Under the pieces are notes generated by a model, which saw only the letters and a program-made list of their open reading frames with translations, had not been told where the DNA came from and made no database searches. Below are positions 1 to 64,000 of a stretch of 64,000 bases of DNA, piece after piece; position 1 is the first letter of the stretch; each line of letters opens with the position of its first letter. The DNA lies in NCBI RefSeq assembly GCF_900103975.1, contig NZ_FNIR01000009.1, positions 186,001 through 250,000 on the forward strand, written 5' to 3'. Made by a program: the position numbers and the translations under genes. Origin of the DNA: Klenkia soli. Its GTDB lineage: Bacteria > Actinomycetota > Actinomycetes > Mycobacteriales > Geodermatophilaceae.

Positions 1-349
1 CGACGCCACCGGGGGCTACCGGGCCTACCGGGCCCACGTGCTCGAGGACCTCGACCTCCGGTCCGTGACCTCGCAGGGCTACTGCTTCCAGATCGACCTG
101 GCCTGGCGCGCGCTGCGCGCCGGGTGCCACGTGGTCGAGGTGCCCATCACCTTCGTCGAGCGCACCCTCGGCGTCTCGAAGATGAGCGGTGACATCGTCC
201 GCGAGTCGTTGGTGCGGGTCACCCGCTGGGCCATCACGGAGCGCAGCGGCCAGCTGGCCCGCATCGCCCGGGGCGAACCGGCCCGGGCGCGTCCGGGGTC
301 CGCACCGCGCAGCCGGATGCTCCGCCTCGAGCTGGACGGCGCAGCCTGA
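1..349 (+). CDS. Polyprenol monophosphomannose synthase, C-terminal part
   Basis: The reading frame is open from base 2 to a TGA at 347-349 and has no start inside the window, so this is the 3' end of a gene. The visible residues (GYRAYR, then SQGYCFQIDLAWRA, EVPITFVER and SKMSGDIVRESL) match the C-terminal half of the GT2 family that makes dolichol- or polyprenol-phosphate mannose from GDP-mannose at the inner face of the membrane. The product is the mannose donor for membrane mannosyltransferases such as the one encoded just downstream. About 115 residues are visible of a usual 250-270. The Arg/Pro-rich tail after the conserved block looks dispensable. The assignment is by recognised family motifs only. 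Confidence 0.85.
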   Translation, partial: DATGGYRAYRAHVLEDLDLRSVTSQGYCFQIDLAWRALRAGCHVVEVPITFVERTLGVSKMSGDIVRESLVRVTRWAITERSGQLARIARGEPARARPGSAPRSRMLRLELDGAA

Positions 350-402
350 CCGGCACCGCGACCGGGCCGGCCACCACCGCGGCCGCCCCGGTCCGCGGCG
401 GG

Positions 403-1839
403 GTGCCGGCCGACCGGGCCGGTCGGCTGGTGCTCGCCGGCTGCCTGGTGCTCCCGGCCGTCGTCGCGCTGGCCACCGCGCAGGCCGGGGTGACCCAGCT
501 CGTGCGGCTGCCCGACTGGTGGGGCAGCTGGCCGGTCCGCGAGTCCGGCGGGCAGCTGGGCTGGCGGCTCACCGGGGTGGTGGCCACGGCCGCCTGGCTG
601 GCCTGCTGGGCCGTGCTGGTCCGCCGGCTCCTGCGGGCCCGGGCAGCGGCGTCGGGCCGCGACCTCGTCGTGGTGTCCGCGCTGGCCGGGTGGGGGATCC
701 TGCCGTTCCTGACCGGTGGCCCGACCAGCAGCCTCGACGTCGACAGCTACGCCGCGGTCGGCCGGCTGGCCCACCTCGGCCTGGACCCCTACCGCATCTT
801 CCCCATCGCGCTGGGCGACTCCTTCGGCGCGGCCGTGGACCCGATGTGGCGGCAGACCCCCACCCCCTACGGCCCGGTCCAGGTGGCGCTGTTCCGGTTC
901 CTGGTCGACCTGACCGGCAGCGACCAGCAGCTGGCCGTGCTGGCGATCCGCGCGGTGGCCGTGCTGGCCCTCGTCGCGGCGGTCGTCCTCGTGGCGTTCG
1001 CCGCCGCGCCCCGGGACCGGGCAGCGGCGATCGCGCTGACCGCCGGCAACCCGCTGGTGGTGGTGCACGTGGTCGGCGGGGCGCACGTCGACGTGCTGCT
1101 CGGGCTGGCCGCCGTCGCCGTCGTGCTGCTGGTCCGCCGCGGGCACACCTCGACCGCGGTGGCGCTGGCCGTGCTCGCGACCTTCGTGAAGGCGCCCGGC
1201 GCCGTGCTGGTCGGCTACGTGCTGCTGCACCTGCTCCGCGCAGCGCGGCCCGGCGCGCGGGCCGCGCTGGCCCGCGCGCTGGCCACGGCGGCCGGGGTCA
1301 CCGCGGCCGTGCTGGTGGTGCTGCCCGACCCGCTGGGCTGGCTGGGGGCCCTCGGCGTCCCCGGGATCGTCCGCAACGGCACGGCACCGAGCACGTGGCT
1401 GGCCTACGGCCTGGACTGGCTCGTCCCCGGCCTGGGCCTGGACGAGGCGCTCACCGCGGGGCGGCTGGTGGTCGCCGTGGCGGGGGCGGCCCTGGCCGCC
1501 TGGTTGCTGTGGCGCGCCGCCGGGGGCACCCCCCGGCAGGCGATGGCCACCGTCGGCCTGGCGCTGCTCGCCCTCGCGCTGAGCGGACCGGCCCTCTACC
1601 CCTGGTACCTGGCCTGGGGCGCCTTCGCGGTCGCCGCCGCCGGCGGGGTGCGGGCCCGCGCCGCCCTGGTCGGCATCGCGGTCTACCTGACCCTGGCCGG
1701 CACCGTCACCGAGGGCCTGGCCGTGCAGCTGGTCTGCGCGGGGTGCGCCCTCGCCATGGTCGCCGGCGCCGTGCGCGTCGCCGGCGACCTGCCCGCGCTG
1801 CTGCTCAGGCCACCGTCGGTGCTGAGCCGGTCTCGCTGA
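403..1839 (+). CDS. MptB-like polyprenol-phosphomannose-dependent mannosyltransferase
   Basis: A protein of about 478 residues made almost entirely of hydrophobic helices (roughly a dozen), with the extracytoplasmic-loop signatures of actinobacterial GT-C mannosyltransferases: SLDVDSYAAVGRLAHLGLDPY near residue 105, the QTPTPYGPVQ loop, and a C-terminal LSGPALYPWYLAWG. Family members extend alpha-1,6-mannan chains of lipomannan/lipoarabinomannan using polyprenol-P-mannose, which fits the mannose synthase encoded immediately upstream. The start is uncertain: GTG 403 lies 53 bases past the upstream stop, but the frame is open back to that stop and an earlier non-ATG start is possible. Its last 35 bases overlap the convergent rhodanese gene. 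Confidence 0.8.
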   Translation: MPADRAGRLVLAGCLVLPAVVALATAQAGVTQLVRLPDWWGSWPVRESGGQLGWRLTGVVATAAWLACWAVLVRRLLRARAAASGRDLVVVSALAGWGILPFLTGGPTSSLDVDSYAAVGRLAHLGLDPYRIFPIALGDSFGAAVDPMWRQTPTPYGPVQVALFRFLVDLTGSDQQLAVLAIRAVAVLALVAAVVLVAFAAAPRDRAAAIALTAGNPLVVVHVVGGAHVDVLLGLAAVAVVLLVRRGHTSTAVALAVLATFVKAPGAVLVGYVLLHLLRAARPGARAALARALATAAGVTAAVLVVLPDPLGWLGALGVPGIVRNGTAPSTWLAYGLDWLVPGLGLDEALTAGRLVVAVAGAALAAWLLWRAAGGTPRQAMATVGLALLALALSGPALYPWYLAWGAFAVAAAGGVRARAALVGIAVYLTLAGTVTEGLAVQLVCAGCALAMVAGAVRVAGDLPALLLRPPSVLSRSR

Positions 1840-2134
1840 CCATCGGGCGGCCGGCGTCCTGCCAGCTGCCCATGCCGCCGCCGACGTTGACCGCGTCGTA
1901 GCCGTTCTGGTTCAGCCAGGCGGCCACCCGGGCCGAGCGCCCCCCGCCGCGGCAGGTCACGTAGAGCGGGTCGCCCTCGGGGAGGTCGTCCAGCCGCGCC
2001 GGCACCTGCCCCATCGGGATGTGCGTCGCGCCCTCGATGTGGCCGGCCACCCACTCGTCGTCCTCGCGCACGTCGAGCACGACGGCGTCCTCGGGGACCT
2101 CGTGGGCGGGCACGGTCGGGACCTGCTGCGGCAT
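1805..2134 (-). CDS. Single-domain rhodanese-like sulfurtransferase
   Basis: A 109-residue protein that is one rhodanese domain. It has the VVLDVREDDEWVAGHIEGATHIP opening block, typical of the fold, and an active-site loop CRGGGRS with the persulfide-carrying Cys at residue 61. Such small cytoplasmic proteins move sulfane sulfur to acceptors; the partner here is unknown. ATG 2134 is chosen because the conserved domain begins within a few residues. An in-frame ATG at 2149 would add five residues. The gene is divergent from the bPH2 gene at 2177, and its 3' end overlaps the end of the mannosyltransferase gene on the other strand by 35 bases. Confidence 0.9.
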   Translation of the reverse strand: MPQQVPTVPAHEVPEDAVVLDVREDDEWVAGHIEGATHIPMGQVPARLDDLPEGDPLYVTCRGGGRSARVAAWLNQNGYDAVNVGGGMGSWQDAGRPMVSETGSAPTVA

Positions 2135-2176
2135 CGTCACGCACCCCATGGTGGCGCACCCGGGAAGATGGGGCCC

Positions 2177-2668
2177 ATGCACCCCGACCCGGCCCGTGCG
2201 CCGGCCTGGTCGCCGTCCCGCAACGCGATCGGGTTGTGGGCCGTGCAGGGCGCGGTCGGGGCACTCGTGCTGGCCGCCGTCGTCGTCGCGCTCGAGGTCC
2301 TCCTGCCCCTGCCGACCTGGCTGGCCCTGCTGCTGCCGGTGCTGGTGGTCGCCGAGGCCGTGGTCGCGGTCGGCGTCGCCCCGCGGCTGCGCTTCCGCGT
2401 GCACCGGTGGGAGGTCACCGACGAGGCCGTCGGCACCCGCACCGGCTGGCTGACCCGGACCTGGACGCTGGTCCCGGTCTCGCGCATCCAGACCGTCGAC
2501 GTCACCCGCGGCGTGGTCCAGCAGCTGTTCGGGCTGGCCAGCGTGGCCGTGCTGACGGCGTCCTCGCAGGGCACCGTGCGCATCCCGCACCTGGACGCCG
2601 ACGTCGCCGCCCGGGTGGCCGACGACCTGGCCCGCCGCGCCGAGCTGGTGCGGGACGAGGCGACATGA
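2177..2668 (+). CDS. bPH2 (bacterial PH-like) domain membrane protein, short
   Basis: A 163-residue protein with two adjacent transmembrane helices (about residues 17-60) followed by a bacterial PH-like domain. Recognisable family features are the RVHRWEVTDEAVGTRTGWLTRTWTLVPVSRIQTVDV run and a hydrophobic C-terminal strand/helix. This is the YdbS-type layout. It is almost always paired with a longer three-domain YdbT-type protein, as here, where the next gene starts 21 bases downstream. The proteins probably form one membrane complex whose role is not settled. ATG 2177 is chosen because a GGAAG lies 9 bases upstream; ATG 2168 is an alternative start adding three residues. Confidence 0.85.
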   Translation: MHPDPARAPAWSPSRNAIGLWAVQGAVGALVLAAVVVALEVLLPLPTWLALLLPVLVVAEAVVAVGVAPRLRFRVHRWEVTDEAVGTRTGWLTRTWTLVPVSRIQTVDVTRGVVQQLFGLASVAVLTASSQGTVRIPHLDADVAARVADDLARRAELVRDEAT

Positions 2669-2689
2669 GGACGACGCCGTGAGGCCTGC

Positions 2690-4135
2690 ATGAGGACGTC
2701 GTGGCGGATCGTGCTGGTGCACACGATCACCTTCCGGCAGGCCCGGCAGTGGGTGCCGGCGGTGCTGGCGTTCGGCGCCTTCCGCGGCCTCACCGACGGG
2801 CCGCTGGCCGTGGTGCTGGTCGTCGCCCTCGTCACGGCGATCTCGCTGGCCTCGGCCGTGCTGGGGTGGTGGCGGTTCCGCTACGAGCCCGGCCCGACCG
2901 CGATCGTGGTGACCCGCGGGCTGCTGTCCCGCTCGGTGCGCACCGTGCCCCTGGACCGGGTGCGCGGGGTCGAGGTCGAGGCGCCCCCGCTGCACCGGCT
3001 GCTCGGCCTGGTGCGGGTGCGCATCGACGCCGCGGCCGGCTCCGTGCAGGCCGACGAGGAGGAGCTGGTCGTCGACGGGCTGCCCCCGGTGGAGGCCGAC
3101 CGGCTGCGCGCCCACCTGCTCGTCCGCCGCACCGTCGCCGTCCCCGGGGAGGGGGAGCAGGCGGCGCCCGCCGAGGAGGAGTTCGCGCGGTTCGACGACC
3201 GCTGGCTGCTCTACGCACCCCTGGTGGGCAGCTACCTGGCGGTGCCGCTGGCCGCCGTCGGGGCGCTGTTCCGGCTGGTCGACGAGCTGCCCCGCCGCTG
3301 GCGACCCGACCTGGGCCGGCCCGACCTGTCGGACACGGCCGTGCTGGCCGGGGTGCTGGTCGCCGTCGCCGTGCTGCTGGTGCTGGGCTCCGTCGTGGGC
3401 AGCGCGCTGGTCAACTGGCGGTTCCGCCTGGTCCGGCGCGGCGGGTCGCTGGTCGCCGTCCGCGGGTTGCTGAACCGGCGGCACACCGAGCTGGAGATCG
3501 ACCGGATCCGCGGGGGCACGGTGACCGAGGGCCTGGGCATGCGCTGGGTGCGCGCGGCCCGGGCCACGGCCCTGGTCACCGGTCTGGGCGACGCCGCCCG
3601 CCGGGGTCAGCTGCTGCCGCTGGGCCCGCGCGCCGAGGCCTGGGCGGTGACCGGCCGGCTGGTCGAGGACCCGGGACCGCTGCGCCCGCACCCGCCGGCC
3701 GCGCGGCGCCGCCGGCTGGTCCGCGCCGTCCTCCCCGGGGCGGTCGTCGCGGTGGCCGGTGCGGTGCTGACCGTGACGTCCGGGCTGTGGTGGCTGCTGG
3801 TCGCCGGCGTCGTGCTGGCCGGGCTCGGGGTGCCGGTCGGGCTGGGGCGGTACGCCGCGCTCGGCCACGTCGCCGGGCCGCGGACGTTCTCGGTGCGGTC
3901 GGGCTGGCTGGTCCGCGAGCAGGCCGTGCTGCAGCGCCGCGCCGTCGTCGGTTGGCAGGTGCAGCAGTCGTTCTTCCAGCGCCGGCAGGGCGTGGCCACG
4001 GTGGTCGCCGCGGTGGGTGCGGGTTCCGGCGGGTACCGCGCGCTGGACATCGGCGCGGCCGACGCCGTCCCGTTCGCGGTGGCGGCGTCCGGCCGGTGGG
4101 CGGCGGCGCTGTCGCCGGAGCCGGAAACCGGGTGA
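2690..4135 (+). CDS. bPH2 domain membrane protein, long (YdbT-like)
   Basis: A 481-residue membrane protein with three repeats of the unit 'two helices plus PH-like domain'. The repeats are seen as YEPGPTAIVVTRGLLSRSVRTVPLDRVRGV (about residue 64), WRFRLVRRGGSLVAVRGLLNRRHTELEIDRIRGG (about 245) and GYRALDI near the C terminus, separated by hydrophobic pairs. It lies directly downstream of the short bPH2 gene and is probably co-transcribed with it. The pairing supports a joint complex, comparable to Bacillus YdbS/YdbT, which is linked to resistance to some peptides. A specific function here is inference. Start ATG 2690 follows a GTGAGG about 8 bases upstream. Confidence 0.85.
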   Translation: MRTSWRIVLVHTITFRQARQWVPAVLAFGAFRGLTDGPLAVVLVVALVTAISLASAVLGWWRFRYEPGPTAIVVTRGLLSRSVRTVPLDRVRGVEVEAPPLHRLLGLVRVRIDAAAGSVQADEEELVVDGLPPVEADRLRAHLLVRRTVAVPGEGEQAAPAEEEFARFDDRWLLYAPLVGSYLAVPLAAVGALFRLVDELPRRWRPDLGRPDLSDTAVLAGVLVAVAVLLVLGSVVGSALVNWRFRLVRRGGSLVAVRGLLNRRHTELEIDRIRGGTVTEGLGMRWVRAARATALVTGLGDAARRGQLLPLGPRAEAWAVTGRLVEDPGPLRPHPPAARRRRLVRAVLPGAVVAVAGAVLTVTSGLWWLLVAGVVLAGLGVPVGLGRYAALGHVAGPRTFSVRSGWLVREQAVLQRRAVVGWQVQQSFFQRRQGVATVVAAVGAGSGGYRALDIGAADAVPFAVAASGRWAAALSPEPETG

Positions 4136-4168
4136 CGACGGCGTGCGGCGCTGGCAGGGTCGGCCGGC

Positions 4169-4699
4169 GTGCAGATCCGGCCCGCCACCAGCGCTGACCT
4201 CCCCGCCGTCGACCACGTGCACCGGACCGCGTTCGGCGACCACGGCGCCGTCGTCGCGGGCCTGCTCCCCGAGCTGACGGCGACGACCTCGCTGGTCGCC
4301 GAGGCCGACGGCGAGGTGGTCGGCCACGTGCAGTGCGGGCCCGGCTGGCTGGACGCCCCCCGCCGGCTGGTGGTGGTGCAGGTGCTCAGCCCGCTGGCCG
4401 TGCTCCCGGACCACCAGGGGCGGGGCACCGGTGCCGCGCTGGTGGCCGCCGCGCTGGACCGGGCCGGGGACCAGGGCGCGCCGGCGATCTTCCTGGAGGG
4501 CGACCCGGGCTACTACGGCCGGCTGGGCTTCCGCGCCGCCGGCGACCTGGGGTTCCGGCGTCCGTCGCTGCGCATCCCCGAGGCCGCGTTCCAGGTGGTG
4601 CTGCTGCCCGCCCACGAACCGTGGATGACCGGGACGCTGGTCTACCCCGACGTCTTCTGGCGGCACGACGCGGTCGGCCTGCGCGACCCCGACGCCTGA
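4169..4699 (+). CDS. GNAT-family N-acetyltransferase
   Basis: A 176-residue single-domain acetyltransferase. The N terminus IRPATSADLPAVDHVHRTAFG is the usual first strand-helix, and motif A is VLPDHQGRGTGAALV (about residues 77-91), with the acetyl-CoA pyrophosphate-binding Q/RGxG. The segment EGDPGYYGRLGFRAA is the typical C-terminal part seen in the YhbS subgroup of predicted N-acetyltransferases. The acceptor substrate cannot be told from sequence. GTG 4169 is the start placing IRPA at residue 3, 33 bases after the bPH2 gene. The gene is convergent with the TetR gene, with only 6 bases between the stops. Confidence 0.88.
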   Translation: MQIRPATSADLPAVDHVHRTAFGDHGAVVAGLLPELTATTSLVAEADGEVVGHVQCGPGWLDAPRRLVVVQVLSPLAVLPDHQGRGTGAALVAAALDRAGDQGAPAIFLEGDPGYYGRLGFRAAGDLGFRRPSLRIPEAAFQVVLLPAHEPWMTGTLVYPDVFWRHDAVGLRDPDA

Positions 4700-4705
4700 C
4701 CGGTC

Positions 4706-5296
4706 TCAGCGCAGGTCGAGCACCTCGGCCAGGTGCTGCACCGGGTCACCGCCCGCGCCGTCGACCAGGTCGTCCAGCCAGACCCGGAACGCCGCCGTGG
4801 CCCGGGCGACCAGCAGCCGGGTGCGCCAGTCGACCTCGCTGCGGCCGGACCGGGCGACCAGCAGCTCGGCCAGCTCGCGCTCGCGCTCGGTGAGCCGGAG
4901 GAACGGGTGCGGCCGGGCGGCGGCGCTGGACCGCACCACCCGGAACAGCCGCGCGGTGCGGGCGGCGTCCGCGACCACCGCCTCCCCCAGGGCCAGGACG
5001 GCCCCCCGGAGCGCGGCCGCGTCGGACAGCTCGGGCGGCACCTCGCGCAGCGCGGTGCGCATGCGGTCGGCCATCACCCGGGCAGGCTCGGCGAGCAGGT
5101 CGTCCTTGGTCGGGAAGTAGCGGAAGAAGGTGCGCGGGGCGATGTCGGCCGCCGCGCAGACCTCGGCGACGGTCACGGCGTCGAACCCCCGCTCGGCGAA
5201 CAGGTCGAAGGCGGCGTCCACGACCCGCGCCCGGCTCGCGGCCAGCTTGCGCTCGCGCAACCCCTCCACCGTCCACCTCCCTGTGGTCCAGCTCAT
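4706..5296 (-). CDS. TetR-family repressor, divergent to an MFS exporter
   Basis: A regulator of about 196 residues. The N-terminal helix-turn-helix is clear: RARVVDAAFDLFAERGFDAVTVAEVCAAADIAPRTFFRYFPTK, with the recognition helix near residues 45-55. A ligand-binding all-helical C-terminal domain follows. It is divergent from the MFS transporter gene at 5392, the classic repressor/exporter arrangement, and two tandem inverted repeats lie between them. The start is uncertain: ATG 5296 gives a short N-terminal arm, a GTG at about 5272 sits closer to the domain, and an upstream in-frame ATG at 5353 would run through the operators and is unlikely. Confidence 0.88.
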   Translation of the reverse strand: MSWTTGRWTVEGLRERKLAASRARVVDAAFDLFAERGFDAVTVAEVCAAADIAPRTFFRYFPTKDDLLAEPARVMADRMRTALREVPPELSDAAALRGAVLALGEAVVADAARTARLFRVVRSSAAARPHPFLRLTERERELAELLVARSGRSEVDWRTRLLVARATAAFRVWLDDLVDGAGGDPVQHLAEVLDLR

Positions 5297-5325
5297 GCCC
5301 CGGACAGGTGCACGGGGCAACCATC

Positions 5326-5357
5326 TGGCATACGGTGCCATCTGGCAGTTCATGCCA
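5326..5357. promoter_or_regulatory. Two tandem inverted-repeat operators (TGGCA-N5-TGCCA)
   Basis: Two identical dyads lie in the TetR/MFS divergent region: TGGCA-tacgg-TGCCA at 5326-5340 and TGGCA-gttca-TGCCA at 5343-5357, with centres 17 bases apart. This spacing and length suit two TetR dimers side by side. The sites are 35-65 bases upstream of the MFS start and just upstream of the tetR start, so binding could shut off both promoters. The sequence is seen directly; the link to this TetR is inferred from position. Confidence 0.65.
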
Positions 5358-5391
5358 CTTTATCCGCCCGGCCACTCCCCAGGAGCATCCC

Positions 5392-6834
5392 GTGTCCGCT
5401 TCCACCCTGCCGGCTGCCGCCGGACCCGGCACCGACGAGGACGGCTGGACCGCCCCGCAGCTGACCGCGCTGGGCGTCGTCGCCGTCCTCGGCGTCATCG
5501 TCGCCCTGACCACCTCGCTGCTGGTGCCGGTGCTGCCCCAGCTCTCGGCCGAGCTGGGCCCGGGCACCCCGTGGTTGCTCACCTCCACGCTCCTGGTCGG
5601 CGCCGTCGCCGTCCCGGTGATCGGGCGGCTGGCCGACCTGCACGGCAAGCGCCGGATGCTGGTGGTGGCCGCGGTCGCCCTCACCGTGGGCTCGCTCGTC
5701 TGCGCCCTCTCGGACACGCTGCCGTGGCTGATCGTCGGCCGGTCGATCACCGGCCTGGCGACCGCCGCGATCCCGCTGGGCATCAGCCTGATCGGCACGG
5801 TGCTGCCGGCGAAGCGCGCCGGCACCGGGATCGCCCTGGTCAGCGCCACGCTGGGCATCGGCGGGGCACTCGGCCTGCCGCTGGCCGCGTTCGTCGCGCA
5901 GCACACCGACTACCACGTGCTGTTCTGGATCTGCGTGGCCGGCGGGGTGCTCGCCGTCGTCGGCATCCTGGCCGTGCTGCGCGAGGTGCCGGCGGTCGCG
6001 ACCGGCCGCATGGACCTCCCCGGCGCGGTGCTGCTGGCCGCCGCCCTGGTGTCGCTGCTGCTCCCGCTCGCCCAGGCCTCGCGCTGGGGCTGGGCCGACC
6101 CGTGGACGATCGGTCTGCTGGTGCTGGCCGCCGTCCTGCTGGTGACCTTCGTGCTGGTGGAGCGCCGGACGGCGTCCCCGCTGGTCGACATGGTCACCAA
6201 CGCCCGGCCCGCGCTGCTGCTGACCAACATCGCCTCGGTCTGCGTCGGGTTCGCGCTGTTCGCCAGCCTGATCGGGACGGCGTCCTACGTGCAGGCACCC
6301 GCCGCCTCGGGCTACGGCTTCGGCTCGACGGTGCTGGCCAGCGGGTTGTGCCTGCTGCCCTCGGGCGTCGCGATGATCCTGCTGTCGCCGGTGTCGGCGA
6401 AGCTGTCGCTGCGCTTCGGGCCCAAGGTCACCCTCGCCCTGGGTGCTGCGGTCATCGCGATCGGCTTCCTCGGCCGCATCGTGTTCACCAGCTCGTTCAC
6501 CGAGGTGGTCGTGTTCACCACGGTCGCCGGCGCGGGCACCGGCATCGCCTACGCCGCGATGCCCAGCCTCGTGCTGCGGGCGGCCCCGGCGTCGGAGCTG
6601 GCGGCCGCGAACGGGCTGAACACCCTCGCCCGGTCGGTGGGCAGCTCGCTGGCCAGCGCCGTGGGCGGCACGCTGCTCGCCGCCTCGACGATCACGCTGG
6701 GCACGGCGGTGCTGCCCTCGCTCACCGCCTACCGGGTGCTCTTCGCGGTGTGCGCCGGGGCCGCGCTGCTCGGTGCCGTGATCGCGCTGCTCATCCCGCG
6801 GGTGCCTGCCGTCGACGCCCCCGCGACCGCCTGA
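5392..6834 (+). CDS. MFS drug-exporter-like transporter (DHA family)
   Basis: A 480-residue polytopic membrane protein with the H+-antiporter major facilitator layout. Motif A is GRLADLHGKRRM in the loop after TM2 (about residues 80-91), the motif-C-like segment GIGGALGLPLAAFV is near residue 155, and about 12-14 helices are predicted by eye. It is likely a proton-driven exporter of hydrophobic or cationic compounds in the cytoplasmic membrane. GTG 5392 is chosen over an upstream in-frame start at 5308 because AGGAG lies 6 bases before it and because 5308 would put the coding region across the operators. The divergent TetR gene suggests induction by its own substrate. Confidence 0.87.
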   Translation: MSASTLPAAAGPGTDEDGWTAPQLTALGVVAVLGVIVALTTSLLVPVLPQLSAELGPGTPWLLTSTLLVGAVAVPVIGRLADLHGKRRMLVVAAVALTVGSLVCALSDTLPWLIVGRSITGLATAAIPLGISLIGTVLPAKRAGTGIALVSATLGIGGALGLPLAAFVAQHTDYHVLFWICVAGGVLAVVGILAVLREVPAVATGRMDLPGAVLLAAALVSLLLPLAQASRWGWADPWTIGLLVLAAVLLVTFVLVERRTASPLVDMVTNARPALLLTNIASVCVGFALFASLIGTASYVQAPAASGYGFGSTVLASGLCLLPSGVAMILLSPVSAKLSLRFGPKVTLALGAAVIAIGFLGRIVFTSSFTEVVVFTTVAGAGTGIAYAAMPSLVLRAAPASELAAANGLNTLARSVGSSLASAVGGTLLAASTITLGTAVLPSLTAYRVLFAVCAGAALLGAVIALLIPRVPAVDAPATA

Positions 6835-6858
6835 CCCCGCCCCTGGGAGGCTGACCCG

Positions 6859-7494
6859 GTGGACGTCGCCGCGCTGCTCGAGCCCCTGCCCGACCTCACC
6901 GACGCCGGCCCGTACGACCTGGCCGGCGGGACCGCGGACGGACTGCGCTTCGCCGAGCTGGAGCTGACCGACGACGCCACCGGCGCCGCCCTCCTGGAGT
7001 GCCTGCTCGAGGACTGCGCGCTGGACGGGCTGGTGCTCACCCGGGCCCGGCTGGCCACGGTCGGGGTGCTGCGCTGCCGGTCCACGGAGCTGCTGGTGTC
7101 CGACGGCACCTGGCTGGACACCGTGGTCGAGGGCGGCCGGTTCGGGGCGTTCACCGCGCACGGCGCCACGTGGACCCGGGTCACGCTGACCGGGGTGCGG
7201 GCCGACTACGTCAACCTGCGCGGCGCCACCCTGGTCGAGGTCGAGCTGGTCGACTGCGTGCTCGGCGAGCTCGACCTGGGCGGTGCGGACCTGCGGCGGG
7301 TGACCGTCACCGGCGGCGAGCTGGGCACGCTGCACCTGTCCGGGGCACGCTGCCGGGACGTCGACCTCACCGGCGCCGGCCTGCCCGACCTGGACGGCGT
7401 CACCGGCCTGCAGGGCGCCACGATCAGCGCCGCCCAGCTGGCCGGCTGGTCCCCGGGGATGGCCGCCCACCTGGGCATCCGCATCGCCCGCTGA
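6859..7494 (+). CDS. Pentapeptide-repeat-like beta-helix protein
   Basis: A 211-residue protein of repeating five-residue A/N-[L/V]-x-x-x units, seen for example in DGLRFAELELTDDATGAALLECLLEDCALDGLVL, LRGATLVEVELVDCVLGEL and LGGADLRRVTVTGGELGTLHLSGARCRDVDL. Such repeats form a right-handed quadrilateral beta-helix. Family members include gyrase-protecting proteins (MfpA/Qnr) but most have no known role. This copy lacks the strict A(D/N)LXX regularity of MfpA, so no gyrase function is claimed. GTG 6859 follows GGGAGG with 8 bases spacing. It begins 24 bases after the MFS gene and may share its transcript. Confidence 0.75.
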   Translation: MDVAALLEPLPDLTDAGPYDLAGGTADGLRFAELELTDDATGAALLECLLEDCALDGLVLTRARLATVGVLRCRSTELLVSDGTWLDTVVEGGRFGAFTAHGATWTRVTLTGVRADYVNLRGATLVEVELVDCVLGELDLGGADLRRVTVTGGELGTLHLSGARCRDVDLTGAGLPDLDGVTGLQGATISAAQLAGWSPGMAAHLGIRIAR

Positions 7495-7513
7495 CGCCAC
7501 GGCGCCCCACGTC

Positions 7514-7530
7514 GATCAGGTCACCTGATC
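7514..7530. repeat. Perfect palindrome, copy 1 (GATCAGGT-C-ACCTGATC)
   Basis: A 17-base perfect inverted repeat lies between the convergent pentapeptide and GlmL genes. An identical core recurs at 7577-7593, 63 bases downstream. It may act as a bidirectional terminator stem or a protein-binding site. There is no T-run. Confidence 0.6.
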
Positions 7531-7575
7531 CACGGGGCTCCGACCACACCAACGGTGGTGAGGGTGGCGCACCGG

Positions 7576-7594
7576 TGATCAGGTCACCTGATCA
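7576..7594. repeat. Perfect palindrome, copy 2 (TGATCAGGT-C-ACCTGATCA)
   Basis: This is the second copy of the 7514 palindrome, extended to 19 bases. It contains the TGA stop codon (7579-7581, minus strand) of the GlmL-like gene, so part of the element is coding. Confidence 0.6.
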
Positions 7595-8847
7595 GAGTCG
7601 GGCAGCAGGAGGGTGGCGGCCAGCGCCCGCGCGGCCTCCGGGTGGTCACCGGCGAGCAGGCCCGCGGCGGCCAGCACGTAGTCGGCGTCCACCACCACGG
7701 GTGTGCCGCCCAGGACTCCGGCCGCGCCGCCCCGGTCGCCCGCCAGCCGGGTGACGACGGCGTCGCGGGCCGCGGCGTCGGCGTGCCGGAACACCCCGCC
7801 GGACAGGACGACGAGACCCACCCCCCGCGCGCTGGCGCCCCCCGCGCCGTACGCCGCCTCCGCCCGCAGGTGCCGGCGCAGCGCCACGGTGGCCGCGGCC
7901 TCCCCCAGCGCCAGGGCGTCGTCGGCCAGCGGCGGCAGACCCTCGGCGTGCGCGGCCGCGCGCAGGTCGGCGACGGCGTGGTGCACGCCCAGGTCGCCCT
8001 CGACGGTGCGTCGGTGGGCTGGCACGCCGACCGCCTCGCGGCGCAGCGCGGTCTGCTCGGCGTCCAGGTCGGGGACGCAGTAGACGTCGGTGGTGGCCCC
8101 GCCGACGTCGAGCACCACCACCCCGGGCACCTCGGCCGCGGTCCGCAGCCCGGCCAGGACGACGACGCCGTCCAGCACCGCGTCGGGGGTGACGGCACGG
8201 ACCCACTGCCGCAGCCGGGGGTCGGTGGAGAGCTTGTCGCCGCCGATCACGTGCTCCAGGAACACCGCACGGATGCCGGCCCGGGCCGACTCGGGGGCCA
8301 GCTCGCCGATGTCGGGCAGCACGTTCGCGCAGACGGTGACCGGCGGGCCTTCGGCCCGCAGCGTCGCCGCGACCTCGTCCTGGACGTGGGCGTTGCCGGC
8401 CAGCACGACCGGGACGGACCGGTCCCACCCGGCCAGGGCCGCCGCGTTGTGCCGCAGCACCGCGGTGTCGCCGCCGTCGGTGCCGCCGACGAGCAGCAGG
8501 ACGTCGGGCCGGGCGTCGGCGAGGGCGGCCAGCCCCGGGGGGTCGAGCCGGCCGGCGGCCACGTGCACCACCCGGGCGCCGGCGCTCAGCGCAGCCCGGT
8601 GCCCGGCCTCGGCGCTGATCAGCTGCTCGTAGCCGACCACGGCCAGCCGGAGCCCGCCGCCGGCCGACGAGCAGGCGAGCACCGGGACGCCGTCCGGGAA
8701 CCCGGCGGTGGCGTCCAGCACCCCGCGGACGACGTCGTCCAGCGTGGTGGGGGCCTGCGCGGTGGCCAGCAGCTCGCCGGTGGCCGGGGAGACCAGCGCC
8801 GCCTTGGTGAACGTGGACCCGATGTCGACGCAGGCCACGGGAGACAC
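7579..8847 (-). CDS. GlmL/MutL-family ASKHA ATPase
   Basis: A 422-residue protein matching the glutamate mutase MutL/GlmL family. It has the actin-like phosphate-1 motif CVDIGSTFTKAAL at the N terminus, LLLVGGTDGG in the middle, and the phosphate-2 motif VVLDVGGATTDVY. The family is thought to be a reactivating ATPase for B12-dependent glutamate mutase, but no mutase subunit (GlmS/GlmE-like) is encoded in this window. It is the last gene of the minus-strand catabolic operon, 34 bases after the TetR gene, so it may serve another enzyme or simply ride along. The start is GTG 8847, with GTG 8838 as an alternative. Its stop codon lies in a palindrome. Confidence 0.82.
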   Translation of the reverse strand: MSPVACVDIGSTFTKAALVSPATGELLATAQAPTTLDDVVRGVLDATAGFPDGVPVLACSSAGGGLRLAVVGYEQLISAEAGHRAALSAGARVVHVAAGRLDPPGLAALADARPDVLLLVGGTDGGDTAVLRHNAAALAGWDRSVPVVLAGNAHVQDEVAATLRAEGPPVTVCANVLPDIGELAPESARAGIRAVFLEHVIGGDKLSTDPRLRQWVRAVTPDAVLDGVVVLAGLRTAAEVPGVVVLDVGGATTDVYCVPDLDAEQTALRREAVGVPAHRRTVEGDLGVHHAVADLRAAAHAEGLPPLADDALALGEAAATVALRRHLRAEAAYGAGGASARGVGLVVLSGGVFRHADAAARDAVVTRLAGDRGGAAGVLGGTPVVVDADYVLAAAGLLAGDHPEAARALAATLLLPDSDQVT

Positions 8848-8881
8848 CCCGGCACCGTAGCCGTGCGGTGCCCCACCTCCC

Positions 8882-9475
8882 TCAGCGATCCGCGGGGACC
8901 CCCAGGCAGGCGAAGGCCGAGCCGGTCAGCAGGGCCACGACCTCGTCGCGCGGCAGCCCGCTGTCGTAGGTGGCCACCGACTGCACGGCGCCGATCGCCG
9001 CGTGCACCGAGGCGCGGGCCACGCCGTCGGCCAGCTCGGGGCGCAGCTCGAGCAGCACGTGCACCCACTCCTCGACGTAGTGCCGCTGCAGGCGGCGCAG
9101 CCGACGGCGGTCGGCGTCGGGCAGGCTGTGCACCTCGCGCTGGTAGAGCTGCAGCAGCGCCCGGTCGTCGACGGCGAACAGCACCTGGCCGTGCACCAGG
9201 TCGGCCAGCACCGCGCGCTCGTCCCGGCCCGAGCCGGCGGCGTCCGAGGCGGTGCGCAGCAGCCGCTCCATGACCTCGTCCAGCAGCGCGACCAGCACCG
9301 CGGACTTGCTGTCGAAGTGCCGGTACACCCCGGAGCCGACGATGCCCGCGGCCCCGCCGATGTCGGCCATCGAGACGCCGTGGAACCCGCGCTCGGCCAG
9401 CAGGTCGGTGGCGGCGCGCAGGATCCGCACCCGCCGGTCCGGGTCGCGGGTGCGCACCCCCTCGCTGCTGCTCAC
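8882..9475 (-). CDS. TetR-family regulator of the catabolic operon
   Basis: A 197-residue regulator. Its N-terminal HTH reads RRVRILRAATDLLAERGFHGVSMADIGGAAGIVGSGVYRHFDSK (recognition helix about residues 38-48), followed by an all-helical ligand domain of FadR/AtuR style. GTG 9475 overlaps the stop of the AtuA-family gene by 4 bases (GTGA), so it is translationally coupled and part of the operon. By analogy with AtuR of Pseudomonas it would repress the pathway until an acyl-CoA intermediate accumulates. Which site it binds is unknown; the only dyad in the operon promoter region is weak (19145-19164). Confidence 0.85.
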   Translation of the reverse strand: MSSSEGVRTRDPDRRVRILRAATDLLAERGFHGVSMADIGGAAGIVGSGVYRHFDSKSAVLVALLDEVMERLLRTASDAAGSGRDERAVLADLVHGQVLFAVDDRALLQLYQREVHSLPDADRRRLRRLQRHYVEEWVHVLLELRPELADGVARASVHAAIGAVQSVATYDSGLPRDEVVALLTGSAFACLGVPADR

Positions 9476-11232
9476 CGGAGGAGCCTGACCGGGACCTCGA
9501 GGGTCCGCGACCGCAGGTACTCCCCCAGCCCCTTGGCCTGCGGGTCCGGCCGGGTCGCCGACCCCACGCCCTCGCCCAGCAGCCCGACGACGACCAGGTT
9601 CAGCGCCCGCAGGTTCGGCAGCTCGTACCGGCGGACGGCGAGGTCGGCGGCCTCGGGCAGCAGCTCCTGGAACCGCTCGACGGTCATGGTCGCGGCCAGC
9701 CACTCCCACGTCGCGTCGTCCCGGGCCCACAGCCCGACGTTGGCGTTGCCGCCCTTGTCCCCCGACCGCGCCCCCACCAGCCGCCCCAGCGGCACCCGCT
9801 CCGTAGCCCCGTCGTCCTCCCCCGTTCCCGGAAACCGCGGTTTCCGGGAGTCGGGTGCCGGGCCGGAGGGGGAGTGCGGGACGACGGTCAACGTGCCGTC
9901 GGGCAGGACGACGACGTGCTCGACCAGGTCCCGCGGCACCAGCGCGGGCCAGTAGACGCCGTAGGCGCTCTCGGCCGACGGCGGGGTGGTGGTGTGGAAC
10001 CCGGCGTACCCGCCCAGGGCCAGCTGCATGGTGGCGTCGGAGAACCGCCGGCCGACCTTGCGCCGGTCGGTGTCCTTGACGGTGATCCGCAGGTGCGCGG
10101 TGGCCTGCACGTTCGTCTCCGCGTCGGGGGTGTCGAAGCGGAGCAGCGAGACGTCGGTGTCGGCGAAGGAGTCGCGGCCGCCGAGGATGCCGAACAGCTC
10201 GGCCTCGGCCCAGGCCGCCTTCTCCTCGAGGTCCAGGCCGGTGAGCACCAAGGTCATGGTGTTGCGGTAACCACCCAGGTGGTTCAGCGCGACCTTCAGC
10301 CGTTCCGACGGCGCGGACCCGCGGGTGCCCGAGATCAGCACCCGGTCCGGGCCCTGCTGGGTGAGCTCGCAGGTGCCGAAGTCGGCGACGACGTCGGGGT
10401 TGGCGTAGACCGGGGAGTCGATCTCGTAGAGCAGCTGGGCGGTGACCGTGCCGACCGAGACCAGGCCCCCGGTGTCGGCGTGCTTGGTGATCACGCTGGA
10501 CCCGTCGGCGGCGACCTCGGCGATCGGGAACCCCGGGTACCGGCGGTCCACGACCTCGTCGAGGAAGGCGTAGTTGCCGCCGCACGCCTGCGGCCCGCAC
10601 TCGATCACGTGCCCGGCAGCGACTGCACCGGCCAGGGCGTCCCAGTCGGTGCGCGACCAGCCGTGCCACCACGCGGCCGGTCCGACGACGACCGACGCGT
10701 CGGTGACCCGCCCGGTGACCACGACGTCCGCGCCCGCCCCCAGCGCCTCGGCGATGCCCCAGCCACCCAGGTAGGCGTTCGCCGAGACCGGGTCGACCCC
10801 GGCGTCGGCCAGCCGCCGGCCGGTGTCCAGGTGTGCCAGGTCCACGCCGTCGGCGAGCAGCTGCGGCAGGCGGGGCAGCAGGTCGTCGCCGTGCACGTAC
10901 GCCACCTGCGGGTGCAGACCGAGCCGCTCGGCGAGCGCGCCGATCTGCGTCGCGAGCCCGGCCGGGTTCAGGCCGCCCGCGTTGCTGACCACCTTGATGC
11001 CCCGGTCCAGGCAGGTGCCCAGCACCTCCTCGAGCTGGGTGAGGAACGTGCGGGCGAAGCCGGCGTCGGGGTCCTTCTGGCGGGCCTTCCAGAGGATGAG
11101 CATGGTCAGCTCGGCCAGGTAGTCGCCGGTGAGGACGTCGATCGGCCCGCCCTCGACCATCTCCCGGGCGGCGGCCAGCCGGTCGCCGTAGAAGCCGGAG
11201 CAGTTGGCGATCCTGATCGGGTCCCGCGTCAC
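9472..11232 (-). CDS. Acyclic terpene utilization AtuA-family protein (DUF1446 + AtuA C-domain)
   Basis: A 586-residue two-domain protein. The N-terminal DUF1446 part (about residues 1-450) opens with IRIANCSGFYGDRLAAAREMVEGGPIDVLTGDYLAELTM and carries VSNAGGLNPAG and VVVTGRVTDASVVVGP. The C-terminal domain (about 485-586) has LVGARSGDKGGNANVGLW. AtuA is needed for citronellol/geraniol breakdown in Pseudomonas, but its reaction is not established. The gene is embedded between the TIGR03084 and TetR genes with 4-base GTGA overlaps at both ends. The linker between the domains (about residue 460-480) contains a perfect 24-base palindrome in the DNA, read in frame. Confidence 0.85.
   Translation of the reverse strand: MTRDPIRIANCSGFYGDRLAAAREMVEGGPIDVLTGDYLAELTMLILWKARQKDPDAGFARTFLTQLEEVLGTCLDRGIKVVSNAGGLNPAGLATQIGALAERLGLHPQVAYVHGDDLLPRLPQLLADGVDLAHLDTGRRLADAGVDPVSANAYLGGWGIAEALGAGADVVVTGRVTDASVVVGPAAWWHGWSRTDWDALAGAVAAGHVIECGPQACGGNYAFLDEVVDRRYPGFPIAEVAADGSSVITKHADTGGLVSVGTVTAQLLYEIDSPVYANPDVVADFGTCELTQQGPDRVLISGTRGSAPSERLKVALNHLGGYRNTMTLVLTGLDLEEKAAWAEAELFGILGGRDSFADTDVSLLRFDTPDAETNVQATAHLRITVKDTDRRKVGRRFSDATMQLALGGYAGFHTTTPPSAESAYGVYWPALVPRDLVEHVVVLPDGTLTVVPHSPSGPAPDSRKPRFPGTGEDDGATERVPLGRLVGARSGDKGGNANVGLWARDDATWEWLAATMTVERFQELLPEAADLAVRRYELPNLRALNLVVVGLLGEGVGSATRPDPQAKGLGEYLRSRTLEVPVRLLR
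9826..9849. repeat. Perfect 24-base palindrome inside the AtuA-family gene
   Basis: The left half is TCCCGGAAACCG and the right half is its exact reverse complement. It codes in frame for Ser-Arg-Lys-Pro-Arg-Phe-Pro-Gly in the interdomain linker, a place where an insertion would be tolerated. A perfect 24-base palindrome is unlikely by chance, so an inserted repeat element or a binding site is possible. Confidence 0.7.
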
Positions 11233-12014
11233 GAGGGCTGCCTCCCGGGTCCGGGCGGGCCGGCGAAGGCCTGCGCGACGTCGAGCCAGTGGTCGGCGAC
11301 CGGGCCGGTGGCGGTCAGCGCGAGGTCGGCGCGGTGCCGGCGCTGGGTGACCAGCTGGCAGAAGTCCAGCGCCGGGCCGGTGACCCGGTCGGCGGCGTCC
11401 TCGGGACCCCAGATCCAGACGGGGCCGTCGGGTGCGGTGAGCTCGACCCGCACCGGCTCGGACGGCGGCTCCTCGCCGTGCACCCGGTGGCTCCACCCGC
11501 GGGTGGCCACGCCCAGGTGCGCGATGTTCCGCAGCCGCGCGGTGGGTTCGCGGGTGGCGCCGACCGCGTCGACGACGTCCTGGCCGTGCGCCCAGGTCTC
11601 CATCAGCCGGGCGGTCACCGACGAGGCCGCACTCATGGGCGGGCCGTACCAGGGCAGCGTCGTCCCGGGATCCAGGGCGGCGAATACCCGCAGGTACTCG
11701 GCGCGGGCGGTGCGCAGCCACGCCAGCAGGTCCGCGGGCGACCGGCCGCGGTTGGCCAGGGCCACCACCTCGGTGAAGTCGTCGCCGTGGGCGACCAGCG
11801 CGTCGGCCTCGGCCCGGAACCGGTCGGGGTCGACCGCCGAGGTGGTGGCGGTCTCGTCGAAGTGCGCCAGGTGCACGACCTGGTCGGCGACCGTCCAGCC
11901 CGCCGCCGGGGTGGGCGTGGCCCACGCGGCGTCGTCCAGCCCGGCCAGCACCCGGTCCAGGTCGGCGGACTCCGCGGCCAGGTCGGCCACCAGCGCGGCC
12001 ATGTCGGCGGGCAT
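11229..12014 (-). CDS. TIGR03084-family (DinB-like) putative metal-dependent protein
   Basis: A 261-residue protein of the TIGR03084 / maleylpyruvate-isomerase-N (DinB-like four-helix) group. The N terminus LVADLAAESADLDRVLAGLDDAAWATPTPAAGWTVADQVVHLAHFDETA carries the first metal-ligand His residues (VHLAHFD), and ETWAHGQDV (about residue 140) the third. These are the usual three His/Asp positions. Related actinobacterial enzymes are mycothiol-dependent, but no mycothiol link is shown here. Its ATG overlaps the stop of the enoyl-CoA hydratase gene (TGATG), and its own stop overlaps the AtuA-family start. The constant association of this family with AtuA-type genes is general knowledge; its reaction is unknown. 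Confidence 0.82.
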   Translation of the reverse strand: MPADMAALVADLAAESADLDRVLAGLDDAAWATPTPAAGWTVADQVVHLAHFDETATTSAVDPDRFRAEADALVAHGDDFTEVVALANRGRSPADLLAWLRTARAEYLRVFAALDPGTTLPWYGPPMSAASSVTARLMETWAHGQDVVDAVGATREPTARLRNIAHLGVATRGWSHRVHGEEPPSEPVRVELTAPDGPVWIWGPEDAADRVTGPALDFCQLVTQRRHRADLALTATGPVADHWLDVAQAFAGPPGPGRQPS

Positions 12015-12772
12015 CAGCGGCCGGTCCAGACCGGGGTGCGCTTGTCCCGGAACGCGGCCGGGCCCTCCTGCGCGTCCGCGGACAGGTAGACCGGTTCCCA
12101 GAGCGCCTCGGCCGCGGCGTAGGCGTCGGCGAACCGCTCGGCTGCCATCAGCCGCACGGTCTGCTTGGCCGCGGCCACCGACAGCGGCGCGTTGGCCGCG
12201 ATCCGCTCGCCCAGCGCCTGCGCGGCGTCGTGCAGCTGCGCAAGCGGCACGACCTCGTTGACCAGGCCGACCTCGTGGGCACGATGCGCGGTGATCGGGT
12301 CGCCGGTGACCAGCAGCTGCATGGCGATCCGCGGCGGCACCAGCCAGGACAGCGGCGCGGCCCACGGCGCACCCCGGCCGACCTTCGCCTCGCTGACCGC
12401 GAACCGGGCGTGCTCGGCGGCGATCACCAGGTCGCACTGCTGGGCGAGCAGGAACCCGCCGCCGTAGGCGATGCCGTTGACCGCGGCGATCACCGGCTTG
12501 GTCAGCTCGATGGTGCGGCCGGGCTGGGGCACGAAGTCCGGCGGCGGCACGGTCAGCGCGGTGTCGGCCATCTCGCGCAGGTCGCCGCCGGCGCAGAAGG
12601 CCTTGTCCCCGGCGCCGGTGAGCACCAGGACGGCGGCCTCGTCGTCGGCGGCGAAGCGCTCGAAGCCCTCGGTGAGCAGCCGGCGGACCTCGGCGGACAG
12701 CGCGTTGCGGGCCTCGGGCCGGTCGATGGTCAGCCAGGCGACCCGGCGCACCACCTCGTAGGTGACGGTCAC
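12014..12772 (-). CDS. Enoyl-CoA hydratase/isomerase family protein
   Basis: A 252-residue crotonase-fold enzyme. The oxyanion-hole segments are KAFCAGGDLREMAD (about residues 56-69) and AAVNGIAYGGGFLLAQQCDLVIA (about 94-116), followed by SEAKVGRGAPWAAPLSW. In this operon it most likely hydrates the unsaturated glutaconyl-type CoA made by the carboxylase (the AtuE/LiuC step). Exact substrate is inference. GTG 12772 overlaps the end of the carboxylase alpha gene by 4 bases. In place of the catalytic Glu pair of classical hydratases the second position reads GRGAPWA, so isomerase or altered chemistry cannot be excluded. Confidence 0.88.
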   Translation of the reverse strand: MTVTYEVVRRVAWLTIDRPEARNALSAEVRRLLTEGFERFAADDEAAVLVLTGAGDKAFCAGGDLREMADTALTVPPPDFVPQPGRTIELTKPVIAAVNGIAYGGGFLLAQQCDLVIAAEHARFAVSEAKVGRGAPWAAPLSWLVPPRIAMQLLVTGDPITAHRAHEVGLVNEVVPLAQLHDAAQALGERIAANAPLSVAAAKQTVRLMAAERFADAYAAAEALWEPVYLSADAQEGPAAFRDKRTPVWTGR

Positions 12773-14748
12773 GCGTCCACCGCCGTCACCACGGCCAGCA
12801 CCGCACCGGTGTCGACCGTCTCGCCGACCGCCGCGTGCAGCTCGCCGACCACGCCGTCGGTGGGCGCGGCCACCACGTGCTCCATCTTCATCGCCTCCAG
12901 CACCAGCACGGTCTGCCCCGCGGTCACCGTGTCGCCCTCGGCCACCGCGACCCGGACGACGGTGCCGGGCATCGGGGCCAGCAGCGACCCCTCCCCCGCG
13001 GCGCTGCCCGGGACGGGGAACCGCGGCACCTCGGTGAACGCCGTCGACCCGCCCGGGCCGTCGACGAAGACGTCGTCCCCGACCCGGTGCACGGCCAGCG
13101 ACCGGCGGACCCCGCCGACGGTCAGCAGCACCCGGTCCGCGGTCGCCTGCACGGCGCCGACGTCGAGCGCGGTGCCGCCGACCCGCACCCGCCAGCCGTC
13201 GCGGTGCCGGCGGTAGCGCACCTCCAGCTCGTCGTCCCCGTGGGTGAGGAGGGCGACCTGGTCCACGCTCGGCACGTTCCGCCACCCGCTGGGCACCGCG
13301 TGCTGCACCCGAGCCCCGGCCCGGCGGGCGGCCGCGTCGGCGAGCACCGCCGCGGCCGCGTGCAGGGCCACGACGTGCGAGGAGACCGCGGGGGAGGTCA
13401 GCTCGGGGTGCCGGCCCAGGTAGCCGGTGTCGATCTCTCCGGCCCGGAACTCGGGCTCCCGCAGCACGGCGACCAGCAGGTCGCGGTTGGTCACGATGCC
13501 GTGCACCCGGGTCTCGGCCAGCGCCCGGGCCAGCCGACGGCACGCCTCGTCGCGGGTCGCGCCGTACGCGATGACCTTGGCCAGCATGGAGTCGTAGTGC
13601 ACGCCGACGACCGAGCCGTCGGCGACACCGCTGTCCACCCGCACGCCGGTCAGGTCGGGGACGGCGAACCGGTGCACGGTGCCGGTGACCGGCAGGTACC
13701 CGGCCGGCACGTCCTCGGCGTTGAGCCGGGCCTCGATCGCGTGACCGGTGACCCGGGCGTCCACCACCTCGGGCGGCAGCGGCAGGCCCTCGGCGACCTG
13801 CAGCTGCACCCGGACCAGGTCGAGGCCGGTGACCAGCTCGGTCACCGGGTGCTCGACCTGCAGCCGGGTGTTCACCTCGAGGAAGAAGAACTCGCCGTCG
13901 GGGGCGAGCACGAACTCCACGGTGCCCGCGCCGACGTAGCCGATCGCCTCGGCCGCGGCGACGGCCGCCTTGCCCAGCTGGGCACGCAGCGCGTCGTCCA
14001 CCGCCGGCGAGGGCGCCTCCTCCAGCACCTTCTGGTACCGGCGCTGGATGGAGCACTCGCGCTCGAACAGGTGGACGACGGTGCCGTGCGTATCACCGAC
14101 GACCTGCACCTCGACGTGCCGCGGCCGCTCGACGTAGCGCTCGAGGAACACCGTGCCGTCGCCGAACGCCGACACCGCCTCCCGCCGGGCGCTGGCGACC
14201 GCGTCGACCAGCTCGTCGGGGCCGGCGACGATCCGCATACCCCGGCCACCGCCGCCGAACGCGGCCTTCACCAGCACCGGGTAGCCGATGCCGGCGGCCT
14301 GGGCGGGCAGGTCGGTGGTGTCGTCGCCGACCACGACCCCGGGCAGCACCGGCACCCCGGCGGCGGCCATCAGCTCCTTGGCCGCGGTCTTCGACCCCAT
14401 GGCGTCGATCGCCGCGGGGGTGGGCCCGACGAAGACCAGGCCCGCCGCGGCGCAGTCCCGGGCGAAGCCGGCGTTCTCGGAGAGGAACCCGTAGCCCGGG
14501 TGCACCGCCTGCGCGCCGGTGGCCAGCGCCGCGGCGATGACCAGGTCACCGCGCAGGTAGGTGTCGGCCGGGCTGGCGCCGGGCAGCCGCACCGCCTCGT
14601 CGGCCGCGTGCACGAAGGGTGCGTCGGCGTCGGGGTCGGAGAAGACGGCGACGGTGGCGACGTCCATCTCGCGGGCGGTGCGCATGACCCGCAGCGCGAT
14701 CTCGCCGCGGTTGGCCACCAGCAGTTTGGTGATGATCACGGCGCTCAC
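12769..14748 (-). CDS. Biotin-dependent acyl-CoA carboxylase alpha subunit (BC-BCCP)
   Basis: A 659-residue protein with a biotin carboxylase domain at residues 1-450 (KLLVANRGEIALRVMRTA; the ATP-grasp lid AFGGGGRGMRIV; EFFFLEVNTRLQVEHPVTE), a central BT-like linker, and a C-terminal biotinyl domain with VLEAMKMEHVV, where Lys 621 is the biotin site. It carboxylates biotin with ATP and bicarbonate for transfer by the beta subunit encoded upstream. The length and single-chain BC-BCCP layout match methylcrotonyl- and geranyl-CoA carboxylase alpha chains. GTG 14748 overlaps the beta stop by 4 bases. Confidence 0.92.
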   Translation of the reverse strand: MSAVIITKLLVANRGEIALRVMRTAREMDVATVAVFSDPDADAPFVHAADEAVRLPGASPADTYLRGDLVIAAALATGAQAVHPGYGFLSENAGFARDCAAAGLVFVGPTPAAIDAMGSKTAAKELMAAAGVPVLPGVVVGDDTTDLPAQAAGIGYPVLVKAAFGGGGRGMRIVAGPDELVDAVASARREAVSAFGDGTVFLERYVERPRHVEVQVVGDTHGTVVHLFERECSIQRRYQKVLEEAPSPAVDDALRAQLGKAAVAAAEAIGYVGAGTVEFVLAPDGEFFFLEVNTRLQVEHPVTELVTGLDLVRVQLQVAEGLPLPPEVVDARVTGHAIEARLNAEDVPAGYLPVTGTVHRFAVPDLTGVRVDSGVADGSVVGVHYDSMLAKVIAYGATRDEACRRLARALAETRVHGIVTNRDLLVAVLREPEFRAGEIDTGYLGRHPELTSPAVSSHVVALHAAAAVLADAAARRAGARVQHAVPSGWRNVPSVDQVALLTHGDDELEVRYRRHRDGWRVRVGGTALDVGAVQATADRVLLTVGGVRRSLAVHRVGDDVFVDGPGGSTAFTEVPRFPVPGSAAGEGSLLAPMPGTVVRVAVAEGDTVTAGQTVLVLEAMKMEHVVAAPTDGVVGELHAAVGETVDTGAVLAVVTAVDA

Positions 14749-16376
14749 ATCCGGAAGACGCCGTAGCCGCGGCGTCCCTCGATCGGGCCCGAGTGGGCGG
14801 CGGACAGCGCGATGCCGAGCACCGTGCGGGTGTCGCGGGGGTCGAGCAGGCCGTCGTCGAAGACCTTCGAGGTGATGAAGAACGAGTGCGACTCGGCCTC
14901 GATCTGGGCCTCGATGCCGCGTCGTCGTTCGTCGTCCGCGGCCTGGTCGAACGGCCGCCCCGAGGCCTCCGCCGAGGCCTTGCCGACGATGGACATGACC
15001 CCGGCCAGCTGGGCGGCGCCCATGACGGCGAGCTTGGCGCCGGCCCAGGCGAACATCAGCCGGGGGTCGTAGGCCCGCCCGCTCATGCCGTAGTTGCCGG
15101 CCCCGAACGACGCCGCGGTGTTGATGGTGATGTGCGGGACCGTCGAGTTGGTCACCGCATTGATCATCTTCGCGCCGTCCTTGATGATCCCGCCCTGCTC
15201 GTAGCTCTTCCCGACCATGTAGCCGGTGGTGTTCTGCAGGAAGACCAGCGGGGTGTCGACCTGGTTGGCCAGCTGGATGAACTCGGCGGCCTTCTTGGCC
15301 TCCTCGCTGAACAGCACGCCGCGGGCGTTGGCCAGCACGCCGACCGGGAAGCCGTGCACCGAGGCGAACCCGGTGACCAGGCTGGTGCCGTACTCGGGCT
15401 TGTACTCACCGAACCGGCTGCCGTCGACCACCCGGGCCAGCACCTCGCGCGGGTCGAAGGGCACCCGGATGTCGGCCGGGGCGATGCCCAGCAGCTCCTC
15501 GGGGTCGTACAGCGGCTCGTCGGCCGGCAGGCTCGGACCCGGGCCCTGCTTGCGCCAGTTCAGCTCGGAGACGATCCGCCGGCCCAGCCGGATCGCGTCG
15601 CGCTCGTCGACGGCGAAGTGGTCGGCCACCCCGGAGACCCGCGAGTGCATGGCCGCCCCGCCCAGCTCCTCGTCGTCGGCGTCCTCGCCGGTGGCCATCT
15701 TCACCAGCGGGGGCCCGCCGAGGAACACCTTGGCCTGCCGGTCGACCAGCACCGAGTAGTCGCACATGCCGGGCACGTAGGCCCCGCCGGCGGTGGAGTT
15801 GCCGAACACCAGGGCGAGGGTCGGGATGCCCAGGGACGAGAGCTGGGTCAGGTCGTGGAAGATCTGGCCGGCCGGCACGAAGAGGTCGGCCTGGCTGGGC
15901 AGGTCGGCGCCGCCGGACTCGACCAGGTTGACGACCGGCAGCCGGTTGACCCGGGCGATCTCCAGGGCCCGCAGCGTCTTCTTCAGCGAGATGGGGTTCA
16001 TCGCGCCGCCGCGGACGGTGGGGTCGTGCGCGATGAGCACGCACTCGACGCCGGAGACGACGCCGATGCCGGTGACGATGCTGGCGCCGACGGTGAACGG
16101 CGTGCCCCAGGCGGCCAGCGAGCTGAGCTCGAGGAACGAACCGTCCCGGTCGAGCAGCAGCTCGATCCGCTCCCGGGCGAGCAGCCGGCCGCGGTCGCGG
16201 TGCCGGGCGGCGTACCGCTCGCCGCCACCGGCCCGGACCAGGTCCAGCTGCTCCTCCAGCTGGTCCAGCACCGCCAGGGACGCCGTCCGGTTGGCGGCGT
16301 ACTGCTCGCCCCGGGTGTCCAGCGCCGAGCTGAGCACGGTGCCCTCGGCGACGCGCGGGTCGATGGAGACGGTCAT
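14745..16376 (-). CDS. Acyl-CoA carboxylase beta subunit (MCC/GCC-type carboxyltransferase)
   Basis: A 543-residue carboxyltransferase. It has the N-terminal crotonase half with GGGERYAARHRDRGRLLARER and the CoA-binding VFGNSTAGGAYVPGMCDY (about residue 186), and a C-terminal half with FLQNTTGYMVGKSYEQGGIIKDGAKM and AAQLAGVMSIVGK. Length and motifs place it with methylcrotonyl-CoA and geranyl-CoA carboxylase beta chains (LiuB/AtuC) rather than propionyl-CoA carboxylase. Sequence alone does not decide leucine versus terpene substrate. ATG 16376 overlaps the ligase stop (ATGA), and the alpha subunit follows directly. Confidence 0.9.
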   Translation of the reverse strand: MTVSIDPRVAEGTVLSSALDTRGEQYAANRTASLAVLDQLEEQLDLVRAGGGERYAARHRDRGRLLARERIELLLDRDGSFLELSSLAAWGTPFTVGASIVTGIGVVSGVECVLIAHDPTVRGGAMNPISLKKTLRALEIARVNRLPVVNLVESGGADLPSQADLFVPAGQIFHDLTQLSSLGIPTLALVFGNSTAGGAYVPGMCDYSVLVDRQAKVFLGGPPLVKMATGEDADDEELGGAAMHSRVSGVADHFAVDERDAIRLGRRIVSELNWRKQGPGPSLPADEPLYDPEELLGIAPADIRVPFDPREVLARVVDGSRFGEYKPEYGTSLVTGFASVHGFPVGVLANARGVLFSEEAKKAAEFIQLANQVDTPLVFLQNTTGYMVGKSYEQGGIIKDGAKMINAVTNSTVPHITINTAASFGAGNYGMSGRAYDPRLMFAWAGAKLAVMGAAQLAGVMSIVGKASAEASGRPFDQAADDERRRGIEAQIEAESHSFFITSKVFDDGLLDPRDTRTVLGIALSAAHSGPIEGRRGYGVFRM

Positions 16377-17968
16377 GCGGTCACCTCGCGGTAGTGGTCG
16401 GCGAGCCGCTGGCGCAGCACGTTCTTCTGCACCTTGCCGGTGGACGTGCGGGGCAGCTCGGTCAGGACGACGACCGCCTTGGGCACCTTGAAGCCGTCCA
16501 GGTGCGCCCGGACGGCGGTGAGCAGCTCGGCCTCGTCGATCGAGGCGCCCGGCTGGGCGACGACGACCGCGGTGATCGCCTCGGTCCAGCGCTCGTGCGG
16601 CAGCCCGACGGCGACCACCTCGGCGATCCGCGGGTCGGCGGCGTACAGCGCCCGCTCGACCTCGATCGAGGCCACGTTCTCACCACCGGTCTTGATGACG
16701 TCCTTGGACCGGTCGGCGAACCAGAGCACTCCGTCCGCGTCGAACCGGCCGATGTCGCCGGAGTGGAACCAGCCACCGGCGAACGCGGCCTCGGTGGCCG
16801 CCTCGTCGTGCAGGTAGCCGGTGAGCGCCTGCGGGCTGCGGTAGACGATCTCGCCCTGCTCGCCGGGGGCCACCCGCTCGCCGTCCGGACCCATCAGCGC
16901 CACCCGGACGCTGACCGTGGGGGTGCCGACGGCGCCGGCGTGGGTGAGCTGGTGCTCGGGCCGGAAGAGCGTGGTGGTCGGGCTCATCTCGGTCTGCCCG
17001 AAGAGCAGGAACATCTCGCAGCCGAGCACCTCGATCGCCCGGCGCAGCTGCGGCTCGGGCATCGGCGCCATGGCGTAGCAGGCCCGGCGCAGCGTGGAGA
17101 GGTCGCGGTCGGCGATGTCGGGGCGCTCGGTCAGGGCCCGGAACATCATCGGCAGGCCGAACACCTGGGTGATGCGCTCGGCCTCGATGGTGTCCAGCAG
17201 CCGGTCGGCGTCGAAGCCGCGGTGCACGACCAGCGTCGCCCCCAGGATCACCGCGGGGGTGCAGAAGCAGTTGAGCTGGGCGGTGTGGAACATCGGCATC
17301 ATCGCGACGAACCGGTCGTCGTCGGTCCAGCGTGCCTCGAGCGCCATGGTCAGCGACTCGACGACGACGGCCGTGTGGTTGCCGACCACGCCCTTCGGGG
17401 CCGAGGTGGTGCCCGAGGTGTAGAGGTAGGTCACCGGCGCGCGGTCCTCGACCAGCACCTCGACCGGCCCGTCGGCCCCCTCGAACTCCCCGATCGGCGT
17501 GGTGGCCCGGCCGGCGACGGTCCCCGGGACCGCTCCTCCCGTGCCGGGCGCGACCACGACGTCGGTGACGCCGTCCAGACCGTCGAGGGCCTGACCCACC
17601 CAGTCGGCGAGCTGGGTCTCGACCACGACCCCGCGGACGCCGGCGTGCCCGAGCACGTAGCCGGCCTCGTCGGGCCGCCAGCCCAGGTTGAGCGGGACGC
17701 AGACGACGCCGGCCTTCGCGCAGGCGTAGTAGACGGCGAGGAACTCGGCGCTGTTGCCCGAGGCCAGCGCCAGGGAGTCGCCGGGCGCGTAGCCGCGGTC
17801 GACCAGCCCGCGGGCCAGCCGGTCGGTCCAGCCGTCGAGCTCGCGGTAGGTGATCCGCCGGTCGCCGTCGACGAGCGCGACCTTGTCCGGCAGCCGGTCG
17901 GCGGTGCGGGTGAGGGTGTCGCCGACGTTGACCCGGTGCACCAGGTTGTCCTGCAGGGGGGTGGGCAT
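16373..17968 (-). CDS. AMP-forming acyl-CoA ligase
   Basis: A 531-residue ANL-superfamily adenylating enzyme. The ATP-binding loop YLYTSGTTSAPKG is at about residues 177-189, the motif FLLFGQTEMSP near 310, GGWFHSGDIGRFD near 405 and the catalytic C-terminal lysine in PRTSTGKVQK near 514. It converts a carboxylic acid to its acyl-CoA via an acyl-adenylate, the activating step for the acid fed to the dehydrogenase encoded 11 bases upstream. An AGGAGA lies about 7 bases before ATG 17968. In the terpene reading it corresponds to AtuH; substrate identity is inferred only from context. Confidence 0.9.
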   Translation of the reverse strand: MPTPLQDNLVHRVNVGDTLTRTADRLPDKVALVDGDRRITYRELDGWTDRLARGLVDRGYAPGDSLALASGNSAEFLAVYYACAKAGVVCVPLNLGWRPDEAGYVLGHAGVRGVVVETQLADWVGQALDGLDGVTDVVVAPGTGGAVPGTVAGRATTPIGEFEGADGPVEVLVEDRAPVTYLYTSGTTSAPKGVVGNHTAVVVESLTMALEARWTDDDRFVAMMPMFHTAQLNCFCTPAVILGATLVVHRGFDADRLLDTIEAERITQVFGLPMMFRALTERPDIADRDLSTLRRACYAMAPMPEPQLRRAIEVLGCEMFLLFGQTEMSPTTTLFRPEHQLTHAGAVGTPTVSVRVALMGPDGERVAPGEQGEIVYRSPQALTGYLHDEAATEAAFAGGWFHSGDIGRFDADGVLWFADRSKDVIKTGGENVASIEVERALYAADPRIAEVVAVGLPHERWTEAITAVVVAQPGASIDEAELLTAVRAHLDGFKVPKAVVVLTELPRTSTGKVQKNVLRQRLADHYREVTA

Positions 17969-17979
17969 CGCCGGTCTCC

Positions 17980-19134
17980 TCAGTACGAGCGGGGCAGGCC
18001 CAGGGTGTGCTGGGCGACGAAGTTGAGGACCATCTCCCGGTTCACCGGGGCGATCCGCAGCAGCCGGGCCAGCCCCCAGTAGGGCACCAGGCCGTACTCG
18101 GTGGACAGCCCGTTGCCGCCGTGGGTCTGGATCGCGGCGTCGACGGCACCGAGCGCCGCCTCGGCCGCGGCGTACTTGGCCATGTTCGAGGCCTCCCCCG
18201 CGGGCACCCCGGAGTCGTGCGCCCAGGCGGCCTTGCGGGTCATCAGCGCGGCCAGCTCGGTCTCGATCGCGGCCTTGGCCAGGGGGTGCGAGACGCCCTG
18301 GTGGGCACCGATCGGCGCCTTCCACACGGTGCGCTGGTTGGCGTACTCGGCTGCCTTGCCCAGCGCGTACCGGGCGATGCCGACGCACAGCGCCGCGCCG
18401 GTGATGCGCTCGGGGTTGAGCCCGTGGAACACCTGGGCGAACCCGGCGCCCACCTCGCCGACGACCATCTCGGGCCCGACCCGGACGTCGTCGAAGAACA
18501 GCGTGAACTGGCGCTCGGGCAGCATCGCGTCGACCGGCAGCGGCTGGGCGACCAGGCCGGGGGCGTCGGTGGGCACCAGGAACAGCGACATCTGGGCCTT
18601 GCCGCTCACCTCGTCGGTGCCGGTGCGGGCCACGACCATGAGCGCCTGCGCCTCGTCGACGCCGGAGATGTAGTACTTCGTGCCGGAGATCAGCCAGTCG
18701 TCGCCGTCGCGGCGGGCGCTGGTGGCGAGCTGGTGGCTGTTGGAGCCGGCGCCGGGCTCGGTGATCGCGAAGACCACCTTGCTCGTGCCGTCGGCCAGGC
18801 CGGGCAGCCAGCGCTGCTTCTGCTCGTCGTCGCCGAACCGGGTGATCACCTCGGCCGAGATGGCGGCCGACACCAGGAGCAGCAGCATCGGGCAGCCCTG
18901 CGCGGCGATCTCCTCGCAGACGATGGCCAGCTCGACCAGCCCGCCGCCCCCGCCGCCGTACTCCTCGGGCACGTTGATCCCGATGAACCCGGCCTTGGCC
19001 AGGTCCGCCCACAGCTCGGTCAGCGGCTCGTGCTTCGCCGCGCGCTCCACGTAGTAGGCGCTGCCGTAGCGGGCGGCGATCTGCCCCACGGTCTCGCGCA
19101 GGGCCTGCAGCTCCGGCTTCTCGGCGAACTCCAT
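17980..19134 (-). CDS. Acyl-CoA dehydrogenase
   Basis: A 384-residue flavoprotein, the first gene of the minus-strand operon. It has the FAD/substrate motif FAITEPGAGSNSHQL (about residues 118-132), the loop WLISGTKYYISG, and a C-terminal helix QTHGGNGLSTEYGLVPYWGLARL. The usual catalytic block RxYEGT is RIAPVNREM here, as in a FadE subgroup that keeps the base elsewhere. It introduces the alpha,beta double bond before carboxylation and would be AtuD-like (citronellyl-CoA) or isovaleryl-CoA-like. ATG 19134 has GGAG with 7 bases spacing and sits just before the conserved start FAEKPELQALRETVG; an upstream in-frame start at 19224 is rejected. Confidence 0.9.
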   Translation of the reverse strand: MEFAEKPELQALRETVGQIAARYGSAYYVERAAKHEPLTELWADLAKAGFIGINVPEEYGGGGGGLVELAIVCEEIAAQGCPMLLLLVSAAISAEVITRFGDDEQKQRWLPGLADGTSKVVFAITEPGAGSNSHQLATSARRDGDDWLISGTKYYISGVDEAQALMVVARTGTDEVSGKAQMSLFLVPTDAPGLVAQPLPVDAMLPERQFTLFFDDVRVGPEMVVGEVGAGFAQVFHGLNPERITGAALCVGIARYALGKAAEYANQRTVWKAPIGAHQGVSHPLAKAAIETELAALMTRKAAWAHDSGVPAGEASNMAKYAAAEAALGAVDAAIQTHGGNGLSTEYGLVPYWGLARLLRIAPVNREMVLNFVAQHTLGLPRSY

Positions 19135-19144
19135 GACGCACTCC

Positions 19145-19164
19145 AGTGTGATCGGTCGTTCACT
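19145..19164. promoter_or_regulatory. Weak dyad in the ACAD/ligase divergent region
   Basis: AGTGTGATCGGTCGTTCACT holds short inverted arms (AGTG/CACT and GTGA/TCAC) 11-30 bases upstream of the acyl-CoA dehydrogenase start. A related GGTCG...TTCACT string recurs near 19254-19268 before the divergent ligase gene. It is a possible site for the operon's TetR protein; arms this short could arise by chance. Confidence 0.3.
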
Positions 19165-19316
19165 ACGGCCCGACCATAGCGCCCCGGTCGGCGAACAACC
19201 AGGGCTTGCTGTGGCACCGCTCACGCGCAGGTCTTGACGGCGGAGGGTGCAGTGGTCGACGGTTCACTCCGGACGACGCCGAGCGACGACGCCGGCGCGG
19301 GACCGAGGAGCGCACC

Positions 19317-21011
19317 GTGGCCATCGACGTCGAGAGCCTGTACGACCGCCGGGCGGACGACCGCTGGAACCGCACCAGCGTCGGCGACGTCCTCGAGCGG
19401 TTGACGTACAGCCGGCCCGACCGGGTGGCGATCACCGGCTGGGCCGGCGCCTTCGGCGACCCGGCGTTCGAACGGCTCACCTACCGCGAGGCGGCCGCGG
19501 TGGTCGAGCGGGTGGCCAACGGGCTGCTCGCCGCCGGGCTGCAGCGCGGCGACCGGGTGCTGCTGGTCTGCGAGAACTCGGTCGAGGCCTACCTGACCAA
19601 GCTCGGGGCGGCCCGGGCCGGGCTGGTGTCTGTGCCGCTCAACCCGTCGCTGGCGCCGGACGTCGTGGCGCAGCTGGTCGAGCTCGCGCAGCCCCGGTTC
19701 GCCGTCGTCGACGCCGAGCTGTGGGAGCACGTGCGGCCGGCCTTCGCCGACCAGGGTCTGCGGGTGGACGTGACCATCCCGATCGGGGGCGGACCGGTCG
19801 AGGGCTCCGTGGCCTTCGCCGACTTCGTCGCCGCGCAGACGACCGAGGACGCCGGGGCCACCGTCCACGGCGACGACATCTGGGAGATCCTCTTCACCTC
19901 GGGGACGACGGCGCTGCCCAAGGGCGTGATGCTCTCGCACCACTACGCGCACTTCGGGGCGTACTCGTTCGCCCTGTCGATGACCCGCGGGCTGGCCGTC
20001 GAGGCCGACCTGGTGCAGGTGGCCTTCCTGCCGGTGATCTACCACGTCGCCGACCAGTGCCTGTCGCTGTCGGCGTTCCTCTCGGGCGGTCGGCTGGTGC
20101 TCGGGCGGCGTCCGGTCCCGGCCGAGATGGCCGCGGCGGTGCAGCAGGAGTCGGGCACCTGCATCTGGGGCGGCTCGCCGCAGCTGGTGAAGGCCTTCGC
20201 CGCTGCGCTGGCCGCCGAGGTCGGCGACGGTCCGCGCAGCCCGCTGCGGGTCGTCGTCTACGGGTGGGGCGCCGTCGAGGCCGGCGTCCGGTCCTCGCTG
20301 CGGGCCAGCTGCGGCGACGACCTGACGCTGATGGGCATCTTCGGGCAGACCGAGGCGATCAGCTGCCACCGGTTCTGGCCGGCCACCGAGGAGGCCAAGG
20401 TGGCCGCGGCCGGGACGTCGCTGAACTACGTGGGCATCCCCAACCCGCTGCTGTCCTCGATCGTGATGGACGTCGACGGCAGCTCGCTCATGGAGCAGCC
20501 CGGCGTCCCCGGCGAGGCGGTGTACCGCTCCCCCGCCGTGACCGCCGGCTACTACCGGGACCGGGCCGCCACCGAGGAGGCCTTCCGGTACGGCTGGTTC
20601 CACTCGGGCGACAGCTGCGTGGTCGACGAGGACGGCCTGCGGATCATGGTCGACCGGTACAAGGACATCATCAAGAGCGGCGGCGAGAACGTCTCGAGCC
20701 TGCGGGTCGAGGCGCTGCTGCACGAGCACCCGCAGGTCACGAAGGCCGCCGTCGTCGGGCTGCGGCACGACCGGTGGGGCGAGGCGGTGACGGCGGTCGT
20801 CGTCCGGGCGCCGGGGGCGACGGTCACCGAGCGCGAGCTGGTCGACTGGTGCCGCGAGCGGCTGGCCGGCTTCGAGACGCCGAAGGCCGTGCTGTTCAGC
20901 GACGCGCTGCCCGAGACCGTGGGCGGCAAGGTGCTCAAGTACAAGCTCCGCCAGGCCATGGCCGACCTCTACGACGACACCGCCGCCGACCTCGCCCCCA
21001 CTCCCCGCTGA
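19317..21011 (+). CDS. AMP-forming acyl-CoA ligase, divergent copy
   Basis: A 564-residue adenylating enzyme of the same superfamily as the operon ligase but clearly different in sequence. Its ATP loop is EILFTSGTTALPKGVM (about residues 189-204), then MGIFGQTEAISC, YGWFHSGDSCVVD and ETVGGKVLKYKLRQ with the C-terminal lysine. It is divergent from the acyl-CoA dehydrogenase gene across 182 bases, so both may answer to the same regulator. GTG 19317 has GAGGAG 6 bases upstream, whereas earlier in-frame starts (19206) lack a site and domain similarity. Substrate is unknown; fatty, terpenoid or aromatic acids are all possible. Confidence 0.88.
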   Translation: MAIDVESLYDRRADDRWNRTSVGDVLERLTYSRPDRVAITGWAGAFGDPAFERLTYREAAAVVERVANGLLAAGLQRGDRVLLVCENSVEAYLTKLGAARAGLVSVPLNPSLAPDVVAQLVELAQPRFAVVDAELWEHVRPAFADQGLRVDVTIPIGGGPVEGSVAFADFVAAQTTEDAGATVHGDDIWEILFTSGTTALPKGVMLSHHYAHFGAYSFALSMTRGLAVEADLVQVAFLPVIYHVADQCLSLSAFLSGGRLVLGRRPVPAEMAAAVQQESGTCIWGGSPQLVKAFAAALAAEVGDGPRSPLRVVVYGWGAVEAGVRSSLRASCGDDLTLMGIFGQTEAISCHRFWPATEEAKVAAAGTSLNYVGIPNPLLSSIVMDVDGSSLMEQPGVPGEAVYRSPAVTAGYYRDRAATEEAFRYGWFHSGDSCVVDEDGLRIMVDRYKDIIKSGGENVSSLRVEALLHEHPQVTKAAVVGLRHDRWGEAVTAVVVRAPGATVTERELVDWCRERLAGFETPKAVLFSDALPETVGGKVLKYKLRQAMADLYDDTAADLAPTPR

Positions 21012-21023
21012 CGTCGCCCGGCG

Positions 21024-22649
21024 CTAGTGGGGGACGGCTTTCTCGGCGCCGATGCCGGTGAGGGAGCGCACCTCCAGCTCGGCGTACTTGTCCACGTCCG
21101 GCTTCTCCTTCGACAGCATCGTCCCGAGCCAGCCCAGGAAGAAGGCCAGCGGGATCGAGACCAGGCCCGGGTTGTTCAGCGGGAACCAGGAGAACCCGTC
21201 GCCCTGGATCAGCGACGGCGAGACCCCGGTGACCGGGTTGACCGGCGCACCCGAGACGACCGGGGAGAAGACGATCAGGACCAGGCAGGAGATCAGCCCG
21301 CCGTAGATCGACCACAGCGCGCCCTGGGTGGTGAACCGCTTCCAGAACAGCGTGTAGAGGATCGTCGGCAGGTTCGCCGAGGCGGCGACGGCGAAGGCCA
21401 GCGCCACCAGGAAGGCGATGTTGAGCCCGGCCTGCAGCGCCAGGATGCCCAGCCCGATCGCGACCGCGCCGATGACCACCGAGGTGATCCGGGCGACCCG
21501 CACCTCCTGCTTGCCGGTGGCCGACCCCTTCTTGACCACCGAGTTGTAGATGTCGTGCGCGAAGGACGCCGACGCGGTGATCGTCAGCCCGGCGACCACG
21601 GCCAGGATGGTGGCGAACGCGACCCCGGCGATGATGCCCAGCAGCACGGTGCCGCCCAGCTCGAAGGCCAGCAGCGGGGCCGCGGAGTTCACCGCGCCGG
21701 GAGCGGCCAGGATCTCGTCGGCCCCCACCAGGGCACCGGCGCCGTAGCCGATGACCAGGCTGAACAGGTAGAAGAACCCGATCAACCAGATCGCCCAGAC
21801 CACGGACTTCCGGGCGTCCTTCGCCGTGGGCACGGTGTAGAAGCGCATGAGCACGTGCGGCAGCCCCGCCGTCCCCAGCACGAGCGCGAGCCCGAGCGAG
21901 ACGAAGTCCAGCTTCGAGGTGCCGGTCGCGCCGTACTGGCCCATCGGGGAGAGCACGTCGCGCGGGGTGGCCTGCTGGGCCGCGGTGTCGGCGGCCCCGC
22001 CGAGCAGCGAGGACAGGTTGAACCCGTACTTCCCCAGCACCCAGACCGTCATCACGAACGCGCCGGCGATGAGCAGCGTCGCCTTGATCAGCTGCACGTA
22101 GGTGGTGCCGCGCATGCCGCCGACCAGCACGTAGAAGATCATCAGCGCGCCGACGACCACGACCGTGGCGGCCTGCGCCCCGGCGCCGCTGATGCCCAGC
22201 AGCAGGGTGACCAGCCCGCCGGCGCCGGCCATCTGGGCCAGCAGGTAGAACAGCGAGACCGCGAGCGTCGAGAGCGCCGCCGCGGTGCGCACCGGGCCCT
22301 GCCGCATCCGGAAGGCCAGGACGTCGGCCATGGTGAACCGGGCGGTGTTGCGCAGCAGCTCGGCGACCAGCAGCAGGGCCACCAGCCAGGCGACCAGGAA
22401 GCCGATCGAGTAGAGGAAGCCGTCGTAGCCGTAGACGGCGATGGCGCCGGCGATGCCCAGGAACGAGGCCGCCGAGAGGTAGTCACCGGCGATGGCCAGC
22501 CCGTTCTGGGTGCCCGAGATGTTCCGGCCGGCGGCGTAGAAGTCGGCGGCGCTGGCGTTGGTGCGGCTGGCCCGGAAGGTGATGACCAGGGTGATCAGGA
22601 CGAAGACGCCGAAGATCGAGATGTTGATGACCGGGTTGCCGATGGTCAC
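21024..22649 (-). CDS. Cation/acetate symporter (SSS family, ActP-like)
   Basis: A 541-residue sodium:solute symporter with about 13 hydrophobic helices. The N-terminal block ADFYAAGRNISGTQNGLAIAGDYLSAASFLGIAG is diagnostic of ActP-type acetate permeases, and GGMRGTTYVQLIKATLLIAG and GLPHVLMRFYTVPTAKDARKS follow in order. It imports short monocarboxylates (acetate, perhaps pyruvate or propionate) with a cation. GTG 22649 overlaps the stop of the DUF485 gene by 4 bases, the same yjcH-actP arrangement as in enterobacteria. It is convergent with the ligase gene, with a 12-base gap. Confidence 0.92.
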   Translation of the reverse strand: MTIGNPVINISIFGVFVLITLVITFRASRTNASAADFYAAGRNISGTQNGLAIAGDYLSAASFLGIAGAIAVYGYDGFLYSIGFLVAWLVALLLVAELLRNTARFTMADVLAFRMRQGPVRTAAALSTLAVSLFYLLAQMAGAGGLVTLLLGISGAGAQAATVVVVGALMIFYVLVGGMRGTTYVQLIKATLLIAGAFVMTVWVLGKYGFNLSSLLGGAADTAAQQATPRDVLSPMGQYGATGTSKLDFVSLGLALVLGTAGLPHVLMRFYTVPTAKDARKSVVWAIWLIGFFYLFSLVIGYGAGALVGADEILAAPGAVNSAAPLLAFELGGTVLLGIIAGVAFATILAVVAGLTITASASFAHDIYNSVVKKGSATGKQEVRVARITSVVIGAVAIGLGILALQAGLNIAFLVALAFAVAASANLPTILYTLFWKRFTTQGALWSIYGGLISCLVLIVFSPVVSGAPVNPVTGVSPSLIQGDGFSWFPLNNPGLVSIPLAFFLGWLGTMLSKEKPDVDKYAELEVRSLTGIGAEKAVPH

Positions 22650-23002
22650 TGCTGGCCCTCCGACCGGTACTCGTGGGCCTCGAGCCGCTCGCGCATCTCG
22701 TCGGCGACCGGGTCGGTCTGCCGGGAGGAGTACGCGACGTAGAGCTGGGTGATGAGGAACGTCGTCACGAACTGGCCGAGCCCGAGCACGATGCCGAGGT
22801 TCACGTCCCCGAACACGTGGGTGCTCATCAGGTCGACCGCATAGGTCGAGAGCAGCACGTACAGCAGGTACCAGGCCAGGAAGGCCACGGTCATCGGGAC
22901 GGCGAACCGCCGGAAGCGGCGCCGGAGCTCGGTGAACTCCGGGGAGTCCTGGGCCTGCCGGTACTCCTCGGGGGTGAGCAGGCGGCGTTCGGGTTCGGTC
23001 AC
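22646..23002 (-). CDS. DUF485 small membrane protein (YjcH-like)
   Basis: A 118-residue protein with a soluble N-terminal helix (SPEFTELRRRFRRFAVPMT) followed by two membrane helices, FLAWYLLYVLLSTYAV and NLGIVLGLGQFVTTFLITQLYVAY, and a charged tail. This is the DUF485 layout that always precedes ActP-type symporters. It is probably an accessory subunit, but its role is not defined. GTG 23002 has GAGGTG 7 bases upstream and is preferred over an in-frame start at 23017. It leads the two-gene operon and is divergent from the phosphate transporter. Confidence 0.88.
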   Translation of the reverse strand: MTEPERRLLTPEEYRQAQDSPEFTELRRRFRRFAVPMTVAFLAWYLLYVLLSTYAVDLMSTHVFGDVNLGIVLGLGQFVTTFLITQLYVAYSSRQTDPVADEMRERLEAHEYRSEGQQ

Positions 23003-23118
23003 GGGGAGACACCTCACTGTGGATCCGCTGTGTGATCGCCGACACTAGAGGGTGCCGTTCATCTGCGCTTCACCCGCGCGTAGGTGCGCCGGGCAACCAC
23101 CCGGCCCACGCTCGCGCC

Positions 23119-24375
23119 GTGGACCTCGCGCTGTGGACGCTCGTCGGGCTGATCGCCCTCGCCCTGCTCTTCGACTACACCAACGGGTTCCACGACGCGG
23201 CGAACTCGATCGCCACCGTCGTCGCCACCCGGGTGCTGAAGCCCCGCTGGGCGGTGGCCTGGGCCGCGGGCTGGAACTGCGTCGCGTTCTTCTTCGTGGG
23301 CACGGCGGTGGCCAACACCGTGGGCTCCACGGTGCAGACCGAGTTCTTCGGGCCGGCCGTCGTGTTCGCCGCCCTGCTGGGGGCGATCGTCTGGAACTTC
23401 ACCTCCTGGCACCTGGGCCTGCCGACGTCCAGCTCGCACGCCCTGGTCGGCGGCCTCGTCGGCGCCGGGCTCGCCGCGGGTGGGCTGGCCGCGATCAAGG
23501 GCGAGAGCGTGGAGAAGACCGCGCTGTTCATCGTGGTCTCGCCGGTGGCCGGGCTGCTGCTGGGCGGGCTGGCCATGACCCTGCTGCGGCTGGCGCTGCG
23601 CCGGGCCGACGTCCCCACCACCGAGAAGCGTTTCCGGATCCTGCAGCTGGCCTCCTCGGCGGCGGTGTCGCTGGCCCACGGCGGCAACGACGCGCAGAAG
23701 ACGATGGGGGTGATCGCCGCGCTGCTGGTCAGCACCGGGTACCTGCAGGCCGGCGCCGACGGGAAGCTGCCCATCCCGCTGTGGGTGGTGCTCGTCGCCT
23801 ACGCCGCGATCGCCGCGGGCACGCTGTCCGGCGGCTGGCGGATCGTCCGCACCATGGGCTCGAGCATCACCCAGCTGCGGCCGGTCAGCGGGTTCGCCGC
23901 CGAGACGGCGGCCGCGGTGGCCATCTTCGGCTCGACCGCCCTGGGTGCCCCGGTGTCGACCACGCACACCGTGGCCGGGGCGATCACCGGCGTGGGGGGG
24001 ACCAACCGCGGGGCCACCGTGCACTGGTCGGTGTTCGGCCGGCTGACCATCGCCTGGGTGGTCACCATGCCCGCCGCGGGGATCGTCGCCGCGGTCGGCT
24101 ACTGGCTCACCACGGCGCTGCCGCACCCGGTCTCGGCCGTGCTGGTCACCCTGGTGCTCGTCGTCCTGGTCGGCGCACTCGCGGTGGCGCTGCGGGCCGC
24201 GCCGAAGGCCGGCGACGTGGCCCCCGGGGACGACGAGGAGATGGCGCTGCCGCTGCGCACCGGCGCGGGCTCGGTGATCGACGTCCGCGGGGTGCCGGCC
24301 AGCCGGGAGGTCCTGGCCGCCGGCGGTGACCTGGACGCCGCCGAGGCCGCCGCCCGCCGGCCCGTCCCGCTCTGA
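23119..24375 (+). CDS. Low-affinity inorganic phosphate transporter (PiT family)
   Basis: A 418-residue membrane protein with the duplicated PiT signatures: NGFHDAANSIATVVATRVL at residues 22-40, and its C-terminal counterpart SLAHGGNDAQKTMGVIAALL near residue 190. SWHLGLPTSSSHALVGGLVGAG and APVSTTHTVAGAITGVG are the paired re-entrant loops. It brings in metal-phosphate with protons. The acidic cytoplasmic tail (about 45 residues) is variable. GTG 23119 sits directly at the first helix and has no clear ribosome site, so a leaderless message is possible. No PhoU-type partner gene is adjacent. Confidence 0.92.
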   Translation: MDLALWTLVGLIALALLFDYTNGFHDAANSIATVVATRVLKPRWAVAWAAGWNCVAFFFVGTAVANTVGSTVQTEFFGPAVVFAALLGAIVWNFTSWHLGLPTSSSHALVGGLVGAGLAAGGLAAIKGESVEKTALFIVVSPVAGLLLGGLAMTLLRLALRRADVPTTEKRFRILQLASSAAVSLAHGGNDAQKTMGVIAALLVSTGYLQAGADGKLPIPLWVVLVAYAAIAAGTLSGGWRIVRTMGSSITQLRPVSGFAAETAAAVAIFGSTALGAPVSTTHTVAGAITGVGGTNRGATVHWSVFGRLTIAWVVTMPAAGIVAAVGYWLTTALPHPVSAVLVTLVLVVLVGALAVALRAAPKAGDVAPGDDEEMALPLRTGAGSVIDVRGVPASREVLAAGGDLDAAEAAARRPVPL

Positions 24376-24450
24376 GACCCGGGCCCGGGACCGCCCGAAG
24401 ACGTCACGCCGGGGCAACACGGCGGGAACGCGCGGGCGGTTCCATGGGTC

Positions 24451-25668
24451 ATGGCCCTCTCGCGGACTCCGTCCCCCGGTGGTTCCGGCTGGTTCCCGGT
24501 CGCCCGCTCCGGCGACGTCGGTGGCACCCCCCTGCAGGTGGGCGCCGGCGACCGGCCGTGGGTCGTCGTCCGGCTCCGGCCCGGCGGCGAGGTCACCGCG
24601 CTGTCCCCGCGCTGCCCGCACCGGCTGGTGCCGCTGACCTCGGCGCGGGTCGTGGACGGCGCCCTCGAGTGCGCCGGGCACGGCTGGCGGTTCCTCGCCG
24701 ACGGCCGGTGCACCGCCGTCCCGGCGCTGGGCGCCGACGCCGTCCCGCCTCCCCGGGCGGACCTGTCCGCGCCGTGGGCGGTCGAGGAGCGCGACGGCTG
24801 GGTCTGGATCGCCCCCGAGCGCACGCTGCACCACCGCCCGCCGCGGGCCTCCCCGGCGACGACGGCCGAACCGGTGCCCGACCTGCCCGCGCCGGCCGGC
24901 CCGGTGCTCACCGGCCTGGAGCCCGCCCTCGCGCACGCCTGGCACCCGGTCGCCACGACCGACCAGCTCGTGGACGGCGGCTGGCTCGCCGTCCGGTTGC
25001 TCGGGCGCACCTGGACGCTCGAGCGGCGGGCCGGTGCGGTGACCGCCGGACCCGCGCCCTGGGGCGTGCGCGAGGTCTCCGGCGTCGTCTGGCTGGCCCC
25101 CGAGCAGCCCCGCGGGCTGGACGTCCCGGCCGACGAACCGGCCGGGCGGTCGGCCTGGCTGCCCCCGCGGCGCACCCGCACGCCGGCCGCCGCCCTGCTG
25201 GACGCCGTCCTCGACCCCAACCGCGGGGGCGGGGCGCCGGTCGTGCCCGAGGTGGTGCTGGCCCGCGGCGGGTTCACCGGCCGGTGGGACGACGGCGCCC
25301 GGCGGGTGTCGGTCGAGGTGGCGGCGCCGTTCCAGCTGCTGCGCCGCGAGGAGCTGGTCGACGGCACCGTCCGGTCGCTGCTCCTGCTCGTCCAGCCCGA
25401 GGACGCCGACTCCACCCGGGTGCACGCCCGGGTCTCGGTGCACGGGCGGCCGACGCGGGTCGAGCTCGCGGCCGAGGTCGACCGGGTCGAGCGCGACCTC
25501 GCCGACCTCGACCGGATCCCGCACGGGGGTCCCGGCCTGCCGCTGACGCCGCGGGACGAGGTGCACGTCCCCGCCGACCGGCTGGGGCTGGCCCTCCGGC
25601 ACGCCCTCGCCGACCTGCTGGTCTCCGCCCGCACGATCCAGGAGGACGACGATGTGGCCGCTGCCTGA
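24451..25668 (+). CDS. Rieske [2Fe-2S] protein with a second, cluster-less Rieske-like unit
   Basis: A 405-residue protein. Residues 14-123 form a Rieske domain with ligands Cys55-x-His57 and Cys74-x2-His77 (CPH...CAGH). Residues 164-218 repeat its frame: WHPVA matches WFPVA, and PWGVREVSGVVWLAPE (203-218) matches PWAVEERDGWVWIAPE (108-123). The whole cluster-binding subdomain is missing between the matching VTA strands and the PW motif. The C-terminal 180 residues have no Fe-binding H/H/D triad that I can see, so it may be an electron carrier or a degenerate ring-hydroxylating oxygenase alpha chain. It is followed by a coupled 58-residue ORF. Substrate unknown. Confidence 0.75.
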   Translation: MALSRTPSPGGSGWFPVARSGDVGGTPLQVGAGDRPWVVVRLRPGGEVTALSPRCPHRLVPLTSARVVDGALECAGHGWRFLADGRCTAVPALGADAVPPPRADLSAPWAVEERDGWVWIAPERTLHHRPPRASPATTAEPVPDLPAPAGPVLTGLEPALAHAWHPVATTDQLVDGGWLAVRLLGRTWTLERRAGAVTAGPAPWGVREVSGVVWLAPEQPRGLDVPADEPAGRSAWLPPRRTRTPAAALLDAVLDPNRGGGAPVVPEVVLARGGFTGRWDDGARRVSVEVAAPFQLLRREELVDGTVRSLLLLVQPEDADSTRVHARVSVHGRPTRVELAAEVDRVERDLADLDRIPHGGPGLPLTPRDEVHVPADRLGLALRHALADLLVSARTIQEDDDVAAA

Positions 25669-25828
25669 ACCGGTGTGCCCGACCGACGACCCCCGGTGGG
25701 ACCCGCCGACCCTGGTCCGGCTCGCCCTCGACCACGGGCTCGACCGGCCGGCGCCCCGCCCCCCGACCCGGCAGGCCCGGCCGTGGGGCACCAGCCGGAC
25801 CGGTCCGGTCGTGGACGGCGTCGAGTAG
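25652..25828 (+). CDS. Small hypothetical protein (58 aa) overlapping the Rieske gene end
   Basis: ATG 25652 has a strong GGAGG at 25641-25645 with 6 bases spacing and overlaps the last 17 bases of the Rieske gene in another frame, a typical coupled start. The product is short, Pro/Arg/Trp-rich (MWPLPEPV..., WDPPTLVRLALDHGLDRPAPRP, ending GPVVDGVE) with no membrane segment and no recognised domain. Codon use keeps the high third-position GC. It may be a small partner of the Rieske protein. That it is a real gene is supported by the ribosome site and overlap only. Confidence 0.5.
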   Translation: MWPLPEPVCPTDDPRWDPPTLVRLALDHGLDRPAPRPPTRQARPWGTSRTGPVVDGVE

Positions 25829-25870
25829 CCCGCGCAGGTCGCCGCGACCGGGCCGGTGCACGATCGGGGG

Positions 25871-26326
25871 GTGACGGTCGAGGGAGTGTTCGAGCGCGGC
25901 ACCGACGGCCCCAAGGTGGTGCTGGTCGGCGTCGACGGGTCCGAGACCTCGCTGCGGGCGGCCGCCTACGCCGCCGGGCTGGCCCGCCGGCAGCACTCCC
26001 GCCTGGTCGTGGTGCACGTCCGGTCGGCGTTCACCCCGCTGGCCGGGCTGGTGCCGGGGTCGGCGGCGGTCGCCTCGGGTGCCGCCGGCGAGATCGCCGA
26101 CGAGGTGCAGGAGCTGGTGGCCCGCGGCGCGGCGCAGATCGGCATCCCGGTCGAGTACGTGGTGGCCGCGGGCGACCCCGCGGTCGAGATCACCCGGGTG
26201 GCCGACCGGATGCTGGCCGACGCGGTGGTCGTCGGCACCTCCGAGCAGGCCGGCCACCGGTGGGTCGGCTCGATCGCCGTCCGGCTGGTGCGGGCCGGGC
26301 GGTGGCCGGTCACCGTCGTCCCCTGA
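25871..26326 (+). CDS. Universal stress protein (UspA fold)
   Basis: A 151-residue single USP domain. VVLVGVDGSETSLRAAAYAAGLARRQHSRLVVVHV is the first strand with the ATP-binding aspartate and serine, and the C-terminal VVVGTSEQAGHRWVGSIAVRLVRAGRWPVTVVP is a shortened form of the G-x2-G-x9-G-S loop. The nucleotide loop is not perfectly canonical, so ATP binding is probable but not certain. GTG 25871 follows GGGGG, while an in-frame GTG at 25856 would add five residues. It stands alone between the small ORF and the HAD gene. USPs in actinobacteria commonly act in dormancy and stress. Confidence 0.88.
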   Translation: MTVEGVFERGTDGPKVVLVGVDGSETSLRAAAYAAGLARRQHSRLVVVHVRSAFTPLAGLVPGSAAVASGAAGEIADEVQELVARGAAQIGIPVEYVVAAGDPAVEITRVADRMLADAVVVGTSEQAGHRWVGSIAVRLVRAGRWPVTVVP

Positions 26327-26422
26327 CCGCAGACGGAACGAAATCGTCCGCAGCAATTCGTCAACCATCGGCCACCCCCACGCCCCCGCGCGGCCGCCCT
26401 CCGGCAGATCGGTGGTGCGACC

Positions 26423-27124
26423 ATGGATCCCGTGCAACGCATCTCCGCGCCCGCGGGCGCCTTCCTCGACCTCGACGCGTTGACCGGTCGCACCTTCGAC
26501 GGCGTGCTCTTCGACATGGACGGCACGCTCATCGACTCGATGCGCAGCTCCGTCGCCGCCTGGCGCACCTGGGCCGACGAGCACGACGTCGACCCCGCCG
26601 CCCTCGGCGCCCTCGGTGGCCTGCCCGCGGTGCGGGTCGTGGCCGAGCTGGTGCCCGAGGCCCGGCGCACGTCCGCCCTGGCCCGCATCCACGAGCTCGA
26701 GGTGGCCGCCGCCGGCGAGGGCATCGCGGTGCTCCCCGGTGTCGTCGAGGCCTTCGGCGCCCTGCCGGCCAACCGGGTCGCGATCGTCACCTCCTGCACG
26801 GGCCCGCTGCTCGGTGCCCGGCTGACCGCCTCGGGCCTGCGCCCGCCGCGCGAGGTGGTCTGCGTGGACGACGTCGCCAACGGCAAGCCCTCGCCCGACC
26901 CGTTCCTGCTGGCCGCGCACCGCATCGGGGTGGACCCGCACCGGTGCCTGGTGGTCGAGGACGCCCCGGCCGGCCTGGCCGCCGGGCGGGCCGCCGGCTG
27001 CGCGACCCTCGCCGTCGGCGACACGCACCACCACAGCGAGCTCGAGGCCGACGGCTACGCGCCCGACCTCGGGCACGTGCGGTTCAGCAGCAGCCCGGCC
27101 GGGATCACCGTCGCCCTGGCCTGA
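26423..27124 (+). CDS. HAD-superfamily (subfamily IA) phosphatase
   Basis: A 233-residue HAD hydrolase with all four motifs: I, GVLFDMDGTLIDSM (about residues 27-40; DxD nucleophile and acid present); II, IVTSCTG; III, lysine in NGKPSPDPFLLAA; IV, VVEDAPAGLAAG. The cap is an alpha-helical C1 insertion. It resembles sugar-phosphate phosphatases of the beta-phosphoglucomutase-like / GPP1 group, but the substrate cannot be told. It is unlike the HAD protein at 39437, which has lost motif I. The ATG at 26423 is the first start after a 96-base gap. A strong hairpin follows the stop. Confidence 0.88.
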   Translation: MDPVQRISAPAGAFLDLDALTGRTFDGVLFDMDGTLIDSMRSSVAAWRTWADEHDVDPAALGALGGLPAVRVVAELVPEARRTSALARIHELEVAAAGEGIAVLPGVVEAFGALPANRVAIVTSCTGPLLGARLTASGLRPPREVVCVDDVANGKPSPDPFLLAAHRIGVDPHRCLVVEDAPAGLAAGRAAGCATLAVGDTHHHSELEADGYAPDLGHVRFSSSPAGITVALA

Positions 27125-27134
27125 GCCCGCTGCA

Positions 27135-27165
27135 CCCGGGGGCTGACCCCGGCTCATCCCCCGGG
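27135..27165 (+). terminator. Hairpin downstream of the HAD gene
   Basis: CCCGGGGG (27135-27142) pairs perfectly with CCCCCGGG (27158-27165) across a 15-base loop, starting 11 bases after the HAD stop. There is no T-run, as is common for actinobacterial terminators. It also lies upstream of the histidine kinase promoter, so an operator role is possible. Confidence 0.45.
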
Positions 27166-27191
27166 ACGACGACGCCGGCCCGTGGACTGCC

Positions 27192-27197
27192 TACCGT
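27192..27197 (+). promoter_or_regulatory. Putative -10 element (TACCGT) for a leaderless kinase mRNA
   Basis: TACCGT matches the actinobacterial TAnnnT -10 pattern and ends 7 bases before GTG 27205, so transcription would begin at the start codon. No convincing -35 is seen. The same hexamer precedes the lipoprotein gene at 29195. Confidence 0.35.
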
Positions 27198-27204
27198 CGT
27201 GCCG

Positions 27205-28422
27205 GTGGAGCCCACCCCGCCGCTGACCCGGTTGGCCGACCGGCTGCGGGCACGCCCGTTCGAGGTCGACATCGCCCTCGCGGCGCTGCTCGGGCTCGGC
27301 CTGCTGGCGCTGTTCGGGGCCACCGCCAGCTACGGCCCCACGGAGTGGCTGCTGAGCGCCGGCCTGCTGGCCCCGCTGGCCTGGCGCCGGCGGGCACCGG
27401 TGCCGGCCGCCGGCGTCGTCGTGGTCACCGGGCTGGCCGAGCTGCTCCTGAGCGACCAGTTCCTGGCCGGCAACGTCGCCGCCCCGGCCATGGTCTACGC
27501 GCTGGCCGCCTACGGCCCGCGCTGGGCCGCGCGGGCCGGGCTCGGGGCCGGCCTCGTCGGTGCGGGGCTGGCTGCGCTGCGCTACTTCGGCGGCTACTCG
27601 TTCAGCTCCGGACCCGCCGACCTCTACGGCCGCGGGCTGCTCGAGGTGGTCGTCACGGCCGGTGGCATCGGCGTCCTCGTGCTGGCCAGCTGGTCGATGG
27701 GCATGGTCCGTCGCGGGCGCCTGCAGCGCGAGGCGGCGCTGCGGGAACGAGCACAGCTGCTGGAGCTCGAACGCGACCAGGAACTGCGGCTGGCCGCCTC
27801 CACCGAGCGGGCCAGGATCGCCCGCGAGATGCACGACGTCGTCGCCCACTCGCTGTCGGTGGTCATCGCCCAGGCCGACGGCGGCCGGTACGCCGGGCGC
27901 ACGGACCCGGAGGCCGCCGTGGGTGCGCTGGAGCAGATCTCGAGCACCGGCCGGCAGGCGTTGGCCGACATGCGCTCGCTGCTCGGGGTGCTGCGCGAGG
28001 GGGACGCGCAGCAGTTCGCCCCGCAGCCCGACGTCGCCGCCGTCCCGGCCCTGGTCGAGGACGTCCGGCGCAGCGGGCTGGACGTCGACCTGCTGACCGA
28101 GGGCGAGCCCGTCGAGATGGCCGGCGGCGCGCAGCTGGCCGCCTACCGGATCGTGCAGGAGTCGCTGACCAACGTGCTCAAGCACGCCGGCCCGGCCAGC
28201 CGGGCCTGGGTGCGGCTGCAGTGGCGGGCCGACGCGCTGGAGGTCTCGGTGCTCGACGACGGCCGCGGTGCCGCCGCCATGCTGGCGCCGGACGGCAACG
28301 GCCAGGGCGTGATCGGCATGCGCGAGCGGGCTGTGCTGCACGGCGGACGGCTGGAGACCGGCCCCCGGCACGGCGGCGGGTTCGGCGTCCACGCCGTCCT
28401 GCCCTACCGTCGACGCCGATGA
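27205..28422 (+). CDS. Sensor histidine kinase (HisKA_3 / NarL-DesK type)
   Basis: A 405-residue membrane kinase with about five to six N-terminal helices (residues 20-165), no large sensor domain and a short coiled linker (LQREAALRERAQLLELERDQELR). The dimerisation/phosphoacceptor motif is ERARIAREMHDVVAHSLSVV with the His near residue 210, and the HATPase_c domain carries QLAAYRIVQESLTNVLKHA, VLDDGRG and GVIGMRERAVLHGG. It phosphorylates the response regulator whose ATG overlaps its stop (ATGA). GTG 27205 suits a leaderless start; GTG 27199 is an alternative. The efflux operon that follows suggests it senses a membrane-active compound; that is inference. Confidence 0.9.
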   Translation: MEPTPPLTRLADRLRARPFEVDIALAALLGLGLLALFGATASYGPTEWLLSAGLLAPLAWRRRAPVPAAGVVVVTGLAELLLSDQFLAGNVAAPAMVYALAAYGPRWAARAGLGAGLVGAGLAALRYFGGYSFSSGPADLYGRGLLEVVVTAGGIGVLVLASWSMGMVRRGRLQREAALRERAQLLELERDQELRLAASTERARIAREMHDVVAHSLSVVIAQADGGRYAGRTDPEAAVGALEQISSTGRQALADMRSLLGVLREGDAQQFAPQPDVAAVPALVEDVRRSGLDVDLLTEGEPVEMAGGAQLAAYRIVQESLTNVLKHAGPASRAWVRLQWRADALEVSVLDDGRGAAAMLAPDGNGQGVIGMRERAVLHGGRLETGPRHGGGFGVHAVLPYRRRR

Positions 28423-29114
28423 CGATCCGTGTCGTGCTGGTGGACGACCAGCAGATGGTCCGGGCCGGGTTCCGCATGGTCATCGACTCCCAGCCCGACC
28501 TCGAGGTCGTCGGCGAGGCCGGTGACGGCGCGGCGGCGGTCCAGCTGCTGCGGCGCACCCCGGCCGACGTCGTCCTCATGGACATCCGCATGCCGGGCAC
28601 CGACGGCATCGAGGCCACGCGGCAGGTGACCGCGCTGCCCGAGCCGCCGCGGGTCGTCGTCCTCACGACCTTCGACCTCGACGAGTACGTGGTGGCCGCG
28701 ATCGGGGCCGGGGCCAGCGGTTTCCTGCTCAAGGACGCCGCCCCCGAGGAGATGCTGGCCGCGCTGCGCACGGTGCACGCCGGCGACTCGGTGATCGCGG
28801 CCAGCTCGACCCGCCGGCTGCTGCAGCACGTGGCACCGCTGCTGCGCGGTGGCGCACCGGCGTCCCCCGGCGGACCGGACCCCGCCCTGGCCGAGCTGAC
28901 CCCCCGCGAGACCGAGGTGCTGGTGCAGATGGCCTACGGGGCCTCGAACACCGAGATCGCCCGCGGGCTGTTCGTCAGCGAGGCCACCGTGAAGACCCAC
29001 GTCGGGCGGGTGCTGGCGAAGACCGGCAGCCGGGACCGCGTGCAGGCCGTGGTGCTGGCCTTCCGCTCGGGGCTGGTGCACCCCGGCGACCTGCTCCGCG
29101 ACGCCGCGGGCTGA
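28419..29114 (+). CDS. LuxR/NarL-type response regulator
   Basis: A 231-residue two-domain regulator. The receiver has acidic pocket VVLVDDQQMV, phosphoacceptor VVLMDIRMPGTDG (Asp about residue 53), VVLTTFD and the conserved Lys in GFLLKDAAPEE. A LuxR HTH follows (LTPRETEVLVQMAYGASNTEIARGLFVSEATVKTHVGRVLAKTGSRDRVQAVV, about residues 162-216). It is coupled to the kinase by a 4-base overlap. A 6+6 dyad 118 bases upstream of the next operon's -10 region and a second dyad behind it (29161-29223) are candidate targets. Confidence 0.92.
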   Translation: MTIRVVLVDDQQMVRAGFRMVIDSQPDLEVVGEAGDGAAAVQLLRRTPADVVLMDIRMPGTDGIEATRQVTALPEPPRVVVLTTFDLDEYVVAAIGAGASGFLLKDAAPEEMLAALRTVHAGDSVIAASSTRRLLQHVAPLLRGGAPASPGGPDPALAELTPRETEVLVQMAYGASNTEIARGLFVSEATVKTHVGRVLAKTGSRDRVQAVVLAFRSGLVHPGDLLRDAAG

Positions 29115-29160
29115 CCGCCGGGCTCGGTCCGGGGGCGCATACGAGAACCTGTGAATCCGA

Positions 29161-29223
29161 CCCAGGGATGACTCGGAGAAGCCTGGGAGTGTCCTACCGT
29201 TCTCGAGCAGCCGCCACTCGAGA
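29161..29223 (+). promoter_or_regulatory. Promoter region of the efflux operon with two dyads
   Basis: TACCGT at 29195-29200 fits a -10 element. CCCAGG (29161-29166) and CCTGGG (29182-29187) form an inverted repeat over the -35 position, where no TTGACA-like hexamer is seen, which suits activator control. TCTCGAG (29201-29207) and CTCGAGA (29217-29223) form a second perfect dyad in the transcribed leader, just before the GAGAGGG ribosome site of the lipoprotein gene. The adjacent response regulator is the natural candidate binder; this is inference. Confidence 0.45.
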
Positions 29224-29231
29224 GGGTCACC

Positions 29232-30242
29232 ATGCGCACTCGTCGTCTCCCCGTCGCGCTCACCGCGCTGGCCGCGACCGCCGTCGTCCTGGCGGGGTGC
29301 TCCTCGTCCCCGGACGACGACACCGACGCCGCCGAGCGGACCTCGCCGCTGAGCGTCTACCTGGACGCCGTGTACGGGGGCGACCTCTCCGACGAGGAGC
29401 TCCAGGCGCAGTACGACGACCAGAACGCACGCGTCGAGGAGATGGTCGCCTCGTGCATGCAGGACGAGGGCTTCGAGTACATCCCGAACACCACCAACGG
29501 CGGCGTCGTCTACTCCGGTGACGAGAACGTCTACGAGCCCGACGACCGCGACTGGGTGAGCCAGTACGGGTACGGGGCGATCAACTACCCGGGCCGCGAC
29601 GAGCAGTCCAGCGACCCCGGCCAGGAGTACGTCGACCCCAACGCCGACTACGTCGCCAGCCTCAGCGAGTCCGAGCAGCAGGCCTTCAACGAGTCCCTCT
29701 ACGGCCCGCAGCCGACCGAGGAGGAGCAGGCCGCGATGGAGGACGGCAGCTACGAGTACGACCCGGCGAACGCCGGGTGCTACGGCGCCGCGCAGCAGGA
29801 GGTCTACGAGGCCGACGACCTCAGCCAGTCCGAGGAGTTCGCGCCGTTGTTCGAGGAGATCAACTCCCTCTACGAGGACAGCCAGAACTCCCCGGAGCTG
29901 ACCGCGCTGGACGCCGAGTGGGCGGCCTGCATGGACGCCGCCGGGCACCCCGGGTTCACCACCCAGTTCGACGCGCAGAACTCCATCTACGACGCGCAGA
30001 ACGAGCTCTGGAACGCCGTCCCGGTCGACGACGAGGGGATGAGCACCGGCGAGCCGGACCAGGCCGCGATGGACGCCCTGGGCGAGGAGGAGATCACCCT
30101 GGCCCTGGCCGACCTGGACTGCCGCGAGGAGACCGACTACCGCCAGCGGGCCGAGGACATCCAGTTCGCGGTCGAGGAGCAGTTCGTGGCCGACCACAAG
30201 ACCGAGCTGGAAGCGCTGCGCGCTGCCGCCGAGCAGGACTGA
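29232..30242 (+). CDS. Acidic lipoprotein of an efflux operon, function unknown
   Basis: A 336-residue secreted lipoprotein. The signal is MRTRRLPVALTALAATAVVL with lipobox LAGC, giving a lipidated Cys at residue 23. The mature part is strongly acidic and Tyr/Gln/Asp/Glu-rich (for example DDLSDEELQAQYDDQNARVEE-like runs). Two similar Cys motifs, SCMQDEGFEYIP and ACMDAAGHPGF, plus CYGAAQ and LDC, suggest two disulfides or an internal repeat. I do not recognise the family. It begins the operon with the MacA-like, ATPase and permease genes (2 bases to the next start), so it is probably an outside accessory of that exporter. GAGAGGG lies just before ATG 29232. Confidence 0.75.
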   Translation: MRTRRLPVALTALAATAVVLAGCSSSPDDDTDAAERTSPLSVYLDAVYGGDLSDEELQAQYDDQNARVEEMVASCMQDEGFEYIPNTTNGGVVYSGDENVYEPDDRDWVSQYGYGAINYPGRDEQSSDPGQEYVDPNADYVASLSESEQQAFNESLYGPQPTEEEQAAMEDGSYEYDPANAGCYGAAQQEVYEADDLSQSEEFAPLFEEINSLYEDSQNSPELTALDAEWAACMDAAGHPGFTTQFDAQNSIYDAQNELWNAVPVDDEGMSTGEPDQAAMDALGEEEITLALADLDCREETDYRQRAEDIQFAVEEQFVADHKTELEALRAAAEQD

Positions 30243-30244
30243 GC

Positions 30245-31786
30245 GTGACCCGACCCGAGGAACCCGCCACCGAGGACACCCCCACCACCGGTCGCACCGG
30301 GCGATGGGGGGCGTGGTCGAGCCTGGCCCGGCGCAACCGACCGCTGTGGATCACCGCCGCGGTGGCCGTGGTGGCACTCGTCGCCGGCCTGGTGCTGGGG
30401 CGCTACGCGTTCACCCCGGAGGACGCCGCGGCGCAGACCCCCGAGCCCGGCCTGGTCACCGCCCCGGTCGAGCTGGGCCCGCTGAGCAACGACGTGACGA
30501 TCCGCGGCGAGGTGGGCTACGCCGACCCGGTCGAGGTCACCGTCGACACGTCGAGCCTGTCCGGCCCGGCGGTGGTGACCGGGCAGGTGCCCGAGGTGGG
30601 CGCGGAGCTCGGCCCGCTGTCGGTGGCCCTGGAGCTGGCCGGCCGCCCGGTCGTCGTCCTGCCCGGTGAGCTGCCGGCCTACCGCACCCTGCGGTTCGGG
30701 GTCTCGGGTCCCGACGTCGTGCAGTTCAAGGAGGCCATGCGGGCCGTCGGGCTCGACGCCGGCGACCCGGCGAACGACGTGTTCGACCGCACCGCGGCCG
30801 ATGCCGTGGTCACCCTCTACGCCCAGGCCGGCTACCCCGCCCCCGCCGGCGAGGAGGGCGCCGCCGAGGGCGTCGCCGCCGCCCAGGAGGGGGTCCGATC
30901 GGCCCAGCAGGGGCTCACCGCAGCGCAGGCCGAGCTGTCGGCCAAGCGGGCCGGCCCCACGGCCGTCGACGTCCGGACGGCGGACAACGCGGTGTCCAGC
31001 GCCCAGCGCGCCCTCGACGCCGCGCTCGCCACCTCCCCGGACGACGCCGCGACCATCGGCGACCTGCGCGACGCCCTGGCGCTGGCCCAGCTGCAGCGCC
31101 AGCAGCTGAACGCCGCGCCCGACACCTCCGCCGAGCAGGCCGCGGTGACCAACGCCCAGAACGCGGTCTCCGACGCCCAGGACGCCCTCGCGGTGGCCCA
31201 GCAGGACGCGCTCCCGGCCCTGCCGGCCGGCGAGATCCTCTACCTCACGCAGCTCCCCCGCCGGGTCGACGCCACCGAGCTGAAGCGGGGCGCGGTGCTG
31301 GAGGGCACCGCCATGACGGTCTCCGGCGCCACCCTCGGCCTGTCGGGCACCGTGGCGCCGGCCGACGCCCGCCTGCTCACCGCCGGCATGACGGCGACCT
31401 TCGACCTGCCCGACGGCGGCGAGGCGACCGCGACGATCACCGCGGTCACCCCCGGGGCCGATGCCGAGGCGCGCTCGACGGTGGAGCTGAGCCCGGCCGA
31501 CCTCACGCCCGAGCAGGTCACGGTCCTGCAGGGGACGAACGTGCGGGTCTCCATCCCGGTGGGCGCGACCGAGGGCGACGTCCTCTCGGTGCCGCTGGCC
31601 GCGCTGACCGCCGGCCCGGGCGGGGAGTCCCGGGTCGAGGTCGTCGACGGCGACCCCCGCGACGGCGACCGCGCCGAGACCCGGCTGGTCACCGTGGAGA
31701 CCGGGCTGGCCGCCGACGGCGCGGTGGAGATCCGGCCGACCGACGGCAACCTCGGCGAGGGCGACCTCGTCGTGGTCGGCAGATGA
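30245..31786 (+). CDS. MacA/HlyD-like periplasmic adaptor with peptidoglycan-binding-like domain
   Basis: A 513-residue protein anchored by one N-terminal helix (about residues 36-56, LWITAAVAVVALVAGLVLG). Then come a beta-barrel/lipoyl-like part (VELGPLSNDVTIRGEVGY), a peptidoglycan-binding-like domain (LRFGVSGPDVVQFKEAMRAVGL...FDRTAADAVVTLYAQAGY, about 150-195), a long coiled coil (about 205-330) and a C-terminal HlyD barrel with GATEGDVLSVPLAAL. It bridges the membrane permease to the wall in MacB-type export. GTG 30245 starts 2 bases after the lipoprotein stop, and its own stop overlaps the ATPase start (ATGA). Confidence 0.85.
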   Translation: MTRPEEPATEDTPTTGRTGRWGAWSSLARRNRPLWITAAVAVVALVAGLVLGRYAFTPEDAAAQTPEPGLVTAPVELGPLSNDVTIRGEVGYADPVEVTVDTSSLSGPAVVTGQVPEVGAELGPLSVALELAGRPVVVLPGELPAYRTLRFGVSGPDVVQFKEAMRAVGLDAGDPANDVFDRTAADAVVTLYAQAGYPAPAGEEGAAEGVAAAQEGVRSAQQGLTAAQAELSAKRAGPTAVDVRTADNAVSSAQRALDAALATSPDDAATIGDLRDALALAQLQRQQLNAAPDTSAEQAAVTNAQNAVSDAQDALAVAQQDALPALPAGEILYLTQLPRRVDATELKRGAVLEGTAMTVSGATLGLSGTVAPADARLLTAGMTATFDLPDGGEATATITAVTPGADAEARSTVELSPADLTPEQVTVLQGTNVRVSIPVGATEGDVLSVPLAALTAGPGGESRVEVVDGDPRDGDRAETRLVTVETGLAADGAVEIRPTDGNLGEGDLVVVGR

Positions 31787-32499
31787 CCGCACCCGCGCCG
31801 GCGGTCGAGCCCACGGCACCCGAGGAGGTACCGCCGGCCGTCGAGCTGCGCGACGTCACCCGCTCGTTCCCGGGGCCGCCCGAGGTGCAGGCGCTCAAGG
31901 GCGTCAACCTGACCATCCCCGACGGCGACTACGTCTCGATCATCGGGCCCAGCGGCTCGGGCAAGTCCACGATGCTCAACCTGCTGGGGCTGCTCGACCG
32001 CCCCACCGTCGGGGAGTACCGGCTCGGCGGGGTGCTCACCGGTGCCCTGACCGAGGACGAGCGGGCCGCGTTGCGGGCCCGTCAGCTGGGCTTCGTCTTC
32101 CAGGCCTTCCACCTGATGTCCCGGCGCACGGTGCTGGACAACGTCATGCTGCCGATGCTCTACGCCGGCACCCCGCGCGCCGAGCGCGAGCCGCGGGCCC
32201 GCGCCGCGCTCGAGCGGGTGGGCCTGGGCCACCGCATGGGGTTCCTGCCCGGCCGGCTCTCCGGCGGTGAGCGCCAGCGGGTCGCCGTGGCCCGTGCGGT
32301 GGCCACCCGGCCGCGGGTGCTGCTGGCCGACGAGCCCACCGGCAACCTGGACCAGACCACGACGGGCGAGATCATGGCGTTGTTCGAGGAGCTGCACGCC
32401 GACGGGCTCACCCTGGTGCTCATCACCCACGACGGCGGGGTCGCCCGGCGGGCCCGGCGCAGCATCCGGCTCACCGACGGCCGCGCGGAGGAGGTGTGA
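31783..32499 (+). CDS. ABC transporter ATP-binding protein (MacB/LolD type)
   Basis: A 238-residue nucleotide-binding subunit. Walker A is IIGPSGSGKSTML (about residues 52-64), the Q-loop is GFVFQAFHL, the signature is LSGGERQRVAVARAVA, Walker B is VLLADEPTGNLD and the switch His is in VLITHD. The N-terminal 18 residues are an extra Ala/Pro-rich tail. It powers the FtsX-type permease encoded next (GTGA overlap) with the upstream adaptor, together a MacAB-like exporter probably controlled by the upstream two-component system. The cargo is unknown; peptides, lipids or antibiotics are usual for the class. Confidence 0.93.
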   Translation: MTAPAPAVEPTAPEEVPPAVELRDVTRSFPGPPEVQALKGVNLTIPDGDYVSIIGPSGSGKSTMLNLLGLLDRPTVGEYRLGGVLTGALTEDERAALRARQLGFVFQAFHLMSRRTVLDNVMLPMLYAGTPRAEREPRARAALERVGLGHRMGFLPGRLSGGERQRVAVARAVATRPRVLLADEPTGNLDQTTTGEIMALFEELHADGLTLVLITHDGGVARRARRSIRLTDGRAEEV

Positions 32500-33767
32500 G
32501 GCTCCGTCGTCGACCGTCCTCGGCGGTGGACCCCACGCCCGCCGCCGATCGGTTCCGCTTCACCGACCTGCTGGGCGAGGCCACCGCCGACATCGGCTCC
32601 CGCCCGGGCCGACTGGTCACCACGATCGTGGGCACCGTGCTCGGCGTGGCCGCGCTCATCGCGACCATCGGCTTCGCGCAGACCGCGGCCGGCCAGATCG
32701 CCCGGCAGTTCGACGCCTCGGCGGCCACCGCGCTGGTGGTCACCCCGGCGACGGCGAACACCGGCGGGGGCGACGGATCCACGGTGGCCACGGGGGTGCT
32801 GCCCTGGGACGCCGTCGACCGCGTGGAACGGCTGGCCGGGGTGGAGTCCGCCGCGCTGCTGGCCGAGCTGTCGCTGCCCGAGGCGACCGTCACCGCCGTC
32901 CCCGTCAACGACCCGTCGCAGGCCCCGGTGGCGCCGCCGGCGCTGTACGCCGCGTCGGCCGAGCTGATGGACGCCGTCGGCGGGCACCTGGCCACGGGCC
33001 GGTTCTTCGACTCCGGCCACGACGCCCGCGGGGACCGGGTGGTGGTGCTGGGTGCCCGGGCCGCCGACCGGCTGGGCGTCGAGCGGGTGGACAGCCAGCC
33101 CTCGATCTTCGTCGACGGGATCGCCTACGCCGTGCTGGGCATCGTCGACCGCACCGACGTGCGCGGCGAGCTGCTGGACGCGGTGATCATGCCCACGGGC
33201 ACGGCCCGGGCCGACGTCGGCCTCGCGACCCCCGGTGACCTGCAGGCCCGCATCGCCGTCGGCACCGGGCCGCAGCTGAGCGAGCAGGCACCCCTGACGC
33301 TGGCGCCCGACGAGCCCGGCAGCCTCGACGTGCGGGCGCCCTCGGCGCGGTCGCAGCTGGGCCAGTCGGTGCAGGCCGACGTCAACGGGGTGTTCGTGAT
33401 CCTCTCGGTGATCGTGCTGCTGGCCGGCGGGGTCGGCATCGCCAGCGTGACCATGCTGTCGGTCGTCGAACGCACCGGCGAGATCGGCCTGCGCCGCGCG
33501 GTGGGCGCCACCTCCCGGCAGATCGCCGGGCAGTTCGTGGCCGAGTCCGTGGTCATCGGCGTGCTGGGCGGGCTGATCGGGGCCGCGGTGGGTGTCGCCG
33601 CCGTCGTGGTCATCTCCGCGGCGCGCGACTGGGCGCCGGTGGTCGACCCCTGGGTGGCCCTCGGCGGCACGGTGCTCGGCGCCGTCCTCGGGCTGGTCGC
33701 CGGCGGACTGCCGGCCCGCCGCGCCGCCCGCATCGAACCCGTCGAGGCCCTCCGCGGCGGCACGTGA
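32496..33767 (+). CDS. ABC transporter permease (MacB/FtsX family)
   Basis: A 423-residue permease with one N-terminal helix (LVTTIVGTVLGVAALIATIGFA, about residues 42-63), a large extracytoplasmic MacB periplasmic-core domain (about 65-300) and three C-terminal helices of the FtsX domain with the hallmark TMLSVVERTGEIGLRRAVGATSRQIAGQFVAESVVIGVLGG (about 325-365) and ending PARRAARIEPVEALRGG. It closes the four-gene efflux operon. GTG 32496 overlaps the ATPase stop by 4 bases. One four-helix permease per operon implies a homodimer, as in MacB. Confidence 0.92.
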   Translation: MRLRRRPSSAVDPTPAADRFRFTDLLGEATADIGSRPGRLVTTIVGTVLGVAALIATIGFAQTAAGQIARQFDASAATALVVTPATANTGGGDGSTVATGVLPWDAVDRVERLAGVESAALLAELSLPEATVTAVPVNDPSQAPVAPPALYAASAELMDAVGGHLATGRFFDSGHDARGDRVVVLGARAADRLGVERVDSQPSIFVDGIAYAVLGIVDRTDVRGELLDAVIMPTGTARADVGLATPGDLQARIAVGTGPQLSEQAPLTLAPDEPGSLDVRAPSARSQLGQSVQADVNGVFVILSVIVLLAGGVGIASVTMLSVVERTGEIGLRRAVGATSRQIAGQFVAESVVIGVLGGLIGAAVGVAAVVVISAARDWAPVVDPWVALGGTVLGAVLGLVAGGLPARRAARIEPVEALRGGT

Positions 33768-33796
33768 CCCCGTCATGACCGTCGAGTGGCGCCTCA

Positions 33797-33813
33797 GGGC
33801 TCCGGATCAGCCC
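33797..33813. terminator. Short hairpin between convergent genes
   Basis: GGGCT-ccggatc-AGCCC lies in the 96-base gap between the efflux permease and the convergent 33864 gene. The stem is short with no T-run; it is a possible bidirectional terminator. Confidence 0.35.
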
Positions 33814-33863
33814 ATCCCGAACCACCGGACGCCACGCGACGCGGCGCCCGCGCTCGTCGGCCC

Positions 33864-34181
33864 TCAGGTGTCGGGGAACAGCCCGGCCAGCGCAGCCGCA
33901 CCGCGCAGCGTCTCGAGCTCGGCGGGGGTGGCCCGCAGTGCCCCGCGGTCGACGGCGTCGTCGATGTCGGACCACTCGATCTCGGCCCACAGACCACCAC
34001 CGAGCTCGTCGACGTCGGGCTGCACGCGGAGCAGCCCGGCCGCCAGCAGCGCGAAGACGCTGGGGCCTTCGTCGATCACCAGCTCGAGCGCGGGTTCCAG
34101 CCCGGGGTCGCCGCAGGCGGTGCGGATGAGGGCGACCTCGAGCTCCTCGGCCGTCCAGACGCCCAGCAGCGACGGCCTCAC
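33864..34181 (-). CDS. Hypothetical protein downstream of mysD
   Basis: A small acidic, Leu/Ala/Glu-rich protein of 105 residues (LLGVWTAEELEVALIRTACGDPGLEPALELVIDEGPSVFALLAAGLL...LWAEIEWSDIDDAVDRGAL) with no membrane segment and no domain I recognise. It follows the D-Ala-D-Ala ligase-like gene. GTG 34181 starts the conserved-looking part; an alternative GTG 34238 in the same frame would overlap the mysD stop by 4 bases, a pattern common in this genome, and give 124 residues. If the longer start is right, the gene is translationally coupled to the sunscreen cluster and belongs to it. Otherwise it may be an unrelated neighbour. Confidence 0.6.
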   Translation of the reverse strand: MRPSLLGVWTAEELEVALIRTACGDPGLEPALELVIDEGPSVFALLAAGLLRVQPDVDELGGGLWAEIEWSDIDDAVDRGALRATPAELETLRGAAALAGLFPDT

Positions 34182-34234
34182 CGGCGTCCGTCCAGGTGCG
34201 CGAAGATCACCGGCAGACCCTACGAGCGCTCCGG

Positions 34235-35239
34235 TCACCGCGCGAGGGCAGCCCGCACCGCGTCGGCGAACAGCTCGGGCAGCTCGATCCCCGCGGCCCG
34301 GGCCATCGTGGGGATGACGCTCTGCCGGGCGAACGAGTTGTACAGGCCCGCCTCGAGGAACCACGGGACGCCGTCGGGGTCGACCCGGAAGTCGAAGAGC
34401 GAGTAGTCCCGGCAGCCCAGCGCCACGTGGGCGCGGCGGGCCGCCGCCCAGACCGGGGCCGTCACCGGGTCGGCCGGGTCCACGATCCAGACGGTCGGGG
34501 TGTCCTTGGCCATCAGGCCCAGCCGGCCGTCGTCGGACCTGCGGATCTTGTCCTCGGCGGTGCGCACCTCGTGGCCGGCCGCGAACCCGTACTCCTCCAA
34601 CGGCAACGGCACCAGCTCGCCGTCCCGGACGACCACCCCGCAGCGCACCTCGCGACCCAGCGGCACGAAGTCCTCGACCAGCACGTCCGTGGACTCGGCC
34701 CGGGCGGCGGCGAGCGCCGCCGAGAACTCCTCGGGTGCGCGGACCAGCGAGATCCCGGCGGAGTTGTCCGCGTCGACGGGCTTCACGACGACGGGCGGCG
34801 CCAGCGTCGGCTCCGCCCCCGGCGGCAGCACCTCCCCGGCCGGCACCCGCACCCCGGCCGCGGCGACCACCGCGCGGGCCCGCGCCTTGTGCGCCCCCGT
34901 CGCCATGACGTCGGACGGGTTGCCGACGAACGGGATGCCCAGCAGGTCCAGCAGCGACCGGTAGGTGGTCATGCCCGGGATGCAGAACATCTGCGGCAGC
35001 GCGACGTCGACCTCGAGGGAGGTCAACCGGGCCAGGGCCTCCCCCACGGGCACGGGCGGGGCGTCCGCCAGATCGGCCAGCGACGCGGGGAACCGCCACG
35101 AGCCGTCCGGCGACACGTGGGCCACCAGGTGCTCGTGGGCGGTGCCCACGTTGGCCAGGCAGTCGGCGGCGTAGAGCCGGGACAGGTCGTCCATGAACGC
35201 GCTGGTCGGCGAACCGACCAGGTGCAGCACCCGGGTCAT
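34235..35239 (-). CDS. mysD: MysD-like D-Ala-D-Ala ligase homologue (mycosporine amino acid ligase)
   Basis: A 334-residue ATP-grasp ligase of the D-Ala-D-Ala ligase fold. It has an N-terminal Rossmann-like part with VALPQMFCIPGMTTYRSLLDLLGIPFVGNP, ATP-binding VVVKPVDADNSAGISLVRAPEEF (about residue 150) and metal-binding SLFDFRVDPDGVPWFLEAGLYNSF (about 285). A chromosomal cell-wall Ddl would sit near murein genes; this one is joined to MysC by a TGATG overlap. In known clusters MysD adds a second amino acid (Ser, Thr or others) to mycosporine-glycine to give shinorine or porphyra-334. The amino acid preferred here cannot be read from sequence. Confidence 0.85.
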   Translation of the reverse strand: MTRVLHLVGSPTSAFMDDLSRLYAADCLANVGTAHEHLVAHVSPDGSWRFPASLADLADAPPVPVGEALARLTSLEVDVALPQMFCIPGMTTYRSLLDLLGIPFVGNPSDVMATGAHKARARAVVAAAGVRVPAGEVLPPGAEPTLAPPVVVKPVDADNSAGISLVRAPEEFSAALAAARAESTDVLVEDFVPLGREVRCGVVVRDGELVPLPLEEYGFAAGHEVRTAEDKIRRSDDGRLGLMAKDTPTVWIVDPADPVTAPVWAAARRAHVALGCRDYSLFDFRVDPDGVPWFLEAGLYNSFARQSVIPTMARAAGIELPELFADAVRAALAR

Positions 35240-36576
35240 CAGTCGCCCGCCGGCTGCACGAGCTTGCCGATGTTGAAGTCGATCCGCATCCACGCGCCCC
35301 GGGACCGCAGGCTGGCCAGCAGCAGCAGCGGGATCTGCACGTGGTGCAGCACCAGGTAGGGCAGGGGGTCGGCGCGGTCGAACACCGCTTCCTTGCCCGC
35401 GCGCACGACGCGCCAGCGCTCCCGCGCGGTCCGCGGAGCGCTGAGCGCTCGCCAGAGCTCGTGGTAGAGCCAGTAGGTGGGGCGGCTGCCGGGCAGCGGT
35501 TCCAGCGGGGTGTCCCGCGTGCCGAGGTAGGCGTCGGCCAGGCCCGGGTGGGCCGGGTGGTCGTGGAACATCGTGATCGCCGAGTGGGTGCGCGGATTGC
35601 ACTCGATCGCGTACGGGTTGCCCTCGGCGTCCTCGAGGAAGTCGAACGAGACCTGCCCGGTGAGCCCGAGCTCGCGCACGAACGTGGTCACCCACTCGCG
35701 GATCCGCGGCCGCTCGACCTGGGCGTAGTTGACCTGGAACGCCGACGACGGGCAGCAGCACCACACGGTGACGACGCCGTCCCGGGCGGTGGAGTGCGTG
35801 CAGATCTCCGTGCCGGTGACGAACTCCTGCAGGATCCAGGGGTTCTCGGGGCTGATCGGCTTGCCCGCCAGGAACTGCTCGGTGGCCGCGCGGGAGGGCA
35901 GCGGCAACGGCGTGAGGTCCAGGCGGTGCACCGGGTCGTAGGCGATCGACTTGAGCACGTAGGGCTTCGTCGCGCCGGTGAAGTCGTGGTCGAGCACCTG
36001 GTCCGCCGAGGTGATCAGGTGGGTGTCGGGGACCCCGAGGCCCAGCGACGCGGCCAGCTCGGTGAACCGGTGCTTGTCGTCCAGGGTGCGCACCATCTCG
36101 GCGTCCAGGCTGAGCACCTCGCACTCCCCGGACAGCAGGTCGGCCGCGGCGGCGTCGAACTCCGAGGCCACCGGCGAGCAGACCGGCACGTAGAGGTCCA
36201 CCCCCTCGGCCCGGACGACGTCCAGCAGCGCCTGCGCGTAGCCGGGGTCCCGCGGGTCGGGCACGACGTGGAACGCGGCCACCGCGCGGGAGAACCGGTG
36301 CCCGGTGAACCGGTAGGTCGCCTTCTCCACCAGCACCACGCGGTGCCCGGCGGCGTGGAAGGACCGGGCCAGCTGCAGCGCCTTGGTCATCTTCCCGCCG
36401 CTGATCAGCACGGTCCGCGGCTGCGCCGCCGGCGCCGGGCGCGGGGGACGGGTGGTGAGCAGCGCCGCCGCGGTGACGGCGAGGTCCACCGGCAGGGTCA
36501 GTGCCAGGCCGGCCAGCACCCCCGCCGACCGCCACGGCGTCGGGGTCGGCCGGGTGGTCGTGGCGGGGGGTGCCAC
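35239..36576 (-). CDS. mysC: MysC-like ATP-grasp ligase (mycosporine-glycine synthase)
   Basis: A 445-residue ATP-grasp protein. A hydrophobic N-terminal stretch (about residues 18-45) is followed by TVLISGGKMTKALQLARSFHAAGHRVVLVEKATYRFTGHRFS, DKHRFTELAASLGLGVPDTHLI, KPYVLKSIAYDPVHRLDLTPLP and the ATP/metal site FDFLEDAEGNPYAIECNPRTHSAITMF. This set and length match MysC, which activates 4-deoxygadusol with ATP and adds glycine to form mycosporine-glycine. GTG 36576 is 11 bases after the dioxygenase stop; no good ribosome site is seen, so the exact start is less sure. The next gene (mysD) starts on its stop codon. Confidence 0.87.
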   Translation of the reverse strand: MAPPATTTRPTPTPWRSAGVLAGLALTLPVDLAVTAAALLTTRPPRPAPAAQPRTVLISGGKMTKALQLARSFHAAGHRVVLVEKATYRFTGHRFSRAVAAFHVVPDPRDPGYAQALLDVVRAEGVDLYVPVCSPVASEFDAAAADLLSGECEVLSLDAEMVRTLDDKHRFTELAASLGLGVPDTHLITSADQVLDHDFTGATKPYVLKSIAYDPVHRLDLTPLPLPSRAATEQFLAGKPISPENPWILQEFVTGTEICTHSTARDGVVTVWCCCPSSAFQVNYAQVERPRIREWVTTFVRELGLTGQVSFDFLEDAEGNPYAIECNPRTHSAITMFHDHPAHPGLADAYLGTRDTPLEPLPGSRPTYWLYHELWRALSAPRTARERWRVVRAGKEAVFDRADPLPYLVLHHVQIPLLLLASLRSRGAWMRIDFNIGKLVQPAGD

Positions 36577-36587
36577 CAGGTGCGGGG

Positions 36588-37397
36588 TCAGGAGGTCACC
36601 CCGGCGTCCGCGGCGGCCGGGCCGTGGTCGCGGACCATGCCGCGGTGCATCACCCGGTCGCCGACGACGACGGAGTGGTCGCCGCGGTGCAGGACGCAGG
36701 CGTTGTCCCACATCACCACGTCGCCCGGGGACCACGCGTGGGCCAGGCTGTTCTCCCCGGTGGTCGAGTGGGCGTAGAGCTGGGCGACCAGCTCGGCGGC
36801 CTCGTCGTCGGGCAGCCCGCTGACCGACGCGCACCGCTTCGGGGTGGTCAGGAACAGCGCCGGCCGGTGGGTCAGCGGGTGCGGGCGGACCACGGGGTGC
36901 TCGGCCTCGGTCTCGTCGTCCGCGGTGAGCAGGGTCGGGTCGATGCCGGTGACCACGTGCCGGATGCTGCGCTCGCGGACCCGGTCGGCCAGCTCGGCGG
37001 GCAGGGTCTCCCAGGCGCGGTACTGCGAGGTGAACACCGTCTCGCCGCCCTGCGAGGGGATCTGCACGGCCCGCAGCGCGGTGTACGCCGGCGGGGTGGA
37101 CAGGTAGGAGCTGTCCACGTGGAAGGTGCTGCGCGGCGGGTCGGCCCGGCCCACGTTGCTGATCACGTTGAGGTCGGGGAACCCGTCGACCGGGGTCTCG
37201 CCGGCGGTGAAGGTCAACGGGCCGAACGACTCCAGGAAGGCCAGGAAGGCGGTGTCGTCGACGCGCTGGTCGGGCAGGACGACGACGCCGTGCTCGGCCA
37301 GCGCGGCGCGCAGGCCCTCGACGTCGGCGGCGGCCAGCGGTCCGACGTCGACGCCCTCGACGACGGCCCCGAGCGGCTCGAGCGGCTGGATCTGCAT
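36588..37397 (-). CDS. TauD/TfdA-type Fe(II)/2-oxoglutarate dioxygenase within the mycosporine cluster
   Basis: A 269-residue dioxygenase with the facial triad His93-x-Asp95 (TFHVDSSY) and distal His237 (DNACVLHRGDH), and Arg252 (MHRGMV) for the 2-oxoglutarate carboxylate. The N-terminal LGAVVEGVDVGPL is typical of TauD. It lies between mysB and mysC on the same strand with gaps of about 10 bases, and GAGGAG precedes ATG 37397. The known cluster dioxygenase MysH (palythine formation) belongs to the phytanoyl-CoA hydroxylase group, not TauD, so this may be a convergent or new tailoring step. Hydroxylation or oxidative C-N cleavage of a mycosporine is inferred from position only. Confidence 0.82.
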   Translation of the reverse strand: MQIQPLEPLGAVVEGVDVGPLAAADVEGLRAALAEHGVVVLPDQRVDDTAFLAFLESFGPLTFTAGETPVDGFPDLNVISNVGRADPPRSTFHVDSSYLSTPPAYTALRAVQIPSQGGETVFTSQYRAWETLPAELADRVRERSIRHVVTGIDPTLLTADDETEAEHPVVRPHPLTHRPALFLTTPKRCASVSGLPDDEAAELVAQLYAHSTTGENSLAHAWSPGDVVMWDNACVLHRGDHSVVVGDRVMHRGMVRDHGPAAADAGVTS

Positions 37398-37407
37398 GGG
37401 GTTCTCC

Positions 37408-38184
37408 TCAGCTGGGGGTGCGGCGGACCAGGGTGATGCCGTCGCGCAGGGGGACGAGCACCTGCTCGACCCGCGGGTCGGCGGTCACCCGGGTGTTGAA
37501 CGCGGCGATGGCCTCGCCGTTGGCGGTGCGCTCGCCGGCCCACGGCTGGCCCTGCATCAGGGTGTTGTCGACCGCGACCAGGCCGTCCGCGGCGAGCAGA
37601 CCCGAGTCGAGCAGGGTGTCGAGGTAGCCGGCGTACCCGGCCTTGTCGGCGTCGACGAACACCAGGTCGAAGACCTGCCCCTCGGCCGCGAGGGCGGCCA
37701 GGGAGTCCGCGGCGGGCCCCACCCGGACGTCGATCCGGGCACCCGCGGGGAAGCAGCCCCGCGCGAAGGCGGCGACGTCGGGATCGAGCTCGCAGGCCAC
37801 GACCTCGCCGTCGGCGGGCAGCGCCTCGGCCATGGCCAGCGCGCCGTAGCCGGTGAACATGCCGATCTCCAGCACCCGGCGGGCGCGGGTCATGCCGACC
37901 AGGAAGGCCAGGAACCGGCCCTCGACGTGCCCGGACAGCATCTCGGCCTCCAGCGTCCCGCTCCAGGGTGCGGTGCGGGTGCGCTCGGCCAGCGCGGCCA
38001 GCCCCGGGGACTCCGGGGAGGTGTGCTGCTCCAGGTAGGGCTCGAAGCCGACCGCGAGCTCCAGGACGGCGGCCAGCTCGGCCGCCACGTCGGGCGGCAG
38101 GTCGGCCCGGGCGCAGACCGCGTCCAGCCGCGCCGCCAGGATCCCCAGCGGCGTGACCGGACGCAGTCCGACGGCCGGGGTCAC
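37408..38184 (-). CDS. mysB: MysB-like O-methyltransferase (4-deoxygadusol synthase step)
   Basis: A 258-residue SAM-dependent methyltransferase of the CCoAOMT-like class: RRVLEIGMFTGYGALAMAEALPADGEVVACELDPDVAAFAR (SAM-binding motif I and the acidic loop, about residues 85-125) and FDLVFVDADKAGYAGYLDTLL (metal/catalytic region). The N-terminal block AVCARADLPPDVAAELAAVLELAVGFEPYLEQHTSPES fits MysB-type enzymes, which methylate desmethyl-4-deoxygadusol to 4-deoxygadusol. GTG 38184 overlaps the mysA stop by 4 bases, as in many two-enzyme DDGS/O-MT pairs. Confidence 0.87.
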   Translation of the reverse strand: MTPAVGLRPVTPLGILAARLDAVCARADLPPDVAAELAAVLELAVGFEPYLEQHTSPESPGLAALAERTRTAPWSGTLEAEMLSGHVEGRFLAFLVGMTRARRVLEIGMFTGYGALAMAEALPADGEVVACELDPDVAAFARGCFPAGARIDVRVGPAADSLAALAAEGQVFDLVFVDADKAGYAGYLDTLLDSGLLAADGLVAVDNTLMQGQPWAGERTANGEAIAAFNTRVTADPRVEQVLVPLRDGITLVRRTPS

Positions 38185-39425
38185 GGACCTGCCACGACCT
38201 CGCTGACGACGGGGCTGGTGCGCGGCACCATGAACGCGTCGACCCCGGCACCCCCGCGCGGCAGCGCAGCGGCGACCTCGCGGTGCAGCTCGAGGGTCTG
38301 CACCAGCTCGTCGTCGGCGACGTCGTTCATGAACGTGCACTCGCCGATCGGCTTCGGGGCGGCCGCCCGGAGGAGGCCGTCGCGGGTCTGCAGGATCGAC
38401 CTCGTGGAGTCGCGCAGCAGGTCCGCGGTGAGGTGCGGGCTGTCGACGGTGAGGCCCAGCCGGCTCATCAGGGCGTGGATCCGGTCCCGGTCGGCGACGG
38501 TGATGTACCCGCGCTCGGCGGCCAGGGTCGCCGAGTAGGCCATGTCCACCGAGATGGCGTGCCCGTGGAAGTACGGGATGTCCGGGGTGAGCTCGAGGGT
38601 GGGGCTCCAGGTGTGGCCGTAGGCGATCACCCGGTCGAGGTCCAGCTCGGCCAGGTTGGGCACCTCGAGCTGGAGCATCGTGTCGATGGCCTCGTCGGTG
38701 ACCTGGTCGGCGACCTTGCGGATCTCGGGGTTGCCGTCGAGGTGGCCGAACCGGGTGCGCAGCAGCTCCTCGCCGTGCTCGTCGAGGAGGTCGAACACCG
38801 TGCGGTTCGCCACGACGGCGATCTTGATCAGCTCGGCCATGCCGTTGCGCACCTGGTCCTCGGCGAGCGAGGCCAGGAAGGAGAAGTCCAGGAAGACCGT
38901 GGACGACGCGTGGTAGGCGCCGAGCCGGTTCTTGGCCTTGCCGTGGTTCACCGCGACCTTGATCGACACGCTGGCGTCGATCAGCCCGATCAGCGTGGTG
39001 GGGATGCGGATGTAGGGCGTGGACCGCTTGTAGGCCGCGCAGGCGAACCCGGCGACGTCGGTGACCAGGCCACCGCCGACGACCAGCGGGGCCTCGGTGC
39101 GCAGCAGGCCGTAGGACCCGAAGACGTCGACCAGGCGCTCGAGGGTGTCCATGGTCTTGTCGGTCTCGGCGATGGCCACCGGGACGATCGTGAGCTCGAC
39201 GCCGGCGGCGGCGAAGTAGGCCTCCATCGCCTCGCGGTGCAGGGCCAGCACGTTCTCGTCCACCACGGCCAGGCAGCGGCCGGCCTCGCGGTAGCAGTCG
39301 GCCAGCTGCTGGTTGTGCGGGGCGAACACGCCGTCGACCGGCACCAGGCGGTACTCGGTGCGGTGCACGGCCTCGACGGAGAAGCCCCCGTCGGTGCGGG
39401 TGACGCTGGAGCTGACGGTGGTCAT
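38181..39425 (-). CDS. mysA: MysA-like sugar-phosphate cyclase (DDGS / EEVS family)
   Basis: A 414-residue member of the dehydroquinate-synthase superfamily. It has NAD-binding VVGGGLVTDVAGFACAAYKRSTPYIRIPTTLIGLIDASVSIK, the lysine segment RNGMAELIKIAVVA, and metal ligands in AYGHTWSPTLE and FHGHAISVDMA. The extended N terminus (TEYRLVPVDGVFAPHNQQLADCY) and the AYKR variant set it apart from shikimate DHQS. In mycosporine clusters this enzyme turns sedoheptulose 7-phosphate into desmethyl-4-deoxygadusol (DDGS); EEVS homologues make 2-epi-5-epi-valiolone instead. The adjacent O-methyltransferase favours DDGS. GAGGGGA precedes ATG 39425, which is 11 bases after the HAD gene stop. Confidence 0.88.
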   Translation of the reverse strand: MTTVSSSVTRTDGGFSVEAVHRTEYRLVPVDGVFAPHNQQLADCYREAGRCLAVVDENVLALHREAMEAYFAAAGVELTIVPVAIAETDKTMDTLERLVDVFGSYGLLRTEAPLVVGGGLVTDVAGFACAAYKRSTPYIRIPTTLIGLIDASVSIKVAVNHGKAKNRLGAYHASSTVFLDFSFLASLAEDQVRNGMAELIKIAVVANRTVFDLLDEHGEELLRTRFGHLDGNPEIRKVADQVTDEAIDTMLQLEVPNLAELDLDRVIAYGHTWSPTLELTPDIPYFHGHAISVDMAYSATLAAERGYITVADRDRIHALMSRLGLTVDSPHLTADLLRDSTRSILQTRDGLLRAAAPKPIGECTFMNDVADDELVQTLELHREVAAALPRGGAGVDAFMVPRTSPVVSEVVAGP

Positions 39426-39436
39426 GGCGGGTCCCC

Positions 39437-40096
39437 TCAGGCCTGCAGGCCGGTCGGCAGGTCGGCCGGGTCCAGCCGGTCCACGACCCGTGCGGCGCCG
39501 AAGTCGTGCCCGGCGGTGTTGGTGTTCGGGAAGGCCAGGCAGGTGACGCCGGCCGCGGTGGCGGACTCCACCCCGCCGACGTTGTCCTCGACCGCGACGG
39601 CCTCCGCCGCGTCCTCGCCGAGGGTCTGCAGCGCGTAGGCGTAGGCGGCCGGGTCGGGCTTGGACGTCGACACCACGGAGCTGTCCACGACCAGGTCGAA
39701 GTCGGACAGGCTCAGCTCGTCGACACCCTGCACGAGGGCCACGACGTTCTCGGGCGACGTCGTCGTCACCAGCGCGACCTTGCCGCCGGCCTGCTTCGCG
39801 CTGCGCAGGGACTCCAGCACGCCCGGGCGGGCGGTCAGGCCCCCGCGGCCCAGCTTCTGCTGGAAGAGCTCGGACTTGGTCGCGTGCACGGCGGCGGCGT
39901 CGACGTCCTGGCCGCGGTCGGCCGCGTAGCCGGCGATCCGGTCGGCCCCGCCGTTGCCGCGGAGCATCTCGCGGTACTCGTCGGTCTCCCAGCGCCAGTC
40001 GAGGTCGTGGGCGGCGAACGCCTCGTTGAAGGACTCCCGTTGGAGCTCGGAGGTGTCGGCGATCGTGCTGATGGAGCCGAACAGGAGAGCGGACAC
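39437..40096 (-). CDS. HAD-fold protein lacking the catalytic DxD (pseudo-phosphatase), first gene of the mycosporine operon
   Basis: A 219-residue HAD-IA homologue. Motif I, normally FDxDGT, reads LLFGSISTIADTSELQ, so the nucleophile and acid aspartates are Gly7 and Ile9. Motifs II (VTTTS, 110-114), III (Lys146 in STSKPDP) and IV (Glu170-Asp171 in VEDNVGG) remain, and the cap (FNEAFAAHDLDWRWETDEYREML) is intact. Phosphatase chemistry is therefore unlikely, and binding, regulation or another reaction is more plausible. GTG 40096 has GAGG 6 bases upstream; a longer in-frame start at 40246 would cover the promoter and is rejected. It leads the operon, 11 bases before mysA, so a role in the cyclase step is inferred. 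Confidence 0.8.
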   Translation of the reverse strand: MSALLFGSISTIADTSELQRESFNEAFAAHDLDWRWETDEYREMLRGNGGADRIAGYAADRGQDVDAAAVHATKSELFQQKLGRGGLTARPGVLESLRSAKQAGGKVALVTTTSPENVVALVQGVDELSLSDFDLVVDSSVVSTSKPDPAAYAYALQTLGEDAAEAVAVEDNVGGVESATAAGVTCLAFPNTNTAGHDFGAARVVDRLDPADLPTGLQA

Positions 40097-40149
40097 GCAG
40101 GACCTCGCAAAGTGGTGGGCCGGGCGCCGGAACGGCCTGGCGATGCGGG

Positions 40150-40180
40150 GACTGTATCCAGGTAAGGGATCTTTACGCAG
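40150..40180 (-). promoter_or_regulatory. Candidate promoter/operator of the mycosporine operon
   Basis: On the minus strand TACAGT (40156-40151) could be a -10 element about 55 bases before the first start codon. Just upstream is a dyad, GTAA-gggatct-TTAC (40162-40176), one of few A/T-rich spots nearby. No canonical -35 is seen, so an activator or alternative sigma factor is possible. Confidence 0.3.
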
Positions 40181-40287
40181 GTCGGGTGGAGTTCGTTCAG
40201 CTGCTCGACACCCGCGCGCCGCGTGCGCGCACCGACAGTGGACCACCGGACGGACCGGTCCGCCCGACGAGGTGCACCATCAGCCGG

Positions 40288-41904
40288 GTGGACGTCGCCG
40301 CGGTCGTGCGCCGGCACCGCGACGCCCTGCTCGGCACGGCGTTCCTGCTGTGCGGCGACGAGCGGGCCGCGGAGGACCGGGTGGACCGCGCGCTGTCCCG
40401 CCTCGCCCCCGACGACGACCACGCCGCGGCCGTGCGGGCCCTGGTGCGCACCCGCCCACCGCGCGGCGCCGTCGCCGAGGCCGGCGCCGACCCGTGGTGG
40501 GTCTCCCCCGCCGAGCTGGCCACCGCCCGGGCCGCCGCCGCCGCCCTCGACGCGCTCGCCGCCGCCGACCGCACGGCCCTGGTGCTCGACCACGAGGGTC
40601 TGCCCGCCGACCAGGACCGGCTGACCCGCGCCCGGGCGCGGGTCGCCGACCCGGCGGCGGCGCTCGGCGGGTTGCTCGCCGTCCGGCGTCCCCCGGCGCT
40701 GGACGACGACGCCGCGGTGGCCGTCGTCGCCGGGCACCGCCGCACCCGCCGCCGGCGACCCCTCGCCGCGGTGGCGGCGCTCGCCGTCCTCACCCTGCTC
40801 GCGGTGCTGGCGGTGCGGCTGCCCGGCCCCGCGCCGGCCGCGCCCGTCGCCGACGGCCGCTGGGACGGGCCGGTCCGGGGGTCGCTGGCCGGCGACGACG
40901 CCTTCCTGACCGCGGCGCTCGACACCCCGTGGAGCGGGTCCCCGGCCCCCGCGGACCGGCGGGTGGTGTTCGCCGGCGACCTCCTCGACGCCCGCTGGGT
41001 GCTGGTCGTGGGCGACACCGGGGACGGTCTGCGCGGGCAGTGGTCCACCGCGCCGGTCGGCGCCCCGGCGCAGGCGCTGGCGCCGGCCAACCCGGCGGTC
41101 GCCCTCCGGGCCGACCGCCCGGCCGCCCTCCTGGCGGACCGGACCCTGCTCGTGGTCGCCGCCGACGACGAGGGGGTGCGGGTGTCGACCGGTCAGGTCG
41201 TCGGGCCCTCGGGCGGGGTGCAACGGGTCTTCCGGGCCCTGCCGGTCGAGGACGGCGTCGGTGCGCTGCAGCTGGCCGCACCCGACCCGGGCGGGGTGGC
41301 CCTGCAGGTGCGGGTGGCCCGGTCGGGGGACTTCTCGTCCCTGACCCTGGCCGACGTCCCGGTGACCCGCGCCGGCGGCGCCGACGCGACGGCACGGGCC
41401 GCGGTGGGTGCCCCCCTGCGCGGGGCCGAGCCCGACGCCGGGGCGCGGCAGGCCGCGGCGGACACCGCGCTGGCGGCGGTCGCCGCACCCACCGGGCTGG
41501 ATCCCGCCGCCCTGGAACCGGTGCTGCTGTGGGCGGGCACCCTCCCGCACCCCGTGGCCGGCCCGGTCGACGCGGTGGTGCTCGCCGTCCCGGTGCCCAG
41601 CGGGGCCCTCGTCGTGAGCACCGCCTGGGCGCTGCGGCGCGAGGACGGCACCCTGCAGGAGGTCGGCTGCGGTTCGCGGGCCTTCCCCGCGGGGACCGAC
41701 CCGGCCACGGTGGTCGCCGCCGCGCGGTGCGTGGTCGCCGACCGGGACACCGGTGCCGCCCGTGCCACGGTGGTGGTCACCGGCCCGACCTCCACCGACC
41801 TGCTGCCCGACGAGCAGCGCACCGTCGACGTCGTGGTGGACGCCGCGGACGGGACCTCGGTGCCGGTGAGCGCGACGGGGCCCACCGACCTGTTCGCCGG
41901 ATGA
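40288..41904 (+). CDS. Sigma-region-2-like N terminus fused to a single-pass membrane protein, unknown
   Basis: A 538-residue protein. The first 55 residues (VAAVVRRHRDALLGTAFLLCGDERAAEDRVDRALSRLA) resemble ECF sigma region 2. A short, eroded helix-rich region follows, then one membrane helix (about residues 155-175, LAAVAALAVLTLLAVLAV) and a 360-residue exported part with beta-rich repeats. No sigma region 4 DNA-binding HTH is visible, so it is probably not a working sigma factor. It may be a relic of a sigma/anti-sigma pair turned into one envelope protein. GTG 40288 gives the sigma-like start; GTG 40186 is in frame but adds a low-complexity leader. I do not recognise a full-length family. 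Confidence 0.65.
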   Translation: MDVAAVVRRHRDALLGTAFLLCGDERAAEDRVDRALSRLAPDDDHAAAVRALVRTRPPRGAVAEAGADPWWVSPAELATARAAAAALDALAAADRTALVLDHEGLPADQDRLTRARARVADPAAALGGLLAVRRPPALDDDAAVAVVAGHRRTRRRRPLAAVAALAVLTLLAVLAVRLPGPAPAAPVADGRWDGPVRGSLAGDDAFLTAALDTPWSGSPAPADRRVVFAGDLLDARWVLVVGDTGDGLRGQWSTAPVGAPAQALAPANPAVALRADRPAALLADRTLLVVAADDEGVRVSTGQVVGPSGGVQRVFRALPVEDGVGALQLAAPDPGGVALQVRVARSGDFSSLTLADVPVTRAGGADATARAAVGAPLRGAEPDAGARQAAADTALAAVAAPTGLDPAALEPVLLWAGTLPHPVAGPVDAVVLAVPVPSGALVVSTAWALRREDGTLQEVGCGSRAFPAGTDPATVVAAARCVVADRDTGAARATVVVTGPTSTDLLPDEQRTVDVVVDAADGTSVPVSATGPTDLFAG

Positions 41905-41964
41905 GGGCAGGCGTAGGTTCTGATCACCGGGAGACCCGGGGCGTCCAACACCGGGCGTCGGTGA

Positions 41965-41979
41965 GGTGGACTTCCCACC
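41965..41979. promoter_or_regulatory. Inverted repeat GGTGG-N5-CCACC upstream of a TetR gene
   Basis: A perfect 5-5-5 dyad lies 24 bases before the TetR start at 42003, in a 98-base gap. It is a plausible autoregulatory operator; no second copy was found before the downstream ABC operon. Confidence 0.35.
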
Positions 41980-42002
41980 CGCTGACGACGGGGGCGCGCA
42001 CG

Positions 42003-42602
42003 ATGCAGGGGCCGGACCACGACGGATCGGTGACCCCGCTGCGCGGCCGCCCGAGGGACGCCGCGCTGACCAGCCGCCTGCTCAGCGGGGCCCTGGCCCT
42101 GGTCGCGGAGCAAGGCCTGGACCGGTTCAACGCCGACGCCCTGGTGGCCGCGACCGGCGCCGGCAAGGCCGCGGTGTACCGCCGGTGGCCCAACACCGAC
42201 GCGTTGCTGGGCGAGGCGGTCGGCCGCTGCCGGCCCATCCCGGCTGCCCCGGACACCGGGTCCCTGCGCGGTGACCTCGTGGGTCTGCTCGCTCCGTGGA
42301 CCCGCCGGTTGGACCGCGACGAACGCGCCCTCGCCGCCGTCCTCGGGCAGGCCCGCCACAGCCCCGAGCTGCGGGCGGGTCTGGACAGCGCGGTCGTGCA
42401 GCCGGTGGGGGTGGCGGTGGCCGCCGTCGTCGCCCAGCACGGCCGTCGCGGCCACACGGTGTCGGACACCCAGGAGGCCCTGCTGCGCCGCCTGCTGCTG
42501 GCGCTCTGGTGGGAACGGTGCACCACCGACCCGGTGGTGGCCTCGGACGCCGAGGTGGCGCTGCTGGTCGACCGGGTGCTGCTCCCCGTCGTCGAGGGCT
42601 GA
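42003..42602 (+). CDS. TetR-family regulator upstream of an ABC exporter
   Basis: A 199-residue regulator with an N-terminal HTH (RLLSGALALVAEQGLDRFNADALVAATGAGKAAVYRRWPNTDALL, recognition helix about residues 50-60) and a TetR_C_11-like C-terminal domain (LVGLLAPWTRRLDRDERALAAVLGQARHSPELRAG). GGGGG precedes ATG 42003. The next genes in the same direction encode an ABC ATPase and a permease, 144 bases on, making it the likely repressor of that exporter. A short dyad lies just upstream of its own start. Confidence 0.88.
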   Translation: MQGPDHDGSVTPLRGRPRDAALTSRLLSGALALVAEQGLDRFNADALVAATGAGKAAVYRRWPNTDALLGEAVGRCRPIPAAPDTGSLRGDLVGLLAPWTRRLDRDERALAAVLGQARHSPELRAGLDSAVVQPVGVAVAAVVAQHGRRGHTVSDTQEALLRRLLLALWWERCTTDPVVASDAEVALLVDRVLLPVVEG

Positions 42603-42746
42603 CCGCCTCCCCCCTGGGGATGACCCGGGTCCGACCACGGGTGCAGCACAGGGTCCCGACAGCCGGTCCCCAGCTCCGACGCGGACGGGGGGTGCCCGCC
42701 GCCACGCTGGACGGCGACCGCGATCCCCGTCCGAGGAGTGCCCCCG

Positions 42747-43538
42747 ATGTCCGTGCCCGTGATGACCGTCCCCGGCGAGGCCCCGCCCACCACCGCCGCC
42801 GTCCGCGCCGCCGGCCTGCGCAAGACCTACGGGAAGGGCGAGACCGCCGTGCACGCCCTCGGCGGGAGGGTGGGCGACGATGCAGCCGGGGTCGACGTCG
42901 GGTTCGACCGGGGTCGCTTCACCGCGATCATGGGCCCCTCGGGCTCGGGCAAGTCGACGCTGATGCACTGCCTGGCCGGGCTGGACACCGCCAGCGCGGG
43001 TCAGGTGTGGTTGGGCGACACCGAGCTGACCAGCCTGCGCGACGACCAGCTGACCAAGCTCCGCCGCGAGCGCATCGGCTTCGTCTTCCAGGCGTTCAAC
43101 CTGCTGCCGGTGCTCACCGCCGCCGAGAACTTGACGCTGCCGATGCAGCTGGCGGGCCGGCGTCCCGACCAGGCCTGGATGGACGACGTCGTCGCCCGCC
43201 TCGGCCTGCGCGACCGGTTGGGCCACCGCCCCTACGAGCTGTCCGGCGGGCAGCAGCAGCGGGTCGCCGTGGCCCGGGCGCTGCTCCCCCGCCCCGACGT
43301 CGTCTTCGCCGACGAGCCCACCGGCAACCTGGACTCCCGGGCCGGCGCCGAGGTGCTGGGGCTGCTGCGCTCCAGCGTCCGCGAGACCGGCCAGACCGTC
43401 GTGATGGTCACCCACGACCCGGTCGCCGCGGCCTACGCCGACCGCGTGGTGCTGCTGGCCGACGGCCACCTGGCCGGCGAGGTCCACCACCCCACCGCCG
43501 ACGCCGTGATCGACGCGCTCCGCGGGCTGGGTGGCTGA
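42747..43538 (+). CDS. ABC transporter ATP-binding protein (MacB/LolD type) with an N-terminal insertion
   Basis: A 263-residue nucleotide-binding protein. Walker A is IMGPSGSGKSTLM (about residues 64-76), the Q-loop GFVFQAFNL, the signature LSGGQQQRVAVARALL, Walker B VVFADEPTGNLD and the switch His in VMVTHD. Between the usual AVHAL and VDVGF strands there are about eight extra residues, GRVGDDAA, that I do not expect in the family; they sit in the loop before Walker A. GAGGAG lies 8 bases before ATG 42747 (a GTG at 42738 is in frame). The permease gene follows after 3 bases; no adaptor protein is encoded here. Confidence 0.9.
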   Translation: MSVPVMTVPGEAPPTTAAVRAAGLRKTYGKGETAVHALGGRVGDDAAGVDVGFDRGRFTAIMGPSGSGKSTLMHCLAGLDTASAGQVWLGDTELTSLRDDQLTKLRRERIGFVFQAFNLLPVLTAAENLTLPMQLAGRRPDQAWMDDVVARLGLRDRLGHRPYELSGGQQQRVAVARALLPRPDVVFADEPTGNLDSRAGAEVLGLLRSSVRETGQTVVMVTHDPVAAAYADRVVLLADGHLAGEVHHPTADAVIDALRGLGG

Positions 43539-43541
43539 GGC

Positions 43542-45995
43542 ATGAACCGCGTGCTCCTGGCCCAGGTGCGGGCCAACGCCGGCCGGCTGGTCGCCTCGAT
43601 GACCGCCGTCGTCATCGCCGTCGCCTTCGTCGTCGCCACCCTGGTGCTCAACCAGACCGCCAAGTCCACCGTGCTGGAGGCCGTCGGCGCCCAGTACACC
43701 GGCACCGACCTCGTGCTGTCCTCCACCGACTTCGAGCCCCTCGGCGACGAGGCCGACGCCGTGGCCGCCGTCCCCGGGGTCACCGCCGTCGCCCCCGCCT
43801 GGGACACCTCGCTGCAGGCGGTCCTGCCCGGCACCACCGGCGCCCGCTACGTCTCGATCGGGGCGGTCGCCGACGCACCGGAGCTCCGCTGGCAGCAGCT
43901 CGCCGGCGGCGGCTTCCCCACCGGGCCCGGTGAGATCGTGCTGTCCGCGGACTCCGGTGCGGCCGTCGGCGACGTGCTGACCTTCACCACCTACGACGCC
44001 GCCGGCACCGAGATCACCGGCGACCTGACCGTCACCGGGCTGGTCGACACCTCGGCGTCGATCACCGGCGGGCTCTACACCCAGGGCTTCGTGACCCCGG
44101 CCCAGGCGCAGGACTGGGGCGCCCGGGCCACCGAGCTCCTGGTCGCCGGCGATCCCGACCCGGTCGCCCTGCAGGCCGCGGTCACCACCCGCGCGGTCAC
44201 CCTGCAGACCGGCGAGGAGGCTGCCGAGACCGCCGCCGCGGCCCTCACCGGCAGCTCCGACGCCCTCGCCGTCGTCCTGCTGGTCTTCGCCACCGTCGCG
44301 GTGCTGGTCGCCGGCCTGGTCATCGCCAACACCTTCGCCGTCCTGCTCGCCCAGCGGACCCGCGAGCTGGCCCTGCTGCGCTGCGTGGGCGCGACCTCGT
44401 GGCAGATCCGGCGCAGCGTGCTGGGCGAGGCCGCCCTCACGGGCCTGGCCGCCTCGGTGCTCGGCGTGCTGGCCGGCGTCGGGCTGGCCGCCGGGGTGTC
44501 CGCGCTGGCCTCGGCCCTCGACTCGCCGATCCCGCTGTCCGGGGTGTCCGTGCCCTGGGTCGCCGTCGTCGCCGGGCTGGTCGTCGGGCTGGTGACCACC
44601 GTGGTCGCCGCGCTCGCCCCGGCCCGCGCCGCCACCCGGGTGGCCCCGCTCGCGGCGCTGCGGCCCACCGACGCCGCTCCGCTGCGCTCGCGGAACGGCG
44701 TCCTGCGGCTGGCGCTCGGCCTGCTCATGCTGGTGCCGGGCGTCGCGCTGCTGCTCTACGGCGCCGCGATCGGCCAGGTGCTCGTCGCGCTGCCCGGCGG
44801 GGTGCTGAGCTTCCTCGGCGCCCTGCTGCTGGCCCAGCGCGCCGTCCCGCCGGTGGTCGCGCTGGCCGGCCGGCTGCTGGGCCGGGTCGGCGGCGTCCCC
44901 GGACGGCTCGCGGCCGGCAACGCCACCCGCAACCCGCGCCGGACGGCGGCCACGGCCACCGCACTGATCATCGGCGTCACGCTGACCACCGCGATGGTGG
45001 TGGGCGCCTCCTCCACCCGGGCCACGGCCTCGGCCGGCCTGGACGCCGCCTACCCCACCGACGTGGTCGTGCAGGACTACGGCGGCGAGCTGCCCGGATC
45101 GCTGCTGGGCCAGCTCGAGGGCGTGTCCGGGGTGGCCGCCGGCGTCGCGGTCACCAGCGGCGACCTCACCGGCCCCGACGGCGAGGTGTGGCCCGCCGAG
45201 GGCTTCGACGTCCCGGCCACGCTGCCGGTGCTCCGGTCCACGACCGACCAGCCGCTCCCCGCGACGGGCGAGGCCGTGCTGCCGCCCTACCTCGCCGAGC
45301 AGTTCGGCGTCACCACCGGCGACCCGGTGACGTTCACCGCCGAGGACCGGTCGCTGACCTTCACCACGGTGCTGGGCAGCGACGACGTCTACTCGCCGCG
45401 GTTGACCGCCGCCGAGCTCACCGCCCTGGTGCCCGACGCCGGCACCGGACAGGTCTGGCTGCGGCTGGCCGCCGACGCCGACACCGCCACCGCGGTCGAG
45501 GACGTCACCGACCTGGCCGGCACCGCCGACGCCGCCGCCGTGGTCACCGGGATCGCCAGCGAGCGGGCCGCGATCGACGACGTCCTGGACACCCTGCTGC
45601 TGGTCGTCACCGGCCTGCTGGGGGTGGCCGTGCTGATCGCGCTCATCGGGGTGGGCAACACCCTGGCGCTGTCGGTGGTCGAGCGACGCCAGGAGAGCGG
45701 GCTGCTGCGGGCCCTGGGCCTCACCCGCGGCCAGCTGCGCGGGCTGCTCGCCTGGGAGGCCGTGCTGGTCGCCGGGGTGGCCGCGGTGCTCGGCGTGCTG
45801 CTGGGCGGGGGCTACGGCCTGGTGGGCGCGGCCTCGGTGCTGGGCTCGCTGTCCGCCGACGGGACGGTCGTCTCCATCCCGTGGCTGCAGATCGGCGCGA
45901 TCGTCGTCGTCGCCACCCTGGCCGGGCTGCTGGCCAGCGTGCTGCCGGCCCGCCGCGCCGCCCGCACCGCCCCGGTGGCCGCGATCGCCTCGTAG
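43542..45995 (+). CDS. Large ABC permease with two FtsX domains
   Basis: An 817-residue permease with eight to ten helices. Helix 1 is SMTAVVIAVAFVVATLVL, followed by an extracytoplasmic domain to about residue 240. A first FtsX domain (FATVAVLVAGLVIANTFAVLLAQRTRELALLRCVGATSWQIRRSVL, about 247-291) ends in LAPARAATRVAPLAALR. Then come central helices, a second outer domain and a second FtsX domain (GVGNTLALSVVERRQESGLLRALGLTRGQLRGLLAWE) ending LPARRAARTAPVAAIAS. This duplicated form works as a monomeric permease with a pair of ATPase subunits, like LolCDE-type or antimicrobial-peptide exporters of actinobacteria. Cargo unknown. Confidence 0.92.
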   Translation: MNRVLLAQVRANAGRLVASMTAVVIAVAFVVATLVLNQTAKSTVLEAVGAQYTGTDLVLSSTDFEPLGDEADAVAAVPGVTAVAPAWDTSLQAVLPGTTGARYVSIGAVADAPELRWQQLAGGGFPTGPGEIVLSADSGAAVGDVLTFTTYDAAGTEITGDLTVTGLVDTSASITGGLYTQGFVTPAQAQDWGARATELLVAGDPDPVALQAAVTTRAVTLQTGEEAAETAAAALTGSSDALAVVLLVFATVAVLVAGLVIANTFAVLLAQRTRELALLRCVGATSWQIRRSVLGEAALTGLAASVLGVLAGVGLAAGVSALASALDSPIPLSGVSVPWVAVVAGLVVGLVTTVVAALAPARAATRVAPLAALRPTDAAPLRSRNGVLRLALGLLMLVPGVALLLYGAAIGQVLVALPGGVLSFLGALLLAQRAVPPVVALAGRLLGRVGGVPGRLAAGNATRNPRRTAATATALIIGVTLTTAMVVGASSTRATASAGLDAAYPTDVVVQDYGGELPGSLLGQLEGVSGVAAGVAVTSGDLTGPDGEVWPAEGFDVPATLPVLRSTTDQPLPATGEAVLPPYLAEQFGVTTGDPVTFTAEDRSLTFTTVLGSDDVYSPRLTAAELTALVPDAGTGQVWLRLAADADTATAVEDVTDLAGTADAAAVVTGIASERAAIDDVLDTLLLVVTGLLGVAVLIALIGVGNTLALSVVERRQESGLLRALGLTRGQLRGLLAWEAVLVAGVAAVLGVLLGGGYGLVGAASVLGSLSADGTVVSIPWLQIGAIVVVATLAGLLASVLPARRAARTAPVAAIAS

Positions 45996-46008
45996 CCCCT
46001 CGGCTCCC

Positions 46009-46072
46009 GCTCCCCCGGCAGGGGAGCCCTTGCACCCATCCACGGGCCTCGTCCCCGGGTGCATGGGCTCCC
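46009..46072. terminator. Composite hairpins between convergent genes
   Basis: A first stem, GCTCCCC-cggca-GGGGAGC (46009-46027), overlaps a larger one. In that one GGGAGCCCTTGCACCC (46022-46037) pairs with GGGTGCATGGGCTCCC (46057-46072) across a 19-base loop, 15 of 16 positions matching. It lies between the ABC permease and the convergent antiporter gene and probably ends both transcripts. A similar structure with the same TGCACCC/GGGTGCA inner stem is at 50914-50971. Confidence 0.6.
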
Positions 46073-46093
46073 ATGCCTGCTCCCCCAGGTGGG

Positions 46094-47668
46094 TCAGGTG
46101 TCCCGGCGTTGGACGGCGCGGTCGGCCAGCTCGGCGCCGGCGCCCTCGTACAGCTGCAGACCGATGTCGGCCCCGCCCTCGAGCACCTCGGTCAGGTCGT
46201 CGTCGAACTGGGTGACCGCGGCGACGGTGCCCTCGAACCCGTGCGAGCGCAGCCGGGTGAGCGTGGCCAGGTTGGCGTCGTGCGCCGGCATCGCCAGCAG
46301 CACCAGCTCGACGTGGTGCAGCTCCAGCTCCTCCCACAGCCGCGGGTCGGTGGCGTCGCCCTCGATCACGTGGACGCCGCCGTCGGCGACGAGGGCGGTC
46401 ACCCGGTCGCCGTCGGCCTCGATGCCGATCGCCCGCAGGCCGTACTCCTCGGTCAACCGCCGGTGCGCGGCGTAGCCGACCCGGCCCATGCCGAGGACGA
46501 CGGCCTGCGCGTCGCCGAGGTCCAGCGGACGGTCGTCGGGGTGCAGCCGGTCGCTGGTCCGGTCGGGCAGCCACCGGCGCAGGGCGTCCACCAGCCGGTC
46601 GGGCCGGTCCCCCACCAGCGAGGGCAGCACGAACGAGGCGGCCACCGCCGCGGCGAGGGGCGTCGCCCAGCCGGGGTCGAGCAGGTCGTCGGGCAGCGCC
46701 ACCGCCACGATCAGCCCGAACTCGGAGAAGTTGGTCAGCACGGTCGACGTGAACACGGCGGTGCGCCGCCGCAGCCGGGCCAGGTAGAACAGGACGACGA
46801 AGACCAGCGCCTGCACCGGCAGCACCAGCAGCAGGGCCGCGGCGATCACCAGCTCGCCGCCGGTGGGCAGCCCCGCCAGCCCGATCGAGACGAAGAAGCC
46901 GACCAGCAGCAGGTCCTTGATCGAGAACAGCGACTTCGCCAGCTCGGCCGAGCGGGGTTGCCCGGCCAGCAGCATGCCCAGCAGCAGCGCGCCGAGGTCG
47001 CCCTTGACCCCCAGGCCTGCGAACAGGGCGTAGCCGGGCACCAGCGCCAGCACGATGCCGTAGAGCGGCAGCACCTCGTCGTGCCCGAGCCGGCCGAGCA
47101 GCCGGCGCAGCAGCGGCGCCGCCGGGAGCAGCAGCACCAGCAGCAGCGCCCACGGGCTGGGCACCGTGCCCTCGGCGACGGCGAGGAACACCACCGCGAA
47201 CAGGTCCTGCACGACGAGCACGCCGATCGCCAGCCGCCCGGTGAGCGTCTGGGTGGCCCCGCGCTCCTCCAGGACCTTGACCACGAAGACCGTGCTGGAG
47301 AACGACAGCGCGAACCCGATGAGCAGCCACGAGCGCGGGCCGCCGTCGGCCGCCAGGCCCACCCCGAGGACGGCGAGCACGCCGAGCAACCCGGCGGTGA
47401 CCGCCGTGCTGACCAGGGCGTGCACGCTCGAGGTCAGCCACACCTCGCGGCGGACCAGCGAGCGCAGGTCGATCTTCAACCCGACGCCGAAGAGCAGGAC
47501 CGTGACGCCCAGGTCGGCGATGGTGCCCAGCGCGGGCGGGGCCTGGACCCCCAGCGGGTACAGCACGAACCCGGCGGCCAGGAAGCCCAGCAGCGGGGGC
47601 AACCGCACCGCTCCGGCGACCACCCCGCCCACGAGGACGGCCAGCAGGATGGCCGAGACGTCGTCCAC
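46094..47668 (-). CDS. Kef/CPA2-type cation:proton antiporter with TrkA-N domain
   Basis: A 524-residue protein. The N-terminal 375 residues hold about 12 helices of the Na+/H+ exchanger fold (LLGFLAAGFVLYPLGVQAPP, ALSFSSTVFVVKVLEERG, LVVQDLFAVVFLAVAEG, LGMLLAGQP). The C-terminal part (about 400-524) is a TrkA-N Rossmann domain with VVLGMGRVGYAAHRRLTEEYGLRAIGIEAD and VIEGDATDPRLWEEL. It resembles KefB/YbaL; it likely moves K+ or Na+ against H+ under nucleotide control. A very strong GGGAGGAG lies 6 bases before GTG 47668. No TrkA-C domain follows, so the regulator part is short. Confidence 0.9.
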   Translation of the reverse strand: MDDVSAILLAVLVGGVVAGAVRLPPLLGFLAAGFVLYPLGVQAPPALGTIADLGVTVLLFGVGLKIDLRSLVRREVWLTSSVHALVSTAVTAGLLGVLAVLGVGLAADGGPRSWLLIGFALSFSSTVFVVKVLEERGATQTLTGRLAIGVLVVQDLFAVVFLAVAEGTVPSPWALLLVLLLPAAPLLRRLLGRLGHDEVLPLYGIVLALVPGYALFAGLGVKGDLGALLLGMLLAGQPRSAELAKSLFSIKDLLLVGFFVSIGLAGLPTGGELVIAAALLLVLPVQALVFVVLFYLARLRRRTAVFTSTVLTNFSEFGLIVAVALPDDLLDPGWATPLAAAVAASFVLPSLVGDRPDRLVDALRRWLPDRTSDRLHPDDRPLDLGDAQAVVLGMGRVGYAAHRRLTEEYGLRAIGIEADGDRVTALVADGGVHVIEGDATDPRLWEELELHHVELVLLAMPAHDANLATLTRLRSHGFEGTVAAVTQFDDDLTEVLEGGADIGLQLYEGAGAELADRAVQRRDT

Positions 47669-47821
47669 AGTGCTCCTCCCACGCGGTGGTCCCCGTGATC
47701 CTGGCGCACCCGACGGCGGCCGCAGGCCCGCCGCGCCCACCGGTCGGTGACCGATCGTGGACGCACAGCGACATACGTGCAGGTCAACGGGCGTGCCGTC
47801 GACATCTGTGGTGCCATGGAG

Positions 47822-47843
47822 GTTACCGAGGACGGGGGGTAAC
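47822..47843. promoter_or_regulatory. Dyad GTTACC-N10-GGTAAC before the Thr-rich protein gene
   Basis: Perfect 6-base arms end 5 bases before ATG 47849, and the spacer holds the G-rich string that could be the ribosome site. It is either an operator or an mRNA stem that hides the start. Confidence 0.4.
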
Positions 47844-47848
47844 AGGTA

Positions 47849-48661
47849 ATGCCGGACGACGACGCACTGCAGCCGTGGCTGGACGACGACGCCGAGGTCT
47901 ACGGCCGGCACGCGCACACCGGCCCCCAGCCGCTCATCACCCCGGCCGCCGTGGTGCCGCACGCCCCGCCGGTGCGGGTCACCCGCCGGCCCCGGGCCCG
48001 CCGGCTGCGACGGCGTGTCGCCGCCCCGGTGGTCGCCCTGGGCCTGGGGGCCGCCGCGGTCGGCGGGCTGACCCTGCTCGCCGCCGCTGCCCCGGTCGGT
48101 TCGAGCCCGGCCGCCGAGGCACCCCCGGCGGTGGTCCCCCCGTTCAGCGGCTCGCCCGCGGCGAGCACCGCGGCGTCCACCCCCTCCTCCACGGTCCCCT
48201 CGCCGGCCGCACCGGCGACGACGGACCAGGACCCGGCGGCGGTCCCCACCGGCGGCACGGCGGTCGGCACCACGGCGGCGGCGACACCCCGCCCCGGCAC
48301 CACCCCGCCGGTGACGACCAGCCAGGCACCCGCCACCACCTCCTCGGCGACCACCGCCCCCGCCGCCGGTTCGTCGGCGCCGGCCACACCCGCACCGGGT
48401 CGCGACGGGTCGGCCACGTCCGCCCCGAGCACCCCCACGACCACGACCACGACCCCGACCACGCCGACGACGACCACCACGTCGCCGACGACGACCCCGC
48501 CGACGACGACGGCGCCCACGTCGACCACCACCCCCACCACGACGACCCCGACCACCACCACGGCACCCGGGAGCACCACCGCGGGCGGCACCACGACGTC
48601 CACCCGCCCCACCGGCACGGGCACCACGACCCCCACGGGGACCACCGGCGCGACGGGCTGA
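47849..48661 (+). CDS. Membrane-anchored Thr/Pro-rich surface protein
   Basis: A 270-residue protein. It has a cytoplasmic N terminus of about 50 residues with a basic stretch (VTRRPRARRLRRR), one membrane helix (about residues 57-80, VAAPVVALGLGAAAVGGLTLLAAAA) and a 190-residue exported tail made almost only of Thr, Pro, Ala, Ser and Gly, with long runs of Thr-Pro. Such tails are usually wall-spanning and may be O-mannosylated in actinobacteria, which would fit the polyprenol-P-mannose pathway at the window start. No catalytic domain is present. The DNA encoding the tail is a low-complexity run of ACC/ACG/CCC codons. Start ATG 47849 lies behind a dyad. Function unknown. Confidence 0.7.
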   Translation: MPDDDALQPWLDDDAEVYGRHAHTGPQPLITPAAVVPHAPPVRVTRRPRARRLRRRVAAPVVALGLGAAAVGGLTLLAAAAPVGSSPAAEAPPAVVPPFSGSPAASTAASTPSSTVPSPAAPATTDQDPAAVPTGGTAVGTTAAATPRPGTTPPVTTSQAPATTSSATTAPAAGSSAPATPAPGRDGSATSAPSTPTTTTTTPTTPTTTTTSPTTTPPTTTAPTSTTTPTTTTPTTTTAPGSTTAGGTTTSTRPTGTGTTTPTGTTGATG

Positions 48662-48699
48662 CCGCGGCACGGCACCGCCCCGGTGAGCACACTGGTGGC

Positions 48700-49809
48700 G
48701 TGCCGTCCCTCTCGCGCCTCGTCCGGAGCTCCGCGCTCACCGCCGCCCTCGCCGTCCCCGCGCTCGCCGTGGCCCGCGCCGCCTGGGGCGTCCCCGTCTC
48801 GATGGGCGCCTCCCGGCGGAAACTGCAGCCGCTCGTGGCCGGCTCCCCGAACTTCTCCGAGGGCAAGTTCCGCAACACCGTGCCCACCACGGCCATCGAG
48901 GGCGACCGGGCCGAGATGTTCCGCGACCTGCGGCAGAGCCGCCGCTCCGGAGCGCCGTCGCGGCCCGTGCCGCTGGTCAGCCCGCAGCTGCCCGTGCAGG
49001 CCGCCGAGCTCGCGGTCACCTGGTACGGCCACGCCAGCGCGCTGCTCGAGGTCGACGGCGCCCGCGTGCTGGTCGACCCGGTGTGGGGCGAGCGGGTGTC
49101 GCCGTCCTCGGTGGTCGGCCCGAAGCGGCTGCACCCGGTGCCCGGCCCGCTCGAGGCCATCCCGCCGGTCGACGCCGTACTGATCAGCCACGACCACTAC
49201 GACCACCTGGACCTCCCGACGATCCGACGGCTGGTCCACGAGCAGACCGCGCCGTTCGTCGTCCCGCTGGGCATCGGCGAGCACCTGCGCGGCTGGGGCG
49301 TGCCCGCCGACCGCGTCGTCGAGCTGGACTGGGACGGCTCGCACACCGTCGGCGAGCTCACGCTGACCTGCGCCGAGGCCCGGCACTTCTCCGGTCGCGG
49401 TCTCTCGCGCGACGACACCCTCTGGTCCTCCTGGGTCGTCGCCGGTCCGCGGCACCGGGTGTTCTTCGGCGGCGACACCGGCTACCACCCGGCGTTCGCC
49501 GCGATCGGCGCCCAGCACGGCCCATTCGACCTCACGCTGCTGCCGGTCGGCGCCTACGGCAAGCAGTGGCCGGCCATCCACATGGACCCCGAGGAGGCAG
49601 TGCGCGCACACGGCGACCTGGGCGGACGGGTCTTCCTCCCCATCCACTGGGCCACGTTCAACCTGGCCTTCCACGCCTGGGCCGAGCCGGTGGAGCGGCT
49701 GCTGGCCGCGGCCGGCGACGTCGAGGTCGTCGTCCCCCGGCCCGGCGAGCGGCTGGACCTCACCGACGGCACGCCGACGACCGCGGACTGGTGGTCGGCC
49801 GTCGTCTGA
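48700..49809 (+). CDS. Metallo-beta-lactamase-fold hydrolase (NAPE-PLD / UlaG-like), membrane-anchored
   Basis: A 369-residue protein with an N-terminal hydrophobic signal/anchor (SSALTAALAVPALAVARAAWGVPVSM). The zinc hydrolase domain has TWYGHASALLEVDGARVLVDPVWGERVSP, the metal motif ISHDHYDHLD (HxHxDH, about residue 168), FFGGDTGYHP and LPIHWATFNLAFHAW. This order matches the NAPE-hydrolysing phospholipase D / YtnP-UlaG-like subgroup, which cleaves phosphodiester or lactone bonds. Exact substrate unknown. GTG 48700 is preferred because it gives a signal of normal length. It follows the Thr-rich protein gene by 38 bases. Confidence 0.85.
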   Translation: MPSLSRLVRSSALTAALAVPALAVARAAWGVPVSMGASRRKLQPLVAGSPNFSEGKFRNTVPTTAIEGDRAEMFRDLRQSRRSGAPSRPVPLVSPQLPVQAAELAVTWYGHASALLEVDGARVLVDPVWGERVSPSSVVGPKRLHPVPGPLEAIPPVDAVLISHDHYDHLDLPTIRRLVHEQTAPFVVPLGIGEHLRGWGVPADRVVELDWDGSHTVGELTLTCAEARHFSGRGLSRDDTLWSSWVVAGPRHRVFFGGDTGYHPAFAAIGAQHGPFDLTLLPVGAYGKQWPAIHMDPEEAVRAHGDLGGRVFLPIHWATFNLAFHAWAEPVERLLAAAGDVEVVVPRPGERLDLTDGTPTTADWWSAVV

Positions 49810-49911
49810 GCATCACGGTCCGGCGTCGGCGCGGTTGACCGGCGGCCCCGGCGGGCAACCACCACCTGATCGGGGCCGCCACGGCCCCGGCACCCAACAG
49901 GAGGTCGCCCG

Positions 49912-50895
49912 ATGGCCGACGACACCCGGGGGACGACGTCCCCCGACACCGGCTCGAGCACCGTCACCGGTCGCCACGAGGCCCAGCCCGCCGCAGCCCC
50001 GCAGGCACCCGGGAACCAGTCCCCCGCCCCGCAGGGCTACGGCAACCAGGCCGCGACCACGGCGGCGTACGGCACGCAGGCCCCCACCGAGGGGTACGGC
50101 TCGCAGGCACCGGGCAACCTGTCCCCTGCCGCGTCCGTGCAGGGCAACCAGGCACCGGGCAACCGCGAGCCGATGACCGAGCACGAGCGGGTCGGCACCA
50201 CGCCCGCCCCGGTCGTGCACGACCGCACGGGCGACCGCGTGGAAGACCGCGTGGCCGACCGGACCACGCACGACCCCCGCGACCGGGACGGCGACGGCCG
50301 CGACGACCGCACCGGTGCCGTCCTGCCCGGCAGCGCGAAGGAGATGGCCGCCGCCCAGCGCGCCCGCTACGGCGGCCTGCACATGGGCTCGGCGTTCTTC
50401 GGCTGGATGAGCGCCGTGGGCATCGCCGTGATCCTGCTGGCGATCCTGTCCGCGGCCGGGCTGGCCTTCGGCCTCTACTCGACCCTGGGCACCGCGCAGG
50501 ACGCCGCCGACCAGGCCGACAGCGGCATCGGGCTGGGCGCCGCCATCGCCCTGCTCGTCGTCCTGTTCATCGCCTACCTCGCCGGTGGCTACGTGGCCGG
50601 CCGCATGGCCCGGTTCAACGGCACCAAGCAGGGCCTCGGCGTCTGGCTGTGGGGCGTCATCGTGACCGTGCTGGCCGCGCTCGCCGGGCTGGTGCTGGGC
50701 ACGCAGTACAACGTGTTCGACCAGCTCAACCTGCCGGCTCTGCCGGTCGAGTCCGGGACGGCGACGACCGCCGGCCTGATCGCCCTGGGCGCGGTGCTCG
50801 TGGTCACGCTGCTCGGCGCGATGCTGGGCGGCAAGCTCGGGTCGCACTACCACCGCAAGGTCGACCGCGCCGCCTTCGAGCCCGTCGACGCCTGA
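49912..50895 (+). CDS. Hypothetical membrane protein with Gln/Asn-rich N terminus
   Basis: A 327-residue protein. Residues 1-90 are a low-complexity tail with repeats of GNQ/GYG/APGN (PQAPGNQSPAPQGYGNQAATTAAYG). Residues 92-135 are highly charged (HDRTGDRVEDRVADRTTHDPRDRDGDGRDD). The C-terminal half has four membrane helices (SAFFGWMSAVGIAVILLAIL, GLGAAIALLVVLFIAYLAGGYVAGRM, GVWLWGVIVTVLAALAGLVLG, LIALGAVLVVTLLGAMLGGKLG). A good AGGAGG lies 6 bases before ATG 49912. The helix part resembles small actinobacterial TIGR/DUF-type membrane proteins, often near stress genes; no function is assigned. Confidence 0.7.
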   Translation: MADDTRGTTSPDTGSSTVTGRHEAQPAAAPQAPGNQSPAPQGYGNQAATTAAYGTQAPTEGYGSQAPGNLSPAASVQGNQAPGNREPMTEHERVGTTPAPVVHDRTGDRVEDRVADRTTHDPRDRDGDGRDDRTGAVLPGSAKEMAAAQRARYGGLHMGSAFFGWMSAVGIAVILLAILSAAGLAFGLYSTLGTAQDAADQADSGIGLGAAIALLVVLFIAYLAGGYVAGRMARFNGTKQGLGVWLWGVIVTVLAALAGLVLGTQYNVFDQLNLPALPVESGTATTAGLIALGAVLVVTLLGAMLGGKLGSHYHRKVDRAAFEPVDA

Positions 50896-50913
50896 CCCAC
50901 CCCCCCACCCGAG

Positions 50914-50971
50914 GCGAAGGATCCTTCGCACCCCCTTCTGGCCCCACGACGGGGTGCAAGGGATCCTTCGC
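50914..50971. terminator. Large composite hairpin between convergent genes
   Basis: GCGAAGGATCCTTCGCACCCC at 50914-50934 pairs with 50951-50971 across a 16-base loop, 19 of 21 positions matching. The left arm itself contains GCGAAGGATCCTTCGC, a perfect 16-base palindrome. It lies between the membrane-protein stop and the glycosylase stop. It shares the GCACCC/GGGTGC inner stem with 46022-46072. Confidence 0.6.
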
Positions 50972-50985
50972 CCGGGGTCGGGGAG

Positions 50986-51843
50986 CTATCGCAGGAGCTT
51001 GGACATCCTGCGGTCGGCCAGCGGCTTGCCGCCGGTCTGGCAGGTCGGGCAGTACTGCAGCGACGTGTCGGCGAACGAGACCTCGCGCACGGTGTCCCCG
51101 CAGACCGGGCAGGGCAGACCGGTGCGGGCGTGCACCCGCAGGTTCGCCCGCTTCTCGCCCTTGAGCTTCGCGGCCTGCTGCCCGACCTGGCGCTCCAACG
51201 CGTCGGTCAGCGTCGTCCGCACCGCGTCGTAGAGGCGCAGGGACTCGTCGTCGGTGAGCCTGTCCGCGCCCTTGAACGGCGACAGCTTCGCCACGTGCAG
51301 GATCTCGTCGGAGTAGGCGTTGCCGATGCCCGAGACCAGCGTCTGGTCAGTCAGGGCACCCTTGAGCTGGCCCTTCCGACCCTTCATCAGCGCCGCGAAG
51401 GCCTCGGCGTCCACGGCCAGCGCGTCGGGACCCAGCCGGGCGATGCCCGGCACCTCCGAGGACGGCGACCGGACGACGTAGACCGCCAACCCCTTGCGGG
51501 TGCCCTGCTCGGTGAGGTCGAAGCCGGCGCCGTCGTCCAGGTGCACGCGCACCGCCAGCGGGCCCTTGCCCGGCTTCGGCGGCGCGGTGGGCAGCTCGGC
51601 CCGCCAGTGCAGCCACCCCGCCCGGGCCAGGTGGACCACCAGGTGGATGCCGGACACGTCGAGGTCGAGGAACTTCCCGGTGCGCGAGGCCCCGGTGACC
51701 TCGAGCCCCGCCAGCGACGACAACGGCGGGTCGAACGTCTTCAGCGCCTGGATGCCGGCCAGGTCGACCCTGGTGACCACCTTGCCGACCGCGTTCTCCC
51801 GCAGGAACGCCGCCAACGCCTCCACCTCGGGCAACTCGGGCAC
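50986..51843 (-). CDS. Fpg/Nei-family DNA glycosylase
   Basis: A 285-residue base-excision enzyme. The N terminus PELPEVEALAAFL carries the catalytic Pro2 and Glu3, and the RTGKFLDLDV segment the beta-clamp lysine. The helix-two-turn-helix is DQTLVSGIGNAYSDEIL, and the C-terminal zinc finger is CPVC-x16-CPTC. It removes oxidised bases (formamidopyrimidines, 8-oxoG or oxidised pyrimidines) and nicks the abasic site. The finger is followed by a tail GGKPLADRRMSKLLR longer than in E. coli Fpg. GTG 51843 has AGGAGG 6 bases upstream. It is divergent from the AlbA_2 gene. Confidence 0.92.
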   Translation of the reverse strand: MPELPEVEALAAFLRENAVGKVVTRVDLAGIQALKTFDPPLSSLAGLEVTGASRTGKFLDLDVSGIHLVVHLARAGWLHWRAELPTAPPKPGKGPLAVRVHLDDGAGFDLTEQGTRKGLAVYVVRSPSSEVPGIARLGPDALAVDAEAFAALMKGRKGQLKGALTDQTLVSGIGNAYSDEILHVAKLSPFKGADRLTDDESLRLYDAVRTTLTDALERQVGQQAAKLKGEKRANLRVHARTGLPCPVCGDTVREVSFADTSLQYCPTCQTGGKPLADRRMSKLLR

Positions 51844-51863
51844 GGGCTCCTCCTATGACAGTT

Positions 51864-51908
51864 CATTGATAGCGCGAACCGTTGCCCGCCTTATCAATGG
51901 CATATCAT
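51864..51908 (+). promoter_or_regulatory. A/T-rich promoter with perfect dyad before the AlbA_2 gene
   Basis: CATTGATA (51864-51871) and TATCAATG (51892-51899) are perfect inverted arms with a 20-base spacer. TATCAT (51903-51908) is a good -10 element ending 7 bases before ATG 51915, which predicts a leaderless mRNA; TTGCCC at 51882-51887 is a poor -35 with 15-base spacing. The dyad spans the promoter and also the fpg upstream region, so autoregulation by the HTH protein downstream is likely. Confidence 0.5.
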
Positions 51909-51914
51909 TCACTC

Positions 51915-53717
51915 ATGCCCGTCCACCTCGCAACGGCTGATGCGGCTCTGCTGTCGATTGCCGACAACTGGTCCGCGGACGAGGTCGAGCAACAGGTGCT
52001 GGACTTCAAGGCCTGCCCTGATGTCCAGCAATCGGGCGTCAGCAAGGCGAAGGAGGCGTTCTACAAGCTCCTGGCCGAGACTGCTGTCTGCTTCGCCAAC
52101 GCCGAGGGCGGCGTCATCGTGCTCGGGGTACGCGACAAGGCGTCTACCCGGTCCGAGGCGATCAGTGGCGTAGACGTCCGGCGGTTCCCTCTGGACGAGG
52201 TGGTGAAGGCGATCTTCGAGCGCACTTCGCCAGCCGTCACCGTGCGCCCAACGGTCCGAGAGCCGGATGGCAAGACGGTGTACGCACTGGAGGTACCGCA
52301 GGGGTCAAGTGTCTGCGGCACCACTCAGGGGGTCTACAAGACGCGGGTGGGCGACCGGTGCATGCCCCTCCGTGGAGAGCAGCTCCGAGGATTGAGAACG
52401 GTCCGCGAGCGCTACGACTGGTCCTCCGGAGACTCCGGCCTGACCGTGGAAGCCCTCTCCCGCGCAGCCATGGAACGAGCCGCCACCCTGCTCAGACTGA
52501 ACGGACACGACGAGCTCGCAGCTGCCGCCGAGAACGACGTCTCCGAGTTCTGCAAGAACACGGGCTTGCTGACCGGCGGCCGCCTGACCAGAGCTGCCGT
52601 CCTGCTCTTCGGAACTGCCGACGCACTTCGCGACGCCATCCCGGAGTGGGGGGTCAACGTCCAGACACGAGAGAGCCCGGGCTCCGAAGCTCGGGTTCTG
52701 CTCCGAGGCACTGACCGGGCGCCCTCACTCGTGGCCCTGCTCGATCAGTTGATCTCCCTGGTCGGCGCCCTCTCAAGAGTGCAGACAATTCGCGTCGGCG
52801 CCCAGCAGGTCGATCTCATCGACTATCCGCCGGATGCGCTGCGGGAGATCTTCGCCAACGCCTTCGCTCACCGCGACTGGGAGCAGCCAGGGCTGGTGGA
52901 GATCGTCCACTCACCCGACGAGCTGGTCGTGTCCAGCCCAGGGGGTCTTCTGCCGACGCTCAGGGTTGACCGTCTTCTGCATGACGCGGCCTCGCCCCGG
53001 AACGAGCTCCTCACCCTGAACCTCGCCCGCCTCAAGCTGGCCGAGATGTCCGGCCTGGGGTTCGATCGGGCCTTCCGTGAGGTCGCACGCCTGGGCAAGG
53101 AACCGCCGACATTGGAGGACGGTGTGCGGTTCCGCGTCACACTGCCCGGCGGCCGAGGCGACGAGGCGTTTGCCCGGTTCCTGAGGGGCGATCTCATGCC
53201 ACCTGAACTGACTGGCGACGTAGACGTCCTCATGATCTTGACTGCCCTCCGCAACGCGAAGTCACTCGATGCCGGAGCTCTCTCAGCCCGCCTTCAGCGT
53301 CCGAGCACCGACGTCCAACGCGTTCTGACGCGGATGGAACGGTCGGGGCTTCTGCAACCCACACGCGCAACGGCTCGGCGAACTGCACCGAAGTACGAAC
53401 TCGCCGCCAGCACGATCGCAGGTATGCGCTCGGCCGTCACGTACGTGAACAGGTCGATCGACGAGGACGACGACAAGATCTTGCGCCACCTGCGCCGTCA
53501 CGACCGCATCACCAACGAGGACGTCCGCGCCTACCTCGACTGCGACGTGCCTACAGCACGGAACCGACTGACTCGGTTGCGCAAGCGAGGACTGATCGAC
53601 TTCGCCCCGAACGGCCCGCGGCGCGGTTCGCACGTCGTCTACGTACTCACGGACGACGTCCCGGCACCTACCGTCTCAGCTGCTCCTGGGACTGCTGATC
53701 CAGACCGCCTGTTCTGA
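51915..53717 (+). CDS. AlbA_2 (Schlafen-like) / HATPase_c_4 transcriptional regulator, probably acquired
   Basis: A 600-residue protein. The AlbA_2 DNA/RNA-binding domain covers residues 22-150 (LDFKACPDVQQSGVSKAKEAFYKLLAETAVCFANAEGGVIVLGV is its start). RecG-C-like HATPase_c_4 follows, with the N-box LIDYPPDALREIFANAFAHRDW (about 300-320) and a G-rich segment VVSSPGGLLPTLRV. Two winged HTHs lie at about 435-495 and 515-580. Such proteins act as regulators and in some cases in phage defence. Codon third positions and overall base content are visibly less GC-rich than the neighbours, and the upstream region is A/T-rich, which points to transfer. It sits between fpg and the siderophore gene without an operon partner. 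Confidence 0.82.
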   Translation: MPVHLATADAALLSIADNWSADEVEQQVLDFKACPDVQQSGVSKAKEAFYKLLAETAVCFANAEGGVIVLGVRDKASTRSEAISGVDVRRFPLDEVVKAIFERTSPAVTVRPTVREPDGKTVYALEVPQGSSVCGTTQGVYKTRVGDRCMPLRGEQLRGLRTVRERYDWSSGDSGLTVEALSRAAMERAATLLRLNGHDELAAAAENDVSEFCKNTGLLTGGRLTRAAVLLFGTADALRDAIPEWGVNVQTRESPGSEARVLLRGTDRAPSLVALLDQLISLVGALSRVQTIRVGAQQVDLIDYPPDALREIFANAFAHRDWEQPGLVEIVHSPDELVVSSPGGLLPTLRVDRLLHDAASPRNELLTLNLARLKLAEMSGLGFDRAFREVARLGKEPPTLEDGVRFRVTLPGGRGDEAFARFLRGDLMPPELTGDVDVLMILTALRNAKSLDAGALSARLQRPSTDVQRVLTRMERSGLLQPTRATARRTAPKYELAASTIAGMRSAVTYVNRSIDEDDDKILRHLRRHDRITNEDVRAYLDCDVPTARNRLTRLRKRGLIDFAPNGPRRGSHVVYVLTDDVPAPTVSAAPGTADPDRLF

Positions 53718-53725
53718 TCGGACCG

Positions 53726-54667
53726 TCAGCGGGAGGCGGCGATCTCGGTGAGGTCGTCCAGCACGAGGTCAGCGCCCGTGGGGCCCAGGCCCAGGAACCA
53801 GCGGCTGTCGTCGATCTCGTACGCCGCACCGGCCTGCACCGGGGGCAGCGACGTCCACAGCTCGCCGGACATCAGCGAGGTCGACTCCGCCACCCCGCCG
53901 TCGCCGAAGCCCGGCGACCAGAAGACGACGTCCGAGGTGACCAGGTCCAGCGACTCCGCGGTCAGCTCCACCCGGTTCTCCGGGCTGTCCAGCGCCGCCG
54001 GCCAGGTGAACCCGATGTCCTCCAGCACGCTGCCGATGAACGACCCGCGGGCGTAGGCCCGGATCTGGTCACCCCCCATGAACCGCAGGACGGCGACCTC
54101 GGTGCCGGCCGGGTCGCCCCAGGCCGCACCGATCTCGGCGACCCGGTCGTCGTAGTCGGCCAGCATCGCCTCCGCCTGGTCGGTCATGCCCAGTGCCTCG
54201 GCGTCGAGCAGGAAGTTCTCCTGCCACACCGCGCCGAGGTCCGCGGCCATCACCGTCGGCGCCAGCGCGGACAGCTGGTCGTAGATCGCCTCGTGCCGCA
54301 CCGTGTTGGTGAGGATCAGGTCCGGCTGCAGCGCGGCCACCGCCTCGAGGTCGGGCTCGGCGATGGACCCGACGACCTGCACGTCGGCGGCGTCGAACCC
54401 GTGCGCGGTGGCCAGCTCCTCGAGCAGCCCCTCGGTCTCGACGGTCCCGACCGGCACGACGCCCAGCGCGGTGACGGCGTCCAGCTCGCCGGAGTCGAGG
54501 ACGACCACGCGCTCGGGCTCGCCGGTGATCTCCGTGGTGCCCATCGCGTGCACCACCGACCGGGTCGTCGCGTCGTCGGCCGCCGCGGGGGCGGCGACGT
54601 CGCTGCCGCAACCGGCCAGCAGGGCCCCGACGGCGAGCAGGGCGAGCGGTGCGGTGCGGCGTGCCAC
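53726..54667 (-). CDS. Ferric-siderophore ABC substrate-binding lipoprotein (FecB/FepB-like)
   Basis: A 313-residue lipoprotein: signal ARRTAPLALLAVGALLAGC with lipidated Cys20, then a periplasmic-binding domain of the BtuF/FecB type (RVVVLDSGELDAVTALGVVPVGTV; LQPDLILTNTVRHEAIYDQLSALAPTV; AVLRFMGGDQIRAYARGSFIGSVLEDIGF). It would hand ferric siderophore to a FecCDE-like importer, whose permease and ATPase are not in this window. A textbook-like iron box lies 18 bases upstream of GTG 54667, so it is expected to be induced under iron limitation. AGGAGG lies 7 bases before the start. Confidence 0.9.
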   Translation of the reverse strand: MARRTAPLALLAVGALLAGCGSDVAAPAAADDATTRSVVHAMGTTEITGEPERVVVLDSGELDAVTALGVVPVGTVETEGLLEELATAHGFDAADVQVVGSIAEPDLEAVAALQPDLILTNTVRHEAIYDQLSALAPTVMAADLGAVWQENFLLDAEALGMTDQAEAMLADYDDRVAEIGAAWGDPAGTEVAVLRFMGGDQIRAYARGSFIGSVLEDIGFTWPAALDSPENRVELTAESLDLVTSDVVFWSPGFGDGGVAESTSLMSGELWTSLPPVQAGAAYEIDDSRWFLGLGPTGADLVLDDLTEIAASR

Positions 54668-54684
54668 GGTGAGCCTCCTGTGCG

Positions 54685-54703
54685 TTAGGTGAGCCTCACC
54701 TTA
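54685..54703 (-). promoter_or_regulatory. Iron box (IdeR/DtxR-type operator)
   Basis: TTAGGTGAGCCTCACCTTA is a 19-base palindrome with one mismatched arm position. It closely follows the IdeR/DmdR consensus TTAGGTTAGGCTAACCTAA and sits directly before the siderophore-binding lipoprotein gene and 3 bases past the malic enzyme stop. Confidence 0.85.
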
Positions 54704-54705
54704 GA

Positions 54706-56187
<1,482 letters not shown>

Positions 56188-56285
56188 GGCGTCGATGCTG
56201 ACCGGCCGAGGGGGTCCGGTCCACCCCTGGGCCGCCGAACGTTGTGACCGGAATCCCTCAGGCTCGCTGACTAGCTTGTGCCGCT

Positions 56286-56310
56286 GACTAGTAGGTACTA
56301 CCTTCTAGTC
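56286..56310. promoter_or_regulatory. 25-base near-perfect palindrome (PadR operator)
   Basis: The arms are GACTAG-t-AGGTA and TACCT-t-CTAGTC around a central C; only the centre and one pair fail to match. It ends on the base before ATG 56311, so bound repressor would cover the transcription start. The 9-base string GCTGACTAG recurs at 56266-56274, 17 bases upstream of its copy in the palindrome. Confidence 0.7.
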
Positions 56311-56652
56311 ATGACCGATGACCTGCCGACCGAGTGGCTGCGGGCGGTGCTGCCCCTGGCGGTGCTGGCCGTGGTGGCCGAGGAGGAGACCTACGGCTAC
56401 GCGGTCGCCCAGCAGCTGCAGGCCGGCGGGCTCGGCGCGGTCAAGGGCGGCACCCTCTACCCGGTGCTCAACCGGCTCGAGGCCGAGGGGCTGCTGACGT
56501 CGTCCTGGCGCGAGGGCGTCGGCGGCCCCGGCCGCAAGTTCTTCGCGGTGACGCCCGCCGGCCGCGACCAGCTCGCCCGCCGCAGTGCCGCCTGGCACAC
56601 CTTCACCGAGCAGGCCCGCGGCCTGCTCCCGGACCCGAGGAGCACGCGATGA
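56311..56652 (+). CDS. PadR-family transcriptional regulator
   Basis: A 113-residue winged-helix protein: PLAVLAVVAEEETYGYAVAQQLQAGGLGAVKGGTLYPVLNRLEAEGLLTSSWREGVGGPGRKFFAVTPAG is the full PadR HTH with the wing at KFFAVT. It has a short C-terminal dimer helix, as in PadR-s2. The palindrome touching its start codon is the obvious autoregulatory operator. The next gene starts in its stop codon (ATGA) and encodes a membrane protein, the usual PadR/permease pairing. Ligand unknown. Confidence 0.92.
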   Translation: MTDDLPTEWLRAVLPLAVLAVVAEEETYGYAVAQQLQAGGLGAVKGGTLYPVLNRLEAEGLLTSSWREGVGGPGRKFFAVTPAGRDQLARRSAAWHTFTEQARGLLPDPRSTR

Positions 56653-57155
56653 CCAGCCCCGAGACGATCACCGAGTACCGCGAGGCCCTCGTGCTGCACC
56701 TGCGGCTGCAGGAGGTCCCGGCCGACCGCATCGGCGAGATCGTCGCCGAGGTCGAGAGCCACGTGGCCGACACCGGCGAGGACCCCGCCGACGCCTTCGG
56801 GTCCCCCCGCGACTACGCCCGCAGCCTCACCGACGAGCACCGCAAGCCGCCGTGGTGGTGGACGACGACCACCCTGGTGCTGGCCGCGGCTGCCGGGTGG
56901 CTCATCGGCCAGGGCGCCTTCGCCGTCCTGCTCGGCGAGCCCTACTGGGGCAGGTCCGGCTGGCTCTGGCTGGCCACCGGGGTGGCCCTCGGCGTCCCGC
57001 CCGCCTACATGGTCAGCCGGCGTTCCCAGGAGGTGCGCGACCCCCGCACCGGCGAACCCCTCGTCCGCACCCCCCGCTGGGCCGCCGTCGGCTTCTACCT
57101 GATCCCGGTCGCGATCGTGCTCGTCGGCTGGGTCGCCGTCCTGCTCGCCCGCTGA
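56649..57155 (+). CDS. PadR-coupled membrane protein (DUF1700/HAAS-like)
   Basis: A 168-residue protein. The N-terminal soluble domain (TITEYREALVLHLRLQEVPADRIGEIVAEVESHVADTGEDPADAFGSPRDYARSL) is the HAAS/DUF1700-type helical motif. Three membrane helices follow (TTLVLAAAAGWLIGQGAFAVLL, LWLATGVALGVPPAYMV, AVGFYLIPVAIVLVGWVAVLLA). ATG 56649 overlaps the PadR stop. Such proteins are regularly coupled to PadR genes and are thought to sense or change membrane state; the role is not known. Confidence 0.8.
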   Translation: MTSPETITEYREALVLHLRLQEVPADRIGEIVAEVESHVADTGEDPADAFGSPRDYARSLTDEHRKPPWWWTTTTLVLAAAAGWLIGQGAFAVLLGEPYWGRSGWLWLATGVALGVPPAYMVSRRSQEVRDPRTGEPLVRTPRWAAVGFYLIPVAIVLVGWVAVLLAR

Positions 57156-57176
57156 CGGCGACCCGGCAGGTCCGAC

Positions 57177-58013
57177 TCAGCCGAGGAGGACGGACCCGGT
57201 GCTGGTCCGGGACGACGACGCCCGCACCACCAGGGACACGAGGACGACGGCGGCGGCTCCCAGCGCGGCGACGGTGACCGGCAGCGGTCCACCGGCGACG
57301 GCGATCGCGACCAGGCCCCAGACCACGGCCGCGGCGAACGGACCGGCGGCGACCCGCGAGCTCAGCACGACGAACGCCCCGACCACCGCGACGGCCACCA
57401 TCGCGACCACCGCCCACACCTCCGACGAGGTGGTGGCGGGGTCGGCGCCCAGGGCCACGCCGGTGTTGCCGACCTGGGCCACGGGAGCCACGGTCACCCA
57501 GCCCAGCAGCAGGCCGGCGGTGGCCGCCGGCAGCGCCCGGGCCCAGCCACGCAGGTCACCGCGCACGTCGTCGCGCTGCAGCCGGGCGAACCCGACCGCC
57601 GCGGCCGCGGTGATGCCGAAGATCAGCACCTGGGTGACGTACTGCCACGCGCCGCCGAAGGGGTAGACGGTCTCCCAGACGGCGTTGCCGGCGAACGCGG
57701 CGGCCAGCGGCCAGCCGGTCGCCCGGTGCACCAGCCGCGAGCGCTGGGCGGGGAGCGCCTGGTAGACGGCCCAGGCCAGCGAGCCGAGGAAGATCAGGCC
57801 CCAGATGCTGAACGCGTAGCCGGCCGGGGTGACCAGCGAGCGGGCGCCGTCGCTGACGTCACCGACGCTGCGGCCGGACAGCGCACTGCCCAGCGGGCTC
57901 CCCACCACCTGGGCGACGGCGGCCACCACCACCGCCACCACCCGGGTGGTGTCCGACCGCAGGGCGCCCGGGGCCTCCTGCCGGGACGGGGTGTGCACAC
58001 GCGTGCTGGTCAT
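57177..58013 (-). CDS. Multi-pass membrane protein, TspO/MBR-related by features
   Basis: A 278-residue protein with about seven to eight helices. The segment VTPAGYAFSIWGLIFLGSLAWAVYQALPAQRS is the tryptophan-containing first loop typical of TspO-related proteins, and NAVWETVYPFGGAWQYVTQVLIFGITAA follows. Related proteins bind tetrapyrroles; here that is only a suggestion, and the protein is longer than classic TspO (about 160 residues). Strong AGGAGGAG lies 5 bases before ATG 58013. It is divergent from a MarR regulator, with a 6-base-arm dyad between them, so it is the likely target of that regulator. Confidence 0.7.
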   Translation of the reverse strand: MTSTRVHTPSRQEAPGALRSDTTRVVAVVVAAVAQVVGSPLGSALSGRSVGDVSDGARSLVTPAGYAFSIWGLIFLGSLAWAVYQALPAQRSRLVHRATGWPLAAAFAGNAVWETVYPFGGAWQYVTQVLIFGITAAAAVGFARLQRDDVRGDLRGWARALPAATAGLLLGWVTVAPVAQVGNTGVALGADPATTSSEVWAVVAMVAVAVVGAFVVLSSRVAAGPFAAAVVWGLVAIAVAGGPLPVTVAALGAAAVVLVSLVVRASSSRTSTGSVLLG

Positions 58014-58042
58014 GATCTGCTCCTCCTGCACCTCGACGGTGC

Positions 58043-58062
58043 GACCTCTCGACGACGAGGTC
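58043..58062. promoter_or_regulatory. Dyad GACCTC-N8-GAGGTC in the MarR/membrane-protein divergent region
   Basis: Perfect 6-base arms lie 30 bases upstream of the membrane-protein start and upstream of the MarR gene. A TACCGT -10-like element (58067-58072) follows on the MarR side. It is a likely MarR operator by position. Confidence 0.5.
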
Positions 58063-58109
58063 TCTCTACCGTCGAAGCATCCAGGGCAAACGTGCGGTCG
58101 GAGGTGACG

Positions 58110-58559
58110 GTGGACGCGGTCGAGCGCGAGGTCGTGCTGCTGCTGCGCGAGGTGTCCGTGGTCAGCAACCGCACGGCCGCCGTCTTCGGCGAGACCCACG
58201 ACCTGCACCGCACCGACCTCGACGCGCTGGCCGTCGTCGTCGGGGCGGCGATGGGCGGGGTGGAGATGACCCCGGGGCGGCTGGCCACCGAGCTGCGGCT
58301 GTCCTCGGCCGCCACCACGGCGCTCGTCGACCGGCTGGAGCGGGCCGGCCACCTGGTCCGCGAGCGCAGCACCACCGACCGGCGCCAGGTCGTGCTGCGG
58401 GTGCAGGACCGCGCCCGCGAGCTCGCGCGCGAGTTCTTCACCCCGATGGCCGACGACGTCGGGGCCGTCCTCGCCGACATGAGCCCGGACGACGTCGCCG
58501 TGGTCGCCCGGTTCCTCCGCCGGGCCGTGGCGGCGCTGGGACCCGCAGCGCAGGACTAG
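58110..58559 (+). CDS. MarR-family transcriptional regulator
   Basis: A 149-residue winged-helix regulator: DLDALAVVVGAAMGGVEMTPGRLATELRLSSAATTALVDRLERAGHLVRERSTTDRRQVVLRVQDRAREL is the MarR HTH and wing with the conserved DxRxxxL-like DRRQVVL. GTG 58110 is chosen because GGAGG lies 5 bases before it; GTGs at 58104 and 58092 are in frame. It is divergent from the membrane protein gene at 58013 and likely represses it through the 58043 dyad. Ligand unknown. Confidence 0.88.
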   Translation: MDAVEREVVLLLREVSVVSNRTAAVFGETHDLHRTDLDALAVVVGAAMGGVEMTPGRLATELRLSSAATTALVDRLERAGHLVRERSTTDRRQVVLRVQDRARELAREFFTPMADDVGAVLADMSPDDVAVVARFLRRAVAALGPAAQD

Positions 58560-58600
58560 TTGCGCGTTACACGATCTTGCTGCGCGGGCATGGGCGGGCC

Positions 58601-59224
58601 GTGGACGAGATCCTGCAGGCCCTGCTCAGCACCCCGCGGGGCACCGGTCTGGCCGTGATCGCCGTCGTGCTGGTCGCCGAGTCCGGCCTGCTGGCCGGCA
58701 TGCTGCTGCCCGGCAGCACCGCCGCGCTGGCCGCCGGCTGGCTGTCGGTCAACCGCGGGCTCCCGCTGCCGCTGGTGATCGCCGTCGTCACCGCCGCGAC
58801 CGTGGCCGGCGCCCACCTGTCGTGGTGGCGGGGCCGGCACACCGACGCCCCGGCGAAGGTGCAGGGCCGGCTCCGCACGCTGCTCACCAGGGTGTTCGCG
58901 GGCCTCCGCCGGCACCCGCTGGTCGTCGTGGCGGTGGCCCAGTGCGTGGCCGGCACCCGCACGCTCACCCCCCGGGCGGCCGCGGCCGCAGGGGTGTCCT
59001 ACCGACGCTTCGCCGTCGCCCAGCTGGTCGGCGCGACGGCGTGGGCCAGCGTGCTCGTGGTCAGCGGGCGCTCCGCCGCGTCGCTGGTCCCGCCGCTGGA
59101 CCCCGACCTCTACGCCACCGTGCCGCTGGTGGTCGGCCTGGTCGTCGCCGCGGTGATCGCGGTCAAGGTGGTCCGCCGGCACCGCTCGGCCGGCCAGCCC
59201 GCGCCCGTCCCCGCGCCCGCCTGA
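58601..59224 (+). CDS. DedA-like (SNARE-associated family) membrane protein
   Basis: A 207-residue protein with about five helices. The opening ESGLLAGMLLPGSTAALAA corresponds to the DedA E-x-LGL-PGE-type re-entrant segment. VVAVAQCVAGTRTLTPRAAAAAGVSYRRFAVAQLVGATAWAS matches the conserved FxRxxP/G-x-R region in weakened form (AGTRTLTPRAAAAAG). DedA proteins handle lipid-carrier recycling or membrane homeostasis; this one is a divergent member. GTG 58601 is chosen; a TTG at 58577 in frame is possible. It is 41 bases after MarR and convergent with DUF309. Confidence 0.75.
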   Translation: MDEILQALLSTPRGTGLAVIAVVLVAESGLLAGMLLPGSTAALAAGWLSVNRGLPLPLVIAVVTAATVAGAHLSWWRGRHTDAPAKVQGRLRTLLTRVFAGLRRHPLVVVAVAQCVAGTRTLTPRAAAAAGVSYRRFAVAQLVGATAWASVLVVSGRSAASLVPPLDPDLYATVPLVVGLVVAAVIAVKVVRRHRSAGQPAPVPAPA

Positions 59225-59242
59225 CCCCTCACCGCAGGCGGG
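59216..59242. terminator. Bidirectional hairpin over two convergent stop codons
   Basis: CCCGCCTG (59216-59223) pairs perfectly with CAGGCGGG (59235-59242) across an 11-base loop. Both the DedA stop (59222-59224) and the DUF309 stop (59229-59231) lie within it, so it probably ends both transcripts. Confidence 0.6.
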
Positions 59243-59681
59243 GCGGCTCCGCCGGCGCCGTGACGTCGACCGCCCGCGCCCACCGGGCCAGCACCTCGCC
59301 GTCCACCCCCAGGCCGGCCGCCACGTCCGCCGCCGCGGCCACGTGCCCGGCACCCCGGTCCAGCAGCGTGCGGGCCCCGGCCGCGTTGCCGCGCGCCGCG
59401 TGGGTGAGGCCGACGGCGACCTGGGCCAGTCCGCGCCACAGCTCGCGCTGGTCGGCGGGCCCGGTCTTCCAGGCGTCCTCGAGCACCTCGTGGGCGTGGA
59501 AGGGACGGCCGGCGTCCAGCAACCGCTGGGCCTCGTCGAGGGTCTCCTCCGGGGTGCGGACGACGCCCTCCGGCGCGCGCTCGACGCCGGGCGCCCCGTG
59601 CGGCAGCGGACGGCCCAGCCCGTCCCGTGGGCGGGCGTTGCGGGCCCGCCCCTCGGCGTCCCGGTCGCGCGGTGCGGTCAC
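59229..59681 (-). CDS. DUF309 protein
   Basis: A 150-residue protein. The N terminus RDRDAEGRARNARPRDGLGRPLPHG is the standard leader of actinobacterial DUF309 proteins. The helical domain ETLDEAQRLLDAGRPFHAHEVLEDAWKTGPADQRELWRGLAQVAVGLTHAARGN carries the family hallmark H-x-H-E-V-L-E-x-x-W. Function is unknown; the His/Glu/Trp motif has suggested metal or small-ligand binding. GTG 59681 gives the full leader. It is divergent from the ergothioneine operon at a distance of about 160 bases. Confidence 0.85.
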   Translation of the reverse strand: MTAPRDRDAEGRARNARPRDGLGRPLPHGAPGVERAPEGVVRTPEETLDEAQRLLDAGRPFHAHEVLEDAWKTGPADQRELWRGLAQVAVGLTHAARGNAAGARTLLDRGAGHVAAAADVAAGLGVDGEVLARWARAVDVTAPAEPPRLR

Positions 59682-59844
59682 GGCCCCATCCTCCGCCCGC
59701 GGATGGCCATCGGGTGACAACTCACCTGCGCGGTTGCCGAGGTCCCCTGCCGCGTGCACCCTGGAGAGCGAGGACGGCCCGCCCCGCGCAGGTCGCCCCC
59801 GCACCGACCCGCGGTCGTCGTCGACCGGTCCGGACCTGGAGGGG

Positions 59845-61116
59845 GTGACCGCACCCGTGTTCGTGGACGAGCAGGCCGTGCACCAGCTGGACGGCGTCGA
59901 GGACGCCCGTGCCCACGTGCAGGCCACCGCGCTCACGCCGGCCGAGCCCGGCCCGGTCGGCCTGGAGCTCGAGGCGCACCTGGTCGACCTGCGGTCACCG
60001 GCCGCCCGGGTGCCCTGGGCGCGCATCACCGCCGTGGTCGACGCCCTGCCGCCGCTCCCCGGGCGCAGCCGGGTGACGCTGGAGCCCGGTGGGCAGGTCG
60101 AGCTGTCCGGCCCACCCGCACCCGGGGTGGCGGACGCCGTGGCCCGGCTGCGCGCCGACACCGCCGTCGTCCGGTCCGCCCTGGCCGCCGAGGGCCTGGG
60201 CCTGGCCGCGCTGGGCACGGACCCGCTGCGACCGACCGGGCGGGTCAGCCCCGGCCCCCGCTACCTGGCGATGGAGCAGCACTTCGCGGCCATCGGCTGC
60301 CCCGGGGCGGGTGCGGCGATGATGACCTCGACGGCGTCCCTGCAGGTCAACCTCGAGGCCGGGCCCGCGTCGGCGCACCGCGACCGCGTGGCGCTGGTGC
60401 ACGCGCTGGGCCCGGTGCTGGTCGCCGTCTCGGCGTCCTCGCCCCTGCTGGCCGGTCGCGAGACCGGCTGGGCCTCCACCCGGCAGCAGGTGTGGGGCGA
60501 CCTGGACCAGGCCCGCTGCGGCCCGCTGCTGGGCCGGCGCGACCCGGCCGAGGAGTGGGCCGACTACGCCCTCGCCGCGCCGGTGATGCTGGTGCGCTGG
60601 ACCGACGACGGCGGCGCCGAGCCGGTGGCCGGCCGGGTGCCGTTCGCCGACTGGGCCGCGGGCCGCACCCTGCTGGGCGGTCGCCGTCCCACCACCGGCG
60701 ACCTCGACTACCACCTGACCACGCTGTTCCCGCCGGTCCGGCCGCGCGGGTTCCTGGAGATCCGCTACCTGGACGCCGCCCCCGAGCCGTGGTGGCCGGC
60801 GCTGGCCGCGGTCACCGCCACCCTGCTCGACGACCCGGTCGCCGCCGACCTCGCGGCGGAGGCGTGCCTGCCCGTCGTCGGCCGCTGGACCGACGCCGCC
60901 CGGCACGGCCTCGCCGACACGCAGCTGCACGCCGCCGCCCGGGCCTGCCTCGAGGCCGTCGCCGACCTCGTCCCCCCAGCCCTGCGCCCCGAGGTGCACG
61001 CCCTGGCCGAGCTCGTCGCGGCCGGCCGCAGCCCCGGCGACGCCGTCCTGACCACGGCCCGCACGTCGGGCCCCAAGGCCGCCCTGCTCGCGGCCACGAA
61101 GGAGGAACCGGCATGA
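59845..61116 (+). CDS. egtA: EgtA, glutamate-cysteine ligase of ergothioneine synthesis
   Basis: A 423-residue enzyme of the GCS2-type ligase family: [13 protein letters not shown] opens the active site, then [13 protein letters not shown], the ATP/metal strand [15 protein letters not shown], and [22 protein letters not shown]. It makes gamma-glutamylcysteine, the sulfur donor used by EgtB in mycobacterial-type ergothioneine synthesis. GTG 59845 follows GGAGGG. It leads the operon and its stop overlaps the egtB start (ATGA). The order egtA-B-C-D is the mycobacterial one. Confidence 0.92.
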
Positions 61117-62387
61117 CCGACATCAGCAGCAGCATCGACACCGTCGTCCGCGACCTCGCGGCCGCCCGCGAGCGCACGCTGCACCTGACCGACCTCGACG
61201 AGCCCGAGCTGCTCCGCCAGCACGACCCGCTGATGAGCCCGCTGGTCTGGGACCTCGCGCACATCGGCCAGCAGGAGGACCTCTGGCTGCTGCGCGGTGG
61301 CCAGGCCGGCCGGTGCGGCATCCTGCCGCCCGACGTCGAGCAGCTCTACGACGCCTTCACCCACCCCCGCGCGGTGCGGGCCGAGCTCCCCCTGCTGCCG
61401 CCGGTCGAGGCCCGCCGGTACGTGGGCGAGGTCCGCGCCCGGGTGCTCGACCGGGTGGCCGACGCCGACGCGTTCGAGGTGGCGATGGTGGTCAGCCACG
61501 AGCAGCAGCACGACGAGACGATGCTGCAGACCCTGCAGCTGCGCTCGGGCCCGGCCCTGCTCGGCACCGGCACCCCGCTGCCCCCGGGGCGGCCCGGTGT
61601 CGCCGGCACACGGGTGCTGGTCCCCGGCGGGCCGGTCCAGATCGGCGTCGACGGCACCGCCGAGCCGTTCAGCCTGGACAACGAGCGGCCCGCGCACACC
61701 GTCGACGTCGCGGCCTTCGCGATCGGGCGGGTGCCGGTGACGACCGCCGAGTACGCGCAGTTCGTCGGCGACGGCGGCTACGCCCGCCCCGACCTGTGGA
61801 CGACGCGGGGCTGGCAGGTGCGCACCGACATGGGTCTCGAGCACCCGATGGGCTGGCACGGCGACGGCACACGCACCCGGTTCGGCGTGGTCGAGGAGGT
61901 GCCCGCCGACGAGCCCGTCCAGCACATCAGCTGGTTCGAGGCCGACGCCTACGCCCGCTGGGCCGGCGCGCGGCTGCCCACCGAGGTCGAGTGGGAGAAG
62001 GCCGCGGCCTGGGACCCCGCAGCCGGCCGGCGCCGCCGCCACCCCTGGGGTGACACCGAGCCCACCGCCGAGCTCACCGACCTGGGCGGCACGTCGCTGC
62101 GGCCGGCCCCGGTCGGCGCGTACCCCGCCGGCGCCTCGGCCTACGGGGTCGAGCAGCTGCTGGGCGGGGTCTGGGAGTGGACGTCCTCGGACTTCACCGC
62201 GTGGCCGGGCTTCACCCCGATGCTCTACGCCGACTACTCCGCCCCGTTCTTCGGCGGCGACTACAAGGTCCTGCGCGGCGGGGCCTGGTCGGTCGGCCCC
62301 TCGATCCTGCGGCCGAGCTTCCGCAACTGGGACCACCCGCAGCGGCGGCAGGTCTTCAGCGGCGTCCGGCTGGCCTGGGATGTGTAG
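61113..62387 (+). CDS. egtB: EgtB, hercynine sulfoxide synthase
   Basis: A 424-residue non-haem iron enzyme. The DinB-like N-terminal domain carries the iron ligands His50 (LAHIGQQE) and His129/His133 in SHEQQHDE. The C-terminal formylglycine-generating-enzyme-like domain holds [52 protein letters not shown] and [34 protein letters not shown]. It joins hercynine and gamma-glutamylcysteine with O2. ATG 61113 has GGAGG upstream and overlaps egtA. The egtC gene starts 8 bases before its stop. Confidence 0.94.
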
Positions 62388-63072
62388 GCACCTCGCCTAC
62401 CTGGGTCGCGCCCGCAGCCTGGCCTCGCTGGTGCTCGCGCCGCCGTCCTCGCTGCTCGTGCAGTCCTACGCCCCCCGCCGGCAGCGGCACGGCACGGTGA
62501 ACGCCGACGGCTGGGGCGTGGGCTGGTGGGCCCCCGAGGTCGCCGAGCCGGCGAGGTGGCGGTCGGCGTCCCCGCTGTGGGGGTCGGCGTCCTTCGCGTC
62601 GGTCGCCCCGGCCGTGGCGTCGTCCTGCGTGCTGGCCGCCGTCCGGTCCGCCACCGCCGGCATGCCGATCGACGAGTCCGCGGCCGCGCCGTTCACCGAC
62701 GGCCGGTGGCTGATCTCGCACAACGGCCGGGTCGACCGCGCCGTGCTGCCCCCGGCCGCCGCGGTGGCCGCCGAGAGCGTCTGCGACAGCGCCCAGCTGG
62801 CCTCCCTGGTGTTCGCCACCGGGGTCGATGCCCTGGGCGAGGTGGTCCGCGAGGTCGGCGGGCGCGACCCCGGCGCCCGGCTCAACATGCTGGCCGCCGA
62901 CGGCACCCGCCTGCTGGCCACCACCTGGGGCGACACCCTCTCGGTGCTCGAGACCCCCGAGGGCACCGTGCTGGCCAGCGAGCCCTACGACGACGACCCC
63001 CGCTGGACCGACGTCCCCGACCGGCACCTGGTGCAGGTCACCCCCGACGGCACCACCCTGGAGCAGCTGTGA
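62380..63072 (+). CDS. egtC: EgtC, glutamine-amidotransferase-fold hydrolase
   Basis: A 230-residue class II amidotransferase. It starts MCRHLAYLG, so that after Met removal the catalytic nucleophile is the N-terminal Cys, as required. [18 protein letters not shown] and [16 protein letters not shown] are the substrate loops. It cuts the gamma-glutamyl group from the EgtB product. ATG 62380 lies within the end of egtB in another frame. It overlaps egtD by 4 bases. Confidence 0.93.
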
Positions 63073-64000
63073 CCTTCACCCTCACCGACCACCTCGGCCC
63101 CGTCGACGCCGGCGCCGCCCTGCGCGCCGACGTGCAGGCCGGCCTCACCGCGACCCCGAAGACCCTGCCGCCGACCTGGTTCTACGACGCCCGGGGCAGC
63201 GAGCTGTTCGACGAGATCACCCGGCTGCCCGAGTACTACCCGACCCGGGCCGAGCGGTCGATCCTCGTCGAGCACGCCGACGAGGTCGCCGTCCTGTCCG
63301 GGGCCGACACCCTCGTCGAGCTGGGCAGCGGGACGTCGGAGAAGACCCGGTTGCTGCTCGAGTCGCTCACCACCGCCGGCACGCTGCGCCGCTTCGTGCC
63401 CTTCGACGTCGACCCCACCGTGCTGCGGCACGCCGGCGAGGTGATCGGCGAGCAGTTCCCGGGCCTCGCCGTCGACGCCGCGGTCGGCGACTTCACCGTG
63501 CACCTGGGCAAGCTGCCCCGCGAGGGCGTGCGGCTGGTGGCGTTCCTGGGCTCGACGATCGGCAACCTGGAGCCCGGGCCGCGGGCGGCGTTCCTCGCCG
63601 ACGTCGGCGCGATGCTCGACCCGGGCGACTGGTTCCTGCTGGGCACCGACCTGGTGAAGGACACCGACCGGCTGGTGGCCGCCTACGACGACGCCGCCGG
63701 GGTCACCGCGGCGTTCAACGAGAACGTGCTGGCCGTGGTCAACCGCGAGCTGGACGCCGACGCCGACCTCGCCGCGTTCGAGCACGTGGCGGTGTGGGAC
63801 GCCGAGAACTCCTGGATCGAGATGCGGCTGCGCTCGGCCCGCGACCAGGTCGTGCACATCGGCGCGCTGGACCTCGACGTCCCCTTCGCCGCCGGCGAGG
63901 ACCTGCGCACCGAGGTGTCGACCAAGTTCACCGTCGAGGGAGTCGCCGCCGAGCTGGCTGCTGCGGGCCTGCGGGTGGCGGAGTGCTGGACCGACGAGGA
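63069..64000 (+). CDS. egtD: EgtD, histidine N-alpha-methyltransferase (runs off window)
   Basis: The first 310 residues of a methyltransferase usually about 320 long. It has TPKTLPPTWFYDARGSELFDEITRLPEYYPTRAE (the family's substrate-binding start), the SAM motif LVELGSGTSEKTRLLLE, VPFDVDPTVLRHAGE, FLGSTIGNLEPGPR and WIEMRLRSARDQVVHI. It trimethylates histidine to hercynine, the first step of the pathway. GTG 63069 overlaps egtC's stop by 4 bases. The C-terminal end and any egtE lie beyond the window. Confidence 0.93.
   Translation, partial: MTFTLTDHLGPVDAGAALRADVQAGLTATPKTLPPTWFYDARGSELFDEITRLPEYYPTRAERSILVEHADEVAVLSGADTLVELGSGTSEKTRLLLESLTTAGTLRRFVPFDVDPTVLRHAGEVIGEQFPGLAVDAAVGDFTVHLGKLPREGVRLVAFLGSTIGNLEPGPRAAFLADVGAMLDPGDWFLLGTDLVKDTDRLVAAYDDAAGVTAAFNENVLAVVNRELDADADLAAFEHVAVWDAENSWIEMRLRSARDQVVHIGALDLDVPFAAGEDLRTEVSTKFTVEGVAAELAAAGLRVAECWTDE

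Follow-up and report, generated by a model that had tools for sequence, protein, structure and literature searches.

The 64,000-nucleotide stretch of Klenkia soli DNA analyzed in this study (the window) contained a gene cluster for mycosporine-like amino acids (MAAs) whose HAD-fold protein had lost both catalytic aspartates of motif I, a loss shared by all 89 distinct HAD sequences from such clusters that were aligned. No earlier report of this loss in MAA-cluster HADs was found in print. The main contribution of the cluster is to extend a known type of actinobacterial MAA cluster to Klenkia-like bacteria, and the conserved loss of the nucleophile matters more than the cluster itself: it shifts the question from which phosphate is removed to what is bound, and makes that question directly testable on one small protein. 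On balance, we favor a reading in which this actinobacterial MAA cluster uses its TauD-type oxygenase to form a palythine-type MAA, with the HAD as a non-hydrolyzing, ligand-binding accessory.

Gene Organization of the MAA Cluster

On the minus strand, between positions 33864 and 40096, genes for HAD, MysA (DDGS), MysB, TauD, MysC, and MysD, together with a small ORF, formed a tight operon (Table 1). All seven ORFs were present in the order and with the tight spacing described in the sequence-only reading. They were separated by gaps of 11 bp (HAD stop to MysA start), 10 bp (MysB stop to TauD start), and 11 bp (TauD stop to MysC start), or overlapped by 4 bp (GTGA, MysA/MysB) and 1 bp (TGATG, MysC/MysD). 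Two starts are possible for the small ORF: 34238, where it overlaps MysD by 4 bp, and another GTG at 34181, 53 bp past the MysD stop. Median pairwise dN/dS values within the genus were 0.20–0.38 for all seven ORFs (six sequences for the small ORF, eight for the others), thus supporting coding; the value for HAD (0.36) was similar to those for MysB (0.34) and TauD (0.38).

A search for the same gene order in other genomes, as suggested in the sequence-only reading, confirmed it for six of the seven genes. The cluster was present in seven of the eight other Klenkia genomes, each time in the identical order HAD-MysA-MysB-TauD-MysC-MysD, and the eighth genome was 73% complete; the small ORF was found in only five of these seven genus mates. 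Homologues of cluster genes also surrounded most of the HAD loci fetched (the best 80 of 189 stretches). With the order kept in seven other genus genomes and homologues around most of these 80 loci, the arrangement is far beyond chance.

Table 1. Features of the MAA cluster, with coordinates in the window.
Feature	Coordinates	Strand	Evidence
HAD-fold protein, CbbY/beta-PGM-like, GTG start	39437..40096	-	PF00702 74.6 bits
MysA, DDGS-class sedoheptulose-7-phosphate cyclase	38181..39425	-	PF01761/PF24621 (DHQ_synthase); 5tpr 537 bits
MysB, SAM-dependent O-methyltransferase	37408..38184	-	PF01596 (Methyltransf_3) 154 bits
TauD/TfdA-type Fe(II)/2-oxoglutarate oxygenase	36588..37397	-	PF02668 194 bits
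MysC, ATP-grasp ligase	35239..36576	-	NF005315 436 bits, cut-off 406
MysD, D-Ala-D-Ala ligase-like ATP-grasp enzyme	34235..35239	-	PF07478 (Dala_Dala_lig_C) 63 bits
Small ORF	33864..34238	-	no Pfam/NCBIfam match at E 0.001; dN/dS 0.37
Palindrome GTAA-N7-TTAC, candidate operator/promoter element	40162..40176	-	conserved position within genus

Loss of Motif I in the HAD Protein

In the window HAD, the DxD of motif I was replaced by G7-S8-I9. G7 and S8 occurred in 89/89 cluster HADs, with isoleucine at position 9 in 87 and leucine in two; all 41 outgroup HADs had aspartate at positions 7 and 9. HADs from loci collected without reference to the HAD (L178-L202) read GSI in 21 of 22 cases and GSL in one. 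K146 of motif III and the acidic residues E170 and D171 of motif IV were present in every cluster HAD and in all 41 outgroups, and T112 of motif II in 88 of the 89, with serine in the remaining sequence. S16 and Q19 were each fixed in the cluster HADs (89/89), at positions occupied by glutamate in 37/41 and by histidine in 41/41 outgroups, respectively. Ten residues (G7, S8, I9, S16, E17, Q19, A58, F189, P190, and N193) were each found in 87–89 of the 89 cluster HADs and in none of the 41 outgroups.

With both motif I aspartates missing throughout the alignment, a role as an ordinary pathway phosphatase was rejected. Because the nucleophile and the acid/base aspartate were lost and the residues of the phosphate and metal sites kept, the HAD is taken to bind rather than to hydrolyze. 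It is probably a non-hydrolyzing accessory protein, for which residue conservation suggests binding of a ketose phosphate. The HAD would thus hold either an MAA intermediate or a phosphorylated ketose, most obviously sedoheptulose 7-phosphate, and, as an accessory, may raise or gate flux. The sequence-only reading had listed the HAD gene but missed the absence of a catalytic nucleophile.

An AF2 model of the HAD (mean pLDDT 95.6) had a HAD core in which a C1-type helical cap followed motif I as an insertion. Both profile search and fold comparison identified CbbY, a xylulose-1,5-bisphosphate phosphatase of the same fold (4uat, 4uar, 4uav), as the closest solved relative, and the nearest PDB fold was 4uat, the D10N mutant of CbbY bound to xylulose bisphosphate (36% identity; TM 0.86 when normalized by query length). 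CbbY and the MAA HADs have the lysine, the Glu-Asp pair, and several cap residues in common. However, CbbY is a phosphatase with DxD where the MAA HADs have G-S-I/L and, by alignment, its E17 and H20 correspond to serine and glutamine in the MAA HADs.

Outside MAA clusters, two nucleophile-less HAD relatives were found, in a cyanobacterium (L203) and on a Roseobacter plasmid (L204). In a tree calculated with the motif columns masked, 37 MAA HADs and L203 formed a clade (93.3/84), with L203 on a long, poorly placed branch and L204 at the base of the DxD group. When the motif columns were kept, FastTree recovered the 89 cluster HADs as monophyletic, with a support of only 0.67. L203 and L204 may point to a broader group of CbbY-like proteins that bind sugar phosphates and have no nucleophile. 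We tentatively raise a more specific scenario, in which the HAD is a dedicated CbbY-like pseudophosphatase. Its hydrolytic activity would have been lost before its spread alongside the MAA pathway, and its capture of a ketose phosphate (sedoheptulose 7-phosphate) or phosphorylated intermediate would couple pentose-phosphate supply to MAA formation.

Cyclase Class and Predicted Core Pathway

The MysA cyclase scored 537 bits against 5tpr, which we take to be the Anabaena DDGS structure, versus 247 bits against 4p53, presumably ValA, an EEVS, and at most 125.2 bits against dehydroquinate synthases among the matches listed. Across 397 genomes of the order, cyclase scores were bimodal, with DDGS-type enzymes at 513 bits or more and the next class at 268 bits or less. 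By these scores, the cluster cyclase is of the DDGS class and, because it belongs to that class, the assignment to MysA-B-C-D made in the sequence-only reading stands. It is highly improbable that the cyclase is instead a DHQS of the shikimate type or an EEVS, with ligases that belong to another pathway: Pfam does label the cyclase DHQ_synthase and TIGR01357 matches it, at 186.6 bits and thus under its cut-off of 305, but a second cyclase in the same genome fits PF01761 better (153 versus 103 bits) and an O-methyltransferase, MysC, and MysD follow the cluster cyclase. The score separation and this second, better DHQ-synthase-family cyclase ruled out a shikimate or EEVS identity.

The O-methyltransferase, the MysC-type ATP-grasp enzyme, and the Ddl-like MysD adjoin the cyclase, in a neighborhood that is conserved in relatives; a search for the O-methyltransferase, run without a positive control, gave no match in three genomes. 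In MysC, the NF005315 match spanned residues 51–440 and the N-terminal extension of about 50 residues read as hydrophobic. All D-Ala ligase models listed for MysD scored far under their own cut-offs. In the predicted pathway, MysA would convert sedoheptulose 7-phosphate to desmethyl-4-deoxygadusol, which MysB would methylate, after which addition of glycine by MysC would yield mycosporine-glycine and addition of a second amino acid by MysD a product of the shinorine/porphyra-334 type. According to a published study, synthetic MysA, B, and C genes of Rhodococcus fascians D188 alone led to mycosporine-glycine (PMC11284840). The core therefore requires neither HAD nor TauD, and any role of the HAD in flux is not essential in that heterologous host.

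Linkage of HAD and TauD to MAA Clusters

The two genes additional to the core are not new to MAA clusters. A 2025 preprint reports that HAD and TauD are conserved across the MAA clusters of actinobacteria and presents a Pseudonocardia alni stretch and the R. fascians D188 operon in which, as in our window, the MAA core, HAD, and TauD lie in one region (PMC11888242). In its text, the HAD is assigned by Pfam and the terms nucleophil-, catalytic, active site, CbbY, and phosphatase do not occur (PMC11888242).

The survey of the order was blind to the HAD, selection from the 397 genomes being by cyclase score alone. DDGS-type cyclases were found in 28 genomes, eight of them of the genus of the window, and HAD and TauD genes were located near 26 and 25 of these cyclases, respectively (18/20 and 17/20 when Klenkia was left out). 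In a survey of 396 genomes of the phylum, a HAD of at least 191 bits (next best 111) occurred in seven, the window included; it adjoined MAA genes in all seven, and all five genomes with a DDGS above 500 bits, a set likewise chosen blind to the HAD, carried it. Among the best 80 of 189 stretches, mysA lay directly downstream of the HAD in 75 loci. The patterns used to collect these stretches matched the conserved SELQR and VDAxAVH segments and did not include motif I. The 80 loci therefore lean to the family, and they overlap with the order survey, some loci being from the same genome. In L118 and L129, the HAD adjoined TauD and no DDGS was found, which argues against a strict link between HAD and MysA.

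Cyanobacterial mysABCD clusters, with mysH for a PhyH-type oxygenase, share the core enzymes and the order of chemistry with the window. In contrast to the window, stretches fetched around 14 MAA loci from 13 cyanobacterial genomes gave no match to HAD or TauD. The sequence-only reading was right in placing both genes in the same unit but outside the textbook route. The preprint states that HAD and TauD do not occur in Cyanobacteriota (PMC11888242), whereas we found them beside MAA genes in two cyanobacterial-labeled contigs, from Chamaesiphon (L101) and an uncultured cyanobacterium (L126), for which a binning or assembly error is possible. In all, three cyanobacterial loci carried the MAA HAD, each with TauD adjacent.

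This adjacency, together with the joint absence of both genes from the 14 cyanobacterial loci and from two of the 28 order-level clusters, would fit a HAD that acts as structural partner or chaperone of TauD, both traveling as a palythine module. We consider such a partnership unlikely. The two HAD-less genomes belong to one genus and perhaps reflect one event, the gene next to the HAD is predominantly mysA, and the HAD occurred without an intact TauD in L086, L099, L189, and L198 and with TauD remnants in L100 and L116. A simple partnership with TauD does not account for a HAD that persists without intact TauD, and an obligate one is weakened.

The same clusters bear on the idea of an enzymatically active HAD whose chemistry differs and involves no Asp-phosphate, with S8, S10, or D14 in its active site and, for example, the TauD-hydroxylated arm or a phosphorylated MysC intermediate as substrate. 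Near or full fixation of ten new residues resembles the acquisition of a new function more than it does decay, and the retained motif II–IV residues and the three cyanobacterial HAD-TauD pairs are also in its favor. We nevertheless assign it a low probability: the HAD survives in clusters without TauD, collapse of a carbinolamine proceeds without an enzyme, and neither gene was near the 14 cyanobacterial loci, among which L220 instead has a PhyH homologue, 77% identical to a protein beside the Nostoc HK-01 MAA genes (L207) that is taken to be PhyH-type.

The TauD Oxygenase and the Predicted Product

The Fe(II)/2-oxoglutarate site of the window TauD was intact, with the facial triad H93-x-D95...H237 and R252. 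Of the 101 rows aligned (92 distinct sequences, counted after removal of the matches of fewer than 200 residues in L067 and L127), 99 retained all of these active-site residues and every one had H237; the two deviating rows were the remnants in L100 and L116, with gaps at H93, D95, and R252. The window oxygenase and MysH are of different Pfam families, as the former matched TauD PF02668 only and not the phytanoyl-CoA dioxygenase domain (PhyH family). MysI of Nostoc sp. UHCC 0926 is, like the window TauD, a TauD/TfdA-family oxygenase of an MAA pathway; it is proposed to remove a glycine arm and, unlike the window TauD, is encoded in a separate cluster with MysE/MysF (PMC10510106).

The best available hint for the TauD points to formation of palythine, a known product class. 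The preprint cites unpublished expression of a Rhodococcus operon with both HAD and TauD that led to shinorine, palythine, and palythine-serine (PMC11888242), an observation that does not distinguish between the two genes. Most likely, TauD would hydroxylate the alpha-carbon of one amino-acid arm, upon which the arm would be lost and an amine left, giving a palythine-type MAA. The proposal in the sequence-only reading that the product is not yet described has become less likely, because the association of HAD and TauD with MAA clusters has been published (PMC11888242) and the TauD hint is to a known class; we infer that a palythine-type MAA is the likelier product. An undescribed mycosporine, formed by TauD hydroxylating or desaturating the ring or an arm with participation of the HAD, seems improbable. 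The TauD family is distinct from MysH, and MysI is proposed to act elsewhere on the molecule (PMC10510106), but the closest reported operon yielded known compounds (PMC11888242) and the HAD is without the residues that phosphoryl transfer would require. Commercially, MAAs attract interest as sunscreens, and a flux-raising accessory or a TauD route to palythine would be useful for heterologous production.

Small ORF, Flanking Genes, and Palindrome

The small ORF was found in four of the 80 HAD loci (best 80 of 189), all four from Klenkia. It was rejected as a pathway gene, being unmatched in two of seven genus mates and 76 of 80 HAD loci (E 1e-8; some loci cut by contig ends), and is genus-restricted within the loci searched and probably outside the MAA pathway. 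The flanking MacB-type ABC transporters were similarly rejected as MAA exporter, as no flank gene was matched in L018, L019, and L021; the 5.8-kb contig of L020 gave no match to flank genes either. The MacB-type set at 42738 was near the cluster in four of seven genus mates. A palindrome, GTAA-N7-TTAC, was rejected as an operator of MAA clusters in general: in other genera, five of 112 loci had it with at most one mismatch, close to the shuffled mean of 3.3, with an exact copy in one locus (L068) and scattered distances across the five. In the window, its first base lies 80 nt ahead of the HAD start, and within the genus it was located, with at most one mismatch, 80–88 nt upstream of the HAD in seven of eight genomes, the window included.

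An MAA-Type Operon of a Published Kind

In the source assembly (4.76 Mb, 25 contigs), seven consecutive open reading frames (ORFs) occur on one strand of the window, with a HAD gene first and a small ORF last (see table). By homology, the nearest named loci found were those of Klenkia, besides a strain labelled Modestobacter sp. Leaf380, and the host is accordingly taken as Klenkia-like. Their assignment to a mycosporine-like amino acid (MAA) cluster in the sequence-only reading was borne out by the comparisons below; the coordinates proposed for the cluster were exact and the gene labels were matched by Pfam and NCBIfam. Against the PDB, the window cyclase scored 537 bits with 5tpr, which we take to be Anabaena desmethyl-4-deoxygadusol synthase (DDGS), 247 bits with 4p53, presumably the EEVS ValA, and at most 125.2 bits with the listed dehydroquinate synthases; the PDB files themselves name 5tpr '3-dehydroquinate synthase' and 4p53 'Cyclase'. 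Over 397 genomes of the order, cyclase scores were bimodal: 28 genomes reached at least 513 bits, and the next did not exceed 268. Since a DDGS-class cyclase is followed by MysB, MysC, and MysD, the MAA reading is as secure as sequence can make it, and we consider it almost certain that the cluster is real and of MAA type.

Features of the operon and its flanks
Feature	Position	Strand
HAD	40096-39437	minus
Cyclase (MysA)	39425-38181	minus
O-methyltransferase (MysB)	38184-37408	minus
TauD	37397-36588	minus
ATP-grasp (MysC)	36576-35239	minus
Ddl-like (MysD)	35239-34235	minus
Small ORF	34238 (or 34181)-33864	minus
Palindrome GTAA-N7-TTAC, upstream of operon	40162-40176	
MacB/FtsX-like ABC transporter gene set, by ORF reading	31783-33767	plus
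MacB/FtsX-like ABC transporter gene set, by ORF reading	42738-45995	plus

As such, the cluster is a further member of an already published kind. According to the GATOR-GC paper of February 2025, HAD and TauD/TfdA proteins are conserved in MAA clusters of Actinomycetota, Pseudomonadota, and Bacillota, not of Cyanobacteriota (PMC11888242). The role of the HAD protein is termed unvalidated there, and the text nowhere uses the terms pseudoenzyme, phosphatase, CbbY, catalytic, or active site, nor any form of nucleophil-.

Loss of the Catalytic Aspartates in the HAD Protein

The part of the cluster that deserves a second look is the missing nucleophile of its HAD protein, whose motif I stretch reads F-G-S-I-S-T. 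Motif I of HAD proteins is DxDx(T/V), in which the first Asp is the nucleophile and the second the acid/base. An alignment of 81 HADs (the window and the best 80 of 189 contig stretches) showed G7 and S8 in all 81 and I9 in 79 (L9 in two), together with K146, E170, D171, and N172 in all 81 and T112 in 80. In a wider comparison of 89 cluster HADs, all distinct sequences, with 42 other HADs, G7/S8 and I or L at position 9 occurred in 89/89 cluster proteins, whereas 41 of the 42 others carried Asp at both places. The exception (L151, also designated L203) is a distant nucleophile-less CbbY-like HAD with G-S-I from a cyanobacterium (L203:8852-9553), located beside glgC in a 19-kb stretch without any other MAA gene match. 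A second such CbbY-like protein (G-S-I) is encoded outside an MAA cluster, beside trkA/trkH, on plasmid pROLI81 of Roseobacter litoralis (L204:7989-8660).

Residues specific to the cluster HADs (87-89/89, against 0/41 outgroups with both Asp) include positions 7, 8, 9, 16, 17, 19, 58, 189, 190, and 193, while Y41, K74, G92, K146, P147, E170, D171, and G175 are among those common to both sets (88-89/89 and 41/41). Median pairwise dN/dS was 0.36 for HAD, 0.34 for MysB, 0.38 for TauD, and 0.20 for MysA; the HAD gene is under purifying selection, like its neighbors. Because motifs II-IV and a new residue set are fixed and the catalytic pair is gone, the protein does not have the appearance of a decaying one. 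It is very probably not a phosphatase; an enzyme with new chemistry is an unlikely reading of the same residue pattern. No report of the missing nucleophile was found in the paper listings and passages searched, which cover few subscription journals.

Among solved structures, the best match to an AlphaFold2 model from 38 aligned HADs (mean pLDDT 95.6, pTM 0.91) was 4uat, the CbbY protein from Rhodobacter sphaeroides (36% identity; TM 0.86, normalized to query length). CbbY is described in PMC10212915 as a specific xylulose-1,5-bisphosphate (XuBP) phosphatase. CbbY also topped the profile matches, and in the profile alignment G7 and I9 of the window HAD stand opposite CbbY D8 and D10. Entry 4uat is the D10N mutant, crystallized with XuBP; the residue altered there to trap substrate is naturally altered in the window HAD too, albeit differently, and the nucleophile is also lost. 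The MAA pathway starts from sedoheptulose 7-phosphate, a ketose phosphate other than XuBP, and ketose-phosphate binding would for this reason be the favored role. We tentatively propose that the HAD protein may be a phosphate-ligand-binding accessory.

Distribution of the Cluster and Its HAD Gene

The cyclase was present in seven of eight other genus genomes searched (the eighth is 73% complete), and was absent at E 1e-60 from 27 genomes sampled from 11 other genera of the family. The order HAD-MysA-MysB-TauD-MysC-MysD recurred in all seven, the small ORF in five. The palindrome was found, within one mismatch and at 80-88 nt, in 7/8 genus genomes; the flanking transporter regions were not kept alongside the cluster in all genus mates.

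An order-level set, assembled blind to HAD, comprised 28 DDGS genomes (the window, seven genus mates, and 20 others), with HAD in 26 and TauD in 25 neighborhoods. Both HAD-less genomes (G800, G854) come from a single genus; neither has TauD in the cluster, and their TauD homologues elsewhere are distant (29-30% identity). Genome G962 has HAD and no TauD at E 1e-20, and in G976 and G907 an O-methyltransferase (OMT) was not seen in the cluster. That HAD acts as a partner of TauD is a reading of this co-occurrence that we regard as improbable. Of 396 phylum-level genomes, 58 gave a match to the HAD at E 1e-15; only seven (window included) reached at least 191 bits, the next best being 111, and all seven HADs adjoin MAA genes. 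A cyclase match at E 1e-55 was found in eight genomes of this sample, and the five above 500 bits all had HAD.

Beside the HAD in the best 80 of 189 stretches from a scan of genome contigs were the cyclase (77), OMT (73), TauD (73), MysC (74), MysD (73), and small ORF (4); contig ends cut some loci, and absences there were not scored as losses. The next gene downstream was mysA in 75/80, and the commonest orders were HAD-cyclase-OMT-MysC-MysD-TauD (48/80) and HAD-cyclase-OMT-TauD-MysC-MysD (17/80).

Some loci deviated. Microlunatus flavus (L118) has HAD-TauD-MysC-MysD without MysA or MysB and no DDGS in its genome at E 1e-50; its precursor may be imported or differently made. Loci L180, L181, and L107 (G976, G907, G456) read HAD-MysA-MysC-MysD-TauD. 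No OMT separates MysA from MysC there, and a search of the three genomes at E 1e-20, run without positive control, gave no close OMT; their products may be non-methylated mycosporines. Loci L196 and L197 (G165, G303) have HAD, OMT, MysC, MysD, and TauD with a cyclase 36-39% identical to that of the window, perhaps of a deep-branching type; the best PDB match of the L197 cyclase is still 5tpr (236 bits, versus 185 for 4p53).

In Cyanobacteriota, the MAA HAD occurred in 1/292 genomes (Chamaesiphon), the other 21 matching genomes scoring at most 166 bits. DDGS was found at E 1e-100 in 14/194 genomes, and 14 DDGS loci (13 genomes besides Chamaesiphon; 11.7-17 kb fetched each) gave no HAD or TauD match; one of them (L220) encodes a protein homologous to the PhyH-like one of Nostoc HK-01. 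HAD and TauD are adjacent in three cyanobacterial loci (L101, L126, L129). The pair in L129 (8484-10113, an Oscillatoriales cyanobacterium MAG) has an unrelated neighborhood, in a genome without a DDGS match at E 1e-50.

TauD and the Predicted Product

In 101 aligned TauD rows (92 distinct sequences; short matches L067 and L127 left out), H93, D95, and R252 were each kept in 99 and H237 in 101, gaps at the first three occurring only in remnants L100 and L116. H93, D95, and H237 are the predicted Fe(II) triad, R252 is by analogy the 2-oxoglutarate arginine, and TauD is predicted to be a live oxygenase. Glycine-arm removal has been proposed for both PhyH-type MysH and TauD-type MysI (PMC10510106). 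Synthetic mysABC of Rhodococcus fascians D188 was enough for mycosporine-glycine (PMC11284840). A 2018 meeting abstract cited in PMC11888242 reported on an operon of this strain in Streptomyces coelicolor, with shinorine, palythine, and palythine-serine as products. A palythine-type product formed via TauD appears reasonably likely. Two of the 73 TauD-bearing loci among the best 80 of 189, both from Actinomycetospora (L100, L116), retain between MysB and MysC a TauD remnant of 30-32% identity, with the HAD reading frame open.
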